This document shows positions 1-55,126 of a stretch of DNA of 55,126 bases, piece after piece. The first letter of the stretch is position 1. Each line of letters opens with the position of its first letter. The DNA is from Deltaproteobacteria bacterium (GTDB lineage Bacteria > Desulfobacterota > Dissulfuribacteria > Dissulfuribacterales > UBA3076), in NCBI GenBank assembly GCA_018399745.1, contig JAGYNZ010000017.1, forward strand, positions 1 through 55,126. The letters are read 5' to 3'. The notes beneath the pieces were generated by a model, which worked only from the letters and a program-made list of their open reading frames with translations, was not told the DNA's origin and did not search any database. Both the position numbers and the translations under genes were made by a program.

Positions 1-29
1 TTTTTTACTGCGAAACTTCAGTTATTATC

Positions 30-425
30 ATGAAAAAAATTGGAGAATTGTATCAGACTGCGGATTGGAAAACAGAGAAACACGTTCCGATCATCGAATG
101 TCCTGACAGAGTTACTGCGGACGAGATGTTTGATATCAAGGTATCGCTGGGAAAGGAAATAGCACATCCCAATACAACGGAGCACCACATTCGATGGATT
201 CAGCTCTTTTTTCATCCGGAGGGAGAGAAGTTCGCTTACCATATAGGGAACTTTGAGTTCACTGCGCATGGAGAAACTGCAGATGGACCAAATCAGGGAC
301 CCGTTTATACCAATCATTCGGTAACAGCAACCATAAAAATCAAGAAATCTGGAATCATCCATGCCACTGCACTATGCAATATTCACGGTCTGTGGGAGAG
401 CAGTAAGGAGTTAGCGATAGGTTAA
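30..425 (+). CDS. Class II superoxide reductase (neelaredoxin-type)
   Basis: A 131-residue cytoplasmic enzyme expected to reduce superoxide to hydrogen peroxide at a single non-heme iron, a protective activity typical of anaerobes. The family's ligand pattern is visible: EKHVP (H18), HPNTTEHH (H46, H52) and CNIHGLW near the C-terminus (C116, H119). The N-terminal desulforedoxin iron-cysteine domain of two-iron desulfoferrodoxins is absent, so this is the one-iron form, and the length fits. The start ATG has no strong ribosome binding site. The gene lies at the window edge, so its upstream neighbours are unknown, and it is followed by a long gap. The family call is firm; the role in oxidative stress is known for the family rather than shown here. 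Confidence 0.93.
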   Translation: MKKIGELYQTADWKTEKHVPIIECPDRVTADEMFDIKVSLGKEIAHPNTTEHHIRWIQLFFHPEGEKFAYHIGNFEFTAHGETADGPNQGPVYTNHSVTATIKIKKSGIIHATALCNIHGLWESSKELAIG

Positions 426-1184
426 GTGCTTCGATTTGCAAGTACTATAGTACTATAACGCATTTCAATGAGCATGATCTTTGCGATGCTTATACTAAAT
501 TAAGCCTGAGTTCATGACCAATGGCAGACTTGGTCCTTTATATGAAAATAGAATTCCTTATAGCCTGAGGATTGCCTTGACTCAACCATATATTGTGATA
601 TTTTCATTTTTCGTTGTGCCTGATTTCAGGCATGGGGGTTTGTGAATAACTATGTCATTTAATTTATGAATCGAGGTTACTGTCAAATTTATTTATAGCC
701 CCTTGGTATTGCCCCTTTTTTTGCCGCTGAGATGTGTTTCTAATTCCGTCTGATTTTTTAAATTTCTCATTAATAATATGAAATAATTAAGAAACTTTAA
801 AACGCTGGTCTTGAGGTTTTCCTGCTTCAGACCGATAAGCTTTTTTGGTAATGTTCCCGGGTTTAAATTATAATATGATCTGGCTGAGAAGATCCGGTCC
901 GCGGCGTTGCTTCGATTTTGGAGTCACTGCTATATAAGTCAGCAGTCGGCATTATCTGTAAAAAATACATCTTTCAGCTTTTTTGAGCGGAATCATGTTG
1001 CAGGATTTTTGGGGGTGCAGTCACAATATTAATTTATTATTTGGATCATATCTGACTTAAGGTCCTCAGGACAGGCTTTAAAAACTCTTGGTATCGATTT
1101 TCAGCGTACCTAATCAGTGGCCACCAACCAAATCATTGTCTAAAATGGAAATTCCTATACTATAAATTAAGAAAAGGAAAGGTC
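426..1184. other. Long non-coding gap
   Basis: About 760 bases after the superoxide reductase gene contain no convincing coding frame, no tRNA-like fold and no obvious repeat. The composition is AT-rich with many stops in all frames. It may hold the promoter of the downstream sensor kinase and could be decayed sequence, but I see no feature I can name. Confidence 0.5.
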
Positions 1185-1271
1185 ATGGATACTTTACCTG
1201 CCATTATGGAATTAATTTATACAATGATGATCGCAACCGGGATCGAATGCAAAATTCTACCAATGCCTTAA
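1185..1271 (+). CDS. Possible 28-codon leader ORF overlapping the kinase start
   Basis: An ATG preceded by a purine-rich aaaaggaaaggtc opens a 28-codon frame that ends in TAA 25 bases inside the following kinase gene, in a different frame. The kinase ATG itself has a weaker ribosome binding site, so translation of this short frame could help ribosomes reach it. The predicted peptide is hydrophobic and resembles nothing I recognise. It may be chance. Confidence 0.25.
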   Translation: MDTLPAIMELIYTMMIATGIECKILPMP

Positions 1272-2698
1272 TTGTTGACGACGAAAAAAGTATATGTGAA
1301 TTACTGACTGAAGTTCTGTCAGAGATGGGCTTTAATATCACAGCTACTTGTTCCCCGGTCGAAGCCCTTGAAATGGCAACGTGCCAACGCTATGATCTTG
1401 CCGTTCTTGATGTTCAAATGCCTCAGATGGACGGGATTTCTCTTTCCCGAAAATTACGTGCCAACAATCCCTCTATTGGTATCATACTCATTACGGGATA
1501 TGGTAATTTCAGAATTGCCCTGGAGGCCATTAAACTCGGTGTCTCGGACTTTATCGAGAAGCCATTCAATATCAGGGAGCTGCTGGTCAGCGTCAACCGT
1601 TTAATAGAGCGTCAGCGCCTTGAACGGGAAATCCGTGAGAAGACTGAACTGCTGATACAGTCAGAAGCGCAATATCGTATCCTTGTAGATAATATCGCAG
1701 ACGGGGTGGCCGTCTTTTCCGAGGGCAAGATTATTTTTCATAATAAATTTTTCAGCCGTTTACTCGGTCTTGAGTCCATGACATTATACCGGCGTACTAT
1801 GGCTGATCTGCTGCATCCCCATGATCGAACCAGGGCCATTCATGATTTTACAAAACTGATGAAAAACCGGGGTAACAGCTCGTTCAGATATCGATTCAGA
1901 AAAAACGACGGGTCATACTGTTGGGTATCTGTTAATAGCTCAGTGATCAATTACAGAGACAAGCCAAGCATACTTTCGACCTTTCGTGATATTACACCAT
2001 ATGTCGATATGGAGAATTACCGGGAGGATATGGAAAAGATGCTGCGCCACGATATGTATTCCCGTCTGGTGGCGATTGTGGGTCTTGCCAACCGCTTACT
2101 GGACAAAACTGAACTCAGCGAAACACAAAAGAGGTGTTGCCACCATATCCAGCAGTGCGGAAAACAACTGGAAAAGATGGTTAATAACTATCTTAATGTT
2201 GCACGTCTGGAACACGGTTTATATAAGCCGCGCCCAGAACAGTTCAACTTTATGGAAATGGTCGCCCAGGTCGTCGGCACCCTCAGGAATATCGCGAACA
2301 AAAAGAAGGTTGATATCGTTATTATCTTTAATAAAAAACTTTATACCCCTGGACAAAGACTACTTTTTATTGGAGATAGGACATATCTGCAAAGTGCACT
2401 GGAAAACCTGGTTAAAAATGCCATTGAGGCCTCACCCCAGGACCAGTCCATCAGGATCAAAATCAAACATGATAAGACACGGGTCTGGGTCAGTGTGCAT
2501 AACTGGGGTATGGTACCTGAACAGATTCATTCATGTTTTTTTGAAAAGTACACGACTGCCGGGAAGAAAGATGGGACAGGACTTGGAACCTATATGGCCC
2601 ATCTTGTTGTGACCGGCCATGGGGGCTCTATATCATTTGAATCCTCACAAGATGAGGGTACTACGGTCAAAATAGAATTGCCTGTTAAGAGTATCTAA
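1247..2698 (+). CDS. Response regulator-PAS-histidine kinase hybrid
   Basis: A 483-residue soluble signalling protein. The N-terminal receiver domain (about 5-120) has the acidic pair DD, the phospho-acceptor D55 in LAVLDVQMP and K105 in EKPF. A coiled stretch leads to a PAS domain (about 138-250), then a HisKA-like helix with H268 (LRHDMYSRL), and a GHKL ATPase domain with N-box LVKNAIEA (N391) and G2 box GTGLGTYMAHLV near 443. There is no membrane segment, so it probably takes input from a partner kinase through the receiver or from a ligand in the PAS domain. No dedicated response regulator gene is adjacent, and the target is unknown. An overlapping short upstream frame may couple its translation. 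Confidence 0.9.
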   Translation: MQNSTNALIVDDEKSICELLTEVLSEMGFNITATCSPVEALEMATCQRYDLAVLDVQMPQMDGISLSRKLRANNPSIGIILITGYGNFRIALEAIKLGVSDFIEKPFNIRELLVSVNRLIERQRLEREIREKTELLIQSEAQYRILVDNIADGVAVFSEGKIIFHNKFFSRLLGLESMTLYRRTMADLLHPHDRTRAIHDFTKLMKNRGNSSFRYRFRKNDGSYCWVSVNSSVINYRDKPSILSTFRDITPYVDMENYREDMEKMLRHDMYSRLVAIVGLANRLLDKTELSETQKRCCHHIQQCGKQLEKMVNNYLNVARLEHGLYKPRPEQFNFMEMVAQVVGTLRNIANKKKVDIVIIFNKKLYTPGQRLLFIGDRTYLQSALENLVKNAIEASPQDQSIRIKIKHDKTRVWVSVHNWGMVPEQIHSCFFEKYTTAGKKDGTGLGTYMAHLVVTGHGGSISFESSQDEGTTVKIELPVKSI

Positions 2699-2874
2699 AT
2701 TCATGTTACTCAATTTATTCCCGAAATACTGTCCATAAGCCGTATCCATATTGATAAAAAACAGAGAATAACAAGGTATTCAATACACAGGACTTGAATG
2801 TATAGCTATCTCCAGAGTACAATAAATTCTGTTTGTATATTAGAATAACTTATCGTACAGGTTTAAAAAATCTT

Positions 2875-3882
2875 ATGGAGAACAAAGATACATTTTTTGA
2901 CGATTTCGATTCTATCCTTCCCGCGGCTAAAGAGGTTATTGAAATTGAGTTAGCAGGGATCAAGAGGGTTAGAGATCATCTGGATGAGGGCTTTGTAAAG
3001 GCCATTAAACTGCTGCTTAAAACCAAAGGCAGGGTGGTAATAACAGGAATAGGTAAATCGGGGCTTGTCGCCAGAAAGATTACCGCCACCCTGGCCAGCA
3101 CAGGTACGCCCTCTATGTTTCTTCATCCGGTAGAGGCCATGCATGGTGATCTGGGCATGGTTACCAAAGATGATATCATAATTGCCCTTTCAAATAGCGG
3201 CGAGACACAGGAACTCACAGATTTAATACCTGCCTTCAAAAACAGGGGAATTCCTGTAATCGCCTTGACCGGCAATAGAGAATCGACCCTTGGCAAGAGC
3301 AGCGAGGCAATGATCGACACAGGGGTTGACAGAGAGGCCTGCGCTCTCGGGCTCGCCCCTACTGCCAGTACTACAGCAACTCTGGCTGCTGGTGACGCAC
3401 TGGCAGTGGTGCTTCTCAAGATGCGTCGATTTAATGAAGATGATTTTAGGAAAAATCATCCTGCCGGAACCCTGGGTGACAGGCTCAGAGTCCATGTGCG
3501 AGAGGTGATGATTACCGGGGCTGATATTCCGCTTGTGCGGCCGGGGACTGCCATGCCCGAATTACTCCAGGAAATGGACCTCAAGGGTCTGGGTTCGGTT
3601 TTAGTGCTTGACGGCGAGGAATCAGTAATTGGGATTGTAACAGATGGTGATCTGAGAAGGGCGCTGATTAATACGGGAGACCTGTCGGAAAAGGTTGTAG
3701 AGCAGGTGATGACCAAAGATCCCAAGGGTATTTCACCCGAAGCCCTTGCAGCAGAGGCTCTCGCCCGTATGGAAAAACACCTGATTACAGTATTGCCTGT
3801 TGTTGAAACAAGCGGCCAACTGGTTGGGGTGGTACATCTCCATGATCTTTTGGGTAAAGGACAATTCAGATTTGTTGTTTGA
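2875..3882 (+). CDS. kdsD: D-arabinose 5-phosphate isomerase (KdsD/KpsF/GutQ family)
   Basis: Interconverts ribulose 5-phosphate and arabinose 5-phosphate, the first step towards Kdo for lipopolysaccharide. An SIS sugar-isomerase domain comes first (TGIGKSGLVARK, HPVEAMHGDLG and SNSGETQEL are characteristic), followed by two CBS domains from about residue 200 to the end. I chose ATG 2875 (335 residues) because the reading frame can be extended upstream only to a TTG at 2833, and 2875 gives the usual family length. The next 195 bases up to ssb hold a short open frame without a standard start codon. The neighbours do not form a Kdo operon. Confidence in the enzyme family is high. Confidence 0.93.
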   Translation: MENKDTFFDDFDSILPAAKEVIEIELAGIKRVRDHLDEGFVKAIKLLLKTKGRVVITGIGKSGLVARKITATLASTGTPSMFLHPVEAMHGDLGMVTKDDIIIALSNSGETQELTDLIPAFKNRGIPVIALTGNRESTLGKSSEAMIDTGVDREACALGLAPTASTTATLAAGDALAVVLLKMRRFNEDDFRKNHPAGTLGDRLRVHVREVMITGADIPLVRPGTAMPELLQEMDLKGLGSVLVLDGEESVIGIVTDGDLRRALINTGDLSEKVVEQVMTKDPKGISPEALAAEALARMEKHLITVLPVVETSGQLVGVVHLHDLLGKGQFRFVV

Positions 3883-4077
3883 CTTCGTATTAGTAAGGAC
3901 TGATTACACTGCAGAAAGACCTGAAACACGATTCCACTCAAAATGTTTCGGCAAGAGGCGAGATTTTCGATGTACAATGCACGCTCAGCCCCAGTAGCAT
4001 TATCGAAGAAATTGAAGCAACGCTTTGTATGGAGCATTTTCAACGGAATCAAAGCATGACCGAAGGAGGGTAGGTAT

Positions 4078-4482
4078 ATGGCAAAGGGCCTTAATAAGGT
4101 TTTGCTCATTGGGCGTTTGGGAACAGATCCAGAAATACGTTATACCTCTGATGGAACGGCAGTAGCTAATTTCAGCATGGCCACAAATCGTCCAATAAAA
4201 CGTGGTGACCAGTGGGAAGAGGAGACAGACTGGCACCGGGTTGTGGCCTGGAGGAGGCTTGCGGAAATATGCGGCGAGTATCTGAGAAAAGGGAGCAATG
4301 TCTTTGTCGAAGGCCAGATAAGGACCCGGTCCTGGGAAGACAGAGATGGGAACAAGCGATGGACTACAGAAGTAGTTGCCAGAGATATGGTAATGTTAGA
4401 CTCTAAAGGAGACAGGGCCCCGGGAACAGAAACAGATCTCGAGCCACCACAGCCGCCTATAGAGGACGACGTTCCTTTTTGA
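4078..4482 (+). CDS. ssb: Single-stranded DNA-binding protein
   Basis: A 134-residue SSB. The N-terminal OB fold (GLNKVLLIGRLGTDPEIRYT, then FSMATNRP and a W-rich middle) binds single-stranded DNA at forks and repair sites. A short acidic proline-containing linker leads to the conserved tip DDVPF that docks partner proteins. A strong gaaggaggg ribosome binding site precedes the ATG. The stop codon overlaps the TTG start of the next gene, suggesting translational coupling. It is somewhat shorter than the Escherichia coli protein because of a compact linker. Confidence 0.97.
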   Translation: MAKGLNKVLLIGRLGTDPEIRYTSDGTAVANFSMATNRPIKRGDQWEEETDWHRVVAWRRLAEICGEYLRKGSNVFVEGQIRTRSWEDRDGNKRWTTEVVARDMVMLDSKGDRAPGTETDLEPPQPPIEDDVPF

Positions 4483-5666
4483 TATCCCCTTTATTGCAAA
4501 GCAGACAGAATCCTGAGGTCCGGCGTCTCGACAGGCTATTTGAAAAGGCCCTCAAAAGTGGTGTCTTTCCAGGGGCCTCGCTGATCGTAGCCAATGGCGG
4601 AGAAGTTGTGCTTGAAGCTACCTGGGGCGGGGTGACACATGTTCCCTGGTCTGCAAGGGTCAGTCCCATTACGGTCTATGATCTTGCATCCCTTACCAAA
4701 CCCCTCGCTGTCACACTTTCTGTCATGGCCTTGATAGAAAAGGGCAAATTGCAGCTTGATGACACCCTGGACTCAATTCTTTCTGAAGTACCTTTAGACA
4801 AAATTCAAATATCCATCCGTCATCTTTTAGGCCATACATCAGGCTTGCCGGCCTGCAGACCATTTTATAAGGAATTAATTCACGTTGTGCGTGATTTCCG
4901 GCCTTTGGAAATGAAAAAAATGCTCCTGGCAGAACCCCTGATATCTGCCCCTGAAACGCATGCCGAGTATAGCGACCTTGGATTTATGCTTCTCGGCTGG
5001 GTAATAGAGAGAGTCACAGGTAAATGCCTGGCAGATGCCTCACAAGAGTTGGTATTTGAACCTTTACACGTAAAAGACCTATATTTCGCCCCTCCAGACG
5101 CTGAGGCAACTGGGCAAATCTCCCATAAGCTGCCTTTAACAAATGGGGAAACAGGGGATTTTATCCAGATGTGCCGTAATGGGCTTGTAGCGCCTACAGA
5201 GGTATGCCCGGTCAGGAAAAGGGTGGTTTGCGGCGAGGTCCATGACCTGAATGCATGGGTGATCGGGGGGGCAGCAGGGCATGCCGGTCTTTTCGGAACC
5301 GCAGGATCCGTGGCAAGGCTCCTCCTGAGGCTCCTTGATGTTTATAAGGGTAGAGGGGTCTGCCCGAATTTTTCCAAGGCACTGCTTCAGGAGTTTTGGC
5401 ATATTCAAGATCCCCGTGCCGGCAGCACTTGGGCCCTTGGGTTTGACACCCCGTCTCCGGTCGACTCCAGTGCAGGCAGCGGTTTTTCGCCTGAAAGTAT
5501 AGGCCATCTGGGTTTTACCGGTACATCATTCTGGATGGACCTGGAGTACGAGTTGCTGGTCGTGCTCCTTGCCAACCGCACTTTCCCAAAGGCCGACAGA
5601 GAGAGTCAGGACAAAATGCGCCAATTCCGGCCTTTGCTTCATAATTTTGTCAGGGAGATGTGGTGA
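4479..5666 (+). CDS. Serine hydrolase, beta-lactamase (S12) family
   Basis: A 395-residue serine hydrolase of the class C beta-lactamase/esterase/D-aminopeptidase fold. The motifs in order are SLTK (S71 nucleophile, K74), YSD (Y164) and HLGFTG near residue 345, which replaces KTG. There is no signal peptide, so it is probably cytoplasmic. The substrate cannot be read from sequence: peptidoglycan fragments, D-amino peptides or esters are all possible, and a true antibiotic-resistance role is unlikely. The only plausible start is a TTG that overlaps the ssb stop codon; the first in-frame ATG would delete the catalytic region. Confidence 0.85.
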   Translation: MISPLLQSRQNPEVRRLDRLFEKALKSGVFPGASLIVANGGEVVLEATWGGVTHVPWSARVSPITVYDLASLTKPLAVTLSVMALIEKGKLQLDDTLDSILSEVPLDKIQISIRHLLGHTSGLPACRPFYKELIHVVRDFRPLEMKKMLLAEPLISAPETHAEYSDLGFMLLGWVIERVTGKCLADASQELVFEPLHVKDLYFAPPDAEATGQISHKLPLTNGETGDFIQMCRNGLVAPTEVCPVRKRVVCGEVHDLNAWVIGGAAGHAGLFGTAGSVARLLLRLLDVYKGRGVCPNFSKALLQEFWHIQDPRAGSTWALGFDTPSPVDSSAGSGFSPESIGHLGFTGTSFWMDLEYELLVVLLANRTFPKADRESQDKMRQFRPLLHNFVREMW

Positions 5667-5715
5667 GTAAAGAGAAGTCGCAGAATCAATAAAACGGTTA
5701 GAATTATCCTGAAAA

Positions 5716-7188
5716 ATGCGTTCGGTCTTAGAAGAACTCAAAATCCTTTCTTTTTCCATGGAGGTCTATATGGCCGGCGGGCCAGTGAGGGACTGGTTTC
5801 TGGGCAGAGAGGTACTGGATCTCGATCTGGTAGTGCCGGACGGCGCCATTAACCTTGCCAGACACTTTGCCCAGATTACAACAGGGCACTTTGTCATGCT
5901 GGATGAGAAGGAAAAGGTGGCCAGGGTTGTCTGCAAGGATCTTGTTCTGGATTTCAGCCAGTACAGGTATGCAGCCAGTAACATCGAGGAGGACCTGTGC
6001 CAGCGGGACTTCACTATAAATGCCATGGCACTGCCACTGTCTTCAGCCATTCCTTTTCTCAATAATCACCTACAACTTACCACCTGCAATTCACAACCCA
6101 CTGTCATAGACCCTACAGGAGGTCTTACAGACCTTGATAATCAAATAATAAGGGCAATTTCTCAGAAAAACCTTGAGTCTGATCCTTTAAGGCTCTTAAG
6201 GGCCTGCCGTTTCAGGTCCCAGCTGGATTTTGAGATAGAGCAGCAGACATGGGATTATATCAGGGATCTGTCACGTTCTGTGGACTCAGTCGCACCAGAA
6301 CGAGTCAGCCATGAATTAAGACTTATCATGAATTCTGAAAGGGCGGGCAGGACACTTCACGAGATGGTAGAGGTCGGATTGCTCCAGGCGCTGATACATG
6401 AGATCACACCCATGGAAGGCATGGCTCAGCCGGGTTATCATCATCTGGATGTCCTGGGGCACAGTCTTGCGGCGGTTGAGGCCATGGAGGATCTTATTGT
6501 TGATCCTTGCAGTAAATTTTTTCCATGTGGCCACACGAAACACTGGATTGCTGAAAATAGTTCTAGAATTTCTGATCTTAAGTGGGCGGCCTTACTTCAT
6601 GACGTTGGCAAGCCAAGCTGCAAAGGAGAAAAACAGGGACGCCCTACCTTTTACTGCCATGACCATAAAGGCTCAGACATGGTCCTGAAAATAGGAAGGC
6701 GTCTTCGCTGGCCTAAAAAAGAAACTATATTTGTAGCCAAGATGGTGAAACTTCATATGCGGGCATTTCATCTCCTGAAGGATCTTAGACAAGGAGGACC
6801 AACCAAACGGGCCATGAGGCGACTCCTTATGGAAACCGGCGCTGATTACCCGGCCTTTTTCCTCCTCTCCATGGCTGACAGCATGTCAGGCTGTGGACCG
6901 CTCAAGCCGTTGGAGCTCGATACGGAATTGGCCGGACTGTGGAAAAAGGTGCATTTTTTTTATCAGGAACGACTAAAGCCGGTAAAGACGAAGCCCCGGC
7001 TCCTTACCGGCCATGATCTTCAAAGGATCTTTGGCCTTTCTCCCGGTCCATTTATAGGAAAAACCCTGGATGCTCTGGAACAGGCACAGGTAGAAGGGGA
7101 GGTCGGTACCAGGGACGAGGCCGTAAGTTGGCTGAAGGCCTGGTTTGATTCTGATGAGGCTACCGGGACCAATGTATCTCAGTCTTAA
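5716..7188 (+). CDS. CCA-adding-type tRNA nucleotidyltransferase with HD domain
   Basis: A 490-residue class II nucleotidyltransferase of the poly(A) polymerase / CCA-adding group, acting on tRNA 3' ends. The head has GGPVRD and the metal-binding DLDLVV (about 20-42), followed by RRDFTINAMA-like QRDFTINAMAL and the RLLRACRF helix that recognises nucleotides. From about residue 290 an HD phosphohydrolase domain (LLHDVGKP) follows, as in many bacterial family members. Whether it adds all of CCA, only CC or only A, or is a poly(A) polymerase, cannot be decided by eye. A short low-complexity insertion of about 14 residues lies just before the VIDPTGG motif. The gene overlaps the frame of the next, whose real start is inside its 3' end. 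Confidence 0.87.
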   Translation: MRSVLEELKILSFSMEVYMAGGPVRDWFLGREVLDLDLVVPDGAINLARHFAQITTGHFVMLDEKEKVARVVCKDLVLDFSQYRYAASNIEEDLCQRDFTINAMALPLSSAIPFLNNHLQLTTCNSQPTVIDPTGGLTDLDNQIIRAISQKNLESDPLRLLRACRFRSQLDFEIEQQTWDYIRDLSRSVDSVAPERVSHELRLIMNSERAGRTLHEMVEVGLLQALIHEITPMEGMAQPGYHHLDVLGHSLAAVEAMEDLIVDPCSKFFPCGHTKHWIAENSSRISDLKWAALLHDVGKPSCKGEKQGRPTFYCHDHKGSDMVLKIGRRLRWPKKETIFVAKMVKLHMRAFHLLKDLRQGGPTKRAMRRLLMETGADYPAFFLLSMADSMSGCGPLKPLELDTELAGLWKKVHFFYQERLKPVKTKPRLLTGHDLQRIFGLSPGPFIGKTLDALEQAQVEGEVGTRDEAVSWLKAWFDSDEATGTNVSQS

Positions 7189-8047
7189 TCAATATCTGCG
7201 CTCTGTTTTTGGAGAACGGGTGCAAAAAATTTCCCTGGACGCGGGTTTCACATGCCCCAACCGGGACGGAACCAAGGGCAGGGGCGGCTGCATATACTGT
7301 GATGCCCTGGGCTCAGGGACCGGTGCCCATGAATCAGGTAAAGACATAGCGGAGCAGATGAAGGCAGGAATCAATTGGGCAGGCAGACGCTACGGTGCCA
7401 GGAAATTTATCGCCTACTTTCAGTCTTTCTCCAATACCTATGGCCCGCTTGGCAGGCTTGAGGCCGTTTACACACAGGCCCTCATAGGACCCGAAGTAGT
7501 AGGTCTCTCTATCGGCACCCGCCCTGATTGTGTGGATAAAGAGCGTCTGGAGCTGATTTCACGTCTTGGTGAAGGTCGCATGGTATGGATGGAATATGGA
7601 CTTCAAAGTGCTTCCGATGCCACGCTGGCAAGGATCAACAGGAAGCATACAGTATTCGATTTCATTCGGGCTGTTGAGATTTCAAAGGAATACGGTCTGA
7701 TGACCTGCGCGCATATAATATTCGGACTGCCCGGCGAAGGACGTAACGAGATGCAAGACACTGTAAGGCTTCTGGCAAACCTCAAGGTGGATGGGGTCAA
7801 GTTTCACCATCAATATGTCGTGAAGAATACCGAGCTTAACCGGCTTTACATGGCCGGTAAATATAAACCCATTACACAGGAAGATTATGTGGAAACGGTT
7901 GCCTGGGCCCTGGCAAATCTGCCCCCAGGTACTGTTATCCAAAGACTGACAGGAGATCCCCCCAGGAATCTGCTGGTAGCCCCTGACTGGTCATTTGATA
8001 AAAGGCAGACTATCTCCATGATTCATGACAGGATAAAAAATATCTGA
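7172..8047 (+). CDS. Radical SAM protein, TIGR01212/YhcC family
   Basis: A 291-residue radical SAM protein. The cluster-binding cysteines sit in CPNRDGTKGRGGCIYC near residue 23; the wide spacing before CxxC is typical of this YhcC subgroup rather than the classical CxxxCxxC. Later segments such as GLSIGTRPDC, GLQS and HIIFGLPGE mark the radical SAM barrel. The true function of the family is not established; tRNA or sulfur chemistry has been suggested. I chose ATG 7172 (MYLSLNQYLRS), which overlaps the end of the nucleotidyltransferase gene; ATG 7154 and TTG 7145 are alternatives. Overlap suggests cotranscription. Confidence 0.9.
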   Translation: MYLSLNQYLRSVFGERVQKISLDAGFTCPNRDGTKGRGGCIYCDALGSGTGAHESGKDIAEQMKAGINWAGRRYGARKFIAYFQSFSNTYGPLGRLEAVYTQALIGPEVVGLSIGTRPDCVDKERLELISRLGEGRMVWMEYGLQSASDATLARINRKHTVFDFIRAVEISKEYGLMTCAHIIFGLPGEGRNEMQDTVRLLANLKVDGVKFHHQYVVKNTELNRLYMAGKYKPITQEDYVETVAWALANLPPGTVIQRLTGDPPRNLLVAPDWSFDKRQTISMIHDRIKNI

Positions 8048-8049
8048 AC

Positions 8050-8238
8050 TGTAATAGGCCTTTTGTTGATGCCGGTCGCATTTACAGCGGGTTGATGGAT
8101 ATGATGGACGACGCAGAACTGATGTTTGTCATAGGACACGACATGGGCCACGTGATTAAAAAACACGTCAAGAAAAAGATCATTATTGCCTATGCCGGCA
8201 GCTCGGGACGTGAGGTTGTAGCGTTATTAGCCGTCTGA
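8050..8238 (+). pseudogene. Remnant of an M48-type metallopeptidase
   Basis: A reading frame of about 62 codons directly after the radical SAM gene resembles the core of M48 zinc peptidases: YSGLMDMMDDAEL followed by VIGHDMGHVIKKH. In intact enzymes the motif is HExxH; here it reads HDMGH, so the catalytic glutamate is replaced. There is no start codon in a useful position, the N-terminal and C-terminal parts are missing, and the frame ends in TGA. I read it as a decayed fragment left by a deletion. The family match is from memory of the conserved 'SGLMDMMDD...GHE.GHV' pattern. Confidence 0.7.
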
Positions 8239-8325
8239 CAAGATTCAGACAGTAACACTCGAGTCAAAACTTTTCCAATAATCATACGGGCACTGATAAA
8301 TATCAGGGAATAGCCAACTCCCCCT

Positions 8326-9345
8326 TTACGGCGTTTTTGAGACTAAATTTTGTGGATTACCGCTAAAATAGGCCTTGACGTTTTCAGCGCTGGTAATGAG
8401 GATTCGTTCTAATGCCTCGCTGGTATTGAATGCATTGTGAGGAGTCAGAATCGCATTTTCTGAATGCAGGATTGAAAAACTTTCTATGGCCTCCTTTAAG
8501 GTAATGGCTGCCAGATCGTCTCTTTTTAGAAACTCTTCTTCAATCCAGACCTCTTCACCCTCAAAGGTATCAAGGGCTACTCCTCCCAATCGGCCATCTC
8601 TCAGAGTCACAGCAACTGCCTTGGTGTCAATGACCTTGCCGCGCGCCGTATTTATAAGCAGGGCTGTGGGCTTTATAAGCCGTAATTTTTCTGTATTAAT
8701 AAGGTGATGGGTAGACGGTAGATATGGTACATGCAGGCTGATAACATCAGCCTGCTGCAGTACCTCATCAAGGTCCAGAAATGTCACCTTGAATTTTTCG
8801 GCAAGTGCTGAATTCGGCTCGACATCATAGGCAATTACCTTCATTCCAAAGGCCCAACCAAGCCTGGCCATCTGTGATCCGATTCGACCTGTTCCTATCA
8901 GGCCGAGGGTCTTTCCATTGAGATCCATGCCCCTGAGACCAGCGCGACTGAAAAATCCCCGCTCAACCCGCTCAAATGTCGGCTTCAATTTACGGGCCAG
9001 GGCTATAATAAGGCCAAACGTATATTCGGCTACCGTGTTGTCACCATAAGCAGGTACATTGCATATGGTGATGTTTCGAGATTTGCAGGCCTCTAAATCA
9101 ATATGGTCAAAACCGGTGGACATGGTCGCAATTATCTCCAGTTGAGGCAGGAGATCGAGCAACTCCCGTGTGACCTGAGACTGAATGAATATGCCTATGC
9201 CGGACGCATCTTTTGCAATATCTGAAGTGTGTGTGTCAAGAGGCTCTTGGCGGAAACTCAATTCAAATGTCTTTTCTCTCTCAAGTGCCCTTGATAATAC
9301 GGCCTGTTCTTTTTCGTCCACATTAAAGAAAGCCAGTTTAGTCAT
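8326..9345 (-). CDS. D-isomer-specific 2-hydroxyacid dehydrogenase
   Basis: An NAD-dependent oxidoreductase of 339 residues, close to fermentative D-lactate dehydrogenases. The nucleotide-binding fold shows GLIGTGRIGSQMA, and the active site residues are in NTARGKVID (Arg), the EGEEVW region (Glu) and HNAFNTSEA (His). It probably interconverts a 2-keto acid and a D-2-hydroxy acid in the cytoplasm; pyruvate/D-lactate is a reasonable guess, not proven. ATG 9345 is chosen because aaggaggtc lies at ideal distance upstream, whereas the longer frame to 9381 has no such site. It faces the radical SAM gene across the M48 remnant. Confidence 0.92.
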   Translation of the reverse strand: MTKLAFFNVDEKEQAVLSRALEREKTFELSFRQEPLDTHTSDIAKDASGIGIFIQSQVTRELLDLLPQLEIIATMSTGFDHIDLEACKSRNITICNVPAYGDNTVAEYTFGLIIALARKLKPTFERVERGFFSRAGLRGMDLNGKTLGLIGTGRIGSQMARLGWAFGMKVIAYDVEPNSALAEKFKVTFLDLDEVLQQADVISLHVPYLPSTHHLINTEKLRLIKPTALLINTARGKVIDTKAVAVTLRDGRLGGVALDTFEGEEVWIEEEFLKRDDLAAITLKEAIESFSILHSENAILTPHNAFNTSEALERILITSAENVKAYFSGNPQNLVSKTP

Positions 9346-9461
9346 TGCAACAGGACCTCCTTTTCGGATTTTGGCCCGCATTCAAAATAATCCAACAGCG
9401 TTTTGTCTTTCTCGAATAGATTTACAATGTTGTCAATAAAGGCACGACCTCCGAGCATCAT
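9342..9461 (-). CDS. Possible small ORF or remnant before the dehydrogenase
   Basis: A frame of about 39 codons from ATG 9461 (or longer from TTG 9527) ends with TGA overlapping the dehydrogenase start as ATGA. The peptide contains GGRAFIDNIVNLFEKDKTLL, which looks like protein rather than noise, with a later DYFECGP segment. I do not recognise a family. It could be a coupled small protein or the tail of a decayed gene. Confidence 0.3.
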   Translation of the reverse strand: MMLGGRAFIDNIVNLFEKDKTLLDYFECGPKSEKEVLLQ

Positions 9462-9840
9462 GAATAAACCCAGGCGGCAAACACCAAAAAACGCTGAATC
9501 CGCAAATTGAAAGTATATGATAGTCAAGCCGGGGGCTTGATGTAAGTGCTGATCCCGGCTGAGAATACCCCGTCTGCTGCTGTGTCTAAATTCTCCAGTC
9601 GCTTTAATGTGTGCTGAGTAACCCTTATATATTATATATGTTATATATGTTACTGTAAAATAGTCAAATTTCAGAGGTGATAGATCGGGTGTGCTGTATT
9701 CCTGAAAAATATTGCGCCTCGATTTTCTGGCTTATTGCGATTTAATCCATGATGAGTTTTGGCTAAGATTTAAATATCCTTGACAGCTATTGATTTCATG
9801 TTAATTTCTGATCTCGTTTTAGTTAATTTTGGAGGAAGTT
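9462..9840. other. Intergenic region upstream of rplU
   Basis: A non-coding stretch containing an alternating TA-rich run (about 9625-9652, repeated tatatatgt units) and, near its end, a TTGACA at 9780-9785. Apart from the promoter candidate listed separately I see no structured RNA here. The L21 leader in other bacteria can carry autoregulatory structures, but none is obvious by eye. Confidence 0.4.
9780..9807 (+). promoter_or_regulatory. Candidate sigma-70 promoter of rplU-rpmA
   Basis: A perfect TTGACA is followed after 16 bases by TAATTT, a weak -10 match. It lies about 35-60 bases before the rplU ATG in the right orientation. The -35 is convincing; the -10 is not. Confidence 0.35.
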
Positions 9841-10152
9841 ATGTACGCTGTTATTAAGACAGGCGGAAAACAATATAAGGTATGTCCGGGGGAGGTCCTC
9901 AGGGTGGAAAAGCTCGATGTTGAGGCAGGTTCAGAGATCGAGATACCTGAAGTGCTGATGGTGGCAGACAACAGCCAGACCAGAATCGGCAGGCCTCTAT
10001 TGGAAGCTGCCACAGTACGGGCTCAAATTCTGGAGCACGGCCGTGGTAAAAAAATTGTTGTTATGAAGAAGAAAAGGCGCAAGGGTTATAAAGTCAAGCG
10101 CGGGCACAGACAACCTTTCACTACTCTTGAGATTAAAGAGATCGTTGTCTAG
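9841..10152 (+). CDS. rplU: Large ribosomal subunit protein bL21
   Basis: A 103-residue L21, exactly the family length. It begins MYAVIKTGGKQYKV and ends with the basic KKRRKGYKVKRGHRQPFT segment that contacts 23S rRNA. ATG 9841 is chosen over an in-frame TTG 12 bases upstream because a ggaggaag ribosome binding site precedes it and the protein start matches the family. It is followed by rpmA after 12 bases, the usual pair. Confidence 0.98.
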   Translation: MYAVIKTGGKQYKVCPGEVLRVEKLDVEAGSEIEIPEVLMVADNSQTRIGRPLLEAATVRAQILEHGRGKKIVVMKKKRRKGYKVKRGHRQPFTTLEIKEIVV

Positions 10153-10164
10153 GGAGATTTAATC

Positions 10165-10431
10165 ATGGCACACAAAAAGGCCGGCGGCAGTTCACGAAAT
10201 GGCCGAGACAGTAAAGGCCAGCGCAGAGGCGTAAAACGTTTCGGCGGTCAGATCGTAAGGGCCGGAAATATTCTGGTCCGTCAGTTGGGAACTAAGTTTC
10301 ATCCGGGACGAAATGTGGGCGTAGGTAAGGATTATACCTTGTTTGCAAAAGCAGATGGGGTCGTGAAATTCGAGATAGTGCAAAATAGGAAGCGAGTTAG
10401 CGTTTACCCTATGCAGGGCGTTGCTTCCTGA
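10165..10431 (+). CDS. rpmA: Large ribosomal subunit protein bL27
   Basis: An 88-residue L27 beginning [20 protein letters not shown], the universal family start; the flexible N-terminal tail reaches towards the peptidyl-transferase centre. No cleavable N-terminal extension, as seen in Firmicutes, is present. It is cotranscribed with rplU, with ribosome binding site agggag. Confidence 0.98.
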
Positions 10432-10897
10432 TCCCTCCATCCATAGATAAATCTTATCTCAACAACCTGAACTGTCGGGCGGAAAAGCTATGCTGCCGGC
10501 GAACCTACTGTATATCGACTGACCCAGTCACTTTTTTGGGCGCAGATTCGCCGGTTACCGGCATTGCGGGACTGTCTGATTGCACAAGTCAAAGCGAAAC
10601 AGCCGGCATATGAATAAAAACCGGGCTTTGATTCCGGCGACCTCAGAGGCTAAAGTATCTGTTGCTGGCAGGATATTGAAGCCCAAGCGGTAAGCCCTGC
10701 CTGATATTTCCGGTTTTGCACTTTCACCAAAGTGTCTATTGATACTATAGATGATTTGAACAAGATCAATGACATAAATAAAAGGGCTCCAAGGTTCGAG
10801 GTGCTGTGTTGCTGAAGCTTCACAGAGAAGAAGTACTCTTGAACAGTAAATTCTGGACCCCTGAACCTCTATTGCAGATATAGATTTTTGATGATTT
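10432..10897. other. Intergenic region between rpmA and obgE
   Basis: About 466 bases without a credible gene. It holds a small inverted repeat (gccggttaccggc near 10540) but no T-run terminator, and several partial promoter-like hexamers before obgE (for example TTGCAC and GATACT near 10716-10745). Its length is unusual because rpmA and obgE are commonly close together. Confidence 0.45.
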
Positions 10898-11905
10898 ATG
10901 GATTTTGTTGATCAGGCCAAAATATACGTCAAGGCTGGAGACGGAGGGGCCGGGTGCGTGAGCTTTCGCCGGGAGCGTTTTGTCCCCAGGGGGGGGCCTG
11001 ACGGCGGGGATGGAGGCCGCGGAGGAGATGTCATCTTCCGTGTGAATACCGGGCTCAATACACTCCTTTCTTTTCGCAGGAAGCGTCACGTTAAGGCAGG
11101 AAACGGTCAGGCAGGAAAAGGGAAAAATCAGCAAGGCAAGAGCGGTGCAGATATTGAAATACAAGTACCTCAAGGCACTGTCATAAAGGATTCTGAGGAC
11201 GTATTTGTACTGGCGGATCTTACAGATCCTTCAGCCAGCTGGGTTGCCGCCAAGGGAGGGCTGGGCGGTAAAGGAAACGCCCATTTTGTGTCATCAACAC
11301 GTCAGGCGCCTCGCTATGCTCAGCCAGGCCTGCCCGGGGATGAGCGGTGGCTGATTCTTACACTAAAGCTTATTGGTGACGTGGGTCTCATAGGCCTTCC
11401 CAATTCAGGGAAGTCAACTCTGCTCGCGAGGATATCGGCGGCAAGGCCTAAGATAGCGGATTATCCCTTTACCACCCTTGTGCCAAATCTGGGTGTGGTA
11501 GAGCTCTCGAATGACAGGACCATGGTAGTAGCTGACATACCGGGTCTTATTGAGGGGGCCCACAAGGGTGTAGGCATGGGTCTTGATTTTCTGAGGCATA
11601 TCGAGAGGACCAGGGTCCTGCTGTATGTTCTGGATGCCTCTCAAGGGAAAGAGTCTGTCCTGCACAGCTACCAGACTATCAGGGAGGAAATAAAAAAATA
11701 CCATGTACCTCTTATTGAAAAGCCCCAGGCCGTAGCCTTAAACAAGATAGATATTACAGACGAGGTCAGTATAGAGAGAGCCAAAGAGGCCGTGGCGGAA
11801 GAAGGACACAGGATTTATACTATTTCAGCCCTTACTGGATCTGGAGTATCTTTGCTTATAGAGGACCTATATAAGATAGTGAATTCAGGAATTGATGATT
11901 TGTGA
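10898..11905 (+). CDS. obgE: Obg/CgtA GTPase
   Basis: A 335-residue ribosome-associated GTPase involved in 50S maturation. The N-terminal glycine-rich Obg fold (about 1-157) is visible, with repeated GGDGG/GGRGGD stretches, followed by the GTPase domain with P-loop GLPNSGKST, the switch region DIPGLIEGAHKG and NKID. The variable C-terminal OCT domain of some species is absent, as in many Proteobacteria of this length. The ATG lacks a strong ribosome binding site. It sits between ribosomal genes and proBA, a common arrangement. Confidence 0.97.
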   Translation: MDFVDQAKIYVKAGDGGAGCVSFRRERFVPRGGPDGGDGGRGGDVIFRVNTGLNTLLSFRRKRHVKAGNGQAGKGKNQQGKSGADIEIQVPQGTVIKDSEDVFVLADLTDPSASWVAAKGGLGGKGNAHFVSSTRQAPRYAQPGLPGDERWLILTLKLIGDVGLIGLPNSGKSTLLARISAARPKIADYPFTTLVPNLGVVELSNDRTMVVADIPGLIEGAHKGVGMGLDFLRHIERTRVLLYVLDASQGKESVLHSYQTIREEIKKYHVPLIEKPQAVALNKIDITDEVSIERAKEAVAEEGHRIYTISALTGSGVSLLIEDLYKIVNSGIDDL

Positions 11906-11974
11906 TTGAATAATTCACAGTTCCCTGATTATAAGTACTGTGAAACACGCAGAAACTGGAGAACAATTTAATAC

Positions 11975-13117
11975 ATGGAAACTATGTCACGGATAGAGGG
12001 TCGTAAATTTTTAAAATCCGTACGCAAGGTTGTAATAAAGGTGGGAAGCGCTGTCCTTACTGACGAAAATGGCCTTAATGATCAGGTAATAGCAGACCTT
12101 TGCGCCCAGGTTGCCTTACTTCGCAAAGAAGGCCTGGAGATTACCATTGTCTCCTCCGGGGCCATAGCTGCCGGCCTGGGGAAGATGCCGGGGCTTCAGG
12201 CAACCAAGACTATTCCGGAGAAACAGGCAATGGCCGCACTTGGACAGGGCCGTCTCATTCAGGCCTATGAGGATGCCTTCAGTAATCACAGCATCCACGT
12301 GGCCCAGATTCTGCTCACCAGGGAAGGATTGGTTTCGAGGTATCGTTACCTTAATGCAAAAAATACCCTGCAGACCTTGTTACAGTGGAATATTATTCCA
12401 ATTATCAATGAAAATGATACCGTGGCTACAGAGGAGCTTCAGTTTACTGACAACGACGCCCTGGCCGCGCTGATTGTAAATTTGGTGGAGGCAGAGGTCC
12501 TTATCTGCCTGAGTGATGTGGACGGGCTTTATGACGGAGATCCGAGAGAAAAACCAGACGCAAAGCGCGTTCCTGAGGTATCAAAGATAGACAAGTCAGT
12601 AACTGATTTTGCCAGTGATTGCCTGGGAAGGGCCGGCCGGGGAGGTATGAAGTCGAAATTGGAGGCAGCCCAAATGGTGACGGCTTGCGGTATTCCTATG
12701 CTGGTTGCCAGGGGCAGGACCGACCGAATATTGACTCGAATTTTTGCCGGAGAAGACGTGGGCACGTTGTTTTGTGCAAGCAAGCGCAGGATATACGGGC
12801 GAAAGCCATGGATTGTATTCACCCTTGCTCGGGAAGGTGTACTTGAAATCGATCAGGGGGCAGTAAGGGCAATGGTGGATAATGGTAAGAGCCTTTTGCC
12901 TGTCGGTATCAGGGCGGTTCAGGAGGATTTTGAGGCCGGAGCATGTGTCGTATGCCGTGATAGTTCGGGAAAAGAGGTTGCTGTAGGGCTCAGTAACTAT
13001 AATTCCCAAGACATTCGCAAAATTTGTGGTTGTCAGACAGGTGAAATATATGAGATAATCGGTCATCAGGGGACGAGCGAGGTCATACACAGGGATAATA
13101 TGGTGGTTTTATTATGA
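11975..13117 (+). CDS. proB: Glutamate 5-kinase with PUA domain
   Basis: First enzyme of proline synthesis: phosphorylates L-glutamate to gamma-glutamyl phosphate. The amino acid kinase domain (about 10-260) includes [37 protein letters not shown] and [10 protein letters not shown]; a C-terminal PUA domain (about 285-370) follows, giving the standard 380-residue two-domain form. Feedback inhibition by proline is a family property. Its stop overlaps the proA ATG (ATGA), so the two are translationally coupled and the unstable intermediate can pass between them. Confidence 0.97.
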
Positions 13118-14373
13118 GTGACATACAGAATTTAATAGCAAAAATGGCAAAAGAGGCAAAGAAGGCAGCAAGAGAGGTTGCCAAGCTCTCGACTACGGTG
13201 AAAAACGATGTCCTGCTGAGGACTGCGGAAAGAATAACAGAGGTCCGGGAAAGGCTGAAGGAGGAGAACGAAAAAGATCTTAAAAAGGCGAGAGAGAAAG
13301 GTGTCGGTTCTGCATTCATGGATCGCCTGAGGCTGTCGGACAAGGTCATTGATTCCATGGCTGAAGGCCTCAGGGATGTGGCTGCCCTGCCGGATCCTGT
13401 GGGCGAGATTTCGAAGATGTGGAAGAGACCCAACGGACTTACAGTAGGCAGAGTTCGAATACCCCTGGGTGTAATCGGAATGATTTACGAGTCCAGACCG
13501 AATGTAACCATAGATGCGGCGGGCCTCTGTCTCAAGGCTGGGAATGCCGTAATACTTAAAGGGGGATCAGACGCCCTCTATTCCAATCTGGCCCTGGCCT
13601 TCATACTGCAGGAGGTGCTGATGGAGTTTTCTGTGCCTGCAGGAGCGGCGCAGGTAGTATCAACCATTGACAGGGCGGCGGTTACAGAGCTTCTGAAAAG
13701 AGAAGAAGAAATAGATGTCATAATCCCAAGGGGGGGTGAAGGCCTTATACGTTTTGTTGCCGAGCACTCCCGTGTGCCTGTGCTGAAGCACTATAAAGGC
13801 GTGTGTCATGTATATGTAGACAAGTGGGCCGATTTTAATATAGCCAGAGAGGTCTGTTTTAATTCCAAGGTGCAGAGGCCGGGCGTCTGCAATGCCATGG
13901 AAGGCATGCTTGTACACAGGAATATTGCAAATGAATTTCTACCCTTAATGGCCAAGTTGTTTAAGGATGCCGATGTGGAACTCAGGGGGTGTGAGCGCAC
14001 TTGCGCATTGGTGCCTTTTGCAAAAGCGGCCACTGATGAGGACTGGGGAACTGAGTTTTTGGATCTGATCCTGGCTGTAAAGGTGGTTGACGACATAGAT
14101 GAGGCCATGGACTATATTGCCCGCTACGGTTCAAATCATACTGATGCAATAGTCACGAGGGATTACGCAAGGGCGAGGAGGTTTCTGACAGAAGTGGATG
14201 CATCTCTGGTCATAGTAAATGCTTCAACCCGGTTTAATGACGGTGGACAGTTGGGTCTTGGAGCAGAGATAGGGATCAGCACATCCAAGCTGCATGCCTA
14301 TGGTCCAATGGGGCTTGAGGAGCTAACTACCACAAAATTCATAGCCTTCGGTGACGGCCAGATAAGGAGCTAG
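13114..14373 (+). CDS. proA: Gamma-glutamyl phosphate reductase
   Basis: Second enzyme of proline synthesis, an NADPH-dependent aldehyde dehydrogenase-fold protein of 419 residues that yields glutamate semialdehyde. Recognisable segments are [33 protein letters not shown] and [11 protein letters not shown], the last bearing the catalytic cysteine (here [15 protein letters not shown]). It ends one base before the GTG start of the nadD-rsfS gene, so proB, proA and that fusion probably form one transcript. Confidence 0.97.
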
Positions 14374-14374
14374 T

Positions 14375-15403
14375 GTGCGCATAGGTCTGTTGGGAGGCAC
14401 GCTGGACCCTGTCCACTTTGGCCATCTCAGGTCGGCTGAGGAGATCAGAGAGGTCATGGAGCTGGATGAAATCTGGTTTATGCCTGCCGCCCTGCCGCCA
14501 CATAAGGAACCATCAAATATTACCCCCTTTTCCCACCGTCTTGCAATGGTGGAGCTGGCAGTAAATTCTACTGAATTTTTCAAGGCAACAGCTATTGAGG
14601 GCGAACGCATCGAGCCGTCGTATTCCATTGATACCTTAAGGGAGCTCAGGAAAAGGCATAAAAACAAGGCTGAATTTTTCTTTATTCTGGGCAGTGACGC
14701 CTTTCTGGACATTGAGACATGGAAGGACCATGACAGCCTTACGGACTATGGTTCTCTGGTAATAATGAGACGGGGTACTGAAGACTCGTCACGATTGAAA
14801 CAGGTCATATCACGGGCATTTCCAAATCATCGTATACAGGGGGAAAAGGGCCTTTTTATTGCCCATGATAAAGGTGCTATCTACCTTTATTCGGTGACTC
14901 ACCTTGCCATTTCGGGAACTGATATACGGCATAGGGCAAGAACAGGGCTTTCTGTGCGTTTTCTTGTCCCTGAAAAAGTCAGGATATATATGGAAAAAAA
15001 TAGCTTGTATGCTGAGCCGGCAGGTGATCCTTCACCATCTTTCGGGCACAAAGAATCTAAAGTTTCATCTTTAGCAGAACCAGTTCAACAAATAGTTGCT
15101 GGAATCATTGAAAACAAAGGGGAACAGGTTGTAGTCCTGGACATGAGAGGTATTTCTCCCCTTGCTGATTTTTTTGTCATCTCCCATGGACGATCAACCA
15201 GACATGTTCAGGGTATTGCGAACAAGTTGCGCAAGGACCTTCGCAAAAAGGGAATCAGGTGCAGAGGAGTTGAAGGGGAAAAGGAAGGCAAGTGGATATT
15301 AATGGACTATGGCGACGTTATTGTACACCTGTTTTACGAGCCCACAAGGGATTTTTACGACCTTGAAGGCCTTTGGAGCGAGGTTTCGAGAATTATATTC
15401 TAG
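14375..15403 (+). CDS. nadD: NadD-RsfS fusion: nicotinate-nucleotide adenylyltransferase and ribosome silencing factor
   Basis: One uninterrupted 342-residue frame holds two proteins that are normally separate. Residues 1-211 are NadD, making deamido-NAD from nicotinate mononucleotide and ATP: GGTLDPVHFGH (7-17), PPHKEP (41-46) and ISGTDIRHRA (179-188). A linker rich in P, S and G (about 212-231) joins RsfS (232-342), which binds uL14 and blocks subunit joining under starvation: VVVLDMRGISPLADFFVI and WILMDYGDVIVHLFYEPTR. The genes are often neighbours, so fusion by loss of a stop is plausible. GTG 14375 is the start, one base after proA. A sequencing frameshift cannot be excluded but both halves are intact and in the same frame. 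Confidence 0.9.
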   Translation: MRIGLLGGTLDPVHFGHLRSAEEIREVMELDEIWFMPAALPPHKEPSNITPFSHRLAMVELAVNSTEFFKATAIEGERIEPSYSIDTLRELRKRHKNKAEFFFILGSDAFLDIETWKDHDSLTDYGSLVIMRRGTEDSSRLKQVISRAFPNHRIQGEKGLFIAHDKGAIYLYSVTHLAISGTDIRHRARTGLSVRFLVPEKVRIYMEKNSLYAEPAGDPSPSFGHKESKVSSLAEPVQQIVAGIIENKGEQVVVLDMRGISPLADFFVISHGRSTRHVQGIANKLRKDLRKKGIRCRGVEGEKEGKWILMDYGDVIVHLFYEPTRDFYDLEGLWSEVSRIIF

Positions 15404-15426
15404 TACCTGCGCTATAATCATCCTCT

Positions 15427-16434
15427 ATGAAAGATTCGATCTGTGAGTTCAAAGCGGTAAGCAAGGACTATTCCAATCGACATGGTTTTTTTGCCACAGA
15501 TTCATACAAGATTAAGGCATTGGACAGGATCAGTCTGTCTGTGAAACAAGATGAGATTTTGGGACTTGTCGGAGAGAGTGGCTGCGGGAAATCCACGCTG
15601 GCCAAAATAGCATTGGGGCTTGAATCTCCTACCAGTGGACAGGTTTTCTTTTTCGGACATGACATCGCTGGTTTTGATAAAGCCAGGATGAAAATTTTTC
15701 GGCGTCAGGCACAGATGGTTTTCCAGGACCCCTTTTCATCGCTAAATCCTAAAAAGACGGTCTTGAAAATCCTGAGCGAACCACTAAAAATACACAAGCT
15801 GTGTCCAAGGGACCATTATAAGGAGCGTGTGTCAGAACTTTTACAGGAAGTCGGCCTGAGCGAACGGATTCTGAACCGCTATCCGCATGAATTCAGCGGA
15901 GGCCAGCGTCAGCGTATCGGTTTGGCCAGGGCCCTTGCCACAACGCCCAGAATGATAGTTGCAGATGAGCCTACATCTGCTCTTGATGTCTCTATACAGG
16001 CCCAGATCATAAATCTGCTTCTTGACCTTCAGGAAAGGCATAAGCTCTCTTTTCTTTTTATCTCGCATGACCTTCCTGTTATACAATTTTTAAGTCATCG
16101 TGTAGCAGTTGTATATAATGGCCAGCTTATGGAATTGATGCCCAAACGTGCATTTCTGCAGTCACCACATCGCCCGGTCACCAAATCACCAAATTGCCAT
16201 CATCCTTATACATCGCTCCTTCTGAGTTCTGTTCCTGTTCCGGATCCAAAGGTGCGTACGAAGGCAAAGAAAGGAGATCATGGAGCCACACTTGATTATA
16301 AAAGCGATAGATGTCAGGATGGATGCGCCTTTTGTCCCAGGTGCGATCTGGCTATAGACAGATGTGGCGTAGAACGCCCTTTATTAAAGGAAATTGAAAA
16401 AAACCACTTTATTGCGTGTCACATTATAACTTGA
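15427..16434 (+). CDS. Oligopeptide/dipeptide ABC transporter ATPase, OppF/DppF type
   Basis: A 335-residue ATP-binding subunit of a peptide importer. Visible are Walker A GESGCGKST, the Q-loop VFQDPFSSLNP, signature FSGGQRQR, Walker B MIVADEPTSALD and the H-loop SHD, with the C-terminal cysteine-rich segment FCPRCDLAIDRC typical of OppD/F. No permease, binding protein or OppD is nearby, so it is an orphan here and must pair with subunits elsewhere or act with another partner. Just before the conserved HPYT segment an 11-residue insertion (RPVTKSPNCHH) duplicates part of the local sequence. Its stop codon lies in the left terminal repeat of a MITE-like element. Confidence 0.88.
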   Translation: MKDSICEFKAVSKDYSNRHGFFATDSYKIKALDRISLSVKQDEILGLVGESGCGKSTLAKIALGLESPTSGQVFFFGHDIAGFDKARMKIFRRQAQMVFQDPFSSLNPKKTVLKILSEPLKIHKLCPRDHYKERVSELLQEVGLSERILNRYPHEFSGGQRQRIGLARALATTPRMIVADEPTSALDVSIQAQIINLLLDLQERHKLSFLFISHDLPVIQFLSHRVAVVYNGQLMELMPKRAFLQSPHRPVTKSPNCHHPYTSLLLSSVPVPDPKVRTKAKKGDHGATLDYKSDRCQDGCAFCPRCDLAIDRCGVERPLLKEIEKNHFIACHIIT

Positions 16435-16616
16435 ATTGAGCGGGTATCTGTTGAATATTAGTATTTCATGCTAGAAAATCAGGCTATTACATTAATCAAA
16501 AATAACACCTGACAGGTAAGAATTTGTGACAGTAGAACAATCTGCCTGTCAGGGCGGCAGGACAATCATTGAACTAATAGCTGACTGCTCGAGGCCGATC
16601 GCTCAATTTAAGACAT
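16426..16616. repeat. MITE-like element, copy 1 (upstream of lon)
   Basis: A non-coding element of about 190 bases bounded by imperfect inverted repeats of 17 bases (16426-16442 and 16600-16616, 14 of 17 matching; core ttgaattgagcg / cgctcaattta). Read in reverse complement it aligns over several blocks with the element at 22294-22456: the subterminal gtcagctatta block and a long ggtgttattt...attaatgtaata block. It fills the gap between the OppF-type gene and lon and overlaps the stop codon of the former. No transposase is present, so it would be mobilised in trans, if at all. Confidence 0.72.
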
Positions 16617-16641
16617 AAAAAACAGGAGTAAGCAAGTCAAA

Positions 16642-19041
16642 ATGGACATAGAAGACACTATTACAGATCTGCTTGAGACAGATGACCGGGGAGAGCCTTT
16701 AGAAATACCTGAAGAGCTCCCTCTATTGCCGGTAAGGGACGTGATTGTCTTTCCTTCAATGATCATTCCACTTTTTATTGGAAGAGAGGCCTCTGTCGCC
16801 GCGATAAATGAGGCCATGACCTCTGACAGGATGATTTTTCTTGTCACACAGAAGGACGCCTCAGAAGAGACCCCGTCCAAGGATGGATTGTACAAGACCG
16901 GCGTTGTGGCGATGATAATGAGGACGCTGCAGCTTCCTGACGGACGTCTCAAGGTCCTGGGCCAGGCCCTTGTAAAGGGTACTATTCAGGAATTCCTGCA
17001 AGAGAAGCCTTGCTTTAGGGTCCGTATGAAGACAGTCAAAGAGGAGGAATCCGCTGAGATATCCGTAGAGGTGGAGGCGCTTATTCGAAATATAAGGGAT
17101 CAGGCAGAAAAACTGTTTAATCTCAAGGGTGTCTTTACTCCTGAGATGGGGGCCATCTTGAGTGGTGTTGAGGAGCCGGGCAGGCTGGCGGATATCGTTG
17201 CATCTAATCTTAACTTAAAATCCGCCGAGGCACAGCGTTTGCTGGAAATGACAGATCCCCTGGTGCGTTTAAAGGAAGTAAATAATCTGCTCACAAGGGA
17301 GCTTGAGGTCTCTACTGTGCAGGCCAAAATCCAGTCTGATGCCAAGGAGGAAATGACCAAGACCCAGAGAGAATATTTTCTCCGCGAACAGTTGATGGCC
17401 ATAAGACGGGAGTTGGGAGAAATCGACGAAAAGTCTGAAGAACTGGCGGAGCTGAGAGAGAAGGTCCGTAAGGCCAAGATGCCCAAGGAGGCGGAGAAGG
17501 AAACCCTGAAACAGATCCAGAGGCTTGAGTCCATGCATCCAGAGGCCTCTGAGGCATCTATGGTAAGGACATACATCGATTGGCTGATCGATGTTCCATG
17601 GTCAAAGAACACAAAGGATAAGCTGGATGTGCTCAGGGCACAGAAAATTCTGGACGAGGATCACTATGATCTTGAAAAGGTTAAGGACCGCATCGTTGAA
17701 TATATTGCTGTCAGAAAACTCAACCCTTCTGTAAAAGGACCGATTTTGTGCTTTATAGGTCCACCGGGGGTCGGGAAGACGTCTCTGGGCCGTTCCATAG
17801 CCAGAACCATCGGGAAAAAGTTTATCAGGATATCTCTCGGAGGTGTCAGAGATGAGGCAGAAATTCGGGGTCACCGCAGGACCTATATTGGTGCCCTTCC
17901 AGGAAGAATCATACAGGGACTTAAGAGGGCCGGGAGCAACAATCCTGTTTTCATGATGGATGAGGTGGACAAGATAGGGGCGGACTTTCGGGGGGACCCC
18001 GCTGCCGCCCTTCTCGAGGTTCTCGATCCTGAGCAGAACAATTCATTCACTGATCATTACCTTGATCTGCCTTTTGATCTTTCAAAGGTATTGTTTATAC
18101 TTACGGCAAATGTATCTGATACTATTCCATCGGCCCTTTTTGACAGATTGGAGGTGATTCATCTATCCGGCTATACCAGTGAAGAGAAAAAGGCCATTGC
18201 CAAGAAATATCTGATCCCCAGACAGCTCAAGGAGCACGGGCTTTCAAAGAAGGTCCTGAAGATTTCAGATACCACGCTTATCAGGATAATTTCGGACTAT
18301 ACTCAGGAGGCGGGACTTCGAGAACTGGAGAGGCAGATAGGCGCAATTTGCAGAAAGGTGGCAAGACGGATTGCCGAGAGCGGAAATGCGACCTTTAAAA
18401 TTACCAGCGCCAATATTAAACAGTACCTTGGTATTCCGAAGTATGAGACAGATCTGGAACAGGAAGAGAGCCAGATAGGGGTCGTAACAGGGCTTGCATG
18501 GACCCCTTTCGGTGGAGAGATTCTTCGTGTTGAGGCCAGCATCATGAAGGGTAAGGGGAAACTGACCCTTACCGGACTGATGGGTGAGGTCATGAAGGAG
18601 TCAGCCCAGGCTGCCTTAAGTTATGCAAGATCCAGGGCCGAAGAGCTTGGTATTGACCCTAAGGTCTTTGAGGAAAAGGACATACACATCCATGTGCCGG
18701 CCGGGGCCATACCCAAGGACGGTCCTTCCGCAGGCATAACCCTTACCACGGCCCTTGTCTCTGTCCTGGTTCATCGGCCAGTCAGTAAGGATGTGGTCAT
18801 GACCGGGGAAATAACCTTGCGCGGCAGGATACTTTCCGTCGGAGGGATAAAGGAAAAGGCCCTGGCGGCATTGAGGGCCGGCATTTATACTGTTATAATT
18901 CCAGAGCAAAACCTGATAGACTTGGAAGAGATACCGGCAAATATTCGCAGAAAGCTCGATTTTAAGCCGGTTCGGCATATGGACGAGGTGCTGGATATTA
19001 CTATTGGGCCTCGGCCCTGGGCAAATATAAATAGCGAATGA
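16642..19041 (+). CDS. lon: ATP-dependent Lon protease
   Basis: A 799-residue cytoplasmic AAA+ serine protease that degrades misfolded and regulatory proteins. The N-terminal substrate-binding domain begins LPLLPVRDVIVFPSMIIPLF, a coiled stretch follows, then the AAA+ module (Walker A GPPGVGKT near 373; FMMDEVDKIG) and the C-terminal protease domain with catalytic S696 in PKDGPSAGIT and K739 in GGIKEKALAA. All key residues are present and the length is standard. A MITE-like element occupies the upstream region and may carry or disturb its promoter; no heat-shock promoter is evident. Confidence 0.98.
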   Translation: MDIEDTITDLLETDDRGEPLEIPEELPLLPVRDVIVFPSMIIPLFIGREASVAAINEAMTSDRMIFLVTQKDASEETPSKDGLYKTGVVAMIMRTLQLPDGRLKVLGQALVKGTIQEFLQEKPCFRVRMKTVKEEESAEISVEVEALIRNIRDQAEKLFNLKGVFTPEMGAILSGVEEPGRLADIVASNLNLKSAEAQRLLEMTDPLVRLKEVNNLLTRELEVSTVQAKIQSDAKEEMTKTQREYFLREQLMAIRRELGEIDEKSEELAELREKVRKAKMPKEAEKETLKQIQRLESMHPEASEASMVRTYIDWLIDVPWSKNTKDKLDVLRAQKILDEDHYDLEKVKDRIVEYIAVRKLNPSVKGPILCFIGPPGVGKTSLGRSIARTIGKKFIRISLGGVRDEAEIRGHRRTYIGALPGRIIQGLKRAGSNNPVFMMDEVDKIGADFRGDPAAALLEVLDPEQNNSFTDHYLDLPFDLSKVLFILTANVSDTIPSALFDRLEVIHLSGYTSEEKKAIAKKYLIPRQLKEHGLSKKVLKISDTTLIRIISDYTQEAGLRELERQIGAICRKVARRIAESGNATFKITSANIKQYLGIPKYETDLEQEESQIGVVTGLAWTPFGGEILRVEASIMKGKGKLTLTGLMGEVMKESAQAALSYARSRAEELGIDPKVFEEKDIHIHVPAGAIPKDGPSAGITLTTALVSVLVHRPVSKDVVMTGEITLRGRILSVGGIKEKALAALRAGIYTVIIPEQNLIDLEEIPANIRRKLDFKPVRHMDEVLDITIGPRPWANINSE

Positions 19042-19089
19042 GACCACCGTTTACATTTTCATGCATTGAAATTATTCAATGGAGTACTT

Positions 19090-20262
19090 ATGCACATGAG
19101 GATTGATCGCGATCGCCTGGCTGACACGTTCAGGCAACTTGTTTCGATAGACAGCCCCTCAAGAGAAGAGAAGGGTATGGCAGACTGTATCAGGAAAATC
19201 CTGAAAGAGGAAACAGGGGCAGAGGTTATAGAAGATCGATCACAGAGTCAGACAGGCTCTGAAAGCGGCAACATCATTGCACGAATTCCAGGCACAGAGA
19301 AGGTGACACCGCTATTTTTCAATGCCCACATGGACACCGTGGAACCTGGAAGAGGAATCAAGGCAGTCTTAAAGGACGGGATTTTTCATAGTGATGGGTC
19401 CACAGTCCTGGGCGCAGATGATAAGGCGGCTGTAGCCATACTCATTGAGGTGGCAAGGCTGCTAAAAGAGCATCGGGTCTCTCATGGTCCTATTGAGTTT
19501 CTGTTTACCGTATGCGAGGAAATCGGACTGCTGGGGGCCAAATCGCTGGATACTGCTTTGCTCGAGGCCAAGGCCGGGTATGTTCTTGATTCAGATGATC
19601 CGGAAGTCTTAATAAATCAAGCACCCTGTGCCGTTCGTTTCAAGGTCAGGGTTGTTGGCAAGGCTGCCCACGCGGGTCTTAATCCAGAACTGGGAATAAA
19701 TGCCATACAGGTTGCAGCCAGGGCACTGGGAGAAGTACCCATAGGCCGCATTGATGAGTATACCACTGCCAATATCGGCTTGATACGTGGTGGCAAGGCG
19801 ACCAACATAGTACCTGAAGAAGTGGAGCTGGAGGGCGAGATCCGCAGCCACAATCCTCAAAAATTAAAGGAAGTGTGGGACCAGATCCTCGGGGCTTTTC
19901 ACAGAATCGTCCTGGAATTTAATCCGGGGGAAAAACACTGCCAGGAAAATCCGGGATTTCCCTTGATTAAGACAGAGGTAACTGACGATTATCCTCTGAT
20001 GTCGGTCTTTGAAGGGCACCCCGTGATTACCACTGCCGTGAAAGCGGCAAAGGGACTTGGGAGGGAGCTCAGATTAAATATGACCGGAGGTGGGAGCGAT
20101 GCCAACATCTTCAACTCCAAAGGCCTTGCTGCAGTGATTATGGGCGTTGGTATGCAGAATGTCCACTCCACATCAGAGTATATAAGGCTGGATGATATGA
20201 CAGCTGCTGCAGAGCTGGTATTGGAGATAATAGGGAAATGGGATGTGACCGAGGGGCCTTGA
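19090..20262 (+). CDS. M20-family metallopeptidase (PepT-like)
   Basis: A 390-residue cytoplasmic zinc aminopeptidase of the M20/M25 clan. Metal and catalytic motifs are NAHMDTVEPG, LGADDKAAVA, VCEEIGLLGA and the final HSTSEYI. The family resembles peptidase T and its Gram-positive 'PepT-like' relatives, so short peptides are the likely substrate. ATG 19090 is used because aatggagt precedes it at good spacing; a TTG at 19066 would add eight residues, and ATG 19096 is also possible. It follows lon closely and may share its transcript, which would link degradation of proteins to peptide breakdown. Confidence 0.9.
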   Translation: MHMRIDRDRLADTFRQLVSIDSPSREEKGMADCIRKILKEETGAEVIEDRSQSQTGSESGNIIARIPGTEKVTPLFFNAHMDTVEPGRGIKAVLKDGIFHSDGSTVLGADDKAAVAILIEVARLLKEHRVSHGPIEFLFTVCEEIGLLGAKSLDTALLEAKAGYVLDSDDPEVLINQAPCAVRFKVRVVGKAAHAGLNPELGINAIQVAARALGEVPIGRIDEYTTANIGLIRGGKATNIVPEEVELEGEIRSHNPQKLKEVWDQILGAFHRIVLEFNPGEKHCQENPGFPLIKTEVTDDYPLMSVFEGHPVITTAVKAAKGLGRELRLNMTGGGSDANIFNSKGLAAVIMGVGMQNVHSTSEYIRLDDMTAAAELVLEIIGKWDVTEGP

Positions 20263-20265
20263 GGC

Positions 20266-20538
20266 TCATGATTTCTTTTGTTGATCCCGAAACTTGTTTC
20301 TGCACTTGTCGCTGCAGAAGTAATATGTCTTTCCTTGCCAATTAAGGGATAAGGCATCCCTTTTAGCGCAATAGACGCCGCATACAGGATCCTGTACCAG
20401 TATATCTGTTACAGGTGGCTTACCATCATGTTTTGAACCGGTTTTCAAAACCTTTCGCGATTTGAGGCCTTTTAAAAGGCCTTTTATGACATAAAAGGCC
20501 AACAGGAATAAGACAGAAAGCAAAATAAAGCGCACCAT
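20266..20538 (-). CDS. Small membrane-anchored TRASH-domain protein
   Basis: A 90-residue protein with one N-terminal membrane helix (about 2-25) and a cytoplasmic or periplasmic C-terminal domain containing DPVCGVYCAKRDAL and YYFCSDKCRNKF. The cysteine pattern is that of the TRASH/YHS-like metal-binding fold, and similar small 'PP0621-like' proteins are common in Proteobacteria. Function unknown; metal sensing or binding is inferred from the cysteines. It starts 7 bases after folK stops, so it is the last gene of the dap-folK cluster. Confidence 0.8.
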   Translation of the reverse strand: MVRFILLSVLFLLAFYVIKGLLKGLKSRKVLKTGSKHDGKPPVTDILVQDPVCGVYCAKRDALSLNWQGKTYYFCSDKCRNKFRDQQKKS

Positions 20539-20545
20539 GGGTTAT

Positions 20546-21082
20546 CTACTCCCCCTGTGTTTCTTTTTGATTCAGTTTACGGATTACCGGGCCGTCTTCA
20601 GGAAGTTCAGCCAGGAGTTCCAGCACTGTTTTATTCCATGGAATAAGCAAGAGATTTGGGGCAAGCTCAGCCCAGGGAGTCAGCACGAAACGCCTGGTGG
20701 AAAGGCGGGGATGAGGCACATAAATGTGGTGATTGGATGTCCGGATTAGCACCCCTTCCATAAAGAGCAAATCCAGATCAATAGGCCTGTCTTCTTTTCC
20801 CTTTCGGACTCGACCCATGGCATTTTCAATTTTCAGCAGGTTGGAAAGCAGATCCTCGGGGCCAAGGGCGGTAATTATTTCTGCCACGGCATTTATGAAC
20901 CATTGGGAAGTCTCTATGTCAACCGGCTCGGTCTCATACCAGTGTGAGCAGCGTAAAAGATCTATTTTGGGATGGGCGGACAACAGGTCAAGGGCCTTAA
21001 CGCAATTTTCAATCCTATTCCCAAGATTGGCCCCCAGACCAATATAGGCCTTTTCCCAGCCGTGCGTTCTATCAGACACCAA
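20546..21082 (-). CDS. folK: HPPK: 6-hydroxymethyl-7,8-dihydropterin pyrophosphokinase
   Basis: A 178-residue folate-pathway enzyme that transfers pyrophosphate from ATP to hydroxymethyl-dihydropterin. It shows AYIGLGANLGNR at the start, SHWYETEPV, FINAV and the metal/substrate motif GKEDRPIDLDLLF followed by PHPRLSTRRFVLTP. Length and motifs are standard. It lies 23 bases after dapL on the same strand. A few residues before AYIGLG are uncertain as to start. Confidence 0.96.
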   Translation of the reverse strand: MVSDRTHGWEKAYIGLGANLGNRIENCVKALDLLSAHPKIDLLRCSHWYETEPVDIETSQWFINAVAEIITALGPEDLLSNLLKIENAMGRVRKGKEDRPIDLDLLFMEGVLIRTSNHHIYVPHPRLSTRRFVLTPWAELAPNLLLIPWNKTVLELLAELPEDGPVIRKLNQKETQGE

Positions 21083-21105
21083 ATTTTATCGTATTCCCGA
21101 TTCCA

Positions 21106-22269
21106 TTAAAGTATTTGTCTAAATCTCTCGACAGCCTCTGCAAGACGCTCTTTTGATACGGTTAACGCCATGCGTACATAACCCTCACCGGATTGGCCAA
21201 AGCCGTTTCCAGGTGTACAGACTACCCCGGCCTGTTCCAGCAGTAAAGAGCTGAAATCCTTGGATGTATAACCTTTAGGAACCGGGGTCCAGATATAAAA
21301 GGTGGCTTTGGGAACAGGGGTATCAAGGCCCAGGTCCTGCAGACCGGAGACCAGGATGTCCCTGCGCTCGCTATATATCTCCTGCATTTTGCGGATACAG
21401 GATTGATCACTTTCAAGTGCTGCGATGCCGGCCTCCTGAACGGCCTCAAATTGTCCGGAATCCATATTGGATTTCACCTGTGCAAGCGGACCGATCAGCT
21501 CCGGGTTTCCTACTGCAAATCCTATGCGCCAACCGGTCATGTTGTAAGTCTTTGACAGTGAATGAAATTCCAGACCTACTTCTTTGGCACCCGCAGTTTC
21601 GAGGAAGCTTGGGGCGATATATCCATCATATGTCATTTCGCTGTAAGCATTGTCGTGACAGACGATAATGTTGTTTTCCTTTGCAAAATGAACGACCCTG
21701 GCAAAGAACTCCGGCGGGGCCACTGCGGCAGTTGGATTGTTCGGATAATTGATCCACAGGATTTTTGCCCTTTTCCGGATATCGTCCGGTATGGAGTCAA
21801 GGTCCGGCAGAAAATCGTTTTCAGCAATCAACGGCAGATAGTAAGTCTTACCGCCGCTAAAGAGTGTTCCAATATTATAAACAGGGTACCCAGGCGTAGT
21901 TACCAGTACCACATCACCAGGATCTACGAATGCGAAAGGGAAATGAGCTATACCCTCTTTTGATCCTATAAGGACAACTACCTCGCTGGCAGGATCAAAT
22001 GACAGGTTAAACCTCTTTTTATACCATTCGGCCGCTGCTTTACGGAAAGAAAGCATGCCTCGGGATGATGGATAACGGTGATACTGAGCCTTCTGAACAG
22101 AATCCAGCATGCGTTCCACAATAAACTTGGGTGTGGGCAGATCCGGATCACCAATACCTAAATCAATAATATCTACACCTTTTTTCCGGACCTCGGCCTT
22201 CATTCGGTCGAGCTCCAGGAAGAGATATGGCGGCAGCTGTTGTAATCGCGCGGATTTTGTAAAAATCAT
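21106..22269 (-). CDS. dapL: LL-diaminopimelate aminotransferase
   Basis: A 387-residue pyridoxal-phosphate enzyme that converts tetrahydrodipicolinate directly to LL-diaminopimelate with glutamate, bypassing the DapD-C-E steps. Fold-type I motifs are present: NYPNNPTA, DNAYSEM and SLSKTYNMTGWR with the Schiff-base lysine; the N-terminal SARLQQLPPYLFLELD fits the DapL/LL-DAP-AT group rather than generic aspartate aminotransferases. Location next to dapA and dapB supports this strongly. A MITE-like element separates it from dapB upstream, which may affect its transcription. Confidence 0.93.
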   Translation of the reverse strand: MIFTKSARLQQLPPYLFLELDRMKAEVRKKGVDIIDLGIGDPDLPTPKFIVERMLDSVQKAQYHRYPSSRGMLSFRKAAAEWYKKRFNLSFDPASEVVVLIGSKEGIAHFPFAFVDPGDVVLVTTPGYPVYNIGTLFSGGKTYYLPLIAENDFLPDLDSIPDDIRKRAKILWINYPNNPTAAVAPPEFFARVVHFAKENNIIVCHDNAYSEMTYDGYIAPSFLETAGAKEVGLEFHSLSKTYNMTGWRIGFAVGNPELIGPLAQVKSNMDSGQFEAVQEAGIAALESDQSCIRKMQEIYSERRDILVSGLQDLGLDTPVPKATFYIWTPVPKGYTSKDFSSLLLEQAGVVCTPGNGFGQSGEGYVRMALTVSKERLAEAVERFRQIL

Positions 22270-22293
22270 TGAAAAGACCTCGAATTTGTCATT

Positions 22294-22456
22294 CTTTAAC
22301 CTAAATTAAGCGGTCAGCTATTAATGTAATGATTACCGAAAGTTCTGCTATTACAAACCTTTACCCATTGGGTGTTATTTCTCATTAACGTAATACCTTG
22401 ATTTTTCAAAGCTAAACGCTAATGGCTGACAGCTAATCGCTCAATTCAGGTTTAAG
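22294..22456. repeat. MITE-like element, copy 2 (between dapB and dapL)
   Basis: A 163-base non-coding element with imperfect 19-base terminal inverted repeats (22294-22312 and 22438-22456, 16 of 19 matching; core cctaaattaagcg / cgctcaattcagg). Internally it shares the gtcagctattaatg...aatgatt block and the ggtgttattt...attaa.gtaata block with the reverse complement of copy 1. It interrupts the dap cluster between dapB and dapL. The copies have diverged, so neither insertion is recent. Confidence 0.72.
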
Positions 22457-22473
22457 GGAAGAGGAAAAAATAA

Positions 22474-23277
22474 TTATTTGAGCCCCAACACATCCTGCAT
22501 ATCATAAAACCCCGGTGGCCGGTCAACGATCCAGAGGGCTGCTCTCACTGCCCCTTTTGCGAATGTATCCCGGTTTGAGGCCTTATGAACGATCTCAATA
22601 CGTTCACCTGTGCCCCCGAAAAGCACCGTGTGTTCACCAACGATGTCCCCGGCTCGCAGGGTCTGAATGCCTATTTCTTTTTTGGTCCTTTCACCGATGA
22701 ATCCATGCCTTTCAAATAGACCCACCTCTTCGAAATCCCTGTCGAGAGAGGCGGCAATAACCCTGCCTAATTGAAGGGCCGTGCCGCTCGGGGCGTCTTT
22801 TTTCATTCTGTGATGTGCCTCGACAATCTCAACATCATAGTCATCACCAAGTACCCTGGCTGCGGTGTCAACGAGCCTGTAAAGCAGATTAATCCCCACG
22901 CTCATATTGGGTGCCAGTATACAGGGGAAATCCTTTGAGAGTCGCCTGATTTCGCCAAGTTCTTCACTTGTTAATCCCGTGGTTCCTATAACCATTGATT
23001 TTCCGCGTAAGGCTGCGATGCGGGAGTGGTTCAGACTGGCTTCACCAACAGTGAAATCTATGATGACATCTCCCTGATCTATAACGGAATCAAGACTGTC
23101 TGCCACGGTAACTCCCAATGGCTCGATTCCCGCAATGACCCCGGCATCCTTCCCGACAGCAGGGCTGTCCGGGTGTTCAAATGCCGCCTTGAGAGTGATG
23201 CCTTCGGTATTATGAATCATGTTTGTTATGCGACCGCCCATGCGGCCATCTGCACCGGCTACTATAGCTCGGACCAT
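22474..23277 (-). CDS. dapB: 4-hydroxy-tetrahydrodipicolinate reductase
   Basis: A 267-residue NAD(P)H-dependent reductase in diaminopimelate and lysine synthesis. The dinucleotide-binding start (VRAIVAGADGRMGGRI) and the active-site segment IVEAHHRMKKDAPSGTAL are both clear. A strong aggagg-type site lies just before the ATG. It follows dapA with a 239-base gap, so it may have its own promoter. Confidence 0.97.
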   Translation of the reverse strand: MVRAIVAGADGRMGGRITNMIHNTEGITLKAAFEHPDSPAVGKDAGVIAGIEPLGVTVADSLDSVIDQGDVIIDFTVGEASLNHSRIAALRGKSMVIGTTGLTSEELGEIRRLSKDFPCILAPNMSVGINLLYRLVDTAARVLGDDYDVEIVEAHHRMKKDAPSGTALQLGRVIAASLDRDFEEVGLFERHGFIGERTKKEIGIQTLRAGDIVGEHTVLFGGTGERIEIVHKASNRDTFAKGAVRAALWIVDRPPGFYDMQDVLGLK

Positions 23278-23516
23278 GTTTCCTCCTAAAACTCAGCGGT
23301 CGAGCAATCTGATTTTTTTTACGACCGCCGGATTATCGAATATTAAATTGTTATTGTACTGCACAAAACCCGGAAAATATATTTCCGCTAAAAAACCATA
23401 TATGAAAAGCGAGAAATCCTACCTGTACTTTAATAGGAGCTGCCTTTTGTGCATTCCCAGTGAATAAAAAAATTGAAGCAATTCCCCGGATTCTGTTTTA
23501 TCAGCAGAACCAATTC

Positions 23517-24455
23517 TTACTTGACCAGCTTGAGTCCCTGCAGAATGCCTCTCAGCTTCTTCGTGTTGGCTTCACTCATCGGGGCCAGGGGGAGACGAAC
23601 TTCATCTGTTGGTATCTTGCCCATCATCGCAAGAGCGGTCTTGGCCGGAACGGGATTTGTCTCATAAAAAAGGGCGTCAAACAGCGGGAATAGTTTTAGA
23701 TTCAGCTGGCGCGCCCTTATAAGGTTACCCTTTTTAAATGCGTTTACCATAGCGGCCATTTCCTTCGGTACGACGTTTGATGCAACAGAAATGACACCCC
23801 TGCCTCCAATGGTCATGATGGGGAAGGCGGTAAAGTCGTCTCCGGACAGCACTATGAAGTTTTTAGGGCACAGCCGGATCACATCTGTTACCTGTCTCAA
23901 ACTCCCTGTCGCTTCCTTTATTCCAATAACGTATCTGTTTTTGGCGCAGCGCGCTACTGTTTCGGGAAGCATGTTTACACTCGTACGTCCGGGCACGTTG
24001 TAAAGGACCATGGGAAACCTGCATTCATCCGCAACGGCCATAAAGTGCCTATATAATCCTTCCTGACTGGGCTTGTTATAATAGGGTGTGATCACCAGGG
24101 CCGCGTCCGCACCGGCATTCTTCGCATGCTTTGTGAGCATGACAGTCTCTGTGGTTGAGTTGGATCCTGTTCCGGCGATTACCGGTACACGACCCTTGAC
24201 GGTCTCTACAGTGACCTCCACTACTCTCATATGTTCTTCATGGCTCAGGGTGGCAGATTCGCCGGTAGTACCGCAAGGTACTATGCAATGGGTCCCTGCC
24301 TTTATATTCCAATCTATAAGGTTCTTGAGGGCCTTCTCATCCAGTTTTCCGTCCTTGAATGGGGTTACTATGGCAACAATGGCCCCACCGATCTCTTTTT
24401 TTTGTCCCTTGCGCGTATTTTCCCCCTTTTTACCTGCCGTGATCTTTTTCGCCAT
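23517..24455 (-). CDS. dapA: 4-hydroxy-tetrahydrodipicolinate synthase
   Basis: A TIM-barrel aldolase of 312 residues that condenses pyruvate with aspartate semialdehyde. It shows IVAIVTPFKDGKLD, CGTTGESATLSHEEH, YNVPGRTSVNM with the catalytic tyrosine, and GIKEATG with the Schiff-base lysine. ATG 24455 has a good ggagggt site; a longer frame to 24506 does not. Before the barrel there is a lysine-rich tail of about 24 residues (KKITAGKKGENTRKGQKK) that most family members lack. It heads the dapA-dapB-dapL-folK cluster. Confidence 0.96.
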   Translation of the reverse strand: MAKKITAGKKGENTRKGQKKEIGGAIVAIVTPFKDGKLDEKALKNLIDWNIKAGTHCIVPCGTTGESATLSHEEHMRVVEVTVETVKGRVPVIAGTGSNSTTETVMLTKHAKNAGADAALVITPYYNKPSQEGLYRHFMAVADECRFPMVLYNVPGRTSVNMLPETVARCAKNRYVIGIKEATGSLRQVTDVIRLCPKNFIVLSGDDFTAFPIMTIGGRGVISVASNVVPKEMAAMVNAFKKGNLIRARQLNLKLFPLFDALFYETNPVPAKTALAMMGKIPTDEVRLPLAPMSEANTKKLRGILQGLKLVK

Positions 24456-24777
24456 AATGTTTACCCTCCACTCGTACGACTTTTCTGAAATTTTTTTGAA
24501 AAGCATTCATTGTTTGATATATAGATTATTAAAGGTTTTATTGTCTGAGGGCAAGTACCGTTAAGAATAATTAGAGGATGGAAAAATTCAGTAATTCGAT
24601 AATTTAAGGTCTGAGGTATGTACTGGACAATCTCAAATTCCTCTAACAGTTTGAAATTATAGGAAACAGGGGACATCCTCATCATTCCGATGAAGGTCGG
24701 AATCCGGGTTTTTTCAAGGCGTTCAAGTTCTGTACGCCGGTTGAGGTCAGTAATGAAAAGAAAAGTTGGATCCTCGA
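24456..24777. other. Divergent intergenic region between dapA and the PrsR-type regulator
   Basis: About 320 bases between two divergently transcribed genes. It should hold the promoters for both, but I cannot point to a convincing sigma-70 pair, a PrsR-type site or a lysine riboswitch. AT-rich near dapA, more GC-rich near the regulator. Confidence 0.4.
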
Positions 24778-26139
24778 GTGAATAAAAAAAGACTTTTAGT
24801 CATTGAAGACGAGATCTCAGTGGCCAAACAGCTCAAGTGGGGTCTGGGAAAGGATTATGAGATAACTGTTGCCTCTGAAGCAGATGAGGCCAGACAGCTT
24901 TTGTCTGCCGAAGTATTCCCGGTAGCGACCCTTGATCTCGGGCTGCCCCCAACGCCGGATACCTCGCAACAGGGTTTCAGTCTCCTGGAACGTATGTCTT
25001 CTCTTGCCCCTTATACCAAAGTGATCGTCATTACCGGCAGTACTGAAGAAAAAAACGCCATCCGGGCCATTGCGTTGGGGGCGGCCGATTTCTGCCCCAA
25101 ACCCATAGACTTGAAGATATTAAAAATTATTCTTTCCCGCACATTCAGGATCTATGAACTGGAGGAGGCCAACCGGCGGCTGCAAAGGCAAACCAACGAA
25201 ACAGGCTCTTTCTGCGGTATGCTCGCAGTCTCTGCAGACATGGGCAAGTTGTTTGAGCGCATCAGGCAGGTAAGTGAAACCGATTATCCTGTCCTTATAT
25301 GCGGAGAAAGCGGTACCGGCAAGGAGATGGCAGCCAGGGCAATCCACAGCCAGAGTCGAAGGGCCTCAAAGCCTCTGATTATCATCAACTGCGGGGCTAT
25401 TCCTGAAAATCTGCTGGAGAGCGAGCTTTTCGGCCATGAAAAGGGGGCCTTCACCGGGGCGGCAGGTCGAAAGATCGGCAAATTTGAACAGGCTGACCAT
25501 GGGACTATATTTCTGGATGAGATCGGTGAACTGCCCCTTGCACTTCAGGTGAAAATATTACGATTTCTGCAGGAACACACCATTGAACGCCTGGGCGGAA
25601 CAAAGACAATTACATTGGATGTACGCATTATGGCAGCCACTAATACCAATCTGGAGGAGGCGGTCAGGCGGGGAACATTCCGCGAAGACCTTTTACACCG
25701 ACTCAATGTCGTACCCCTGAAAATCCCCGGTCTCAGGGAGCGAACTGAAGATATCTTACTCCTGGCCCATCGGTTTCTTCAGGAAGAAGTCTATAAGCTG
25801 CAGCGCGGCCAGGTAACATTCTCGCCGGCAGCTGCTGCTGCCCTGACTGCATATGCCTGGCCCGGCAATGTCAGAGAGCTCCAAAACCGCATCTGCCGGG
25901 CGCTCAGTACTAATACCGGTCGAGTCATTGAGCCCGGAGATCTGGGGCTCGAAGACGCGGCCTCAGAACAGAATGAAAAACTACTCACCCTGAAATCAGC
26001 CCGTGAAGAAGCGGAGATAAATACCATACGCCGGGCCCTGGCAATAACCGGCAACAACATCAGCCAGGCAGCCAGACTCCTTGATACCAGCCGGCCCACT
26101 CTGCATGACCTGGTTAAAAAACACGGAATAGGTGTATAA
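24778..26139 (+). CDS. prsR: PrsR-type PEP-CTERM response regulator (sigma-54 activator)
   Basis: A 453-residue NtrC-like activator: receiver domain (about 4-120, phospho-acceptor D53 in ATLDLGLPP), AAA+ sigma-54 interaction domain (Walker A GESGTGKE; the sigma-54 loop GAFTGA in HEKGAFTGA; Walker B-like GTIFLDEIGEL) and a C-terminal Fis-type helix-turn-helix (NNISQAARLLDTSRPTLHDLVKK). The receiver's wording (RLLVIEDE, QLKWGL, TLDLGLPP.PD...GF.LLE, KVIVITG) matches the PEP-CTERM-box regulator family (TIGR02915) as I remember it. GTG 24778 gives the family-like MNKKRLLVIEDE start; TTG 24766 is an alternative. Its partner kinase PrsK is not in the window. It faces a PEP-CTERM gene across a shared terminator. 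Confidence 0.88.
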   Translation: MNKKRLLVIEDEISVAKQLKWGLGKDYEITVASEADEARQLLSAEVFPVATLDLGLPPTPDTSQQGFSLLERMSSLAPYTKVIVITGSTEEKNAIRAIALGAADFCPKPIDLKILKIILSRTFRIYELEEANRRLQRQTNETGSFCGMLAVSADMGKLFERIRQVSETDYPVLICGESGTGKEMAARAIHSQSRRASKPLIIINCGAIPENLLESELFGHEKGAFTGAAGRKIGKFEQADHGTIFLDEIGELPLALQVKILRFLQEHTIERLGGTKTITLDVRIMAATNTNLEEAVRRGTFREDLLHRLNVVPLKIPGLRERTEDILLLAHRFLQEEVYKLQRGQVTFSPAAAAALTAYAWPGNVRELQNRICRALSTNTGRVIEPGDLGLEDAASEQNEKLLTLKSAREEAEINTIRRALAITGNNISQAARLLDTSRPTLHDLVKKHGIGV

Positions 26140-26159
26140 GTACAGGCATTTTTATTTTG

Positions 26160-26191
26160 GACACGGATGACACGGATTACACGGATGGATA
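26160..26191 (+). repeat. Short tandem repeat, acacggat units
   Basis: Three near-copies of a 10-11 base unit (gacacggatg, acacggatta, cacggatgg) occur in a row after the regulator gene. Similar 'catccgtgtaatccgtg' runs are scattered in many bacterial genomes. No coding role; it lies between a stop codon and the shared terminator. Confidence 0.6.
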
Positions 26192-26240
26192 TGGATCTGG
26201 CGCGGGGACCAGGTGCTGCTGAAAAAGTAAAGAGGGCAAA

Positions 26241-26273
26241 ATAAAAGCCCCTGTCGTGGACAGGGGCTTTTAT
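26241..26273. terminator. Bidirectional rho-independent terminator
   Basis: A perfect 15-base-pair stem (26241-26255 with 26259-26273) closes on a 3-base loop, GC-rich at the tip (gcccctgtc/gacaggggc) with A-runs and T-runs at its base on both strands. It lies between the convergent regulator gene and PEP-CTERM gene, and can end transcripts from either side. Confidence 0.92.
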
Positions 26274-26302
26274 CAGGTGAATTATTACAGCGGTTATCTC
26301 TT

Positions 26303-26905
26303 TTAGGCCTTTTTGTTCAGTCTTTTGCGGCCATAGCCCATCATGCCGAGGAGACCGGTGCCCATGAGCAGAATGGTGGCGGGTTCGGGGACAGGGGCGG
26401 CACCGGCAGTAACTGTAGCCGAAATGGTAGTTGTATTACCTAAGCCCCCTGTTGCTATGTCTTCAAAGTCGACATCAAAATAGCGATTGTCGGCCAAAAA
26501 CAATGTCTGGGGCATATCTGTCCAAGTCAGGCTACCTCCCGAAATAATACCACAGAAGGTAAACCAATTTCCATTACCTGTACCAGTTATTTCCGATCCG
26601 GCGGGTTGCTCAAATGCCAGTGTTGCTTCAATGTCCGCTGTACCACGACCAAGCAATCCCCCAACAGTTATATCAAAAAAATCAAATGTGTGGCTTTCAC
26701 CATAATCTAGAGAGAATACCTCACTGTCCAAATTATCAGAGAGAGTCGCCTCTATTCCCGTCCATCCATACGTGCTTATATTAGACAGTGCTACTGAAGA
26801 ATTGGGTGCTCCTGCGACATCAAAATTGATCGGGATAGCTCCTGCCGTCGCAACCAACGTAAAAACTAACGCACTTGCAAATAAAAATACCCTAAGCTTT
26901 TTCAT
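26303..26905 (-). CDS. PEP-CTERM sorting-domain protein
   Basis: A 200-residue exported protein. It has a signal peptide (about 1-22, cut near AGA), a beta-rich, Asn/Thr/Gly-rich body of unknown function, and a classical PEP-CTERM tail from residue 172: VPEP, a hydrophobic helix LLMGTGLLGMMGY, then a basic RKRLNKK end. Such tails are recognised by exosortase, which cleaves and probably anchors or releases the protein at the cell surface, often linked to exopolysaccharide. Exosortase itself is not in the window. The upstream region has a sigma-54 promoter and paired sites, so control by the adjacent PrsR-type activator is likely. Confidence 0.9.
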   Translation of the reverse strand: MKKLRVFLFASALVFTLVATAGAIPINFDVAGAPNSSVALSNISTYGWTGIEATLSDNLDSEVFSLDYGESHTFDFFDITVGGLLGRGTADIEATLAFEQPAGSEITGTGNGNWFTFCGIISGGSLTWTDMPQTLFLADNRYFDVDFEDIATGGLGNTTTISATVTAGAAPVPEPATILLMGTGLLGMMGYGRKRLNKKA

Positions 26906-26968
26906 TCAATACTCCATTTTTTATTAAGATTTATATCTCTGTCCTCACTCTATCGCCATAGATTACGA

Positions 26969-26983
26969 GCAAAAATAGTGCCA
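26969..26983 (-). promoter_or_regulatory. Sigma-54 promoter of the PEP-CTERM gene
   Basis: Reading on the minus strand: TGGCAC, five bases, TTGC, the full -24/-12 consensus, with a T-rich spacer. Transcription would start about 50 bases before the ATG at 26905. This is the strongest promoter of the sigma-54 type that I see in the window, and it fits the sigma-54 activator encoded next door. Confidence 0.87.
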
Positions 26984-27044
26984 TATTTTTAACTAACTGA
27001 TTTTACACTTATTTTCAAAACACACCCTGCCCATAGAACACACC

Positions 27045-27066
27045 ATTGTAAAGAATTCCGACACCA
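27045..27066 (+). promoter_or_regulatory. Upstream activator site, copy 1 (putative PrsR operator)
   Basis: A 22-base sequence (begins attgtaaagaattccg, ends acacca) about 60-85 bases upstream of the -24/-12 promoter. It recurs as a perfect inverted copy at 27178-27199. Position and repetition suit a sigma-54 enhancer-type site bound by the neighbouring PrsR-like activator. The protein-site link is inferred. Confidence 0.7.
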
Positions 27067-27177
27067 TAAAAAACCAATCTTCCCACCTGAAAGCTATTTT
27101 AAATTACTACAATTATTAAATAAATAGTCATTAACCCGAGATCAGAGCGGCCTTTCACAGGCAAAATAATACGAAAA

Positions 27178-27199
27178 TGGTGTCGGAATTCTTTACAAT
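27178..27199 (-). promoter_or_regulatory. Upstream activator site, copy 2 (inverted)
   Basis: The exact reverse complement of the 22-base site at 27045-27066, 111 bases further upstream of the PEP-CTERM promoter. Perfect identity over all 22 bases in a region otherwise free of constraint suggests selection or a recent mobile element. I favour an operator pair. Confidence 0.7.
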
Positions 27200-27560
27200 T
27201 TTTTGGAAATAAGCCATTTATGACTGGCTTCAGGGCACAAAACAGCAGAAAAGCTTGAATTTTTATTATAAGGAAATCAGTAGCTTATAGCTGAACGATT
27301 ATTGGGTGTTAAAATTTTCGACACCGGTCCGATATGCCTTCGGCGGGCATGGTACGGGGTTTCTGACCATGTTTTTTGCAGAAATGAAAAGACCGCAGAC
27401 GAATTTAAAAGATCAGGCAGGGCAATCCGTGAAATGCGTGTCCCCAAAAATCTCCGGACTTGTCGAGCCCGAGGCAACTGCAATCTCGTAACTGCAGGAC
27501 GTCAGGGGCTGAGACCAGCCTTGCCTGGCCTGTATTGTTCACCAGGCATTTTATATGTTG
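27200..27560. other. Non-coding gap between the regulatory sites and the porin gene
   Basis: About 360 bases without a credible gene, containing the possible third activator site. Short open frames at 27302-27586 lack protein-like composition. The segment 27520-27560 precedes the porin stop; I see no T-run terminator for the porin transcript. Confidence 0.4.
27305..27325 (+). promoter_or_regulatory. Possible third, degenerate activator site
   Basis: A related 21-base sequence (ggtgttaaaattttcgacacc minus its first base shares 15 of 19 positions with the site core tgtaaagaattccgacacc). It is itself nearly palindromic (ggtgt...acacc). It lies 320-340 bases upstream of the PEP-CTERM promoter and could serve that gene or nothing. 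Confidence 0.4.
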
Positions 27561-28877
27561 CTAAAACAGGACCTGGAAATGCGTAACAAGGATGTCATTG
27601 TCAATGTCCTCACCGTGCATCTCTTTTCTGAATGAGTAATTGAGCTGCCATTTGATATCCTGACCGTGAATGAACCAGTTGTATCCAACGGTGTACCAGC
27701 GGCTGTCCAGGGTATTATCAACATCCACATTCGGATCAAACTCATCATATCGCGCAGTGAGCTGGAAATTGTCCGTGAGGTCTATCTGCGCCTGTATGCC
27801 ATAGCCGTATTGACGTTTGGACTTGTTGCCGTCTTGCGTTATGTATTCGAACTGCAGGTGTACGGGCTTCCAGTCGAATGCGCAGTTAAAATCCCAAAGC
27901 TGCAAGTTGTTGGCAACCTTGTGATGAGCTATCGGATACGCATAATAGCCATCTACCTCTTCCGCCCTTCCAAGGACCGTGGTTTCATAGTCATAGCCGG
28001 TCTGATCGTAGGCATAGCTTGTGCCTAAGACAAGGTGCGGCGACGGGCGCCAGAGAAACATGCCGGAGACCATGAAATTTTCGTTATCATTACGCATACG
28101 ATTGAATGAGTTGCCGTTGTACAGACCGATTGCATAAAAGAACGGCGCGTCGTGGATTTTTGCCCCCTGTGTCCGCCCGTCCCATTCACCCTTTCTGGGT
28201 GACTCCAGGCTGATTCCGATCTCACGCTTTCGAGCGAGCTTATCTATCACCAGGGCGCGTTCACATAGAGGAAGTTGCGGTCCGGCCGTGGTATAAGACG
28301 GGGAAAAACGCGACTTGAACTGACCAACCCGTATGTTAATCAAAGGATGCGCCTTATAGACAAAATATGCGTCCTGGAGTTTTACGCCGATGTCCTGTTT
28401 TTTTAGCTCATAATCAGGTGTCGCTGGATCCAGATTGTCTTCATTATGATCGCCGTCTACACTGAGCTGCACATGGTATTTCCACCGCTCAGTAACGTCA
28501 CCGTACCAGCGAAGACGCACACGGCGCATTGAAAACCCGTCGAATTCAGAGTCATCAAAGGCATTTTGATGGGTTACTTCATTCAAATCGCCATTTTCAA
28601 TATGGGTGTACCGTGGCTGTACACGCCCCTTGAAGTTGCAGGTCATGGGTTTACGGGCGCTCTTAACAACAAACTCCTTTTCATTCAAAGACGGTTTCTG
28701 CTCTTTTTTGATTTCCTTTATACGTCCCTGCCTTATCTTGATAATATCATCCTCAGTGACTATTCCTTTTTCAATAAGCACTTGAAGCAACTCCTCAGCC
28801 GTCAGCTCGGCAAGGCAGTTACCCGCACCGGCGAACAAAAAAAAACCCAAAAAAACAACACAGTACAAATTCTTCAT
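27561..28877 (-). CDS. Outer-membrane porin, OprP/OprO-like (phosphate-selective porin family)
   Basis: A 438-residue exported beta-barrel. A signal peptide (about 1-23, ending CLAE) is followed by a short charged helical segment (ELLQVLIEKGIVTEDDIIKI), then a run of amphipathic strands with FKGRVQPRYT, FSMRRVRLRWYGDV, DAYFVYKAHPLINIRVGQFKSRFS and a C-terminal VTHFQVLF ending in phenylalanine, the outer-membrane insertion signal. The pattern fits the phosphate-selective porin O/P family; many members do not actually prefer phosphate, so the solute is open. It lies downstream of a small cysteine protein on the same strand. Confidence 0.85.
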   Translation of the reverse strand: MKNLYCVVFLGFFLFAGAGNCLAELTAEELLQVLIEKGIVTEDDIIKIRQGRIKEIKKEQKPSLNEKEFVVKSARKPMTCNFKGRVQPRYTHIENGDLNEVTHQNAFDDSEFDGFSMRRVRLRWYGDVTERWKYHVQLSVDGDHNEDNLDPATPDYELKKQDIGVKLQDAYFVYKAHPLINIRVGQFKSRFSPSYTTAGPQLPLCERALVIDKLARKREIGISLESPRKGEWDGRTQGAKIHDAPFFYAIGLYNGNSFNRMRNDNENFMVSGMFLWRPSPHLVLGTSYAYDQTGYDYETTVLGRAEEVDGYYAYPIAHHKVANNLQLWDFNCAFDWKPVHLQFEYITQDGNKSKRQYGYGIQAQIDLTDNFQLTARYDEFDPNVDVDNTLDSRWYTVGYNWFIHGQDIKWQLNYSFRKEMHGEDIDNDILVTHFQVLF

Positions 28878-28928
28878 ACTATTAATTCTCCCTTTGTTTT
28901 CAGGCCGTTCGTAGTCCGTTATATGGGG

Positions 28929-29306
28929 TCAGACATGGCTGGAAGCGTTCCGGTCCGAGGGATTCATAAAGTCCCTCTTGACCGATTTCGCAGTGCAACC
29001 GATGTCCTGCTGGTCATTTTTTATCGAGGAATGACTCAATTTGGTGTGGGAATTGTTTTGCGAGGTATTCAGTATAGATTGTACATTTTTATTCTTGAAT
29101 TGTTTACATATACTGCCAGGTAAAAGGAATAAATCATGATAGCTACATATACCTGCATCACCTCTGGATGATGAATAAAAAGACGATAGTATAAGAATGC
29201 CAGGGAATAATAATTCCAGTTTTTTGGGATCATTATTGAAAAACTCGCAATCATTACAAGTTATTGTCTTATTAGATTTTTTCTTTGATAATTTAAACAT
29301 ATTCAA
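28929..29306 (-). CDS. Small cysteine-motif protein, function unknown
   Basis: A 125-residue soluble protein. The first 70 residues show a distinct pattern: CNDCEFFNN (C17, C20), ELLFPGILILSSFYSSSRGD, then GICSYHDLF (C54) and ICKQF (C67), which looks like a four-cysteine metal or disulfide site and matches a family of short bacterial proteins I recall without a name. The remaining tail is polar and Asn/Ser-rich. It precedes the porin gene by 51 bases on the same strand, so the two may be cotranscribed. Not seen elsewhere in the window. Confidence 0.6.
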   Translation of the reverse strand: MNMFKLSKKKSNKTITCNDCEFFNNDPKKLELLFPGILILSSFYSSSRGDAGICSYHDLFLLPGSICKQFKNKNVQSILNTSQNNSHTKLSHSSIKNDQQDIGCTAKSVKRDFMNPSDRNASSHV

Positions 29307-29769
29307 CTTGGTATCAAATAATGTATTACTTTTGCAAAAAATATATTATTTTTGTTAAAAGTCAATATATTATGAGATATTGTGATTCTGCCGGAGCGCA
29401 TGCATTATCATTTGTGAATATCAACAGTCATGACCTTGTTGAAATATGGAATTACAGAGAATATAAAGAATTCAGGCAAAATTACGACAGGAGGACTGAA
29501 GAGCTTTCAGCGGCATATGAAGAATATAGATTTTGATCTCTCGGGAATTACGGGTGAAACGAACAGGGCCGATAAGATAAGTGTAAGAGACTTGAAGATT
29601 TATTCTCCCTTCTTCCTGCATGACATGTTATACGTCATACGGTATTCAGTGCCCCATATATATAGAAACTTTTATTTATAACCCTTGAGGTGTACACAAA
29701 ATTTTTATTTGAGGATTCACCGGGGCGGCTTAGATTAAAAGTAATAAAATTTCTAAAACAGGACTATAG
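29307..29769. other. AT-rich gap upstream of the subtilase gene
   Basis: About 460 bases, clearly more AT-rich than the genes around it, with long runs of A and T near 29320-29360. Two overlapping short plus-strand frames (29321-29536 and 29430-29681) have some protein-like stretches but no ribosome binding site and no family resemblance, so I do not call them genes. It should contain the divergent promoters. Confidence 0.4.
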
Positions 29770-31629
29770 ATGACATTCGGTTTAAATATCCTTAAAAAAT
29801 GTTTTGTTTTTCTGGTGATCATATCAGGTCTGAACACGGCGTCCGGGCTTTCTGCCGGCGAATATAGACCGTATATAGATGGTGAAGTACTGATCCAGTT
29901 GAGGCAGCAGGATGATGCAGCAAACCACAGACAGGCCCGTATGCTCAGGACACTGGACGTCGATGTTATTAAAGACTTGAAAAACAACGTCTACCTGGTA
30001 AGGCTGTCAAAAGATGAATCGGCAGTCAGTGCAGCAAGGCGGCTTGCCAACTATCCCGATGTAGAATTCGCCGAGCCGAACTACAGACGGTATATCAAGT
30101 CAGTGATTCCGAATGACCCTCTTTTTGATGCACAGTGGGCCCTTGAAAACATCCAGAGCGGAGATGCGTGGGAAATACAAAAGGGTGATCAGGGGATCAT
30201 AGTTGCCCTTCCTGATACAGGTATCGATTATACACATAAGGATCTGAAAAATAATCTCTGGAAAAACGATGATGAAGACTGGAAGGCCTTCGGACCAGGA
30301 TATAACGGCATAGACGATGACGGAGATGGATATATAGACAACTATTTTGGAATCAACTGTGTCACTGGAAGCGGAGACCCCATGGACGATGAGGGCCACG
30401 GGACTCATATTGCCGGGATCATTGGCGGGGAAGGGAACAATTCCATAGGCATAAGCGGCGTCAACTGGCGCGTGTCAATAATGGGTGTCAAGTTTATCAG
30501 AGCGGTTGATGGAAGCGGAAGCATAGCCGACGAGATCGAGGCTATTGAGTTTGCAGCAGGCAGTGGCGCAAAGGTCATTAATATGAGTTTTTCCGGAAAC
30601 TATTTTTCAGAAATTGAAAGGCATGCCATTGAAAACGCAAAAGAGGTGCTATTTATTACGGCAGCAGGCAACGAAATAACGAATAACGATTATATGCCCA
30701 GTTACCCTGCCAGCTATAAACTTCCCAACATCATATCAGTTGCCGCATCAGATCAGTCCGACGAGCTGGCGTTTTTTTCAAATCAAGGCAGTAATACTAT
30801 CAGCGTGGCAGCACCCGGCGTCAATATCCTGAGTACGATTCCAGGCGATGACTATTCCTCTCTCAGCGGGACTTCGATGGCTACGGGCTATGTTACCGGA
30901 CTGGCGGCCCTTATACTTGCAGAAAGGCCGTATAGCTCAGTGGCGGACGTAAAGGATAGAATCCTGAGGACAGTCGATACCAATGCCGATCTCCAAGATA
31001 AAATTTTGACCGGCGGCCGCATAAACGCCTATAGGGCACTTACAGAATTCATAACAGGACCCTATATATATACAATTTCTCCCGACAGGGGCCCGGCTGG
31101 TTCTGAGGTCTCCATTCAGGGGACAGGCTTCGGCGGGACTGCCGGCCAGGTCATCTTTGAGGATAATCTCGCGGCCCCTGTAATCTCCTGGACTGATGAG
31201 AAGATTGTATGCCGGGTTCCGGAAGGGGCCTCAACAGGGTCTGTTTATGTTGAGACCTTTGGCGGATCAACAAGCAACGGGCTGCATTTTGAGGTAACCT
31301 TTTATCCAGCAATGGGGAGGATCGCCTTTCCTTACATAAACGTCGAGGAAGGCCGGAGTTCCTTTATCTTTTTCTCTAATCCCATGGATTATTCTATTAC
31401 TGTAGAGGCCTTTGCAGTAGGCTCAAGCGGTGATAATACCCTGAAGTTTATGAGTATTGATCCCTTTGGGAAAATCGTAATGGATATGAAGGGGTTCGGT
31501 ATTCTAAATGAGCCGTTTTCTCTTGATTGCAGCTCAGAGGAATTGTTCGGGGCAGCTATTTTAACTATCAAAGAAGATGTGGGTGAGGTAATGTTTTTAC
31601 CCCACATGATTTTCAGTGGGCTCCGCTGA
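29770..31629 (+). CDS. Secreted subtilisin-like serine protease (S8) with IPT/TIG domain
   Basis: A 619-residue exported protease. A signal peptide (about 1-26) leads to an inhibitor-type propeptide (about 33-110, ending EFAEPNY), then the catalytic domain with D149 (LPDTGID), H210 (GHGTHIAG) and S369 (SGTSMA), and the oxyanion N301 (AAGN). An acidic DDDGDGYID loop (182-190) looks like a calcium site. After the protease come an IPT/TIG immunoglobulin-like domain (about 435-515) and a last beta domain of about 100 residues. That last domain resembles the separate secreted protein at 32193. The lipoprotein gene begins 2 bases after its stop, so an operon is likely. Confidence 0.92.
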   Translation: MTFGLNILKKCFVFLVIISGLNTASGLSAGEYRPYIDGEVLIQLRQQDDAANHRQARMLRTLDVDVIKDLKNNVYLVRLSKDESAVSAARRLANYPDVEFAEPNYRRYIKSVIPNDPLFDAQWALENIQSGDAWEIQKGDQGIIVALPDTGIDYTHKDLKNNLWKNDDEDWKAFGPGYNGIDDDGDGYIDNYFGINCVTGSGDPMDDEGHGTHIAGIIGGEGNNSIGISGVNWRVSIMGVKFIRAVDGSGSIADEIEAIEFAAGSGAKVINMSFSGNYFSEIERHAIENAKEVLFITAAGNEITNNDYMPSYPASYKLPNIISVAASDQSDELAFFSNQGSNTISVAAPGVNILSTIPGDDYSSLSGTSMATGYVTGLAALILAERPYSSVADVKDRILRTVDTNADLQDKILTGGRINAYRALTEFITGPYIYTISPDRGPAGSEVSIQGTGFGGTAGQVIFEDNLAAPVISWTDEKIVCRVPEGASTGSVYVETFGGSTSNGLHFEVTFYPAMGRIAFPYINVEEGRSSFIFFSNPMDYSITVEAFAVGSSGDNTLKFMSIDPFGKIVMDMKGFGILNEPFSLDCSSEELFGAAILTIKEDVGEVMFLPHMIFSGLR

Positions 31630-31630
31630 T

Positions 31631-32107
31631 ATGAAAAGGGTTGTTGGTTTTATAATCATGGCCATGATAATCTCATGTATGGCATCCGGTTGTGCCACGA
31701 ATTCTACCGTTGGATCCGTCAGGGATGAAGAGGGTGTACTGAGAGAAAGGGTCAATCTTTTTTGGAAGGCAAAGACCATCGGGGACTGGGATGAGGCCAG
31801 GACCTTTGTTGACCCTGATCTCAAGCAGGAACTTACTCCGTATTTCGAGCGATTAAAGTCAAAACGTTCCAATGCCGAATATAAATCAGTCCATGTAAAA
31901 GAGATCACCATAGAAGGTGAAAACGCCGTTGTACTGGTCGATGTGGCCGTCAAACTGATTCACCCCATGCTGTTATCCCTGCCGGTACAGCAGAGTCAGA
32001 TAGAAGAGTACTGGACAAGAAAGAAAGATACATGGTATGTGGTAATGAGAAAGCCGGATGTCTCTGAATTTTTTGAGAGATTCGGCCCGAAAGAAGAGAG
32101 GAGGTGA
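31631..32107 (+). CDS. Predicted lipoprotein, function unknown
   Basis: A 158-residue exported protein with a clear lipoprotein signal: hydrophobic helix then MASGC, so C23 or close to it should be lipidated. The mature part (LRERVNLFWKAKTIGDWDEART... followed by a beta segment ending YWTRKKDTWYVVMRKP) resembles small NTF2/SnoaL-like or DUF4440-type alpha+beta domains, but this is only an impression. ATG 31631 is preferred over GTG 31616 since it gives a normal signal peptide. It sits between the subtilase and the secreted beta protein in one apparent operon. Confidence 0.75.
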   Translation: MKRVVGFIIMAMIISCMASGCATNSTVGSVRDEEGVLRERVNLFWKAKTIGDWDEARTFVDPDLKQELTPYFERLKSKRSNAEYKSVHVKEITIEGENAVVLVDVAVKLIHPMLLSLPVQQSQIEEYWTRKKDTWYVVMRKPDVSEFFERFGPKEERR

Positions 32108-32192
32108 GGTCGTTTTTTCAGCAAAAAGTTTGACAAAAGAACGTTACACCAGGTCTGAATCATCTATAGAATATAGAAAAAGGAGAGGAAAA

Positions 32193-32660
32193 ATGAAAAA
32201 GAAGATTCTGGGAATTTTGCTCGTTATATGCGTAATGTTTTCATTCGGACTGGCGGGGGCCGCCACCGTATCACAGGCCGACCTCCCCAAGCATCTGGAG
32301 TCCGCTGTGCCAGGTTCCTATGCGCTTTGGTTTCCAGCAGTACCTGACATTCCGGGTCCTCCTTTTTACTGGAAGAGTTATATCATAATAGCCAACTGGT
32401 ATGGTGTTGATGTTACTGTTTCGGTCACGGCTACAGCATTCAGTGATGATCCCAATAACCAGCCCACAACCAAGACATATACCCTTGGCCCATATCAGAA
32501 GATGGTCAGGCAGCTCAACGACTTCGGATTCAGCAATACCATAGCAGATATCTGGATCACTTCGAATGCCCCTATTTTCGGGGCTACCGTGCTTCTGATG
32601 GATTCAGACACATATGAAGTGCTGACTGCAATCCCGCATATTGATATACAGGTGAATTAA
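32193..32660 (+). CDS. Secreted beta-domain protein related to the subtilase C-terminal domain
   Basis: A 155-residue exported protein. A signal peptide (about 1-23, ending AGAA) precedes a single beta-rich domain with WFPAV, WKSYIIIANWYGVDVTVSV, LGPYQKMVRQLNDFGF and ITSNAPIFGATVLL, ending near IPHI. The same order of blocks closes the subtilase at 29770 (AFPYI, SSFIFFSNPMDYSITVEAF, IDPFGKIVMDMKGFGI, SEELFGAAILT, LPHM). ATG 32193 has an excellent aaggagagg site; the frame upstream of it is not real coding. A hairpin follows the stop. Function unknown; a surface or cell-envelope role with the protease is a guess from order. Confidence 0.8.
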   Translation: MKKKILGILLVICVMFSFGLAGAATVSQADLPKHLESAVPGSYALWFPAVPDIPGPPFYWKSYIIIANWYGVDVTVSVTATAFSDDPNNQPTTKTYTLGPYQKMVRQLNDFGFSNTIADIWITSNAPIFGATVLLMDSDTYEVLTAIPHIDIQVN

Positions 32661-32666
32661 AAAACT

Positions 32667-32700
32667 CGGGGCAATACGGAGGAATATACGTATTGCCCCG
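32667..32700 (+). terminator. Probable terminator of the subtilase operon
   Basis: A perfect 12-base-pair stem (cggggcaatacg with cgtattgccccg) around a 10-base loop starts 7 bases after the stop of the secreted protein. The T-run behind it is short and broken, so termination efficiency is uncertain. Confidence 0.7.
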
Positions 32701-32818
32701 TGCCTTCTTACAGGCCAGGCCTATCTGCCGTCCAAGCATTCATCCACATTATAGATATTCCCAAATAGTTATTTCCAAATACTGAACCGGGGTTTCTGAT
32801 GAACGGTAAGAATTTTCT

Positions 32819-35548
32819 TTAAACACTTTCAGATCCCGTCTTCCGCCACCTGCGGCGTGCGAGCTTCTCCATGCCGATGATCCAGCTGATCAGGGCGCTG
32901 TATCCCAGTACCATTGTCCAGTGAACAATTCCCATGGGCCGGGTTTGAAAGATGGTATTGAAAACAGGCGCATAGGTAAACAGGGCCTGAAGACCGGTCA
33001 TAACGGCCACCCCACCCAACAGCCAGACATTGGAAAAAATCCCTAATCGCCAGAATGACCGGGTGAGGGAGCGGCAGTTGAAAAGATAGAACATCTGGCC
33101 AAAGACAAAGGTATTGACCGCCATGGTCCGGGCCAGGTCTTCGTTGCCGGAAGAGCGCAACTCCATTTCAAAAAGCCCGAACGCCCCGATGAGCAACAGC
33201 AGGCTCACCAGCATGATCCTGAAAATCAGGGCTCGGCTAAGGATCGGTTCCCTCGGATTTCTGGGCTGACGGACCATGAGGCCTGGCTCGTTGGGCTCGA
33301 AGGCCAGTGTAAGTCCTAACAGCAGGGCAGTGGTCATGTTGATCCACAGAATCTGCAGGGGAAGAACAGGAAGGGCCACGCCCAGGACAACGGCCAACAA
33401 GATTACCATGGCCTGCCCGCCGTTAGTGGGGAGGGTCCAGGTAATAAACTTGGTGAGGTTGTCAAAGACCCCGCGTCCTTCTTCCACTGCTGCCTTTATA
33501 GTGGAAAAGTTGTCATCGGTAAGCACCATGTCGGCTGCCTCTTTTGAGACATCGGTGCCGGTTATGCCCATGGCAACCCCGATATTGGCCTGTTTGAGAG
33601 CAGGGGCATCGTTTACCCCGTCCCCGGTCATGGCCACCACGTAATCCCGTTTCTGAAGGGCCTCCACCAGCCGCAGTTTCTGCTCCGGCGACACCCGGGC
33701 AAAGACAGCGGTCTTTTCAGCGATATTCACCAGTTCTTTAGCTCCAAGTTGTGAGATATCACGCCCTGTGAGCACCTCCCGTGTGTGAACGGAACAGGTC
33801 TCCCCGCACAGCCCCAACTGCCGGGAAATGGCCGCGGCAGTACCCGCGTGATCGCCAGTGATCATCTTGACCAGAATGCCTGCCTTCTGGCAGACCCCTG
33901 TAGCCTCCAAGGCCTCCGGCCTGGGAGGATCGATCATGCCCTGAATACCCAGAAAGGTGAGCCCTTCATGAAGGTCCTCATGGGTAATGCGTGTGGTTCC
34001 GGCCGGGACCTCCTTGCGGGCAAAGGCCAGGACCCTGAGACCATCGCTGGCCATGGTTTCCACTCGGTCGTGGATTTCCCTTGCGTCTACGATGTCTACC
34101 TGACCGGCATTATTGAAAAAGGAGCTGCACTCTAAACAAAGGCTTTCGATGGAGCCCTTTACATACACGATTCTGGGTTGGCCCGGGCCAGGGTCATGAA
34201 AGGTCGCCATATACTGACGGGCAGATTCAAAGGGAATGCTGTCTATACGCGGCAACTCGTGGTGCAGGGTCTCCGGAACGATTCCGGCCTTGGCCGCGCA
34301 TGTGATGAGTGCCCCTTCTGTAGGATCTCCCTCTACGCTAAAGGTCTCTCCGGTCTGCTTCACTGTGGAATCATTACACAGGACCCCTGCCTTCAGAACC
34401 TCGATTAATGCCCAGTTGTCAATCGCATTGGGTCCATCTTTCATGGGACGGATATCGCCTTTCGGTGTATAGCCCACTCCGGATACAGCATAAGAAAAGC
34501 CGCCCGCATACAGTTCGGTTACGGTCATCTGGTTCTGCGTGAGGGTCCCGGTCTTGTCCGAGCAGATCACGGTGGTGCTTCCCAGTGTCTCAACCGTCGG
34601 CAGCTTGCGTATGATGGCGTTCCGTTTGGCCATGCGTGAGACCCCGATGGCCAGGGTGATGGTCATGGCCGCAGGCAGCCCCTCGGGTATCGCTCCCACG
34701 GCAAGGGCCACCGAGGCCATGAACATTTCGACCCAGTCCTGGCCCCGCAAATATCCCATCAGGAAGGTAAAGGCCGCCAGGGCAATGATCACATACAGAA
34801 GTACTTTACTGAAGTGTTCGATCTTTCGGGTCAGCGGGGTGGCCAGGACCTCGGCCGAGGCAATCATCTCGTTGATGCGCCCGATTTCGGTGTGGTCGCC
34901 GGTGGCAATCACCAGGCCCCTGCATGTCCCATGGGTCACCAAGGTGGAAGAGTAGGCCATGTTCCGGCGGTCCGAGAGGACGGTTTCCTCAGGGAGCCTC
35001 ACATCCTCCTTTTGCACCGGAAGGCTCTCCCCGGTAAGTGTACTCTCATCGATTCGGAGTTCCCGAATCTCAAAGAGACGCACATCGGCCGGGACCTTGT
35101 CGCCGGATTGCAGAAAGATGACATCCCCAGGCACAAGCTCCCGTGCCGGGACCTTTTGACGTCTGCCGGCCCTTTGAACCATTGCATTGCTCACCATGGC
35201 ACGGGCCAGGGCATCGATGGCCTTGAGGGCCTTGGATTCCTGTACGAAGCCGATTACAGCGTTGATAAGTACGACCCCGAAGATGACCCCGGCCTCCACC
35301 CATTCCTGAAGAAACAGGGTGACCAGAGTCGCCATAAGGAGAATGATCACCAGGGGCTGATTGAATTGAATCAGAAAGCGGATGACAGGTCCCTGCCCCA
35401 TTTTTTGAGTCAGGGTGTTTTCCCCAAAGGCCTTCCGCCGTGAAAGGACCTCCTCTTCAGTCAGGCCCTCGGCGGGATCGGTTTCAATCGTCCGTGTGAT
35501 CTCCTCGATCTCCAGGCTGTGCCACGATTTCGTTGTTAATGCCTGCAT
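32819..35548 (-). CDS. P2-type cation-transporting ATPase
   Basis: A 909-residue membrane pump. It has the N-terminal cation ATPase domain, the actuator TGES motif (ESTLTGESLPVQ), membrane helix 4 motif AIPEGLPAA, phosphorylation site D331 in SDKTGTLTQNQMT, the nucleotide domain (KGSIE) and hinge TGDGVNDAPALKQA, then four to six C-terminal helices. IPEGLPA with the downstream helices places it with calcium/monovalent P2-type ATPases rather than P1B metal pumps; calcium or magnesium/manganese is likely but not shown. ATG 35548 (MQALTTKSWH) has an aaggac site; the longer frame to 35668 adds an unrelated leader. Confidence 0.92.
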   Translation of the reverse strand: MQALTTKSWHSLEIEEITRTIETDPAEGLTEEEVLSRRKAFGENTLTQKMGQGPVIRFLIQFNQPLVIILLMATLVTLFLQEWVEAGVIFGVVLINAVIGFVQESKALKAIDALARAMVSNAMVQRAGRRQKVPARELVPGDVIFLQSGDKVPADVRLFEIRELRIDESTLTGESLPVQKEDVRLPEETVLSDRRNMAYSSTLVTHGTCRGLVIATGDHTEIGRINEMIASAEVLATPLTRKIEHFSKVLLYVIIALAAFTFLMGYLRGQDWVEMFMASVALAVGAIPEGLPAAMTITLAIGVSRMAKRNAIIRKLPTVETLGSTTVICSDKTGTLTQNQMTVTELYAGGFSYAVSGVGYTPKGDIRPMKDGPNAIDNWALIEVLKAGVLCNDSTVKQTGETFSVEGDPTEGALITCAAKAGIVPETLHHELPRIDSIPFESARQYMATFHDPGPGQPRIVYVKGSIESLCLECSSFFNNAGQVDIVDAREIHDRVETMASDGLRVLAFARKEVPAGTTRITHEDLHEGLTFLGIQGMIDPPRPEALEATGVCQKAGILVKMITGDHAGTAAAISRQLGLCGETCSVHTREVLTGRDISQLGAKELVNIAEKTAVFARVSPEQKLRLVEALQKRDYVVAMTGDGVNDAPALKQANIGVAMGITGTDVSKEAADMVLTDDNFSTIKAAVEEGRGVFDNLTKFITWTLPTNGGQAMVILLAVVLGVALPVLPLQILWINMTTALLLGLTLAFEPNEPGLMVRQPRNPREPILSRALIFRIMLVSLLLLIGAFGLFEMELRSSGNEDLARTMAVNTFVFGQMFYLFNCRSLTRSFWRLGIFSNVWLLGGVAVMTGLQALFTYAPVFNTIFQTRPMGIVHWTMVLGYSALISWIIGMEKLARRRWRKTGSESV

Positions 35549-35698
35549 GTTCGGCAAGTCCTTTATGCACAGGTAAAAAGGGTCAATAAAAACCTTGATC
35601 CATGAATGATGAATGCTATGGGGTTTGGCACTGAGACCCCCTTGCGGGTAAAAGCCTGCACGCCGCAATCCAATAAATATTTCTGCACAATCCAGGTA

Positions 35699-38146
35699 TT
35701 ACATGCCTTGGCCTGTAACACTTTTTAACGTCCTTGCAGGCGATGTATTGAAATCCCTCGACTTGAATTCTTTTATCATTTCATGGGGCATGACCCTTAT
35801 AATCTCAGATAATGTTGTCTGATTCAATTTCAGAATGCAGTCGTCAAGCATTGTCTTCATTCCATCCTCTATGGCCATCCTCCTGATTTCGTTTTCTTTG
35901 GCCCCTCTAATGAGGGCCAGGGCGATATCCTTGTTCATGACAAAAAATTCCGAAACCAGAGTACGCCCGCTATATCCTGTATAATCACATAGTTCACAAC
36001 CTTCTGCCTGATAGAAAATAAGGTCTTCAGGATATTTATTAAACAACAGACTCCATTCGCTTTCGGTGGGGATGTATTCTGAACTGCATGAAGGACACAT
36101 TTTTCTTACAAGCCTCTGGGCAATCACTCCCATCAGGCCTGAAGCAACCTGGTTGCGTTCAACGTTAAGGCCATGCAGCCTGGAAATAACATTTGTAGAA
36201 TCAGTTGTATGGAGTGTACTTAAAAGAAGATGTCCTGTCTGTACAGCTTCAAATCCTATGTTTGCCGTCTCACTATCCCGCATTTCGCCGATCAGTATTA
36301 TATCCGGATCAAGTCTCAAAAAGGATCGGAGCAGTCTTGAAAATGTAAGATTAATTTTGGTATTGACTTGTGTCTGCATGATTCCAGGGATGCTGTATTC
36401 GATCGGATCTTCCGCGGTAATGATTTTGAGCCCTGGATCGTATACAAACTGCAGCGCACCATAAAGGGTTGAAGTCTTTCCACTCCCTGTCGGGCCTGTC
36501 AGAAGGATCATTCCTGCGGGGCTCTTGAGGAGCTCCTTAAGTGGTTTCAGGACATGTTGAGAATGACCCAGGTTATCGAGGCCCTTATTCGCCTTTCGAG
36601 GATCGAGTATCCTTATCGTTATGTTTTCTCCAATTATAGCCGGGCACACGGCAACCCTGAAGTCAACAGATACTTTGCCGGATTGTGTCTTGTCAGAATA
36701 GTTTATTCTAAAAGCCCCGTCCTGCGGTATGCGTTTTTCAGCTATGTCAAGGTTAGACATTATCTTGATTCTAGAAATGATTTCTCCTATCGATTCCCTC
36801 AGTTTTGTATCAAGACGTGGTTGTGTAAAGGTCTGAAGTACCCCGTCAATTCTATATCGGATCTTGACGTCTCTGCGGTCCTGCTCTATGTGGATATCAC
36901 TGGCATTCTTCATCAGGCCGTACTTGATTATGTGATTAACAAGCTCCTGTACCTGCATGTCTGATACGCCATAGATGTCTGACCGTGTCTTCCTGGAATC
37001 GGTTTTTTCGAGATCGATTACTACATCTTCGAGGTCTTCAACATTCTCCACATCTTCGACTTGCTTTACTTCATCCACCGTTTCGGTATCTATTAACGCC
37101 TCACCGTAAAGAGTCCTGAAAATTGCTTTAAATTTTTCAGGGGTTACCAGGACACAGTCAATCCTGTACAGGGAATACATAGAACTCAGGTCATGGACAA
37201 TCTGAAGGCTATCGACATCTGATACCGCCACCGTAAGCCGGTTTCTTTCGCAGGATAGAGGCAGAATTCGATTTTTTGCCGCATAATTTTTACCAATAAG
37301 TGCAGAAAGAGTGTCTATCTGGCTTTGGCTTAGATGAAAACCATCGAGTCTTTTAAACTCAATATTGTGTTGCCTGGATAAAGTGACATAGAGTTGTTCA
37401 TGTGTAATAAAGTTCTTTTCTATCAGTATTTTGCCCAAGTACTCAGTACCATGTTTCTGTTCGTAAAGGGCCTCTTTAAGCTGTTGCTCACTGATTATTT
37501 CCTGTTTTACTAAAATATCTCCAAGTCTTTGATGTTTATTATACTTTTTGAGAATACGATTGAGATCTATGGGTGTAATTATATTCAAATCACATAATAT
37601 TTCGCCCAGGGTCCTTTGATATCTTCTGCGATTTATCATGTTATTGAGATCTTCTTCACTTATGATATTGGATTTTAGCGCCAGCTGACCCAGTTTCGTT
37701 CCACCGACCTGTTGAATCAGTAAACCCTTTACATCATTAGCTGTGGCAAGTCCCTGTCTTATCAGGGCATCGCCGATCAGCTCATCAGGCCTCTTGTTTT
37801 TGAGACACTCCTCCAGCTGTTTCTCATCAACTAATCCCTTCTGGATCGCTAACTTCCCTATGCGTTTTCGCAGATAGGGATGATTCAGGAGATTTTGGAG
37901 TTGGTCTTCTGAAATCAGCCCGTTTTTAACAAGGAGTGTACCCAGGGATTGGCTTGCCTCTTCAATTTCCCTTTTTTGGATTTCAAGGGCCTTTTCAATA
38001 TCCTTTTCCTTTACAATTCCTTCTTTGACCAACAGTTCCCCGATTTTAGGAATCGTCTGATTTTCAGTTATGTTTTTTTCCATGTCTTTATCCGTCAATC
38101 GAACAGGATCCCTATTCGCTTTTCCTGTGGTGGTTATTTTCTCCAT
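35699..38146 (-). CDS. GspE/PilB-family ATPase with eight N-terminal repeats
   Basis: An 815-residue secretion/pilus-type ATPase. The N-terminal third carries eight repeats of about 28 residues starting at 35, 68, 96, 124, 152, 180, 208 and 237, each of the form [IL]G.[LI]L...G[LI]..E.QL..[LA]L. A GspE-N/MshEN-like domain (about 260-345) and an acidic linker follow, then the ATPase: ASDIHIE (415-421), Walker A GPTGSGKTST (551-560), Walker B DPDIILIGEMRD (613-624) and a zinc-type Cys4 (C684, C687, C717, C720). ATP hydrolysis and polymer extrusion are family roles. No pilin, secretin or PilC gene is adjacent, so it is an orphan here. Confidence 0.92.
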   Translation of the reverse strand: MEKITTTGKANRDPVRLTDKDMEKNITENQTIPKIGELLVKEGIVKEKDIEKALEIQKREIEEASQSLGTLLVKNGLISEDQLQNLLNHPYLRKRIGKLAIQKGLVDEKQLEECLKNKRPDELIGDALIRQGLATANDVKGLLIQQVGGTKLGQLALKSNIISEEDLNNMINRRRYQRTLGEILCDLNIITPIDLNRILKKYNKHQRLGDILVKQEIISEQQLKEALYEQKHGTEYLGKILIEKNFITHEQLYVTLSRQHNIEFKRLDGFHLSQSQIDTLSALIGKNYAAKNRILPLSCERNRLTVAVSDVDSLQIVHDLSSMYSLYRIDCVLVTPEKFKAIFRTLYGEALIDTETVDEVKQVEDVENVEDLEDVVIDLEKTDSRKTRSDIYGVSDMQVQELVNHIIKYGLMKNASDIHIEQDRRDVKIRYRIDGVLQTFTQPRLDTKLRESIGEIISRIKIMSNLDIAEKRIPQDGAFRINYSDKTQSGKVSVDFRVAVCPAIIGENITIRILDPRKANKGLDNLGHSQHVLKPLKELLKSPAGMILLTGPTGSGKTSTLYGALQFVYDPGLKIITAEDPIEYSIPGIMQTQVNTKINLTFSRLLRSFLRLDPDIILIGEMRDSETANIGFEAVQTGHLLLSTLHTTDSTNVISRLHGLNVERNQVASGLMGVIAQRLVRKMCPSCSSEYIPTESEWSLLFNKYPEDLIFYQAEGCELCDYTGYSGRTLVSEFFVMNKDIALALIRGAKENEIRRMAIEDGMKTMLDDCILKLNQTTLSEIIRVMPHEMIKEFKSRDFNTSPARTLKSVTGQGM

Positions 38147-38472
38147 GTCACGACGATCTCCCCCGCCTTATTTTTTTGTGTTCATCATGATCGATTCACT
38201 GATAGAATATCGCATTTTGGGCAGTTTAAAAAGAGTGGCAGAAAAGAGTGATGGGCAATCGCCTTCTGGACGATTCATGAAGTTAGACGAAAAGTATTGT
38301 AATTGGACGGGAAAGTTACTCTATAAGAGTCATGATGTCAAAATTTGCTGAGGCTGGACTTTTTCGAGTTTTCTTGAATGGTCGCAAGGTGAAATTGTGC
38401 TTAAACTGAAGGCCTCAAATGTGGCATCGGGAGAAGACACAAATCTTCAGTTACATTATCTGATTTAACGTT
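38147..38472. other. Gap upstream of the PilB/GspE-like gene
   Basis: About 325 bases between two minus-strand genes. No coding frame with support, no clear terminator, no repeat. It may hold the ATPase promoter. A GGGGGAG ribosome binding site lies right before the ATPase ATG at 38146. Confidence 0.4.
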
Positions 38473-38955
38473 TCAATTTTCATATATTTCCCTTATTTTC
38501 TGGAATCTTCGAGCAAATTCTCCCAGGCTGAATAGCCCAAGACCCATAAATATGATAGCGACAGCCTCTGAGGTAGAGGGAGACTGGCTATTAATTGTTG
38601 GAATTACTCTAAGTTCGATAATATCCCCAGCTAACAGGCGGCTATCTGAACCCTTTGCCAGAGTGCTGTTATAGGAAACAAACATTCTGGCCTCAGAATA
38701 GAATGCTGAATAGTCATAGGTTGGTGTTATGATCGTTAGCTCGTTATCATAAAGGTCTGAATCAGGTTTTTCCTCAACAAGCAGATAATCCGCGGGTATC
38801 ATTTGGTAATTAACAGAATTGGGGATTAATGATGTATAATCAAAATAATTTTGAAGTAAATTATCTGTTATAGGGCCAACTATAGGAACGGCTGATGCGC
38901 CTCCTGCAAATAAAAAAGTCGTAAGTATTGACAAAATAAAGGTCTTCACTGTCAT
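38473..38955 (-). CDS. Exported protein with PEP-CTERM-like tail
   Basis: A 160-residue protein with a signal peptide (about 1-22, ending ASA), a small polar and aromatic body, and a C-terminal segment PSTSEAVAIIFMGLGLFSLGEFARRFQ followed by a charged end. Hydrophobic helix plus RR-type basic stretch copy the PEP-CTERM layout, but the PEP motif is replaced by STSEA, so sorting may be lost or handled by a variant enzyme. An aaaggag site precedes ATG 38955. A sigma-54-like -24/-12 sequence lies upstream. Body function unknown. Confidence 0.65.
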   Translation of the reverse strand: MTVKTFILSILTTFLFAGGASAVPIVGPITDNLLQNYFDYTSLIPNSVNYQMIPADYLLVEEKPDSDLYDNELTIITPTYDYSAFYSEARMFVSYNSTLAKGSDSRLLAGDIIELRVIPTINSQSPSTSEAVAIIFMGLGLFSLGEFARRFQKIREIYEN

Positions 38956-39115
38956 TTCTGTTTTATGCTCCTTTCTCCCTATAACTATTTAATTTTATGT
39001 TCTGTTTTGTAGGGTGCTTTACCTGTGGTATTATTCCAGCTTTTATATCTTTCTTATTTTGTCCTGATTGTGACAACCACTGTAACCCGGGCCATTCTTG
39101 ACAAAGTAGTGTTCT

Positions 39116-39130
39116 GCAAAAGAAATACCA
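39116..39130 (-). promoter_or_regulatory. Possible sigma-54 promoter of the variant PEP-CTERM-like gene
   Basis: On the minus strand TGGTAT, five bases, TTGC: the invariant GG and GC are correctly spaced but -24 lacks the CAC part. It would give a leader of about 150 bases before the ATG at 38955. No copy of the 22-base activator site is nearby. Weak. Confidence 0.3.
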
Positions 39131-39309
39131 TTTTTTCACTTTTATTTTTTTGTTTTTTCCGCATTTGGAGCACTGTTTTGCAAAAAGAGGTGGATAAGAG
39201 TATTTTTTTTCCACTTACAGAAAAAAATTTCCCAAAGAATTTTTTTTCAATGTCGTTTTTCTCTTCCCCAGATTATGAAGCTTTAAGCAGGAGCAGGAAG
39301 TAATCTCAA

Positions 39310-40215
39310 ATGAATGAAGTCTGGATTGCTATGGGGTTAACGGTGTTTGCCGGAATGGCCACTGGGATTGGCAGTTTCATCGCGTTTACGGCCAAGAGAA
39401 CCAATTATCGTTTTCTCTCGGTGGCAACGGGTTTTTCGGCAGGTGTAATGCTTTATGTATCGTTCGTGGAGATCTTTTATGAAGGCGTTGATGCTCTGAC
39501 GGCGCAATACGGCGATTATTGGGGGCATTGGATTAATGCGGCATCCTTCTTCGGTGGTATGTTTCTGATTGGCATGATAGACCAACTGATCCCCATGTCG
39601 AAGAACCCGCACGAGACCCGTACGGAAGAAGAGACAGATCTGCTGCGCAAACCATGCGTTAACCTTCTGGATTCCGAGGCAACGGTCGCACAGAATGAAG
39701 AAGAATGGGGAGAAAAAATTTACAATCGTGGCATCCGTCATGAGAAACTCATGCGAATGGGCCTGTTTACAGCCCTGGCAATAGGCATTCACAACTTTCC
39801 TGAGGGTCTGGTAACATTTCTCGCCGCCCTTCAGGATCCAAGCCTCGGCGTTGCCATTGCTGCAGCTGTTGCTCTCCACAATATACCTGAAGGCATAAGC
39901 GTTTCAGTCCCAATCTTCTATGCCACCGGAGATCGCAAGAAGGCATTCACATATTCCCTAATCAGCGGACTGGCTGAACCTGTTGGGGCTGGAATCGCTT
40001 ATGTGGCTATCAGGTTCTTCCTGTGCGGCGAAGGTGGATTGATTCCATCTCAGGTGATGGGAATACTCTTTGGCGGCATAGCAGGCATCATGGTTTACAT
40101 AAGCCTGGATCAACTCTTGCCCACAAGCAGGGCTTACGGCAGGGGACACGACAGTATTTTGGGGTTGGTCGCGGGAATGCTGATCATGGCCTTCAGTCTG
40201 CTGCTGATGAAATAG
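39310..40215 (+). CDS. zupT: ZIP-family metal transporter (ZupT-like)
   Basis: A 301-residue inner-membrane protein with about eight helices. The two metal-pore motifs are [10 protein letters not shown] and [12 protein letters not shown], with the ZupT-type N-terminal [28 protein letters not shown]. It imports zinc and probably iron, manganese or cobalt by family analogy. A longer loop (about 95-150) between helices is rich in acidic residues, larger than in Escherichia coli ZupT. The ribosome binding site is caggagcaggaag. No metal-sensing site is visible upstream. Confidence 0.92.
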
Positions 40216-40305
40216 CACGGGTGCTGATGGATGACAGGATGGATACAGGTCTTCATCTAAATTCAAACATCTCATCGTACAGATCAGGGTTTTTAAAATT
40301 TCTGC

Positions 40306-40333
40306 TTGACACCAAAATGTCTTCTTTTAAAAT
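40306..40333 (+). promoter_or_regulatory. Promoter of the tetR-RND operon
   Basis: TTGACA, 16 bases, TAAAAT, in the right orientation about 80 bases before the tetR ATG. A good sigma-70 type match. Confidence 0.65.
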
Positions 40334-40340
40334 GATGAAT

Positions 40341-40370
40341 CGTACGTCACTTTATTTAATATGACGTCAT
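40341..40370 (+). promoter_or_regulatory. Candidate TetR operator
   Basis: Just downstream of the promoter are cgtacgtcac and, after 10 bases, the perfect palindrome atgacgtcat. The shared acgtca half-sites suit a dimeric repressor such as the one encoded next. Binding would block transcription start or elongation. Confidence 0.5.
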
Positions 40371-40413
40371 GTTCATGAAATTTGGCATCACTTGACTATG
40401 CGGAGGCCGAAAA

Positions 40414-41034
40414 ATGCAAGAAGTGAAACTCTCGCGTCGAGAAAGGGAGAAACTCAGGCAGCGTCGTCAGATGCTTGCGGCTGCGCTTGAGCTTTTTTCG
40501 GAAAAAGGCTTTCACAACGTTTCAATGCACGAGATTGCGAAAAGGGCCGAGTTTGCCATTGGCACTCTATACAAGTTCTTCAAAAACAAGGAGGATCTCT
40601 ATAAGGCCCTCGTGATGGAAAAGGCAGAGGAATACCACCGTGTCCTTATGGGAGTCCTTTCCGAGGAAAAAGATGTCCTGACAGTGATTGAAGGCTACAT
40701 TGTTGCCAAATCGCGGCTTTTTACGGATAATCTGCCAATATTGCGCCTTTATTTTGCAGAAACCCGCGGTGCCAGTTTCAACATCAGGGCGGGGCTTGAT
40801 CAAGACATACAAAGGCTGTATGACAAATTCATCATGCGACTGGTCTCCGTACTTCAAGACGGTGTCCGCAGGAAGGTCTTTCGCGAAATGGATCCCTATC
40901 ACATGGCGGTGGCCCTGGAAGGTCTCACCAATGCATTTCTATTCTGCTGGATGGAGGACCCGGAGCAGCATCCATACGAAACGAACGTCCCGTTTATCAG
41001 AGATATGTTTCTTAATGGAGTATTAAACAAGTGA
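40414..41034 (+). CDS. TetR/AcrR-family transcriptional repressor
   Basis: A 206-residue regulator with an N-terminal three-helix DNA-binding domain (LELFSEKGFHNVSMHEIAKRAEFAIGTLYKFFKNKEDL) and a larger ligand-binding C-terminal part. It is the first gene of the operon with the RND adaptor and pump; the next gene starts within its stop (GTGA). Autoregulation and derepression by pump substrates are typical of this layout, and a palindrome lies between promoter and start. Confidence 0.92.
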   Translation: MQEVKLSRREREKLRQRRQMLAAALELFSEKGFHNVSMHEIAKRAEFAIGTLYKFFKNKEDLYKALVMEKAEEYHRVLMGVLSEEKDVLTVIEGYIVAKSRLFTDNLPILRLYFAETRGASFNIRAGLDQDIQRLYDKFIMRLVSVLQDGVRRKVFREMDPYHMAVALEGLTNAFLFCWMEDPEQHPYETNVPFIRDMFLNGVLNK

Positions 41035-42299
41035 TAAAAACAAATGGAGAAACCGAAAAAATGCATCACAGAATCAGTGTTAATTGTCTCCTTCCAATAT
41101 TCAGGCCAGTGTCCATGTCTGTCTTGTATAATCATAGACGTTTGAGGCCATTCAAAGTCCCTGCCAATACCATATACTATATACTGGCAGCCTTCTTTCT
41201 CATATCTGTTTTGTCGTGGAGAGCGGTTGCTGCTCCGCCAGATGAGGGCGGCGGACCGCCTCCGCTGGTGACGGTTACAGCAGTCACTGAACGCGATGTA
41301 AATCCCCCGGCGGAATATGTGGGCCATGTGGAGGCCATACAGAGCGTAGACCTGAGGGCGCGAGTCGATGGTTTTCTTGAACAGGTCAAGTTCAGGGAGG
41401 GAAGTGATGTTAGTGCCGGTGACATACTTTATGTTATCGAACAGGCGCCTTATCGTGCACAGATTGACGTGGACAAGGCCAAGGTGGCCCAAGCCGAGGC
41501 GACACTCACTAAGGCCAGTCGGTATTTGCACAGGCTTCGAGCCATGAGCCCAGGTCTGGTTTCCGATTTAGACATCGACAATGCCCTGGCAGACGAGCTC
41601 TATGCAAGGGCTCAGCTGCAGGAAGCCAAGGCCGATCTCGAGTTATCTAAAATCGATTTGGAATACACTGTCGTCAGGGCACCAATCAAGGGACGCACAG
41701 GCCGTACTGCTTTCACCAAGGGCAATCTGGTCGGACCTGATTCGGGACCCCTGGCGCGAATTGTCCAACTGGATCCGATACGCGTCATTTATTCCATTAG
41801 TGAAAATGATCTGAAGGCGGTGAGGAGAGCGATTGACGACTCCTCCTTGCCGGATAAAAAGAGGTACACCCTGATACCGCGTATAGAACTGCCCGGCGGC
41901 GAAATCCTTAAAAACGCCGGACACCTGGATTTTATGGATAATACAGTGGATGCCAAGACCGGTACTATTGCGATTCGGGCTGTATTTGACAACCGTGACG
42001 GTGTGCTGCTGCCGGGACAGTATGTAACTGTTCTGATAAGACACAGTCAGGGCAAGCAACTTCCGATGGTGCCGCAGGCAGCCGTCCAGGAAGACCATGA
42101 GGGGCGTTATGTGCTGCTCGTGGATAACGAGCAGCGGGTGGTTCAGCGTCGCATCACTACCGGACCGGTCATCGATACCCAATGGGCAGTTGAATCAGGA
42201 CTGGCGGCCGGAGAGAAGGTAATCGTGCAGGGGGTGCAGAAAGTCCAGCCCGGACAGACTGTAAAGACCGTCACTGAAGACGAACAGAACAGGAGATAA
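41031..42299 (+). CDS. RND efflux periplasmic adaptor (AcrA/MexA-like)
   Basis: A 422-residue membrane-fusion protein. An N-terminal hydrophobic segment (about 46-62, ending AVAAPP) exports or anchors it, followed by barrel-sandwich (VDLRARVDGFLEQVKF), a helical hairpin, lipoyl (YTVVRAPIKGRTGRT) and beta-barrel domains. No lipobox is seen. GTG 41031 overlaps the tetR stop; ATG 41061 and 41115 are also possible and the last would give the most usual signal peptide. It pairs with the pump that starts 4 bases after its stop. Confidence 0.9.
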   Translation: MIKTNGETEKMHHRISVNCLLPIFRPVSMSVLYNHRRLRPFKVPANTIYYILAAFFLISVLSWRAVAAPPDEGGGPPPLVTVTAVTERDVNPPAEYVGHVEAIQSVDLRARVDGFLEQVKFREGSDVSAGDILYVIEQAPYRAQIDVDKAKVAQAEATLTKASRYLHRLRAMSPGLVSDLDIDNALADELYARAQLQEAKADLELSKIDLEYTVVRAPIKGRTGRTAFTKGNLVGPDSGPLARIVQLDPIRVIYSISENDLKAVRRAIDDSSLPDKKRYTLIPRIELPGGEILKNAGHLDFMDNTVDAKTGTIAIRAVFDNRDGVLLPGQYVTVLIRHSQGKQLPMVPQAAVQEDHEGRYVLLVDNEQRVVQRRITTGPVIDTQWAVESGLAAGEKVIVQGVQKVQPGQTVKTVTEDEQNRR

Positions 42300-42302
42300 T
42301 GC

Positions 42303-45300
42303 ATGTTTTCCAGAATCTTTATTGAACGCCCGCGCCTGGCCGCGGTGCTGTCGATTATTATTCTCCTGGCCGGTCTGATTGCCATGCTGAATATTCCCGT
42401 GGCCCAGTACCCACAGATTACTCCTCCGGAAATCCGCGTGACTGCGGTCTATCCAGGAGCCAATGCGCAGGTCGTGGCTGACAACGTGGCTGCGCCGATT
42501 GAAAAGGAGGTAAACGGCGTTGATAACATGCTCTACATGGCCTCTACGTGTTCTGATGACGGACGCTATGAACTGGCGGTAACCTTTGCCGTCGGTACCG
42601 ATCCGGACATCGATCAGGTCAATCTTCAAAACCGTGTGCAGTTAGCCACTCCCAAACTCCCGAGAGAAGTGACCGAGCAGGGTATAAGTGTACGCAAACG
42701 CTCTTCTGATATGCTGGCGGTCGTCTGTTTTTTTTCTCCAGAAGGCACCAGGGACAAGCTCTTTTTGAGCAATTACGCCAGCAGGGAAATAAAGGATGCA
42801 TTGGTACGCCTCAACGGCGTGAGCGACGTCTTTATTTTTGGGGAGTTTGAATACAGCATGCGTATCTGGATGGACCCGGAGCGTCTGGCTTCCATGAACA
42901 TGACCGCGGACGACGTAATAACAGCCATTCACGAGCAGAATGTCCAGGCGGCAGTCGGTTCAATCGGATCAGCGCCTGCCGCTCACGGCCAGCAGGTTCA
43001 GTTTACATTACAGGCCAAGGGGCGTCTCAGGGACGTCGAAGATTTTAAAAACATAATTGTCCGTGCAAATGCCCAAGGTGGCCTGGTGAGAATAAGCGAC
43101 ATTGCCCGTGTAGAACTTGGTGCAGTTTCCTACGGTACCACGTCAATTCTCAACGGCTCTCCGACCCTTGGTATGGGGATTTACAGGTCGCCTGGTGCCA
43201 ATGCCCTGGATACCATGAAGGATGTCAGGGCCGAGCTTAAACATCTTGCCCAGCGTCAGCCTGACGATGTCCAATACCAGATCATTTACGACACTACCAA
43301 ATATGTGTCCGCAGCCATTCGTGAGATCGGCTTGACGCTGTTTATCACGTTTTTCCTGGTGGTGGGCGTGACCTTTCTTTTTCTGCAGGACTGGAGGGCC
43401 ACCCTGGTTCCCACCCTGGCAATACCGGTTTCGCTGGTGGGTACATTCGCTGTGCTGCTGGCCCTGGGCTTCAGCGCCAACACCATTTCCCTTTTTGCCC
43501 TGATCATGGCCATCGGCCTGGTAGTCGATGATGCTATTGTAGTTGTGGAGAATGTCCACCGGGTAATGCAGGAAAGAGGCCTGAGCCCAAAAGATTCTAC
43601 CATCAGGGCCATGGGTCAGGTTACCGGTCCGATCATCGCTACCACCCTGGTGCTGCTTGCCGTGTTTGTGCCAGTGGGTTTTTTGCCGGGCATCACAGGA
43701 CAGCTCTACAAACAGTTTGCAGTGACCTTGTGCACGTCAGTCGTCATTTCTTCAATCGTTGCCCTTACCTTGAGTCCGTCGCTATGTGCCGTCTTGCTCA
43801 GGCAAACAGAGCCAGCCAGGCAAGGGCCTCTGGCCTGGTTCAACAGGGCACTGCACGCATCACGCAACCGGTACGTGGCCGGGTCTGTATGGCTGATCCG
43901 GCGGCTGCTCGTGGTCTTGCTGATTTTCGTGGGTATTTTCGGCATTTCCTATTACCTGTTTGAGACCCGTCCCACCAGTTTTTTGCCGGAAGAGGATGTC
44001 GGGGCCTTTTTGTTTAATGTACAGCTTCCTGAGGCCTCTGCGCTTGACCGCACTGCTGAGGTTATGCAACAGATCACCAAAGAGCTTAAAGATATTAAGG
44101 GTGTTCAGGATATCATTGGAGTGAGCGGGTTCAGCCTGCTCAGCGGGAATGCAGAAAATGTCGGATTTGGTATCGGGGTATTGGATCCCTGGGATGAGCG
44201 CACGAGTCCGGGTCTGCAGTTGAATGCCATCGTAGGGCAGGCCCAAGGTAAGCTGGCTGCCATCTCCTCGGCCAACAGTTTTGCTTTTGTCCCTCCGCCT
44301 ATCCAGGGCCTTGGCACAACCGGCGGATTCGACTTCCGGCTGCAGGCCCTGAGGGACCAGAGCCCACAGGAAATCGCTGCTGTAACTCGGGCCATGGTCA
44401 TAGCCGCCAATCAGGATCCTGCCTTGACAAGGGTTTTCAGTACCTATACAGCCGATACACCTCAGATCTTCGTGGATCTTGACCGTACAAAGGCCGAAAC
44501 GCTTAAGGTACCGGTCAGCAGAGTATTCTCAACCCTTCAGGCCCAGCTCGGGTCAAGATATGCAAATGATTTTAATCTCTACGGACGGGTCTACCAGGTC
44601 AAGGTCCAGGCCGATGCACCGTACCGCAATGCGGCCAAAGATATTGGTAATTTATATGTACGCAGCGATAACGGAGATATGGTGCCCATGGACAGCCTGG
44701 TTAGACTTAGCACGGTCCTGGCCCCACAGATCGTGAATCGTTATAATCAGTTTACCAGTGTCCGGATCAACGGCGGAGCCGCCCCTGGTTTCAGCTCCGG
44801 TGATGCCATGTCGGCGATGAAGCTGACGGCGGCCAAGACACTGCCGGAGGGATATGCCTATGACTGGTCGGCAATATCCTTTCAGGAGCAGAAAGCCGGT
44901 GGTCAGGTTACAATCCTGTTTGCCCTCGCCCTGGTATTTTCTTATCTCTTTCTTGTGGGTCAGTATGAGAGCTGGAACATCCCGCTGTCCATTATTCTCT
45001 CGATCCCTGTTGCCGGTCTGGGAGCGTTGGTCGGTCTGTGGATCGTAGGGCTCGACCTCAGCATCTATGCCCAGATCGGCCTGGTGTTGCTGGTGGGTCT
45101 GGCCAGCAAAAACGCCATTCTTATTGTGGAATTTGCAAAGGACCGGCGGGAACAAGGGTTGACCATAGCCGATGCCGCAGTGGAGGGGGCGCGAATCAGA
45201 TTTCGTCCTGTATTGATGACGGCCTTTTCCTTTATTCTGGGCGTGACCCCTCTGGTAGTAGCCACCGGCGCGGGTGCGGCCAGCCGTCGTGCTATCGGGA

Positions 45301-45437
45301 CCACTATTTTCAGCGGAATGCTGGCGTCAACGCTTTTTGGGATCTTTTTGGTCCCGGCGCTTTATTACGCCCTTCAGACATTTCGCGAAAAGGGCACCGC
45401 CTGGCGCACGCATCGGCCTGACAACAAGGAATTATGA
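42303..45437 (+). CDS. RND multidrug efflux permease (AcrB/MexB-like, HAE1 family)
   Basis: A 1044-residue inner-membrane proton-driven exporter. It begins [20 protein letters not shown] and shows [13 protein letters not shown], the proton-relay helix with [15 protein letters not shown] (two aspartates) and [15 protein letters not shown]; the second half repeats the layout with [16 protein letters not shown]. Length and motifs point to the drug-export HAE1 group rather than heavy-metal pumps. The operon has no outer-membrane TolC-type gene, so the channel must be supplied elsewhere. Substrates unknown. Confidence 0.95.
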
Positions 45438-45590
45438 TTGTTTTGTTCGTGATAGACCGGTAAATGAAGAATATTCACTAATACTTTAACTCATCCTTGT
45501 CCGTTGCCTTTGCGAGCTGGCTTATCAGATACTGCCTGCGCCGGATTCCGGGGCGGAGATCTTTCTGCGTACGAGGCACCTGTTCCGGGT

Positions 45591-47354
45591 TTAGAACAGA
45601 CCCCTGACCTTTCCGGTATCCGTATCGACATCGATCCTGCGATAGGCCGGATCAGAGCCGGTTCCGGGCATGAGGCTTATGGCACCGGCGACGGGGACCA
45701 CAAAACCCGCCCCTTTGTAAGTCAGTATATCCCGTACAAGCAAATTCCATCCCGTGGGCACGCCCTTAATATTCGGATCGTCAGACAGGCTGAGATGGGT
45801 CTTTACCATGCACATGCCGAGCTTGGAGATCTCAGGATCCTTTTCCATGGCCTTGGCCTTTGCAAGGGCCTCCGGGCTGTAGGTTACACCGTCTCCGCCA
45901 TATACCTCTCTGGTGATCAGCTCTATACGTTCTCGAATAGGCATATCGAGATCGTATAAGAGGCGGAATTCCGCCTCTTCTTCACAGGCATCGACCACTG
46001 CGTCTGCGAATTCCAGCGCGCCGTCTCCACCCTTGAGCCAGTGCTCGGATACGGCCGCCCTTGCACCGGCCTGCTCGCTTATCTTGCGAACTGCGGCGAT
46101 CTCGTCCCTGGTATCATTGTAAAATGCGTTAATGCAGACTACCGGGTTGATCCCCGCCTTTTTCACAGTCTCAATATGATGGATCAGGTTTGCGCATCCC
46201 TTCTCTACCCACTCTACATTCTCACCGTTGTACTCCTCGGGCATCGGACGGCCTGGGCGAGGTATGGGCGCTCCTCCATGACACTTGAGTGCCCTGATTG
46301 TGGCCACTATCACGGCACAGTTGGGTTTGAGTCCGCTGAAGCGACATTTCAGATTCCAGAATTTTTCAAAGCCGATATCAGCGCCAAAGCCGCTTTCAGT
46401 TACCAGATAGTCAGTAAGCTTTAATCCTATTTTGTCGGCGATAACCGAAGACTGGCCTATGGCGATATTGGCAAATGGTCCTGCGTGGATCATGCAGGGT
46501 TGGCCTTCAACCGTCTGCATGAGGTTGGGATTGATGGCCTCCACCATCCAGGCGGTCATGCCGCCGGCCACTTCGAGATCTTCCGTTGTAACGGGCTTTC
46601 CTGTGCGGTCATAGGCAAGTACTATACGGCCTATACGTTCTCTGAGATCCTTGAGGTCATTGGCTATGGCAAGTATCGCCATGATTTCAGAGCTGACGGC
46701 TATGTTGAATCCGCTCTGCATGGTAAGACCGTCCATTCGGCCCCCCAATCCGATCGTAATGTTTCTCAATGCCTGGGCGCAGAAATCCATTATCCACCTG
46801 AATTCCACACTTTTGGGGTGGATATTGAGGCGCTTCAGCCCCCTCAGACCCAACTGCTCGTCCGTATAGTTGGACTCGTGCTGCATACGGGCGGTCAGGG
46901 CAGTCATGCCCAGATTATGGGAATTCATGATGGCGTTTATATCACCTGTGAGCCCCAGAGAGAATTTCGAAAGCGGAATGACCAGCGAAAGCCCTCCCCC
47001 CGCCGCGCTTCCCTTGATATTGAAAGTGGGCCCTCCGGATGGCTGGCGCAGAGCACCCATCACGTTTACGCCCCTTTTACCGAGGCCTTCCATGAGACCT
47101 ACCGCACAGGTGCTCTTACCTTCACCCAGTGGAGTAGGTGTAATGGCGGTCACGTCTATGTATTTCCCTTCCGGCTCGTCCTTGAGACGTTCCAACACCT
47201 TGGCGTAATCGATCTTTGCCACGTGGTGGCCATAAGGGAGGAGTTCTTCCTTTTCAAGGGCCAATTCTTCACCGAGCTGATACACGGTCTTCATGTTTTC
47301 TTCGGCGGCTTCAGAAATCTGCCAGTCTTTCATTTTGGTCGGATCTAGTCTCAT
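45591..47354 (-). CDS. fhs: Formate-tetrahydrofolate ligase
   Basis: A 587-residue ATP-dependent enzyme that charges tetrahydrofolate with formate, central to one-carbon metabolism and to the Wood-Ljungdahl pathway in anaerobes. Family blocks include [18 protein letters not shown] (P-loop), [44 protein letters not shown] and [15 protein letters not shown]. It is slightly longer at the N-terminus than many homologs. ATG 47354 has an aggagaac-type site upstream. It faces the RND operon end to end. Whether it works in acetogenesis-like CO2 fixation or only purine supply is open. Confidence 0.97.
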
Positions 47355-47648
47355 AATAAGGTTCTCCTTTGTAAAAAATTTCTGGACATGGACTCGGACA
47401 TGATATAGATGGAAGTTCCTTTTATTAAAAAAGTCCCTATTGAAGGGGGAGGTCCGATTTTTTGCCTTAATTTGTATCAGGCAACTGAGTGAAACAGCAT
47501 TTGTTGGTCCCAGGCTCTATTACCTACTCTATATTGTTTTTTTTTTCAATAATGTCGGGTAAAAATTAAAGATGTGCTGAGCTCCAGGTAGAAAATGCCA
47601 AGTTGTTTTCACCGGTCCCTCGTGGAAAAAAATCGTGGAGGATAGTAA

Positions 47649-48272
47649 TTGTTACTGGAAATAGACCCTGAAAGACCCAGACCTCGGCAGATAGACAAGA
47701 TATTAGAGGTGTTGAAAAGGGGAGAAATAATCGTATATCCCACAGATACCTGTTATGGAATCGGAGCTGATATCTTTAACAAGAAAGCAATTAGGAGAAT
47801 TTATCAAATCAAGGGACTCCATAAAAGCTCGCCCTTCAGTTTCGTGTGTGCAGACCTCAGAGACATAAGCAGATATGCCTTTGTGACGGACTATGCATAC
47901 CGAATATTGAGACGTTTTCTGCCGGGTCCTTACACCTTTGTTCTACAGGGATCCAGAGAAGTCCCCAAAATGATGCTTACGAAACGCCGTACGGTAGGAA
48001 TTCGTATTCCAGATCATCCGGTCTGTGAGGCAATAGCTGGGGCACTGGGGAACCCGCTCATAAGTACATCAGCCGTCATAGGTGATGGACCTGTATGGTC
48101 GGACCCCAAAGAGATGAATGAGATCTTGGGAAAGAGATGCGCTATAGTCGTGGATTGCGGAATTATTCCTGCGGTGCCATCAAGCGTTATATCGTTGGTG
48201 AACGACGAGCCTTTGATACTCAGAAAGGGTAAAGGTGACGTATCGACTTTTGCAGAACACCTTTCTTCCTGA
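47649..48272 (+). CDS. Sua5/YciO/YrdC-family threonylcarbamoyl-AMP synthase-like protein
   Basis: A 207-residue protein of the YrdC fold. It contains IIVYPTDTCYGIGADIF, IKGLHKSSPFSF (the RNA/ATP-binding KxRxxxxP-like region, here KGLHKSSP) and LPGPYTFVL, RTVGIRIPDHP. This is closer to the YciO branch than to TsaC. Either role in tRNA t6A synthesis or another ATP-dependent carbamoyl-type reaction is possible. A TTG at 47649 with ggaggatag before it is the best start. Convergent with the IHF-like gene. Confidence 0.87.
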   Translation: MLLEIDPERPRPRQIDKILEVLKRGEIIVYPTDTCYGIGADIFNKKAIRRIYQIKGLHKSSPFSFVCADLRDISRYAFVTDYAYRILRRFLPGPYTFVLQGSREVPKMMLTKRRTVGIRIPDHPVCEAIAGALGNPLISTSAVIGDGPVWSDPKEMNEILGKRCAIVVDCGIIPAVPSSVISLVNDEPLILRKGKGDVSTFAEHLSS

Positions 48273-48390
48273 AGAGATGTTAAAAGGTTGCCAATTGAGC
48301 TAAAGCGTCCAAGTTGCGGTGAGTACCTTCAGTGCTGTTAATATCAATATGTGAAACAAAGCCATATCTTCGTTTCGAATAATTAAACCT

Positions 48391-48759
48391 TTATTTCAGG
48401 CGCTGTTTCGATTTGTCCGGGTTGGATATTCTGGGCGTGCCATTAGTCTGAGATTTTTTGCTTGCCACGCACCTGAGATCTTTGCCTGTCTTGAAAACTA
48501 CTCGATAGCTTGCAGGACATATTGTTAGCAGGCCTGTCTTTGGATTCACAAACTCACGTCCCTTCTGACTATGTAGCGAAAAATTACCTATTCCCCTGAT
48601 CTCTATCCTTCTCTTTTCTTTCAGGGCAGAAATCATCGTGTCGAAAACTACGTCTACGACGGTTTCAAGGTCTTTTTTCAGGTGTTGCGAAAAGTCCTGC
48701 TGCAGACGTACAACAAAATCACCCTTCAACACACTGTGTGGTGGTCGCTCAGATCCCAT
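48391..48759 (-). CDS. HU/IHF-family DNA-binding protein (IHF-beta-like)
   Basis: A 122-residue nucleoid protein. The helical N-terminus and RIEIRGIGNFSLHSQKGREFVNPKTG then FKTGKDL are close to IHF-beta (himD/ihfB). A basic tail of about 25 residues after the fold (KKSQTNGTPRISNPDKSKQ) is longer than usual. ATG 48759 is chosen because upstream codons belong to the end of sppA, with which it overlaps by 11 bases. The rpsA-sppA-ihfB order supports IHF-beta. Confidence 0.88.
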   Translation of the reverse strand: MGSERPPHSVLKGDFVVRLQQDFSQHLKKDLETVVDVVFDTMISALKEKRRIEIRGIGNFSLHSQKGREFVNPKTGLLTICPASYRVVFKTGKDLRCVASKKSQTNGTPRISNPDKSKQRLK

Positions 48760-49684
48760 AGGAAATTGGATTTTCTGTGGAAGATCCCAGCAGCCGCCTG
48801 AGGGCATTGCCCAGGATTTTTACCCCTTCTTCCTGCAAAAGTCCCCTAATGATTGAAAGACGGTCTTTCCTTGGATAGACAAGCTCCGGCCTTCCCTGTA
48901 TTTTTGCCAAGCTGGCAGCCTTGTCCACAGCTACGCTGAAATTGCCCAGTTGGTCTACCAGTTTTGCATCCAGTGCCTGGCGACCTGTCATAATACGTCC
49001 GTCAGCAATGGTCGAAACCTGCTCTTCAGGGATATTTCGACTCCTGGAAACCGCCATTACGAATTGGTTCTGTATATCCTGCATTATTTCCTGGAGCAAG
49101 GTACGTTCGTCTTCCGCCATATCTCTGGTAATAGACCCCAGATCTTTGAAGACCCCGCTCTTTACCACGGTTGTCTTGATCCCGAGTTTTTCCAGCAGAT
49201 TTTCTATATTAGGCACCTTTATAATAACCCCGATACTTGCTGTCACCGTGCCGGGATTGGCCACGATGTGTCTGGCGCCCAGAGACGCGTAATATCCACC
49301 TGATGCCGCTACTGTGCCCAGGGAGGCCACAACAGGCTTTTCCTGGTTCAGCCTGGAGATCTCTTCATATAGTTCCTGAGATGCCCCCACTGCACCACCA
49401 GGGCTGTCAATGCGAATTACTACCGCCTTGACTTCCCTGTTATAACGAAACTCCCGCAGTGCATTTAAGCTTGCCTCCGGCTCGGTGATAAGGCCTTTGA
49501 TATCCACCACTCCGATTTTTTCTCCGTGGTAGAGAGAAGGACGGGTAACCACGCCCTTTGTTGTCCATAATATTAACAGAAAAAAGGCCAGCGTGATGAG
49601 TATGGTGAACCCTCCGATAGTGGCGAGGGCTACCAATAACGGATGGGCATATCGGCGTTCTTTGCGCGTCCGCAACTCTTGCAT
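48749..49684 (-). CDS. sppA: Signal peptide peptidase SppA
   Basis: A 311-residue membrane-anchored serine protease that degrades cleaved signal peptides. An N-terminal helix (about 18-42) anchors it facing the periplasm. VIRIDSPGGAVGASQELYEEI, ASGGYYASLGA (nucleophile Ser) and the catalytic-lysine region VVKSGVFKDLGS are present. This is the short, single-unit form. It starts 9 bases after rpsA and overlaps the IHF-like gene at its end, so all three are likely cotranscribed. Confidence 0.94.
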   Translation of the reverse strand: MQELRTRKERRYAHPLLVALATIGGFTILITLAFFLLILWTTKGVVTRPSLYHGEKIGVVDIKGLITEPEASLNALREFRYNREVKAVVIRIDSPGGAVGASQELYEEISRLNQEKPVVASLGTVAASGGYYASLGARHIVANPGTVTASIGVIIKVPNIENLLEKLGIKTTVVKSGVFKDLGSITRDMAEDERTLLQEIMQDIQNQFVMAVSRSRNIPEEQVSTIADGRIMTGRQALDAKLVDQLGNFSVAVDKAASLAKIQGRPELVYPRKDRLSIIRGLLQEEGVKILGNALRRLLGSSTENPISYGI

Positions 49685-49693
49685 GTGCCCAGC

Positions 49694-51544
49694 TTATTCC
49701 TTCTGATCTTTGTCGTCTTCTTCAGCGTGTGCACGACTGTGCTGTACTAATTCTTCCTGAAGCAGGCTTCCCAAAGTATTGGCGGCGGATTTATCGATGC
49801 CGCTGTATTTATCAAAGTGTGAACGTTCATCATCTTCAGATATCCGCTTGACAGAGAGGCCTATACGCCTTTCCAGTGGTGCTACATGGATAACCTTGGC
49901 ACTTATTTCATCTCCCACCTGAAACATGCCGACCGGGGTCTTGATCTTGCCGGGCCCCAGCTCAGAAATGTGAATCAGGCCTTCCACTCCCTCTTCAAGT
50001 TCAACAAATACACCAAAATCCGTTACATTCGTTACCTTGCCGGCGACTTGGCTGTCGACAGGATATCTCTCCGGAACCGACTCCCATGGATCCGGATGAA
50101 GCTGTTTAACGCCTAAGGAAAAACGTTCCTTTTCCTTATCGATATTGAGTACTGCCGCCTGTATAGTTTCCCCTCTTTTATAGATTTCATTTGGATGTTT
50201 TATCCTTTTGCTCCAGGAGAGGTCTGATATATGAACAAGCCCGTCTATACCTTCCTCAATGCCTATGAATAGACCGAACTCAGTGATATTCTTTACTGTT
50301 CCCTCAATGACAGTACCGATTGGATAGCGATTCTCAACCAGATCCCACGGATTGGGTTCTATCTGCTTAAGCCCCAGAGATATCCTCTGAGCCTTGGAGT
50401 CAACTTTAAGCACAATCGCCTCGACAATGTCTCCCACATTGACCATCTGGGAGGGGTGACGTATACGCTTTGTCCACGACATCTCAGATACATGGATGAG
50501 GCCCTCTACGCCTTCCTCGAGCTCCATAAAGACGCCATAATCAGTGAGGCTTACAACCTTGCCTGTCACTTTTTCTCCCATAGGATACTTTTCTTCCACT
50601 CGTAACCAGGGATCCTCAGTAAGCTGCTTCATGCCCAGGGAGACCTTTTCACTTTCACGATCAAATGTAAGGACCTTTACTTTAATTGTGTCGCCCACAT
50701 TAAAGAGCCTGGAAGGATGTTCTACGCGTCCCCATGACATGTCAGTGATATGGAGAAGTCCATCGATCCCTCCGAGATCAACAAATATGCCGTAATCAGT
50801 GATATTTTTGACTTCTCCCTCCCGGACCTGCCCTTCCTCGAGAGAAGCCAAGGTATTAACCCTTTTCCCCGCCATCTCTTTTTCCAAAAGGAACCTTCTG
50901 GAAACCACGACATTCTCTCTACGTATATTACACTTCAGGATAGCACATTCTATGGTCTGGTTTGAAAGGGCCTCTGGATCACGAACAGGCATGAGGTCTA
51001 TCTGAGAAAAGGGTAAGAAGGCCGTTACTCCACCTTTACGGTCGCCGATTCGCACGGACAAGCCACCCTTCACCCTGGATGACACGGTAGCCTTTATGGG
51101 AGTTTCCGCTTCAAATGCCTTTGTTATTTCTGCCCATACCTGACGGCGAAGGGCCTTGGAATGAGAGAGTCTTAACATCCCCTCGTCAGGATCCCAACGT
51201 TCAAGCAGTACCTCTACGGTATCTCCCGAAGAGACCGTTATCTCACCTTTTTCGTCGAGAAATTCCCGAATTGGTATCAGGCCTTCTGACTTATATCCAA
51301 CGTCGACCATAATAGATTCTTTGTCGACGCGGACAATGGTGCCCTCGAGGATTTCTCCTTCCTGAAAAGTACGAAGGCTCTGCTCAAAAAGGTCTTCAAA
51401 CTGATCCATTTCACCGGCTTCCTCTGACGGCGAATTTTTTTCCAAAACATGTGAATCTTCTTGAGAGTTTGCTGCCTCTTTGTCAGAGGCGGCAGTTAAA
51501 GTTTGTTCCTGAGTTACCTCACACGCCACTTTTTCCATTACCAA
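49694..51544 (-). CDS. rpsA: Small ribosomal subunit protein bS1
   Basis: A 616-residue S1 with six OB-fold S1 domains; the last four show the family repeat (for example GKVVSLTDYGVFMELEEGVEGLIHVSEM and related copies at regular spacing of about 87 residues). It binds mRNA and unfolds structured leaders on the 30S subunit. The N-terminal tail of about 50 residues is acidic and Glu/Ser-rich. Start is either TTG 51544, well placed behind aggaggggt, or ATG 51538 six bases further in. First gene of the rpsA-sppA-ihf group. Confidence 0.97.
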   Translation of the reverse strand: MVMEKVACEVTQEQTLTAASDKEAANSQEDSHVLEKNSPSEEAGEMDQFEDLFEQSLRTFQEGEILEGTIVRVDKESIMVDVGYKSEGLIPIREFLDEKGEITVSSGDTVEVLLERWDPDEGMLRLSHSKALRRQVWAEITKAFEAETPIKATVSSRVKGGLSVRIGDRKGGVTAFLPFSQIDLMPVRDPEALSNQTIECAILKCNIRRENVVVSRRFLLEKEMAGKRVNTLASLEEGQVREGEVKNITDYGIFVDLGGIDGLLHITDMSWGRVEHPSRLFNVGDTIKVKVLTFDRESEKVSLGMKQLTEDPWLRVEEKYPMGEKVTGKVVSLTDYGVFMELEEGVEGLIHVSEMSWTKRIRHPSQMVNVGDIVEAIVLKVDSKAQRISLGLKQIEPNPWDLVENRYPIGTVIEGTVKNITEFGLFIGIEEGIDGLVHISDLSWSKRIKHPNEIYKRGETIQAAVLNIDKEKERFSLGVKQLHPDPWESVPERYPVDSQVAGKVTNVTDFGVFVELEEGVEGLIHISELGPGKIKTPVGMFQVGDEISAKVIHVAPLERRIGLSVKRISEDDERSHFDKYSGIDKSAANTLGSLLQEELVQHSRAHAEEDDKDQKE

Positions 51545-51759
51545 ATACCCCTCCTAAAATAACTAATAATGTCTTATAACAGGACAACTTATAAAGTTCA
51601 ATGGGTATAAAGGCAAACAGGAAGTTTACGAAAAACTCAAACCCGCTGTCTGTTAATGTGCAGTAACCAACTTGTGGAATCATTTATTTGGAATTAAAAT
51701 GCGTTTAAACATTATAGATTCATTCTCAAGCATCTCTGAAAGGTTTGAACTGTTGACAA

Positions 51760-52443
51760 GTGAATTCTAATCAATCCCTTCCCCTTAGTGTATGCCTGGT
51801 AAGCGGAGGTCTTGACAGCTGCGTTGCTGCTGCTATTGCTTCACGAAGTTGCCGTCTGGCCTTTCTTCATGTAAACTATGGCCAGCTTACCGAAGAGCGT
51901 GAACTCATGGCCTTTGATGCCATAGCTGATCACTATGCGGTTCGTCACCGTCTGAAGGTCGACATTTCCTATCTTAAGTCTATAGGCGGTTCCGCCCTTA
52001 CAGATCCAATAATACCCGTGCCGGAAAAGTGTCTGGGGGAATCCGGGGTGCCGGTAACATATGTCCCCTTCAGGAATACCCATATGCTGGCCATAGCGGT
52101 CTCCTGGGCAGAGGTGATCGGAGCCGGATACATATATATAGGTGCCATAGAAGCGGATGGTTCCGGCTATCCTGACTGCAGGAGATCGTACTTCGATGCC
52201 TACAGATTGCTCATAGAAGAGGGGACTCGGCCTCAAACGAATATTGAGATTATCACTCCATTAATCGATTACGACAAGGGGATGGTGGTAAAAGCGGGCA
52301 CGGCCCTGAAAGCCCCTCTGCACCTCACCTGGTCATGTTACCAAAACCAAAATTCAGCTTGTGGAAAATGTGATTCCTGCCTTCTGCGAATTAAGGGGTT
52401 TGCTGCAGCAGGGGTTACAGATCCTATACAATACGCGATGTAA
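51760..52443 (+). CDS. queC: 7-cyano-7-deazaguanine synthase
   Basis: A 227-residue ATP-dependent ligase that makes preQ0 for queuosine in tRNA. The PP-loop is LVSGGLDSCVA, and the zinc site is CYQNQNSACGKCDSC. GTG 51760 is the only start leaving a normal distance (12 residues) before the PP-loop; its ribosome binding site is weak. The divergent gene is rpsA. Other queuosine genes are not in the window. Confidence 0.95.
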   Translation: MNSNQSLPLSVCLVSGGLDSCVAAAIASRSCRLAFLHVNYGQLTEERELMAFDAIADHYAVRHRLKVDISYLKSIGGSALTDPIIPVPEKCLGESGVPVTYVPFRNTHMLAIAVSWAEVIGAGYIYIGAIEADGSGYPDCRRSYFDAYRLLIEEGTRPQTNIEIITPLIDYDKGMVVKAGTALKAPLHLTWSCYQNQNSACGKCDSCLLRIKGFAAAGVTDPIQYAM

Positions 52444-52489
52444 TTGTTCAAAGGTACGGTCTTTCAGTAAATCCCGGATCCGTGAATCT

Positions 52490-52894
52490 ATGAATCATAA
52501 AGAAGTTTTTTCCTGTAAACTTTGTGGTCACTGTTGCCAGGGAGGTAGCACTGTCTCCCTGTCTCAGGCGGAACAGAAGGCTATGGCCATCTTTTTGGAC
52601 CTTGATTTGGCTGACTTCCTTCGCAAGTTTTGCGTGAAAAAAGGTAACAGGATAGAAATGAAAATTGTTAATGGCCATTGCATCTTTTATGGCGATGATG
52701 GATTATGCAAGATACACGAGGTCAAACCCTTTGAATGCAGAAGATGGCCTCTTCATCCCAGCATACTGAAAGATCAGAAGGCATGGGATGCCATAAGGGC
52801 CGACTGCCCTGGTTTTGACGAAGACGCATGCTATGAGGATGTCTGTGAGCTTGTCAGGAGGCGAAATATCAGGAGGCCAAATAATGGATATTGA
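52490..52894 (+). CDS. YkgJ-family cysteine-cluster protein
   Basis: A 134-residue protein of the zinc/iron-chelating cysteine-cluster family: CKLCGHCCQGG near the start, CIFYGDDGLCKIHEVKPFECRRWP, and later CPGFDEDACYEDVC. The conserved C..C..CC and C.IH..KP..CR pattern marks the fold; the exact metal and function are unsettled in the family. ATG 52490 is chosen because the upstream extension overlaps queC. The stop overlaps the start region of the next gene, so they are coupled. Confidence 0.88.
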   Translation: MNHKEVFSCKLCGHCCQGGSTVSLSQAEQKAMAIFLDLDLADFLRKFCVKKGNRIEMKIVNGHCIFYGDDGLCKIHEVKPFECRRWPLHPSILKDQKAWDAIRADCPGFDEDACYEDVCELVRRRNIRRPNNGY

Positions 52895-53699
52895 GAGGAT
52901 CAAACAGCAGGTCTTTGTATGCTGCCCTTTTGATTTGCTTGTCAATAAGTATCTCCCATGCCTCCTGCAAGAACGTATTAACCCTGAGATAGGATTAAAC
53001 GGTGAGATCCTGGACCAATTTCAGCGGTCCACATTTAAAAAAGTAGCAAAGATTCTTAAAAAAGAGGGTCTGATTTGTACTGTCCATGCGCCCTATTCAG
53101 ACCTTTCTTTAGGTGCGATAGATCCAAAAGTCCGCAGGGTCACTCTGGAGAGGATAAAAAAGGCATTGGATCTTGCATCTCTGTTTGAGGCCAGGTCTAT
53201 AGTGTGCCATACCGGTTTTGACTATAAGCACTATTTTAATTCAGTAGATAACTGGCTGAAAAATGCCGCGGAATCCATGATTACTCTCTTGGAATACGCG
53301 TCTCAATTCAATATTCCCATAATGCTCGAAAATGTATATGAGCTGGACGCAGAGATACATAAAGATATATTCCGGAAAATCAAATCACCGCTTCTTGGTT
53401 TTTGCCTTGACTTTGGTCATCAGCATGTGTTTTCAAAAATCAGCCTGGACAAATGGCTGAAAGATCTGGGTGATCGACTGGGTCAGATCCACCTTCACGA
53501 TAATATGGGAGTGCATGACGATCACCTCGCTATTGGAGAAGGAATTCTTGATTTTGATAGCCTTTTTTCATGGCTTTATGCCCGGAGCAAGACCCCTGTC
53601 ATGACCCTTGAACCCCATGAAGAATCAGCTTTAATGCCCACTTTGGAAGGTCTTGCCCGATTACTCAATAATTATCCAATAATTTCAGGTTATTCATAA
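52884..53699 (+). CDS. Sugar phosphate isomerase/epimerase-like TIM-barrel protein
   Basis: A 271-residue protein of the xylose isomerase-like barrel superfamily (AP endonuclease 2 group). Metal-binding type residues appear in VHAPYSD, SIVCHTGFD, IMLENVYELD, FCLDFGHQHVF and IHLHDNMG...DHLAIGEG, with a final VMTLEPHEES. The substrate cannot be told. ATG 52884 has caggaggcc at ideal spacing and overlaps the end of the YkgJ-type gene by 11 bases. It probably forms a small operon with queC and the cysteine-cluster gene, without an obvious shared pathway. Confidence 0.85.
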   Translation: MDIERIKQQVFVCCPFDLLVNKYLPCLLQERINPEIGLNGEILDQFQRSTFKKVAKILKKEGLICTVHAPYSDLSLGAIDPKVRRVTLERIKKALDLASLFEARSIVCHTGFDYKHYFNSVDNWLKNAAESMITLLEYASQFNIPIMLENVYELDAEIHKDIFRKIKSPLLGFCLDFGHQHVFSKISLDKWLKDLGDRLGQIHLHDNMGVHDDHLAIGEGILDFDSLFSWLYARSKTPVMTLEPHEESALMPTLEGLARLLNNYPIISGYS

Positions 53700-53807
53700 A
53701 GAATTATCTATCAATAGTTGTTTGATTGTCCTACTTCATAAAGATGTCTAAACCTTGATAGCATTGCAAACTTCTTTTATGAATTATCCAGAAAATGATA
53801 ATGGGCC

Positions 53808-53836
53808 TTGACAAGTTTTGCCTAACTCAGTATTAA
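53808..53836 (+). promoter_or_regulatory. Promoter of the rpsL-rpsG-tuf operon
   Basis: TTGACA, exactly 17 bases, TATTAA: one of the best sigma-70 matches in the window, about 110 bases before rpsL. Transcription should start near 53843. Confidence 0.8.
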
Positions 53837-53852
53837 GAAGGGCTTTCTTTTT

Positions 53853-53905
53853 GAGGCGACTCACTTTCCCTTATTGGAAAGAGGAGTAAGCCTCTTTTAT
53901 TTTTT
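53853..53905 (+). terminator. Attenuator-like hairpin in the rpsL leader
   Basis: A long stem made of gaggc/gcctc (53853-53857 with 53890-53894), actc/gagt (53859-53862 with 53884-53887) and ctttcc/ggaaag (53864-53869 with 53876-53881), followed directly by a T-rich run (53895-53905). It looks like an intrinsic terminator, yet lies between the promoter and rpsL, so it may attenuate ribosomal operon transcription or be bypassed by antitermination. It could also end readthrough from the gene at 52884. Confidence 0.72.
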
Positions 53906-53949
53906 ATAAAGAACAATTTTTAGAGGTAACATTCTGAAGGAGCATACAG

Positions 53950-54321
53950 ATGCCGACTATCAATCAGCTGGTCAGAAAGGGGCGCAAGAAGATCCAAAAG
54001 AAGAACAAGGCGCCTGCCCTGGACTCCTGTCCGCAGCGCCGTGGAGTATGCACGCGTGTCTATACGACGACCCCGAAGAAGCCTAATTCTGCCCTTCGGA
54101 AGGTAGCCCGCGTACGTCTTACCAATGGCATGGAGGTCACGTCCTATATTCCAGGTATCGGCCACAACCTTCAGGAACACTCAGTCGTATTGATTCGCGG
54201 GGGTCGTGTCAAGGACCTTCCAGGTGTTCGGTATCATATTATTAGAGGCACACTGGATGCCCTTGGGGTTCAAGATAGACGCAAGGCAAGATCAAAGTAC
54301 GGCACAAAAAGGCCTAAATAA
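53950..54321 (+). CDS. rpsL: Small ribosomal subunit protein uS12
   Basis: A 123-residue S12 at the decoding centre. It begins [14 protein letters not shown] and has the drug-response segments [15 protein letters not shown] and [11 protein letters not shown]; the lysine in TPKKPNSAL, where streptomycin resistance arises, is the wild-type residue. Length is standard. Ribosome binding site gaaggag. Head of the str operon. Confidence 0.98.
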
Positions 54322-54513
54322 TTTAGTCGACATACTGCATTACAGGTTTTTTTGTGAAAATCCATTATGATCATAATTTCCAAATGTGACGTGCGGGTTT
54401 TTTTGAATAATAAAGTCTTTGTAGGGTGTTTCATAACGATAAAGAAATTGAAATAATGCAGGGAATAGGGTATTTTCAGCGGAAATCAAATATAAGACAC
54501 GGGTAAGAAGATT

Positions 54514-54984
54514 ATGCCAAGGAGAAGAGAAATCCCTAAGCGGATTATAGCACCAGACCCAAAGTATAAGAATACTCTGATATCCAAGTTTATTAATGGT
54601 TTGATGCGTGAGGGCAAAAAGAGTGTTTCCCGAAGAATTTTCTATGATGCCATGGAGATCGTGGAAAGGCATTCTAAAGAAGAGCCTGTCAAGGTCTTCG
54701 AACAGGCGATGGAGAATATAAAACCCGTGTTGGAAGTACGATCCAGAAGGGTTGGCGGTGCAACGTATCAGGTGCCGGTTGAGGTTCGAACAGACCGCAG
54801 GCAGGCACTGGCAATAAGATGGCTTGTGGGTTTTTCTAAAAAGAGGGGGGAAAAATCCATGGCCCAGCGATTGGCCGGAGAGTTGTTGGATGCTTACAAT
54901 AAAAGGGGAATGGCCTTTAAAAAGAAAGAGGATACCCACCGTATGGCCGAGGCCAACAAGGCATTTGCACACTATAGATGGTAA
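54514..54984 (+). CDS. rpsG: Small ribosomal subunit protein uS7
   Basis: A 156-residue S7 that nucleates 30S head assembly: [32 protein letters not shown] and the [21 protein letters not shown] block are family-typical. It follows rpsL with a longer gap (192 bases) than usual for the str operon; no coding frame fits in between. The ribosome binding site is modest. Confidence 0.98.
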
Positions 54985-55092
54985 CTGCAGGCATTTGATG
55001 TTGTCGATGAGTTGTTACCGGCTCTGATGACAAGATAGAAGATATATATAACGTAGTGTAACCAGTGCCTGATAATTTAGTGGAGGATTATC

Positions 55093-55126
55093 GTGAGCAA
55101 GCAAAAATTTGAGCGTACCAAGCCGC
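55093..55126 (+). CDS. tuf: Elongation factor Tu, start only
   Basis: A GTG behind tggaggatta opens MSKQKFERTKP, the conserved N-terminus of EF-Tu, and is cut off by the window end. Only 11 codons are visible, but they match the family exactly in type. In the str operon fusA normally comes before tuf; here none is present between rpsG and this start. Confidence 0.85.
   Translation, partial: MSKQKFERTKP

Follow-up and report, generated by a model that had tools for sequence, protein, structure and literature searches.

Does the bacterium that carries this DNA build its NAD-making adenylyltransferase and its ribosome silencing factor as a single protein, and, if so, does that union place translation under metabolic control? 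A first-pass annotation of the window (the whole stretch of 55,126 nucleotides analysed here) had claimed the first and hinted at the second.

One reading frame for NadD and RsfS

The gene occupies positions 14375..15403 of the forward strand, comprises 342 codons plus TAG, and is present in a single copy in the genome. Its frame opens with a GTG one base behind the proA stop codon, with AGGAG five bases 5' of the GTG, and encodes 342 residues with no interruption. Residues 1–213 (14375..15013, forward strand) form the nicotinate-nucleotide adenylyltransferase (NadD) domain, as delimited by Pfam, NCBIfam, alignment and a PDB fold search: the Pfam family CTP_transf_like covers residues 5–187 (79.2 bits versus a cut-off of 21), and the NCBIfam NadD equivalogs TIGR00482 (158.9 bits versus 112.45) and NF000840 (181.9 versus 150) both exceed their curated cut-offs. 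Residues 238–342 (15086..15400, forward strand) form the ribosomal silencing factor (RsfS) domain, with Pfam PF02410 at residues 239–334 (109.8 bits versus 21.6) and the NCBIfam RsfS equivalog TIGR00090 above its curated cut-off (112.6 bits versus 56.9). Both families thus reside in one uninterrupted frame. The two-domain protein encoded by this single ORF is genuine, and the claim of a true 342-residue NadD–RsfS fusion holds, the frame being open throughout and both domains passing curated cut-offs. Judged from its sequence, the gene would yield a single product of ~38 kDa, which probably retains both activities.

This is the only fusion locus in the genome, where no second NadD or RsfS match was found at E <= 1. 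PF01467 matches four of the encoded proteins: the fusion, CoaD, an amidase–HldE fusion and a protein that weakly resembles NMN adenylyltransferases of the archaeal type. The third of these (L080:1399-2676, reverse strand; G000:C2 near 41265) joins a carbon-nitrogen hydrolase (nitrilase/amidase-like) to a heptose-1-phosphate adenylyltransferase (HldE C-terminal) in 425 residues. The fourth (L081:1384-1956, reverse strand; G000:C2 near 59739) has 190 residues and scores 50 bits against NF002243, which has a cut-off of 127; on sequence grounds it is possible that this protein is a second enzyme for the NadD step. NAD synthetase is also encoded in the genome.

The motifs that the first-pass annotation had called complete on both sides are intact. 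Across 35 of the 39 fusions found in class Dissulfuribacteria (L006, L041, L044 and L050, whose start is unclear or which are truncated where a contig ends, were left out of the alignment and of the AlphaFold input), the NadD motif residues G7, G8, P12, H14, G16, H17, S180 and R185 are invariant. We take the motifs concerned to be the nucleotide-binding GG[TS][FL]DPxHxGH and a C-terminal motif of the SxTxIR type. On the RsfS side, E300 and D311 are invariant in the 35 aligned fusions and Y328 is found in more than 90%. These three residues correspond to Glu70, Asp81 and Tyr98 of S. aureus RsfS, which are described as conserved uL14 contacts (PMC7125091), and the uL14 encoded in the same genome as the fusion (L082) keeps R97, R107 and K113, the partners of the RsfS contact residues. 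Among seven of the eight genus members (L006 was left out), dN/dS is 0.19 for NadD, 0.13 for RsfS and 0.65 for the linker, the last value resting on 24 codons. Methionines at RsfS residues 257, 281 and 285 are present in 49–59% of fused rows and are absent or rare outside the class.

Solved relatives exist for each half, and none of those listed is named as a fusion; NadD structures are among the best 50 matches of the PDB fold search. The stand-alone NadD of P. aeruginosa (1yul) shows 38% identity over 215 columns and a TM-score of 0.84 by target length but, unlike the window's protein, has no C-terminal RsfS. Stand-alone S. aureus RsfS, conversely, matches over the whole domain in sequence and lacks an N-terminal NadD (PMC7125091).

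Upstream of the gene on the same strand are obgE (10898..11905), proB (11975..13117) and, ending one base before the start codon of the fusion, proA (13114..14373), so that the order obgE-proB-proA-nadD-rsfS is that of the known gene cluster used for comparison. The window differs from that cluster in that proB directly follows obgE, that nadD and rsfS are one gene, and that no room is left between them for yqeK or lytR. A gene for an OppF/DppF-like peptide-transport ATPase (15427-16434, forward strand) starts 23 bases behind the fusion, and no further transporter part was seen among the scanned neighbours obgE, proB, proA and lon.

Distribution and origin of the fused gene

All 46 available genomes of class Dissulfuribacteria were searched, and each locus was scored on its stop-to-stop frames. 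The first-pass annotation had proposed looking for the same fusion in related genomes, and it is there in 39 of the 46, always with an in-frame, stop-free linker. Four genomes have separate nadD and rsfS genes (G012, G013, G015 and G019); the remaining three are unscorable, one ending inside the gene (G041) and two lacking a match (G024, G044). The nearest named records are the Deltaproteobacteria MAGs HyVt-14 (88%) and UBA3076 (81%). One fused genome (G014), placed by a kinship search in the same taxonomic order as the window genome, consists of one contig of 2,025,450 bases and seems to be the closed, hybrid-assembled genome of Dissulfurimicrobium hydrothermale Sh68, an isolate belonging to the class (PMC8780430).

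This distribution bears on whether the fusion could be an artefact, with a sequencing or assembly error having removed a stop codon or shifted the frame. The window does come from an 88-contig assembly, yet the same fusion is seen in 39 of 46 class genomes, apparently including a closed hybrid-assembled isolate genome, and substitutions in the linker lean to synonymous. Because the intact fusion recurs across the class, it cannot stem from a read error in the window, and we give an error of this kind practically no weight.

Outside the class, no fusion was found at any of 23 fetched loci, which were hand-picked, two of them as named records, and do not form a random sample. At 20 of these loci rsfS is a frame of its own behind nadD, and at the other three no rsfS was found within the fetched stretch. 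In six (L056-L061) a single nadD stop is all that parts the two frames, rsfS opening right after it, so that one stop loss would fuse the two genes. In a wider search of the phylum, covering 197 genomes of which 8 belong to the class, the listed two-domain matches outside the class all contain at least one stop. Among the matches listed for the phylum of a Bacillus locus (199 genomes, threshold 1e-38) and for that of a Flavobacteriales locus (198 genomes, threshold 1e-30), none spans both domains, although fusions that have diverged or carry a long linker would escape thresholds of this kind and a one-match criterion. Two further loci, the candidate G431 (with a frame of 335) and G364, were read and proved not to be fusions. 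Among the best 15 of 63 plasmid records, nadD and rsfS are annotated as separate genes in 11, and 4 carry no annotation there; a PHROGs search returned nothing.

The history of the fusion was examined on a tree of ProA, NadD and RsfS with 64 rows, comprising 37 of the 39 fusions (L044 and L050 were too short), the 4 separate pairs and the 23 outside loci. The class is held together (SH-aLRT 96), the fused and separate states require 4 changes, and an exclusive clade of fused rows is rejected by the AU test (p 5.7e-9); deep branch order is poorly supported. The simplest rooted story is one early fusion followed by three later splits, and repeated independent fusion is a possible alternative. 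At the G013 junction (L053), the nadD and rsfS frames overlap in different phases, no ATG opens rsfS and the sister genera in the tree are fused, a picture suggestive of a once-fused gene with a recent frameshift or an assembly error. For the other separate rsfS genes, a plausible start accompanied by an SD-like sequence is present in G015 and G019, and G012 has an ATG that lacks such a sequence. We propose that the ancestor carried nadD and rsfS as co-directional neighbours behind proB-proA, and that loss of the nadD stop codon would have joined them early in Dissulfuribacteria.

A candidate internal start in the nadD portion

The first-pass annotation had also raised the matter of an internal start. 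Between residues ~203 and 246 of the window's protein, the only in-frame start codons are ATG206 (14990-14992) and a TTG at residue 211, the latter without a Shine-Dalgarno match. The ATG forms part of a candidate start in the 3' end of the NadD region (14981..14992, forward strand), in which AGGA is followed after 5 bases by the codon for M206; initiation here would give a 137-residue RsfS-bearing product. An in-frame start preceded by AGGA is present, and the controls set against it came out weak or negative.

If the site were used, the gene would have a dual output, namely the full-length fusion and a free RsfS of ~137 residues begun at ATG 206/207 in the NadD tail. Of 39 fused genes, 33 carry an in-frame ATG at codon 206 or 207, compared with 0 of 23 out-of-class genes, and a few relatives have a stronger TAAGGAGG in place of the window's AGGA. 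Pairing with the anti-Shine-Dalgarno sequence averages -5.1 kcal/mol at these sites versus -2.9 kcal/mol at 246 other internal ATGs (Mann-Whitney p 0.0007); however, this test ignores kinship, and the 33 ATG-bearing genes are related rather than independent. Synonymous redraws of the upstream codons, moreover, pair at least as strongly in 61% of cases for the window, the lowest value of all rows being 3.4%. The methionines at 257, 281 and 285 are similarly class-specific, and no start is expected at those positions. In light of this synonymous-codon null and these other methionine columns, the ATG excess loses most of its force, and we consider dual output unlikely. Were it true, one gene would supply RsfS in two pools, the first bound to NAD synthesis through the tether and the second free.

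A tether, and the question of coupling

The region between the domains (residues 214-237; 15014..15085, forward strand) behaves as the flexible linker that had been described at first pass, with low model confidence and poor sequence conservation. Measured between fixed landmarks, it spans 12–58 codons and has no evident shared sequence across families. The longest is that of L051 (G016), an unusual 58-codon linker rich in Lys, Glu and Leu, in a protein that also has an acidic C-terminal tail. An AlphaFold model built from 35 rows has a mean pLDDT of 86.7 and a pTM of 0.62, with pLDDT below 50 at residues 216-228, and the linker is predicted to be disordered. The model contains no confident mutual placement of NadD and RsfS, although a weak interface might escape a prediction based on 35 sequences. 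In our reading, the protein has two folded domains that are loosely tethered.

Based on these data, we propose that one ORF encodes a two-job protein, tethered and with no fixed interface, whose domains work independently and which arose by stop loss; we consider this account probable. The NadD half would make NaAD from NaMN and ATP, and the RsfS half would bind uL14 on the 50S subunit and block subunit joining. Because the floppy tether would provide no fixed interface between NadD and RsfS, each half most likely functions independently, and cross-regulation of the halves is presumably absent. The consequences of the tether would be 1:1 co-production and physical co-location. Its retention over most of the class could reflect a usefulness of another, unseen kind.

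A more ambitious possibility, hinted at in the first pass as metabolic control of translation, is that NAD status and translation are coupled through the tether, such that a substrate or product of NadD alters the binding of RsfS to the 50S subunit, or the reverse. Retention of the fusion in 39 of 46 class genomes and strong constraint on both halves speak for such coupling. Set against it are a linker conserved in neither length (12–58 codons) nor sequence, a model with a pTM of 0.62 in which the domains are not confidently docked, and four class members that keep the genes separate. Pyrophosphatase activity or NAD cleavage is reported in a 2011 table as undetected in E. coli YbeB and in its Wolinella succinogenes counterpart fused to NadD (NadD-YbeB; PMC3223725); this result, too, counts against coupling, although regulation lay outside the reach of that assay. 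The claim of metabolic control is therefore not supported, and we judge coupling to be quite improbable. If it were true, NAD supply would be linked to ribosome availability.

The same 2011 table bears on a further alternative, in which RsfS would have an enzymatic activity of its own, using NAD or cleaving phosphoesters, and would be supplied by NadD. The table predicts an NAD-dependent ribosomal modification for Iojap and records that no such activity was detected (PMC3223725), and RsfS has been described as having a nucleotidyltransferase fold without catalytic residues (PMC11646218). An enzymatic RsfS is thus very hard to credit.

How new is this arrangement? Protein databases annotate proteins of this kind as multifunctional fusions, and Wolinella, in which the pairing has also been described, belongs to another phylum than the window's bacterium. 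The NadD–RsfS fusion is already known as a protein type, the NadD-YbeB of W. succinogenes (YbeB being RsfS/Iojap) having been tabulated in print in 2011 (PMC3223725). Known here by name alone, that protein joins the same two families as the window's, with NadD likewise named first. Full-text searches, with most subscription papers outside their reach, found no literature on the fusion in Dissulfuribacteria. NadD has other fusion partners as well. NF005519, which we take to be the NCBIfam model of the mycoplasma NadD-YqeK fusion, matches residues 1-214 only and falls below its cut-off (113.4 bits versus 315), and Pfam and NCBIfam scans of the fusion found no YqeK HD domain behind NadD. The mycoplasma protein resembles the window's in that NadD is joined to a partner that is a neighbour gene elsewhere; there, however, the partner is a hydrolase that proofreads NAD synthesis (PMC9426524), whereas the RsfS of the window is a non-catalytic 50S-binding protein.

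Taken as a whole, these data describe a fusion stably carried by most members of one class of sulfur-cycling bacteria, from which an isolate is available. They support a simple route by which gene neighbours become a fused gene through the loss of one stop codon. The fusion also offers a natural system for asking if a silencing factor works while tied to a housekeeping enzyme.
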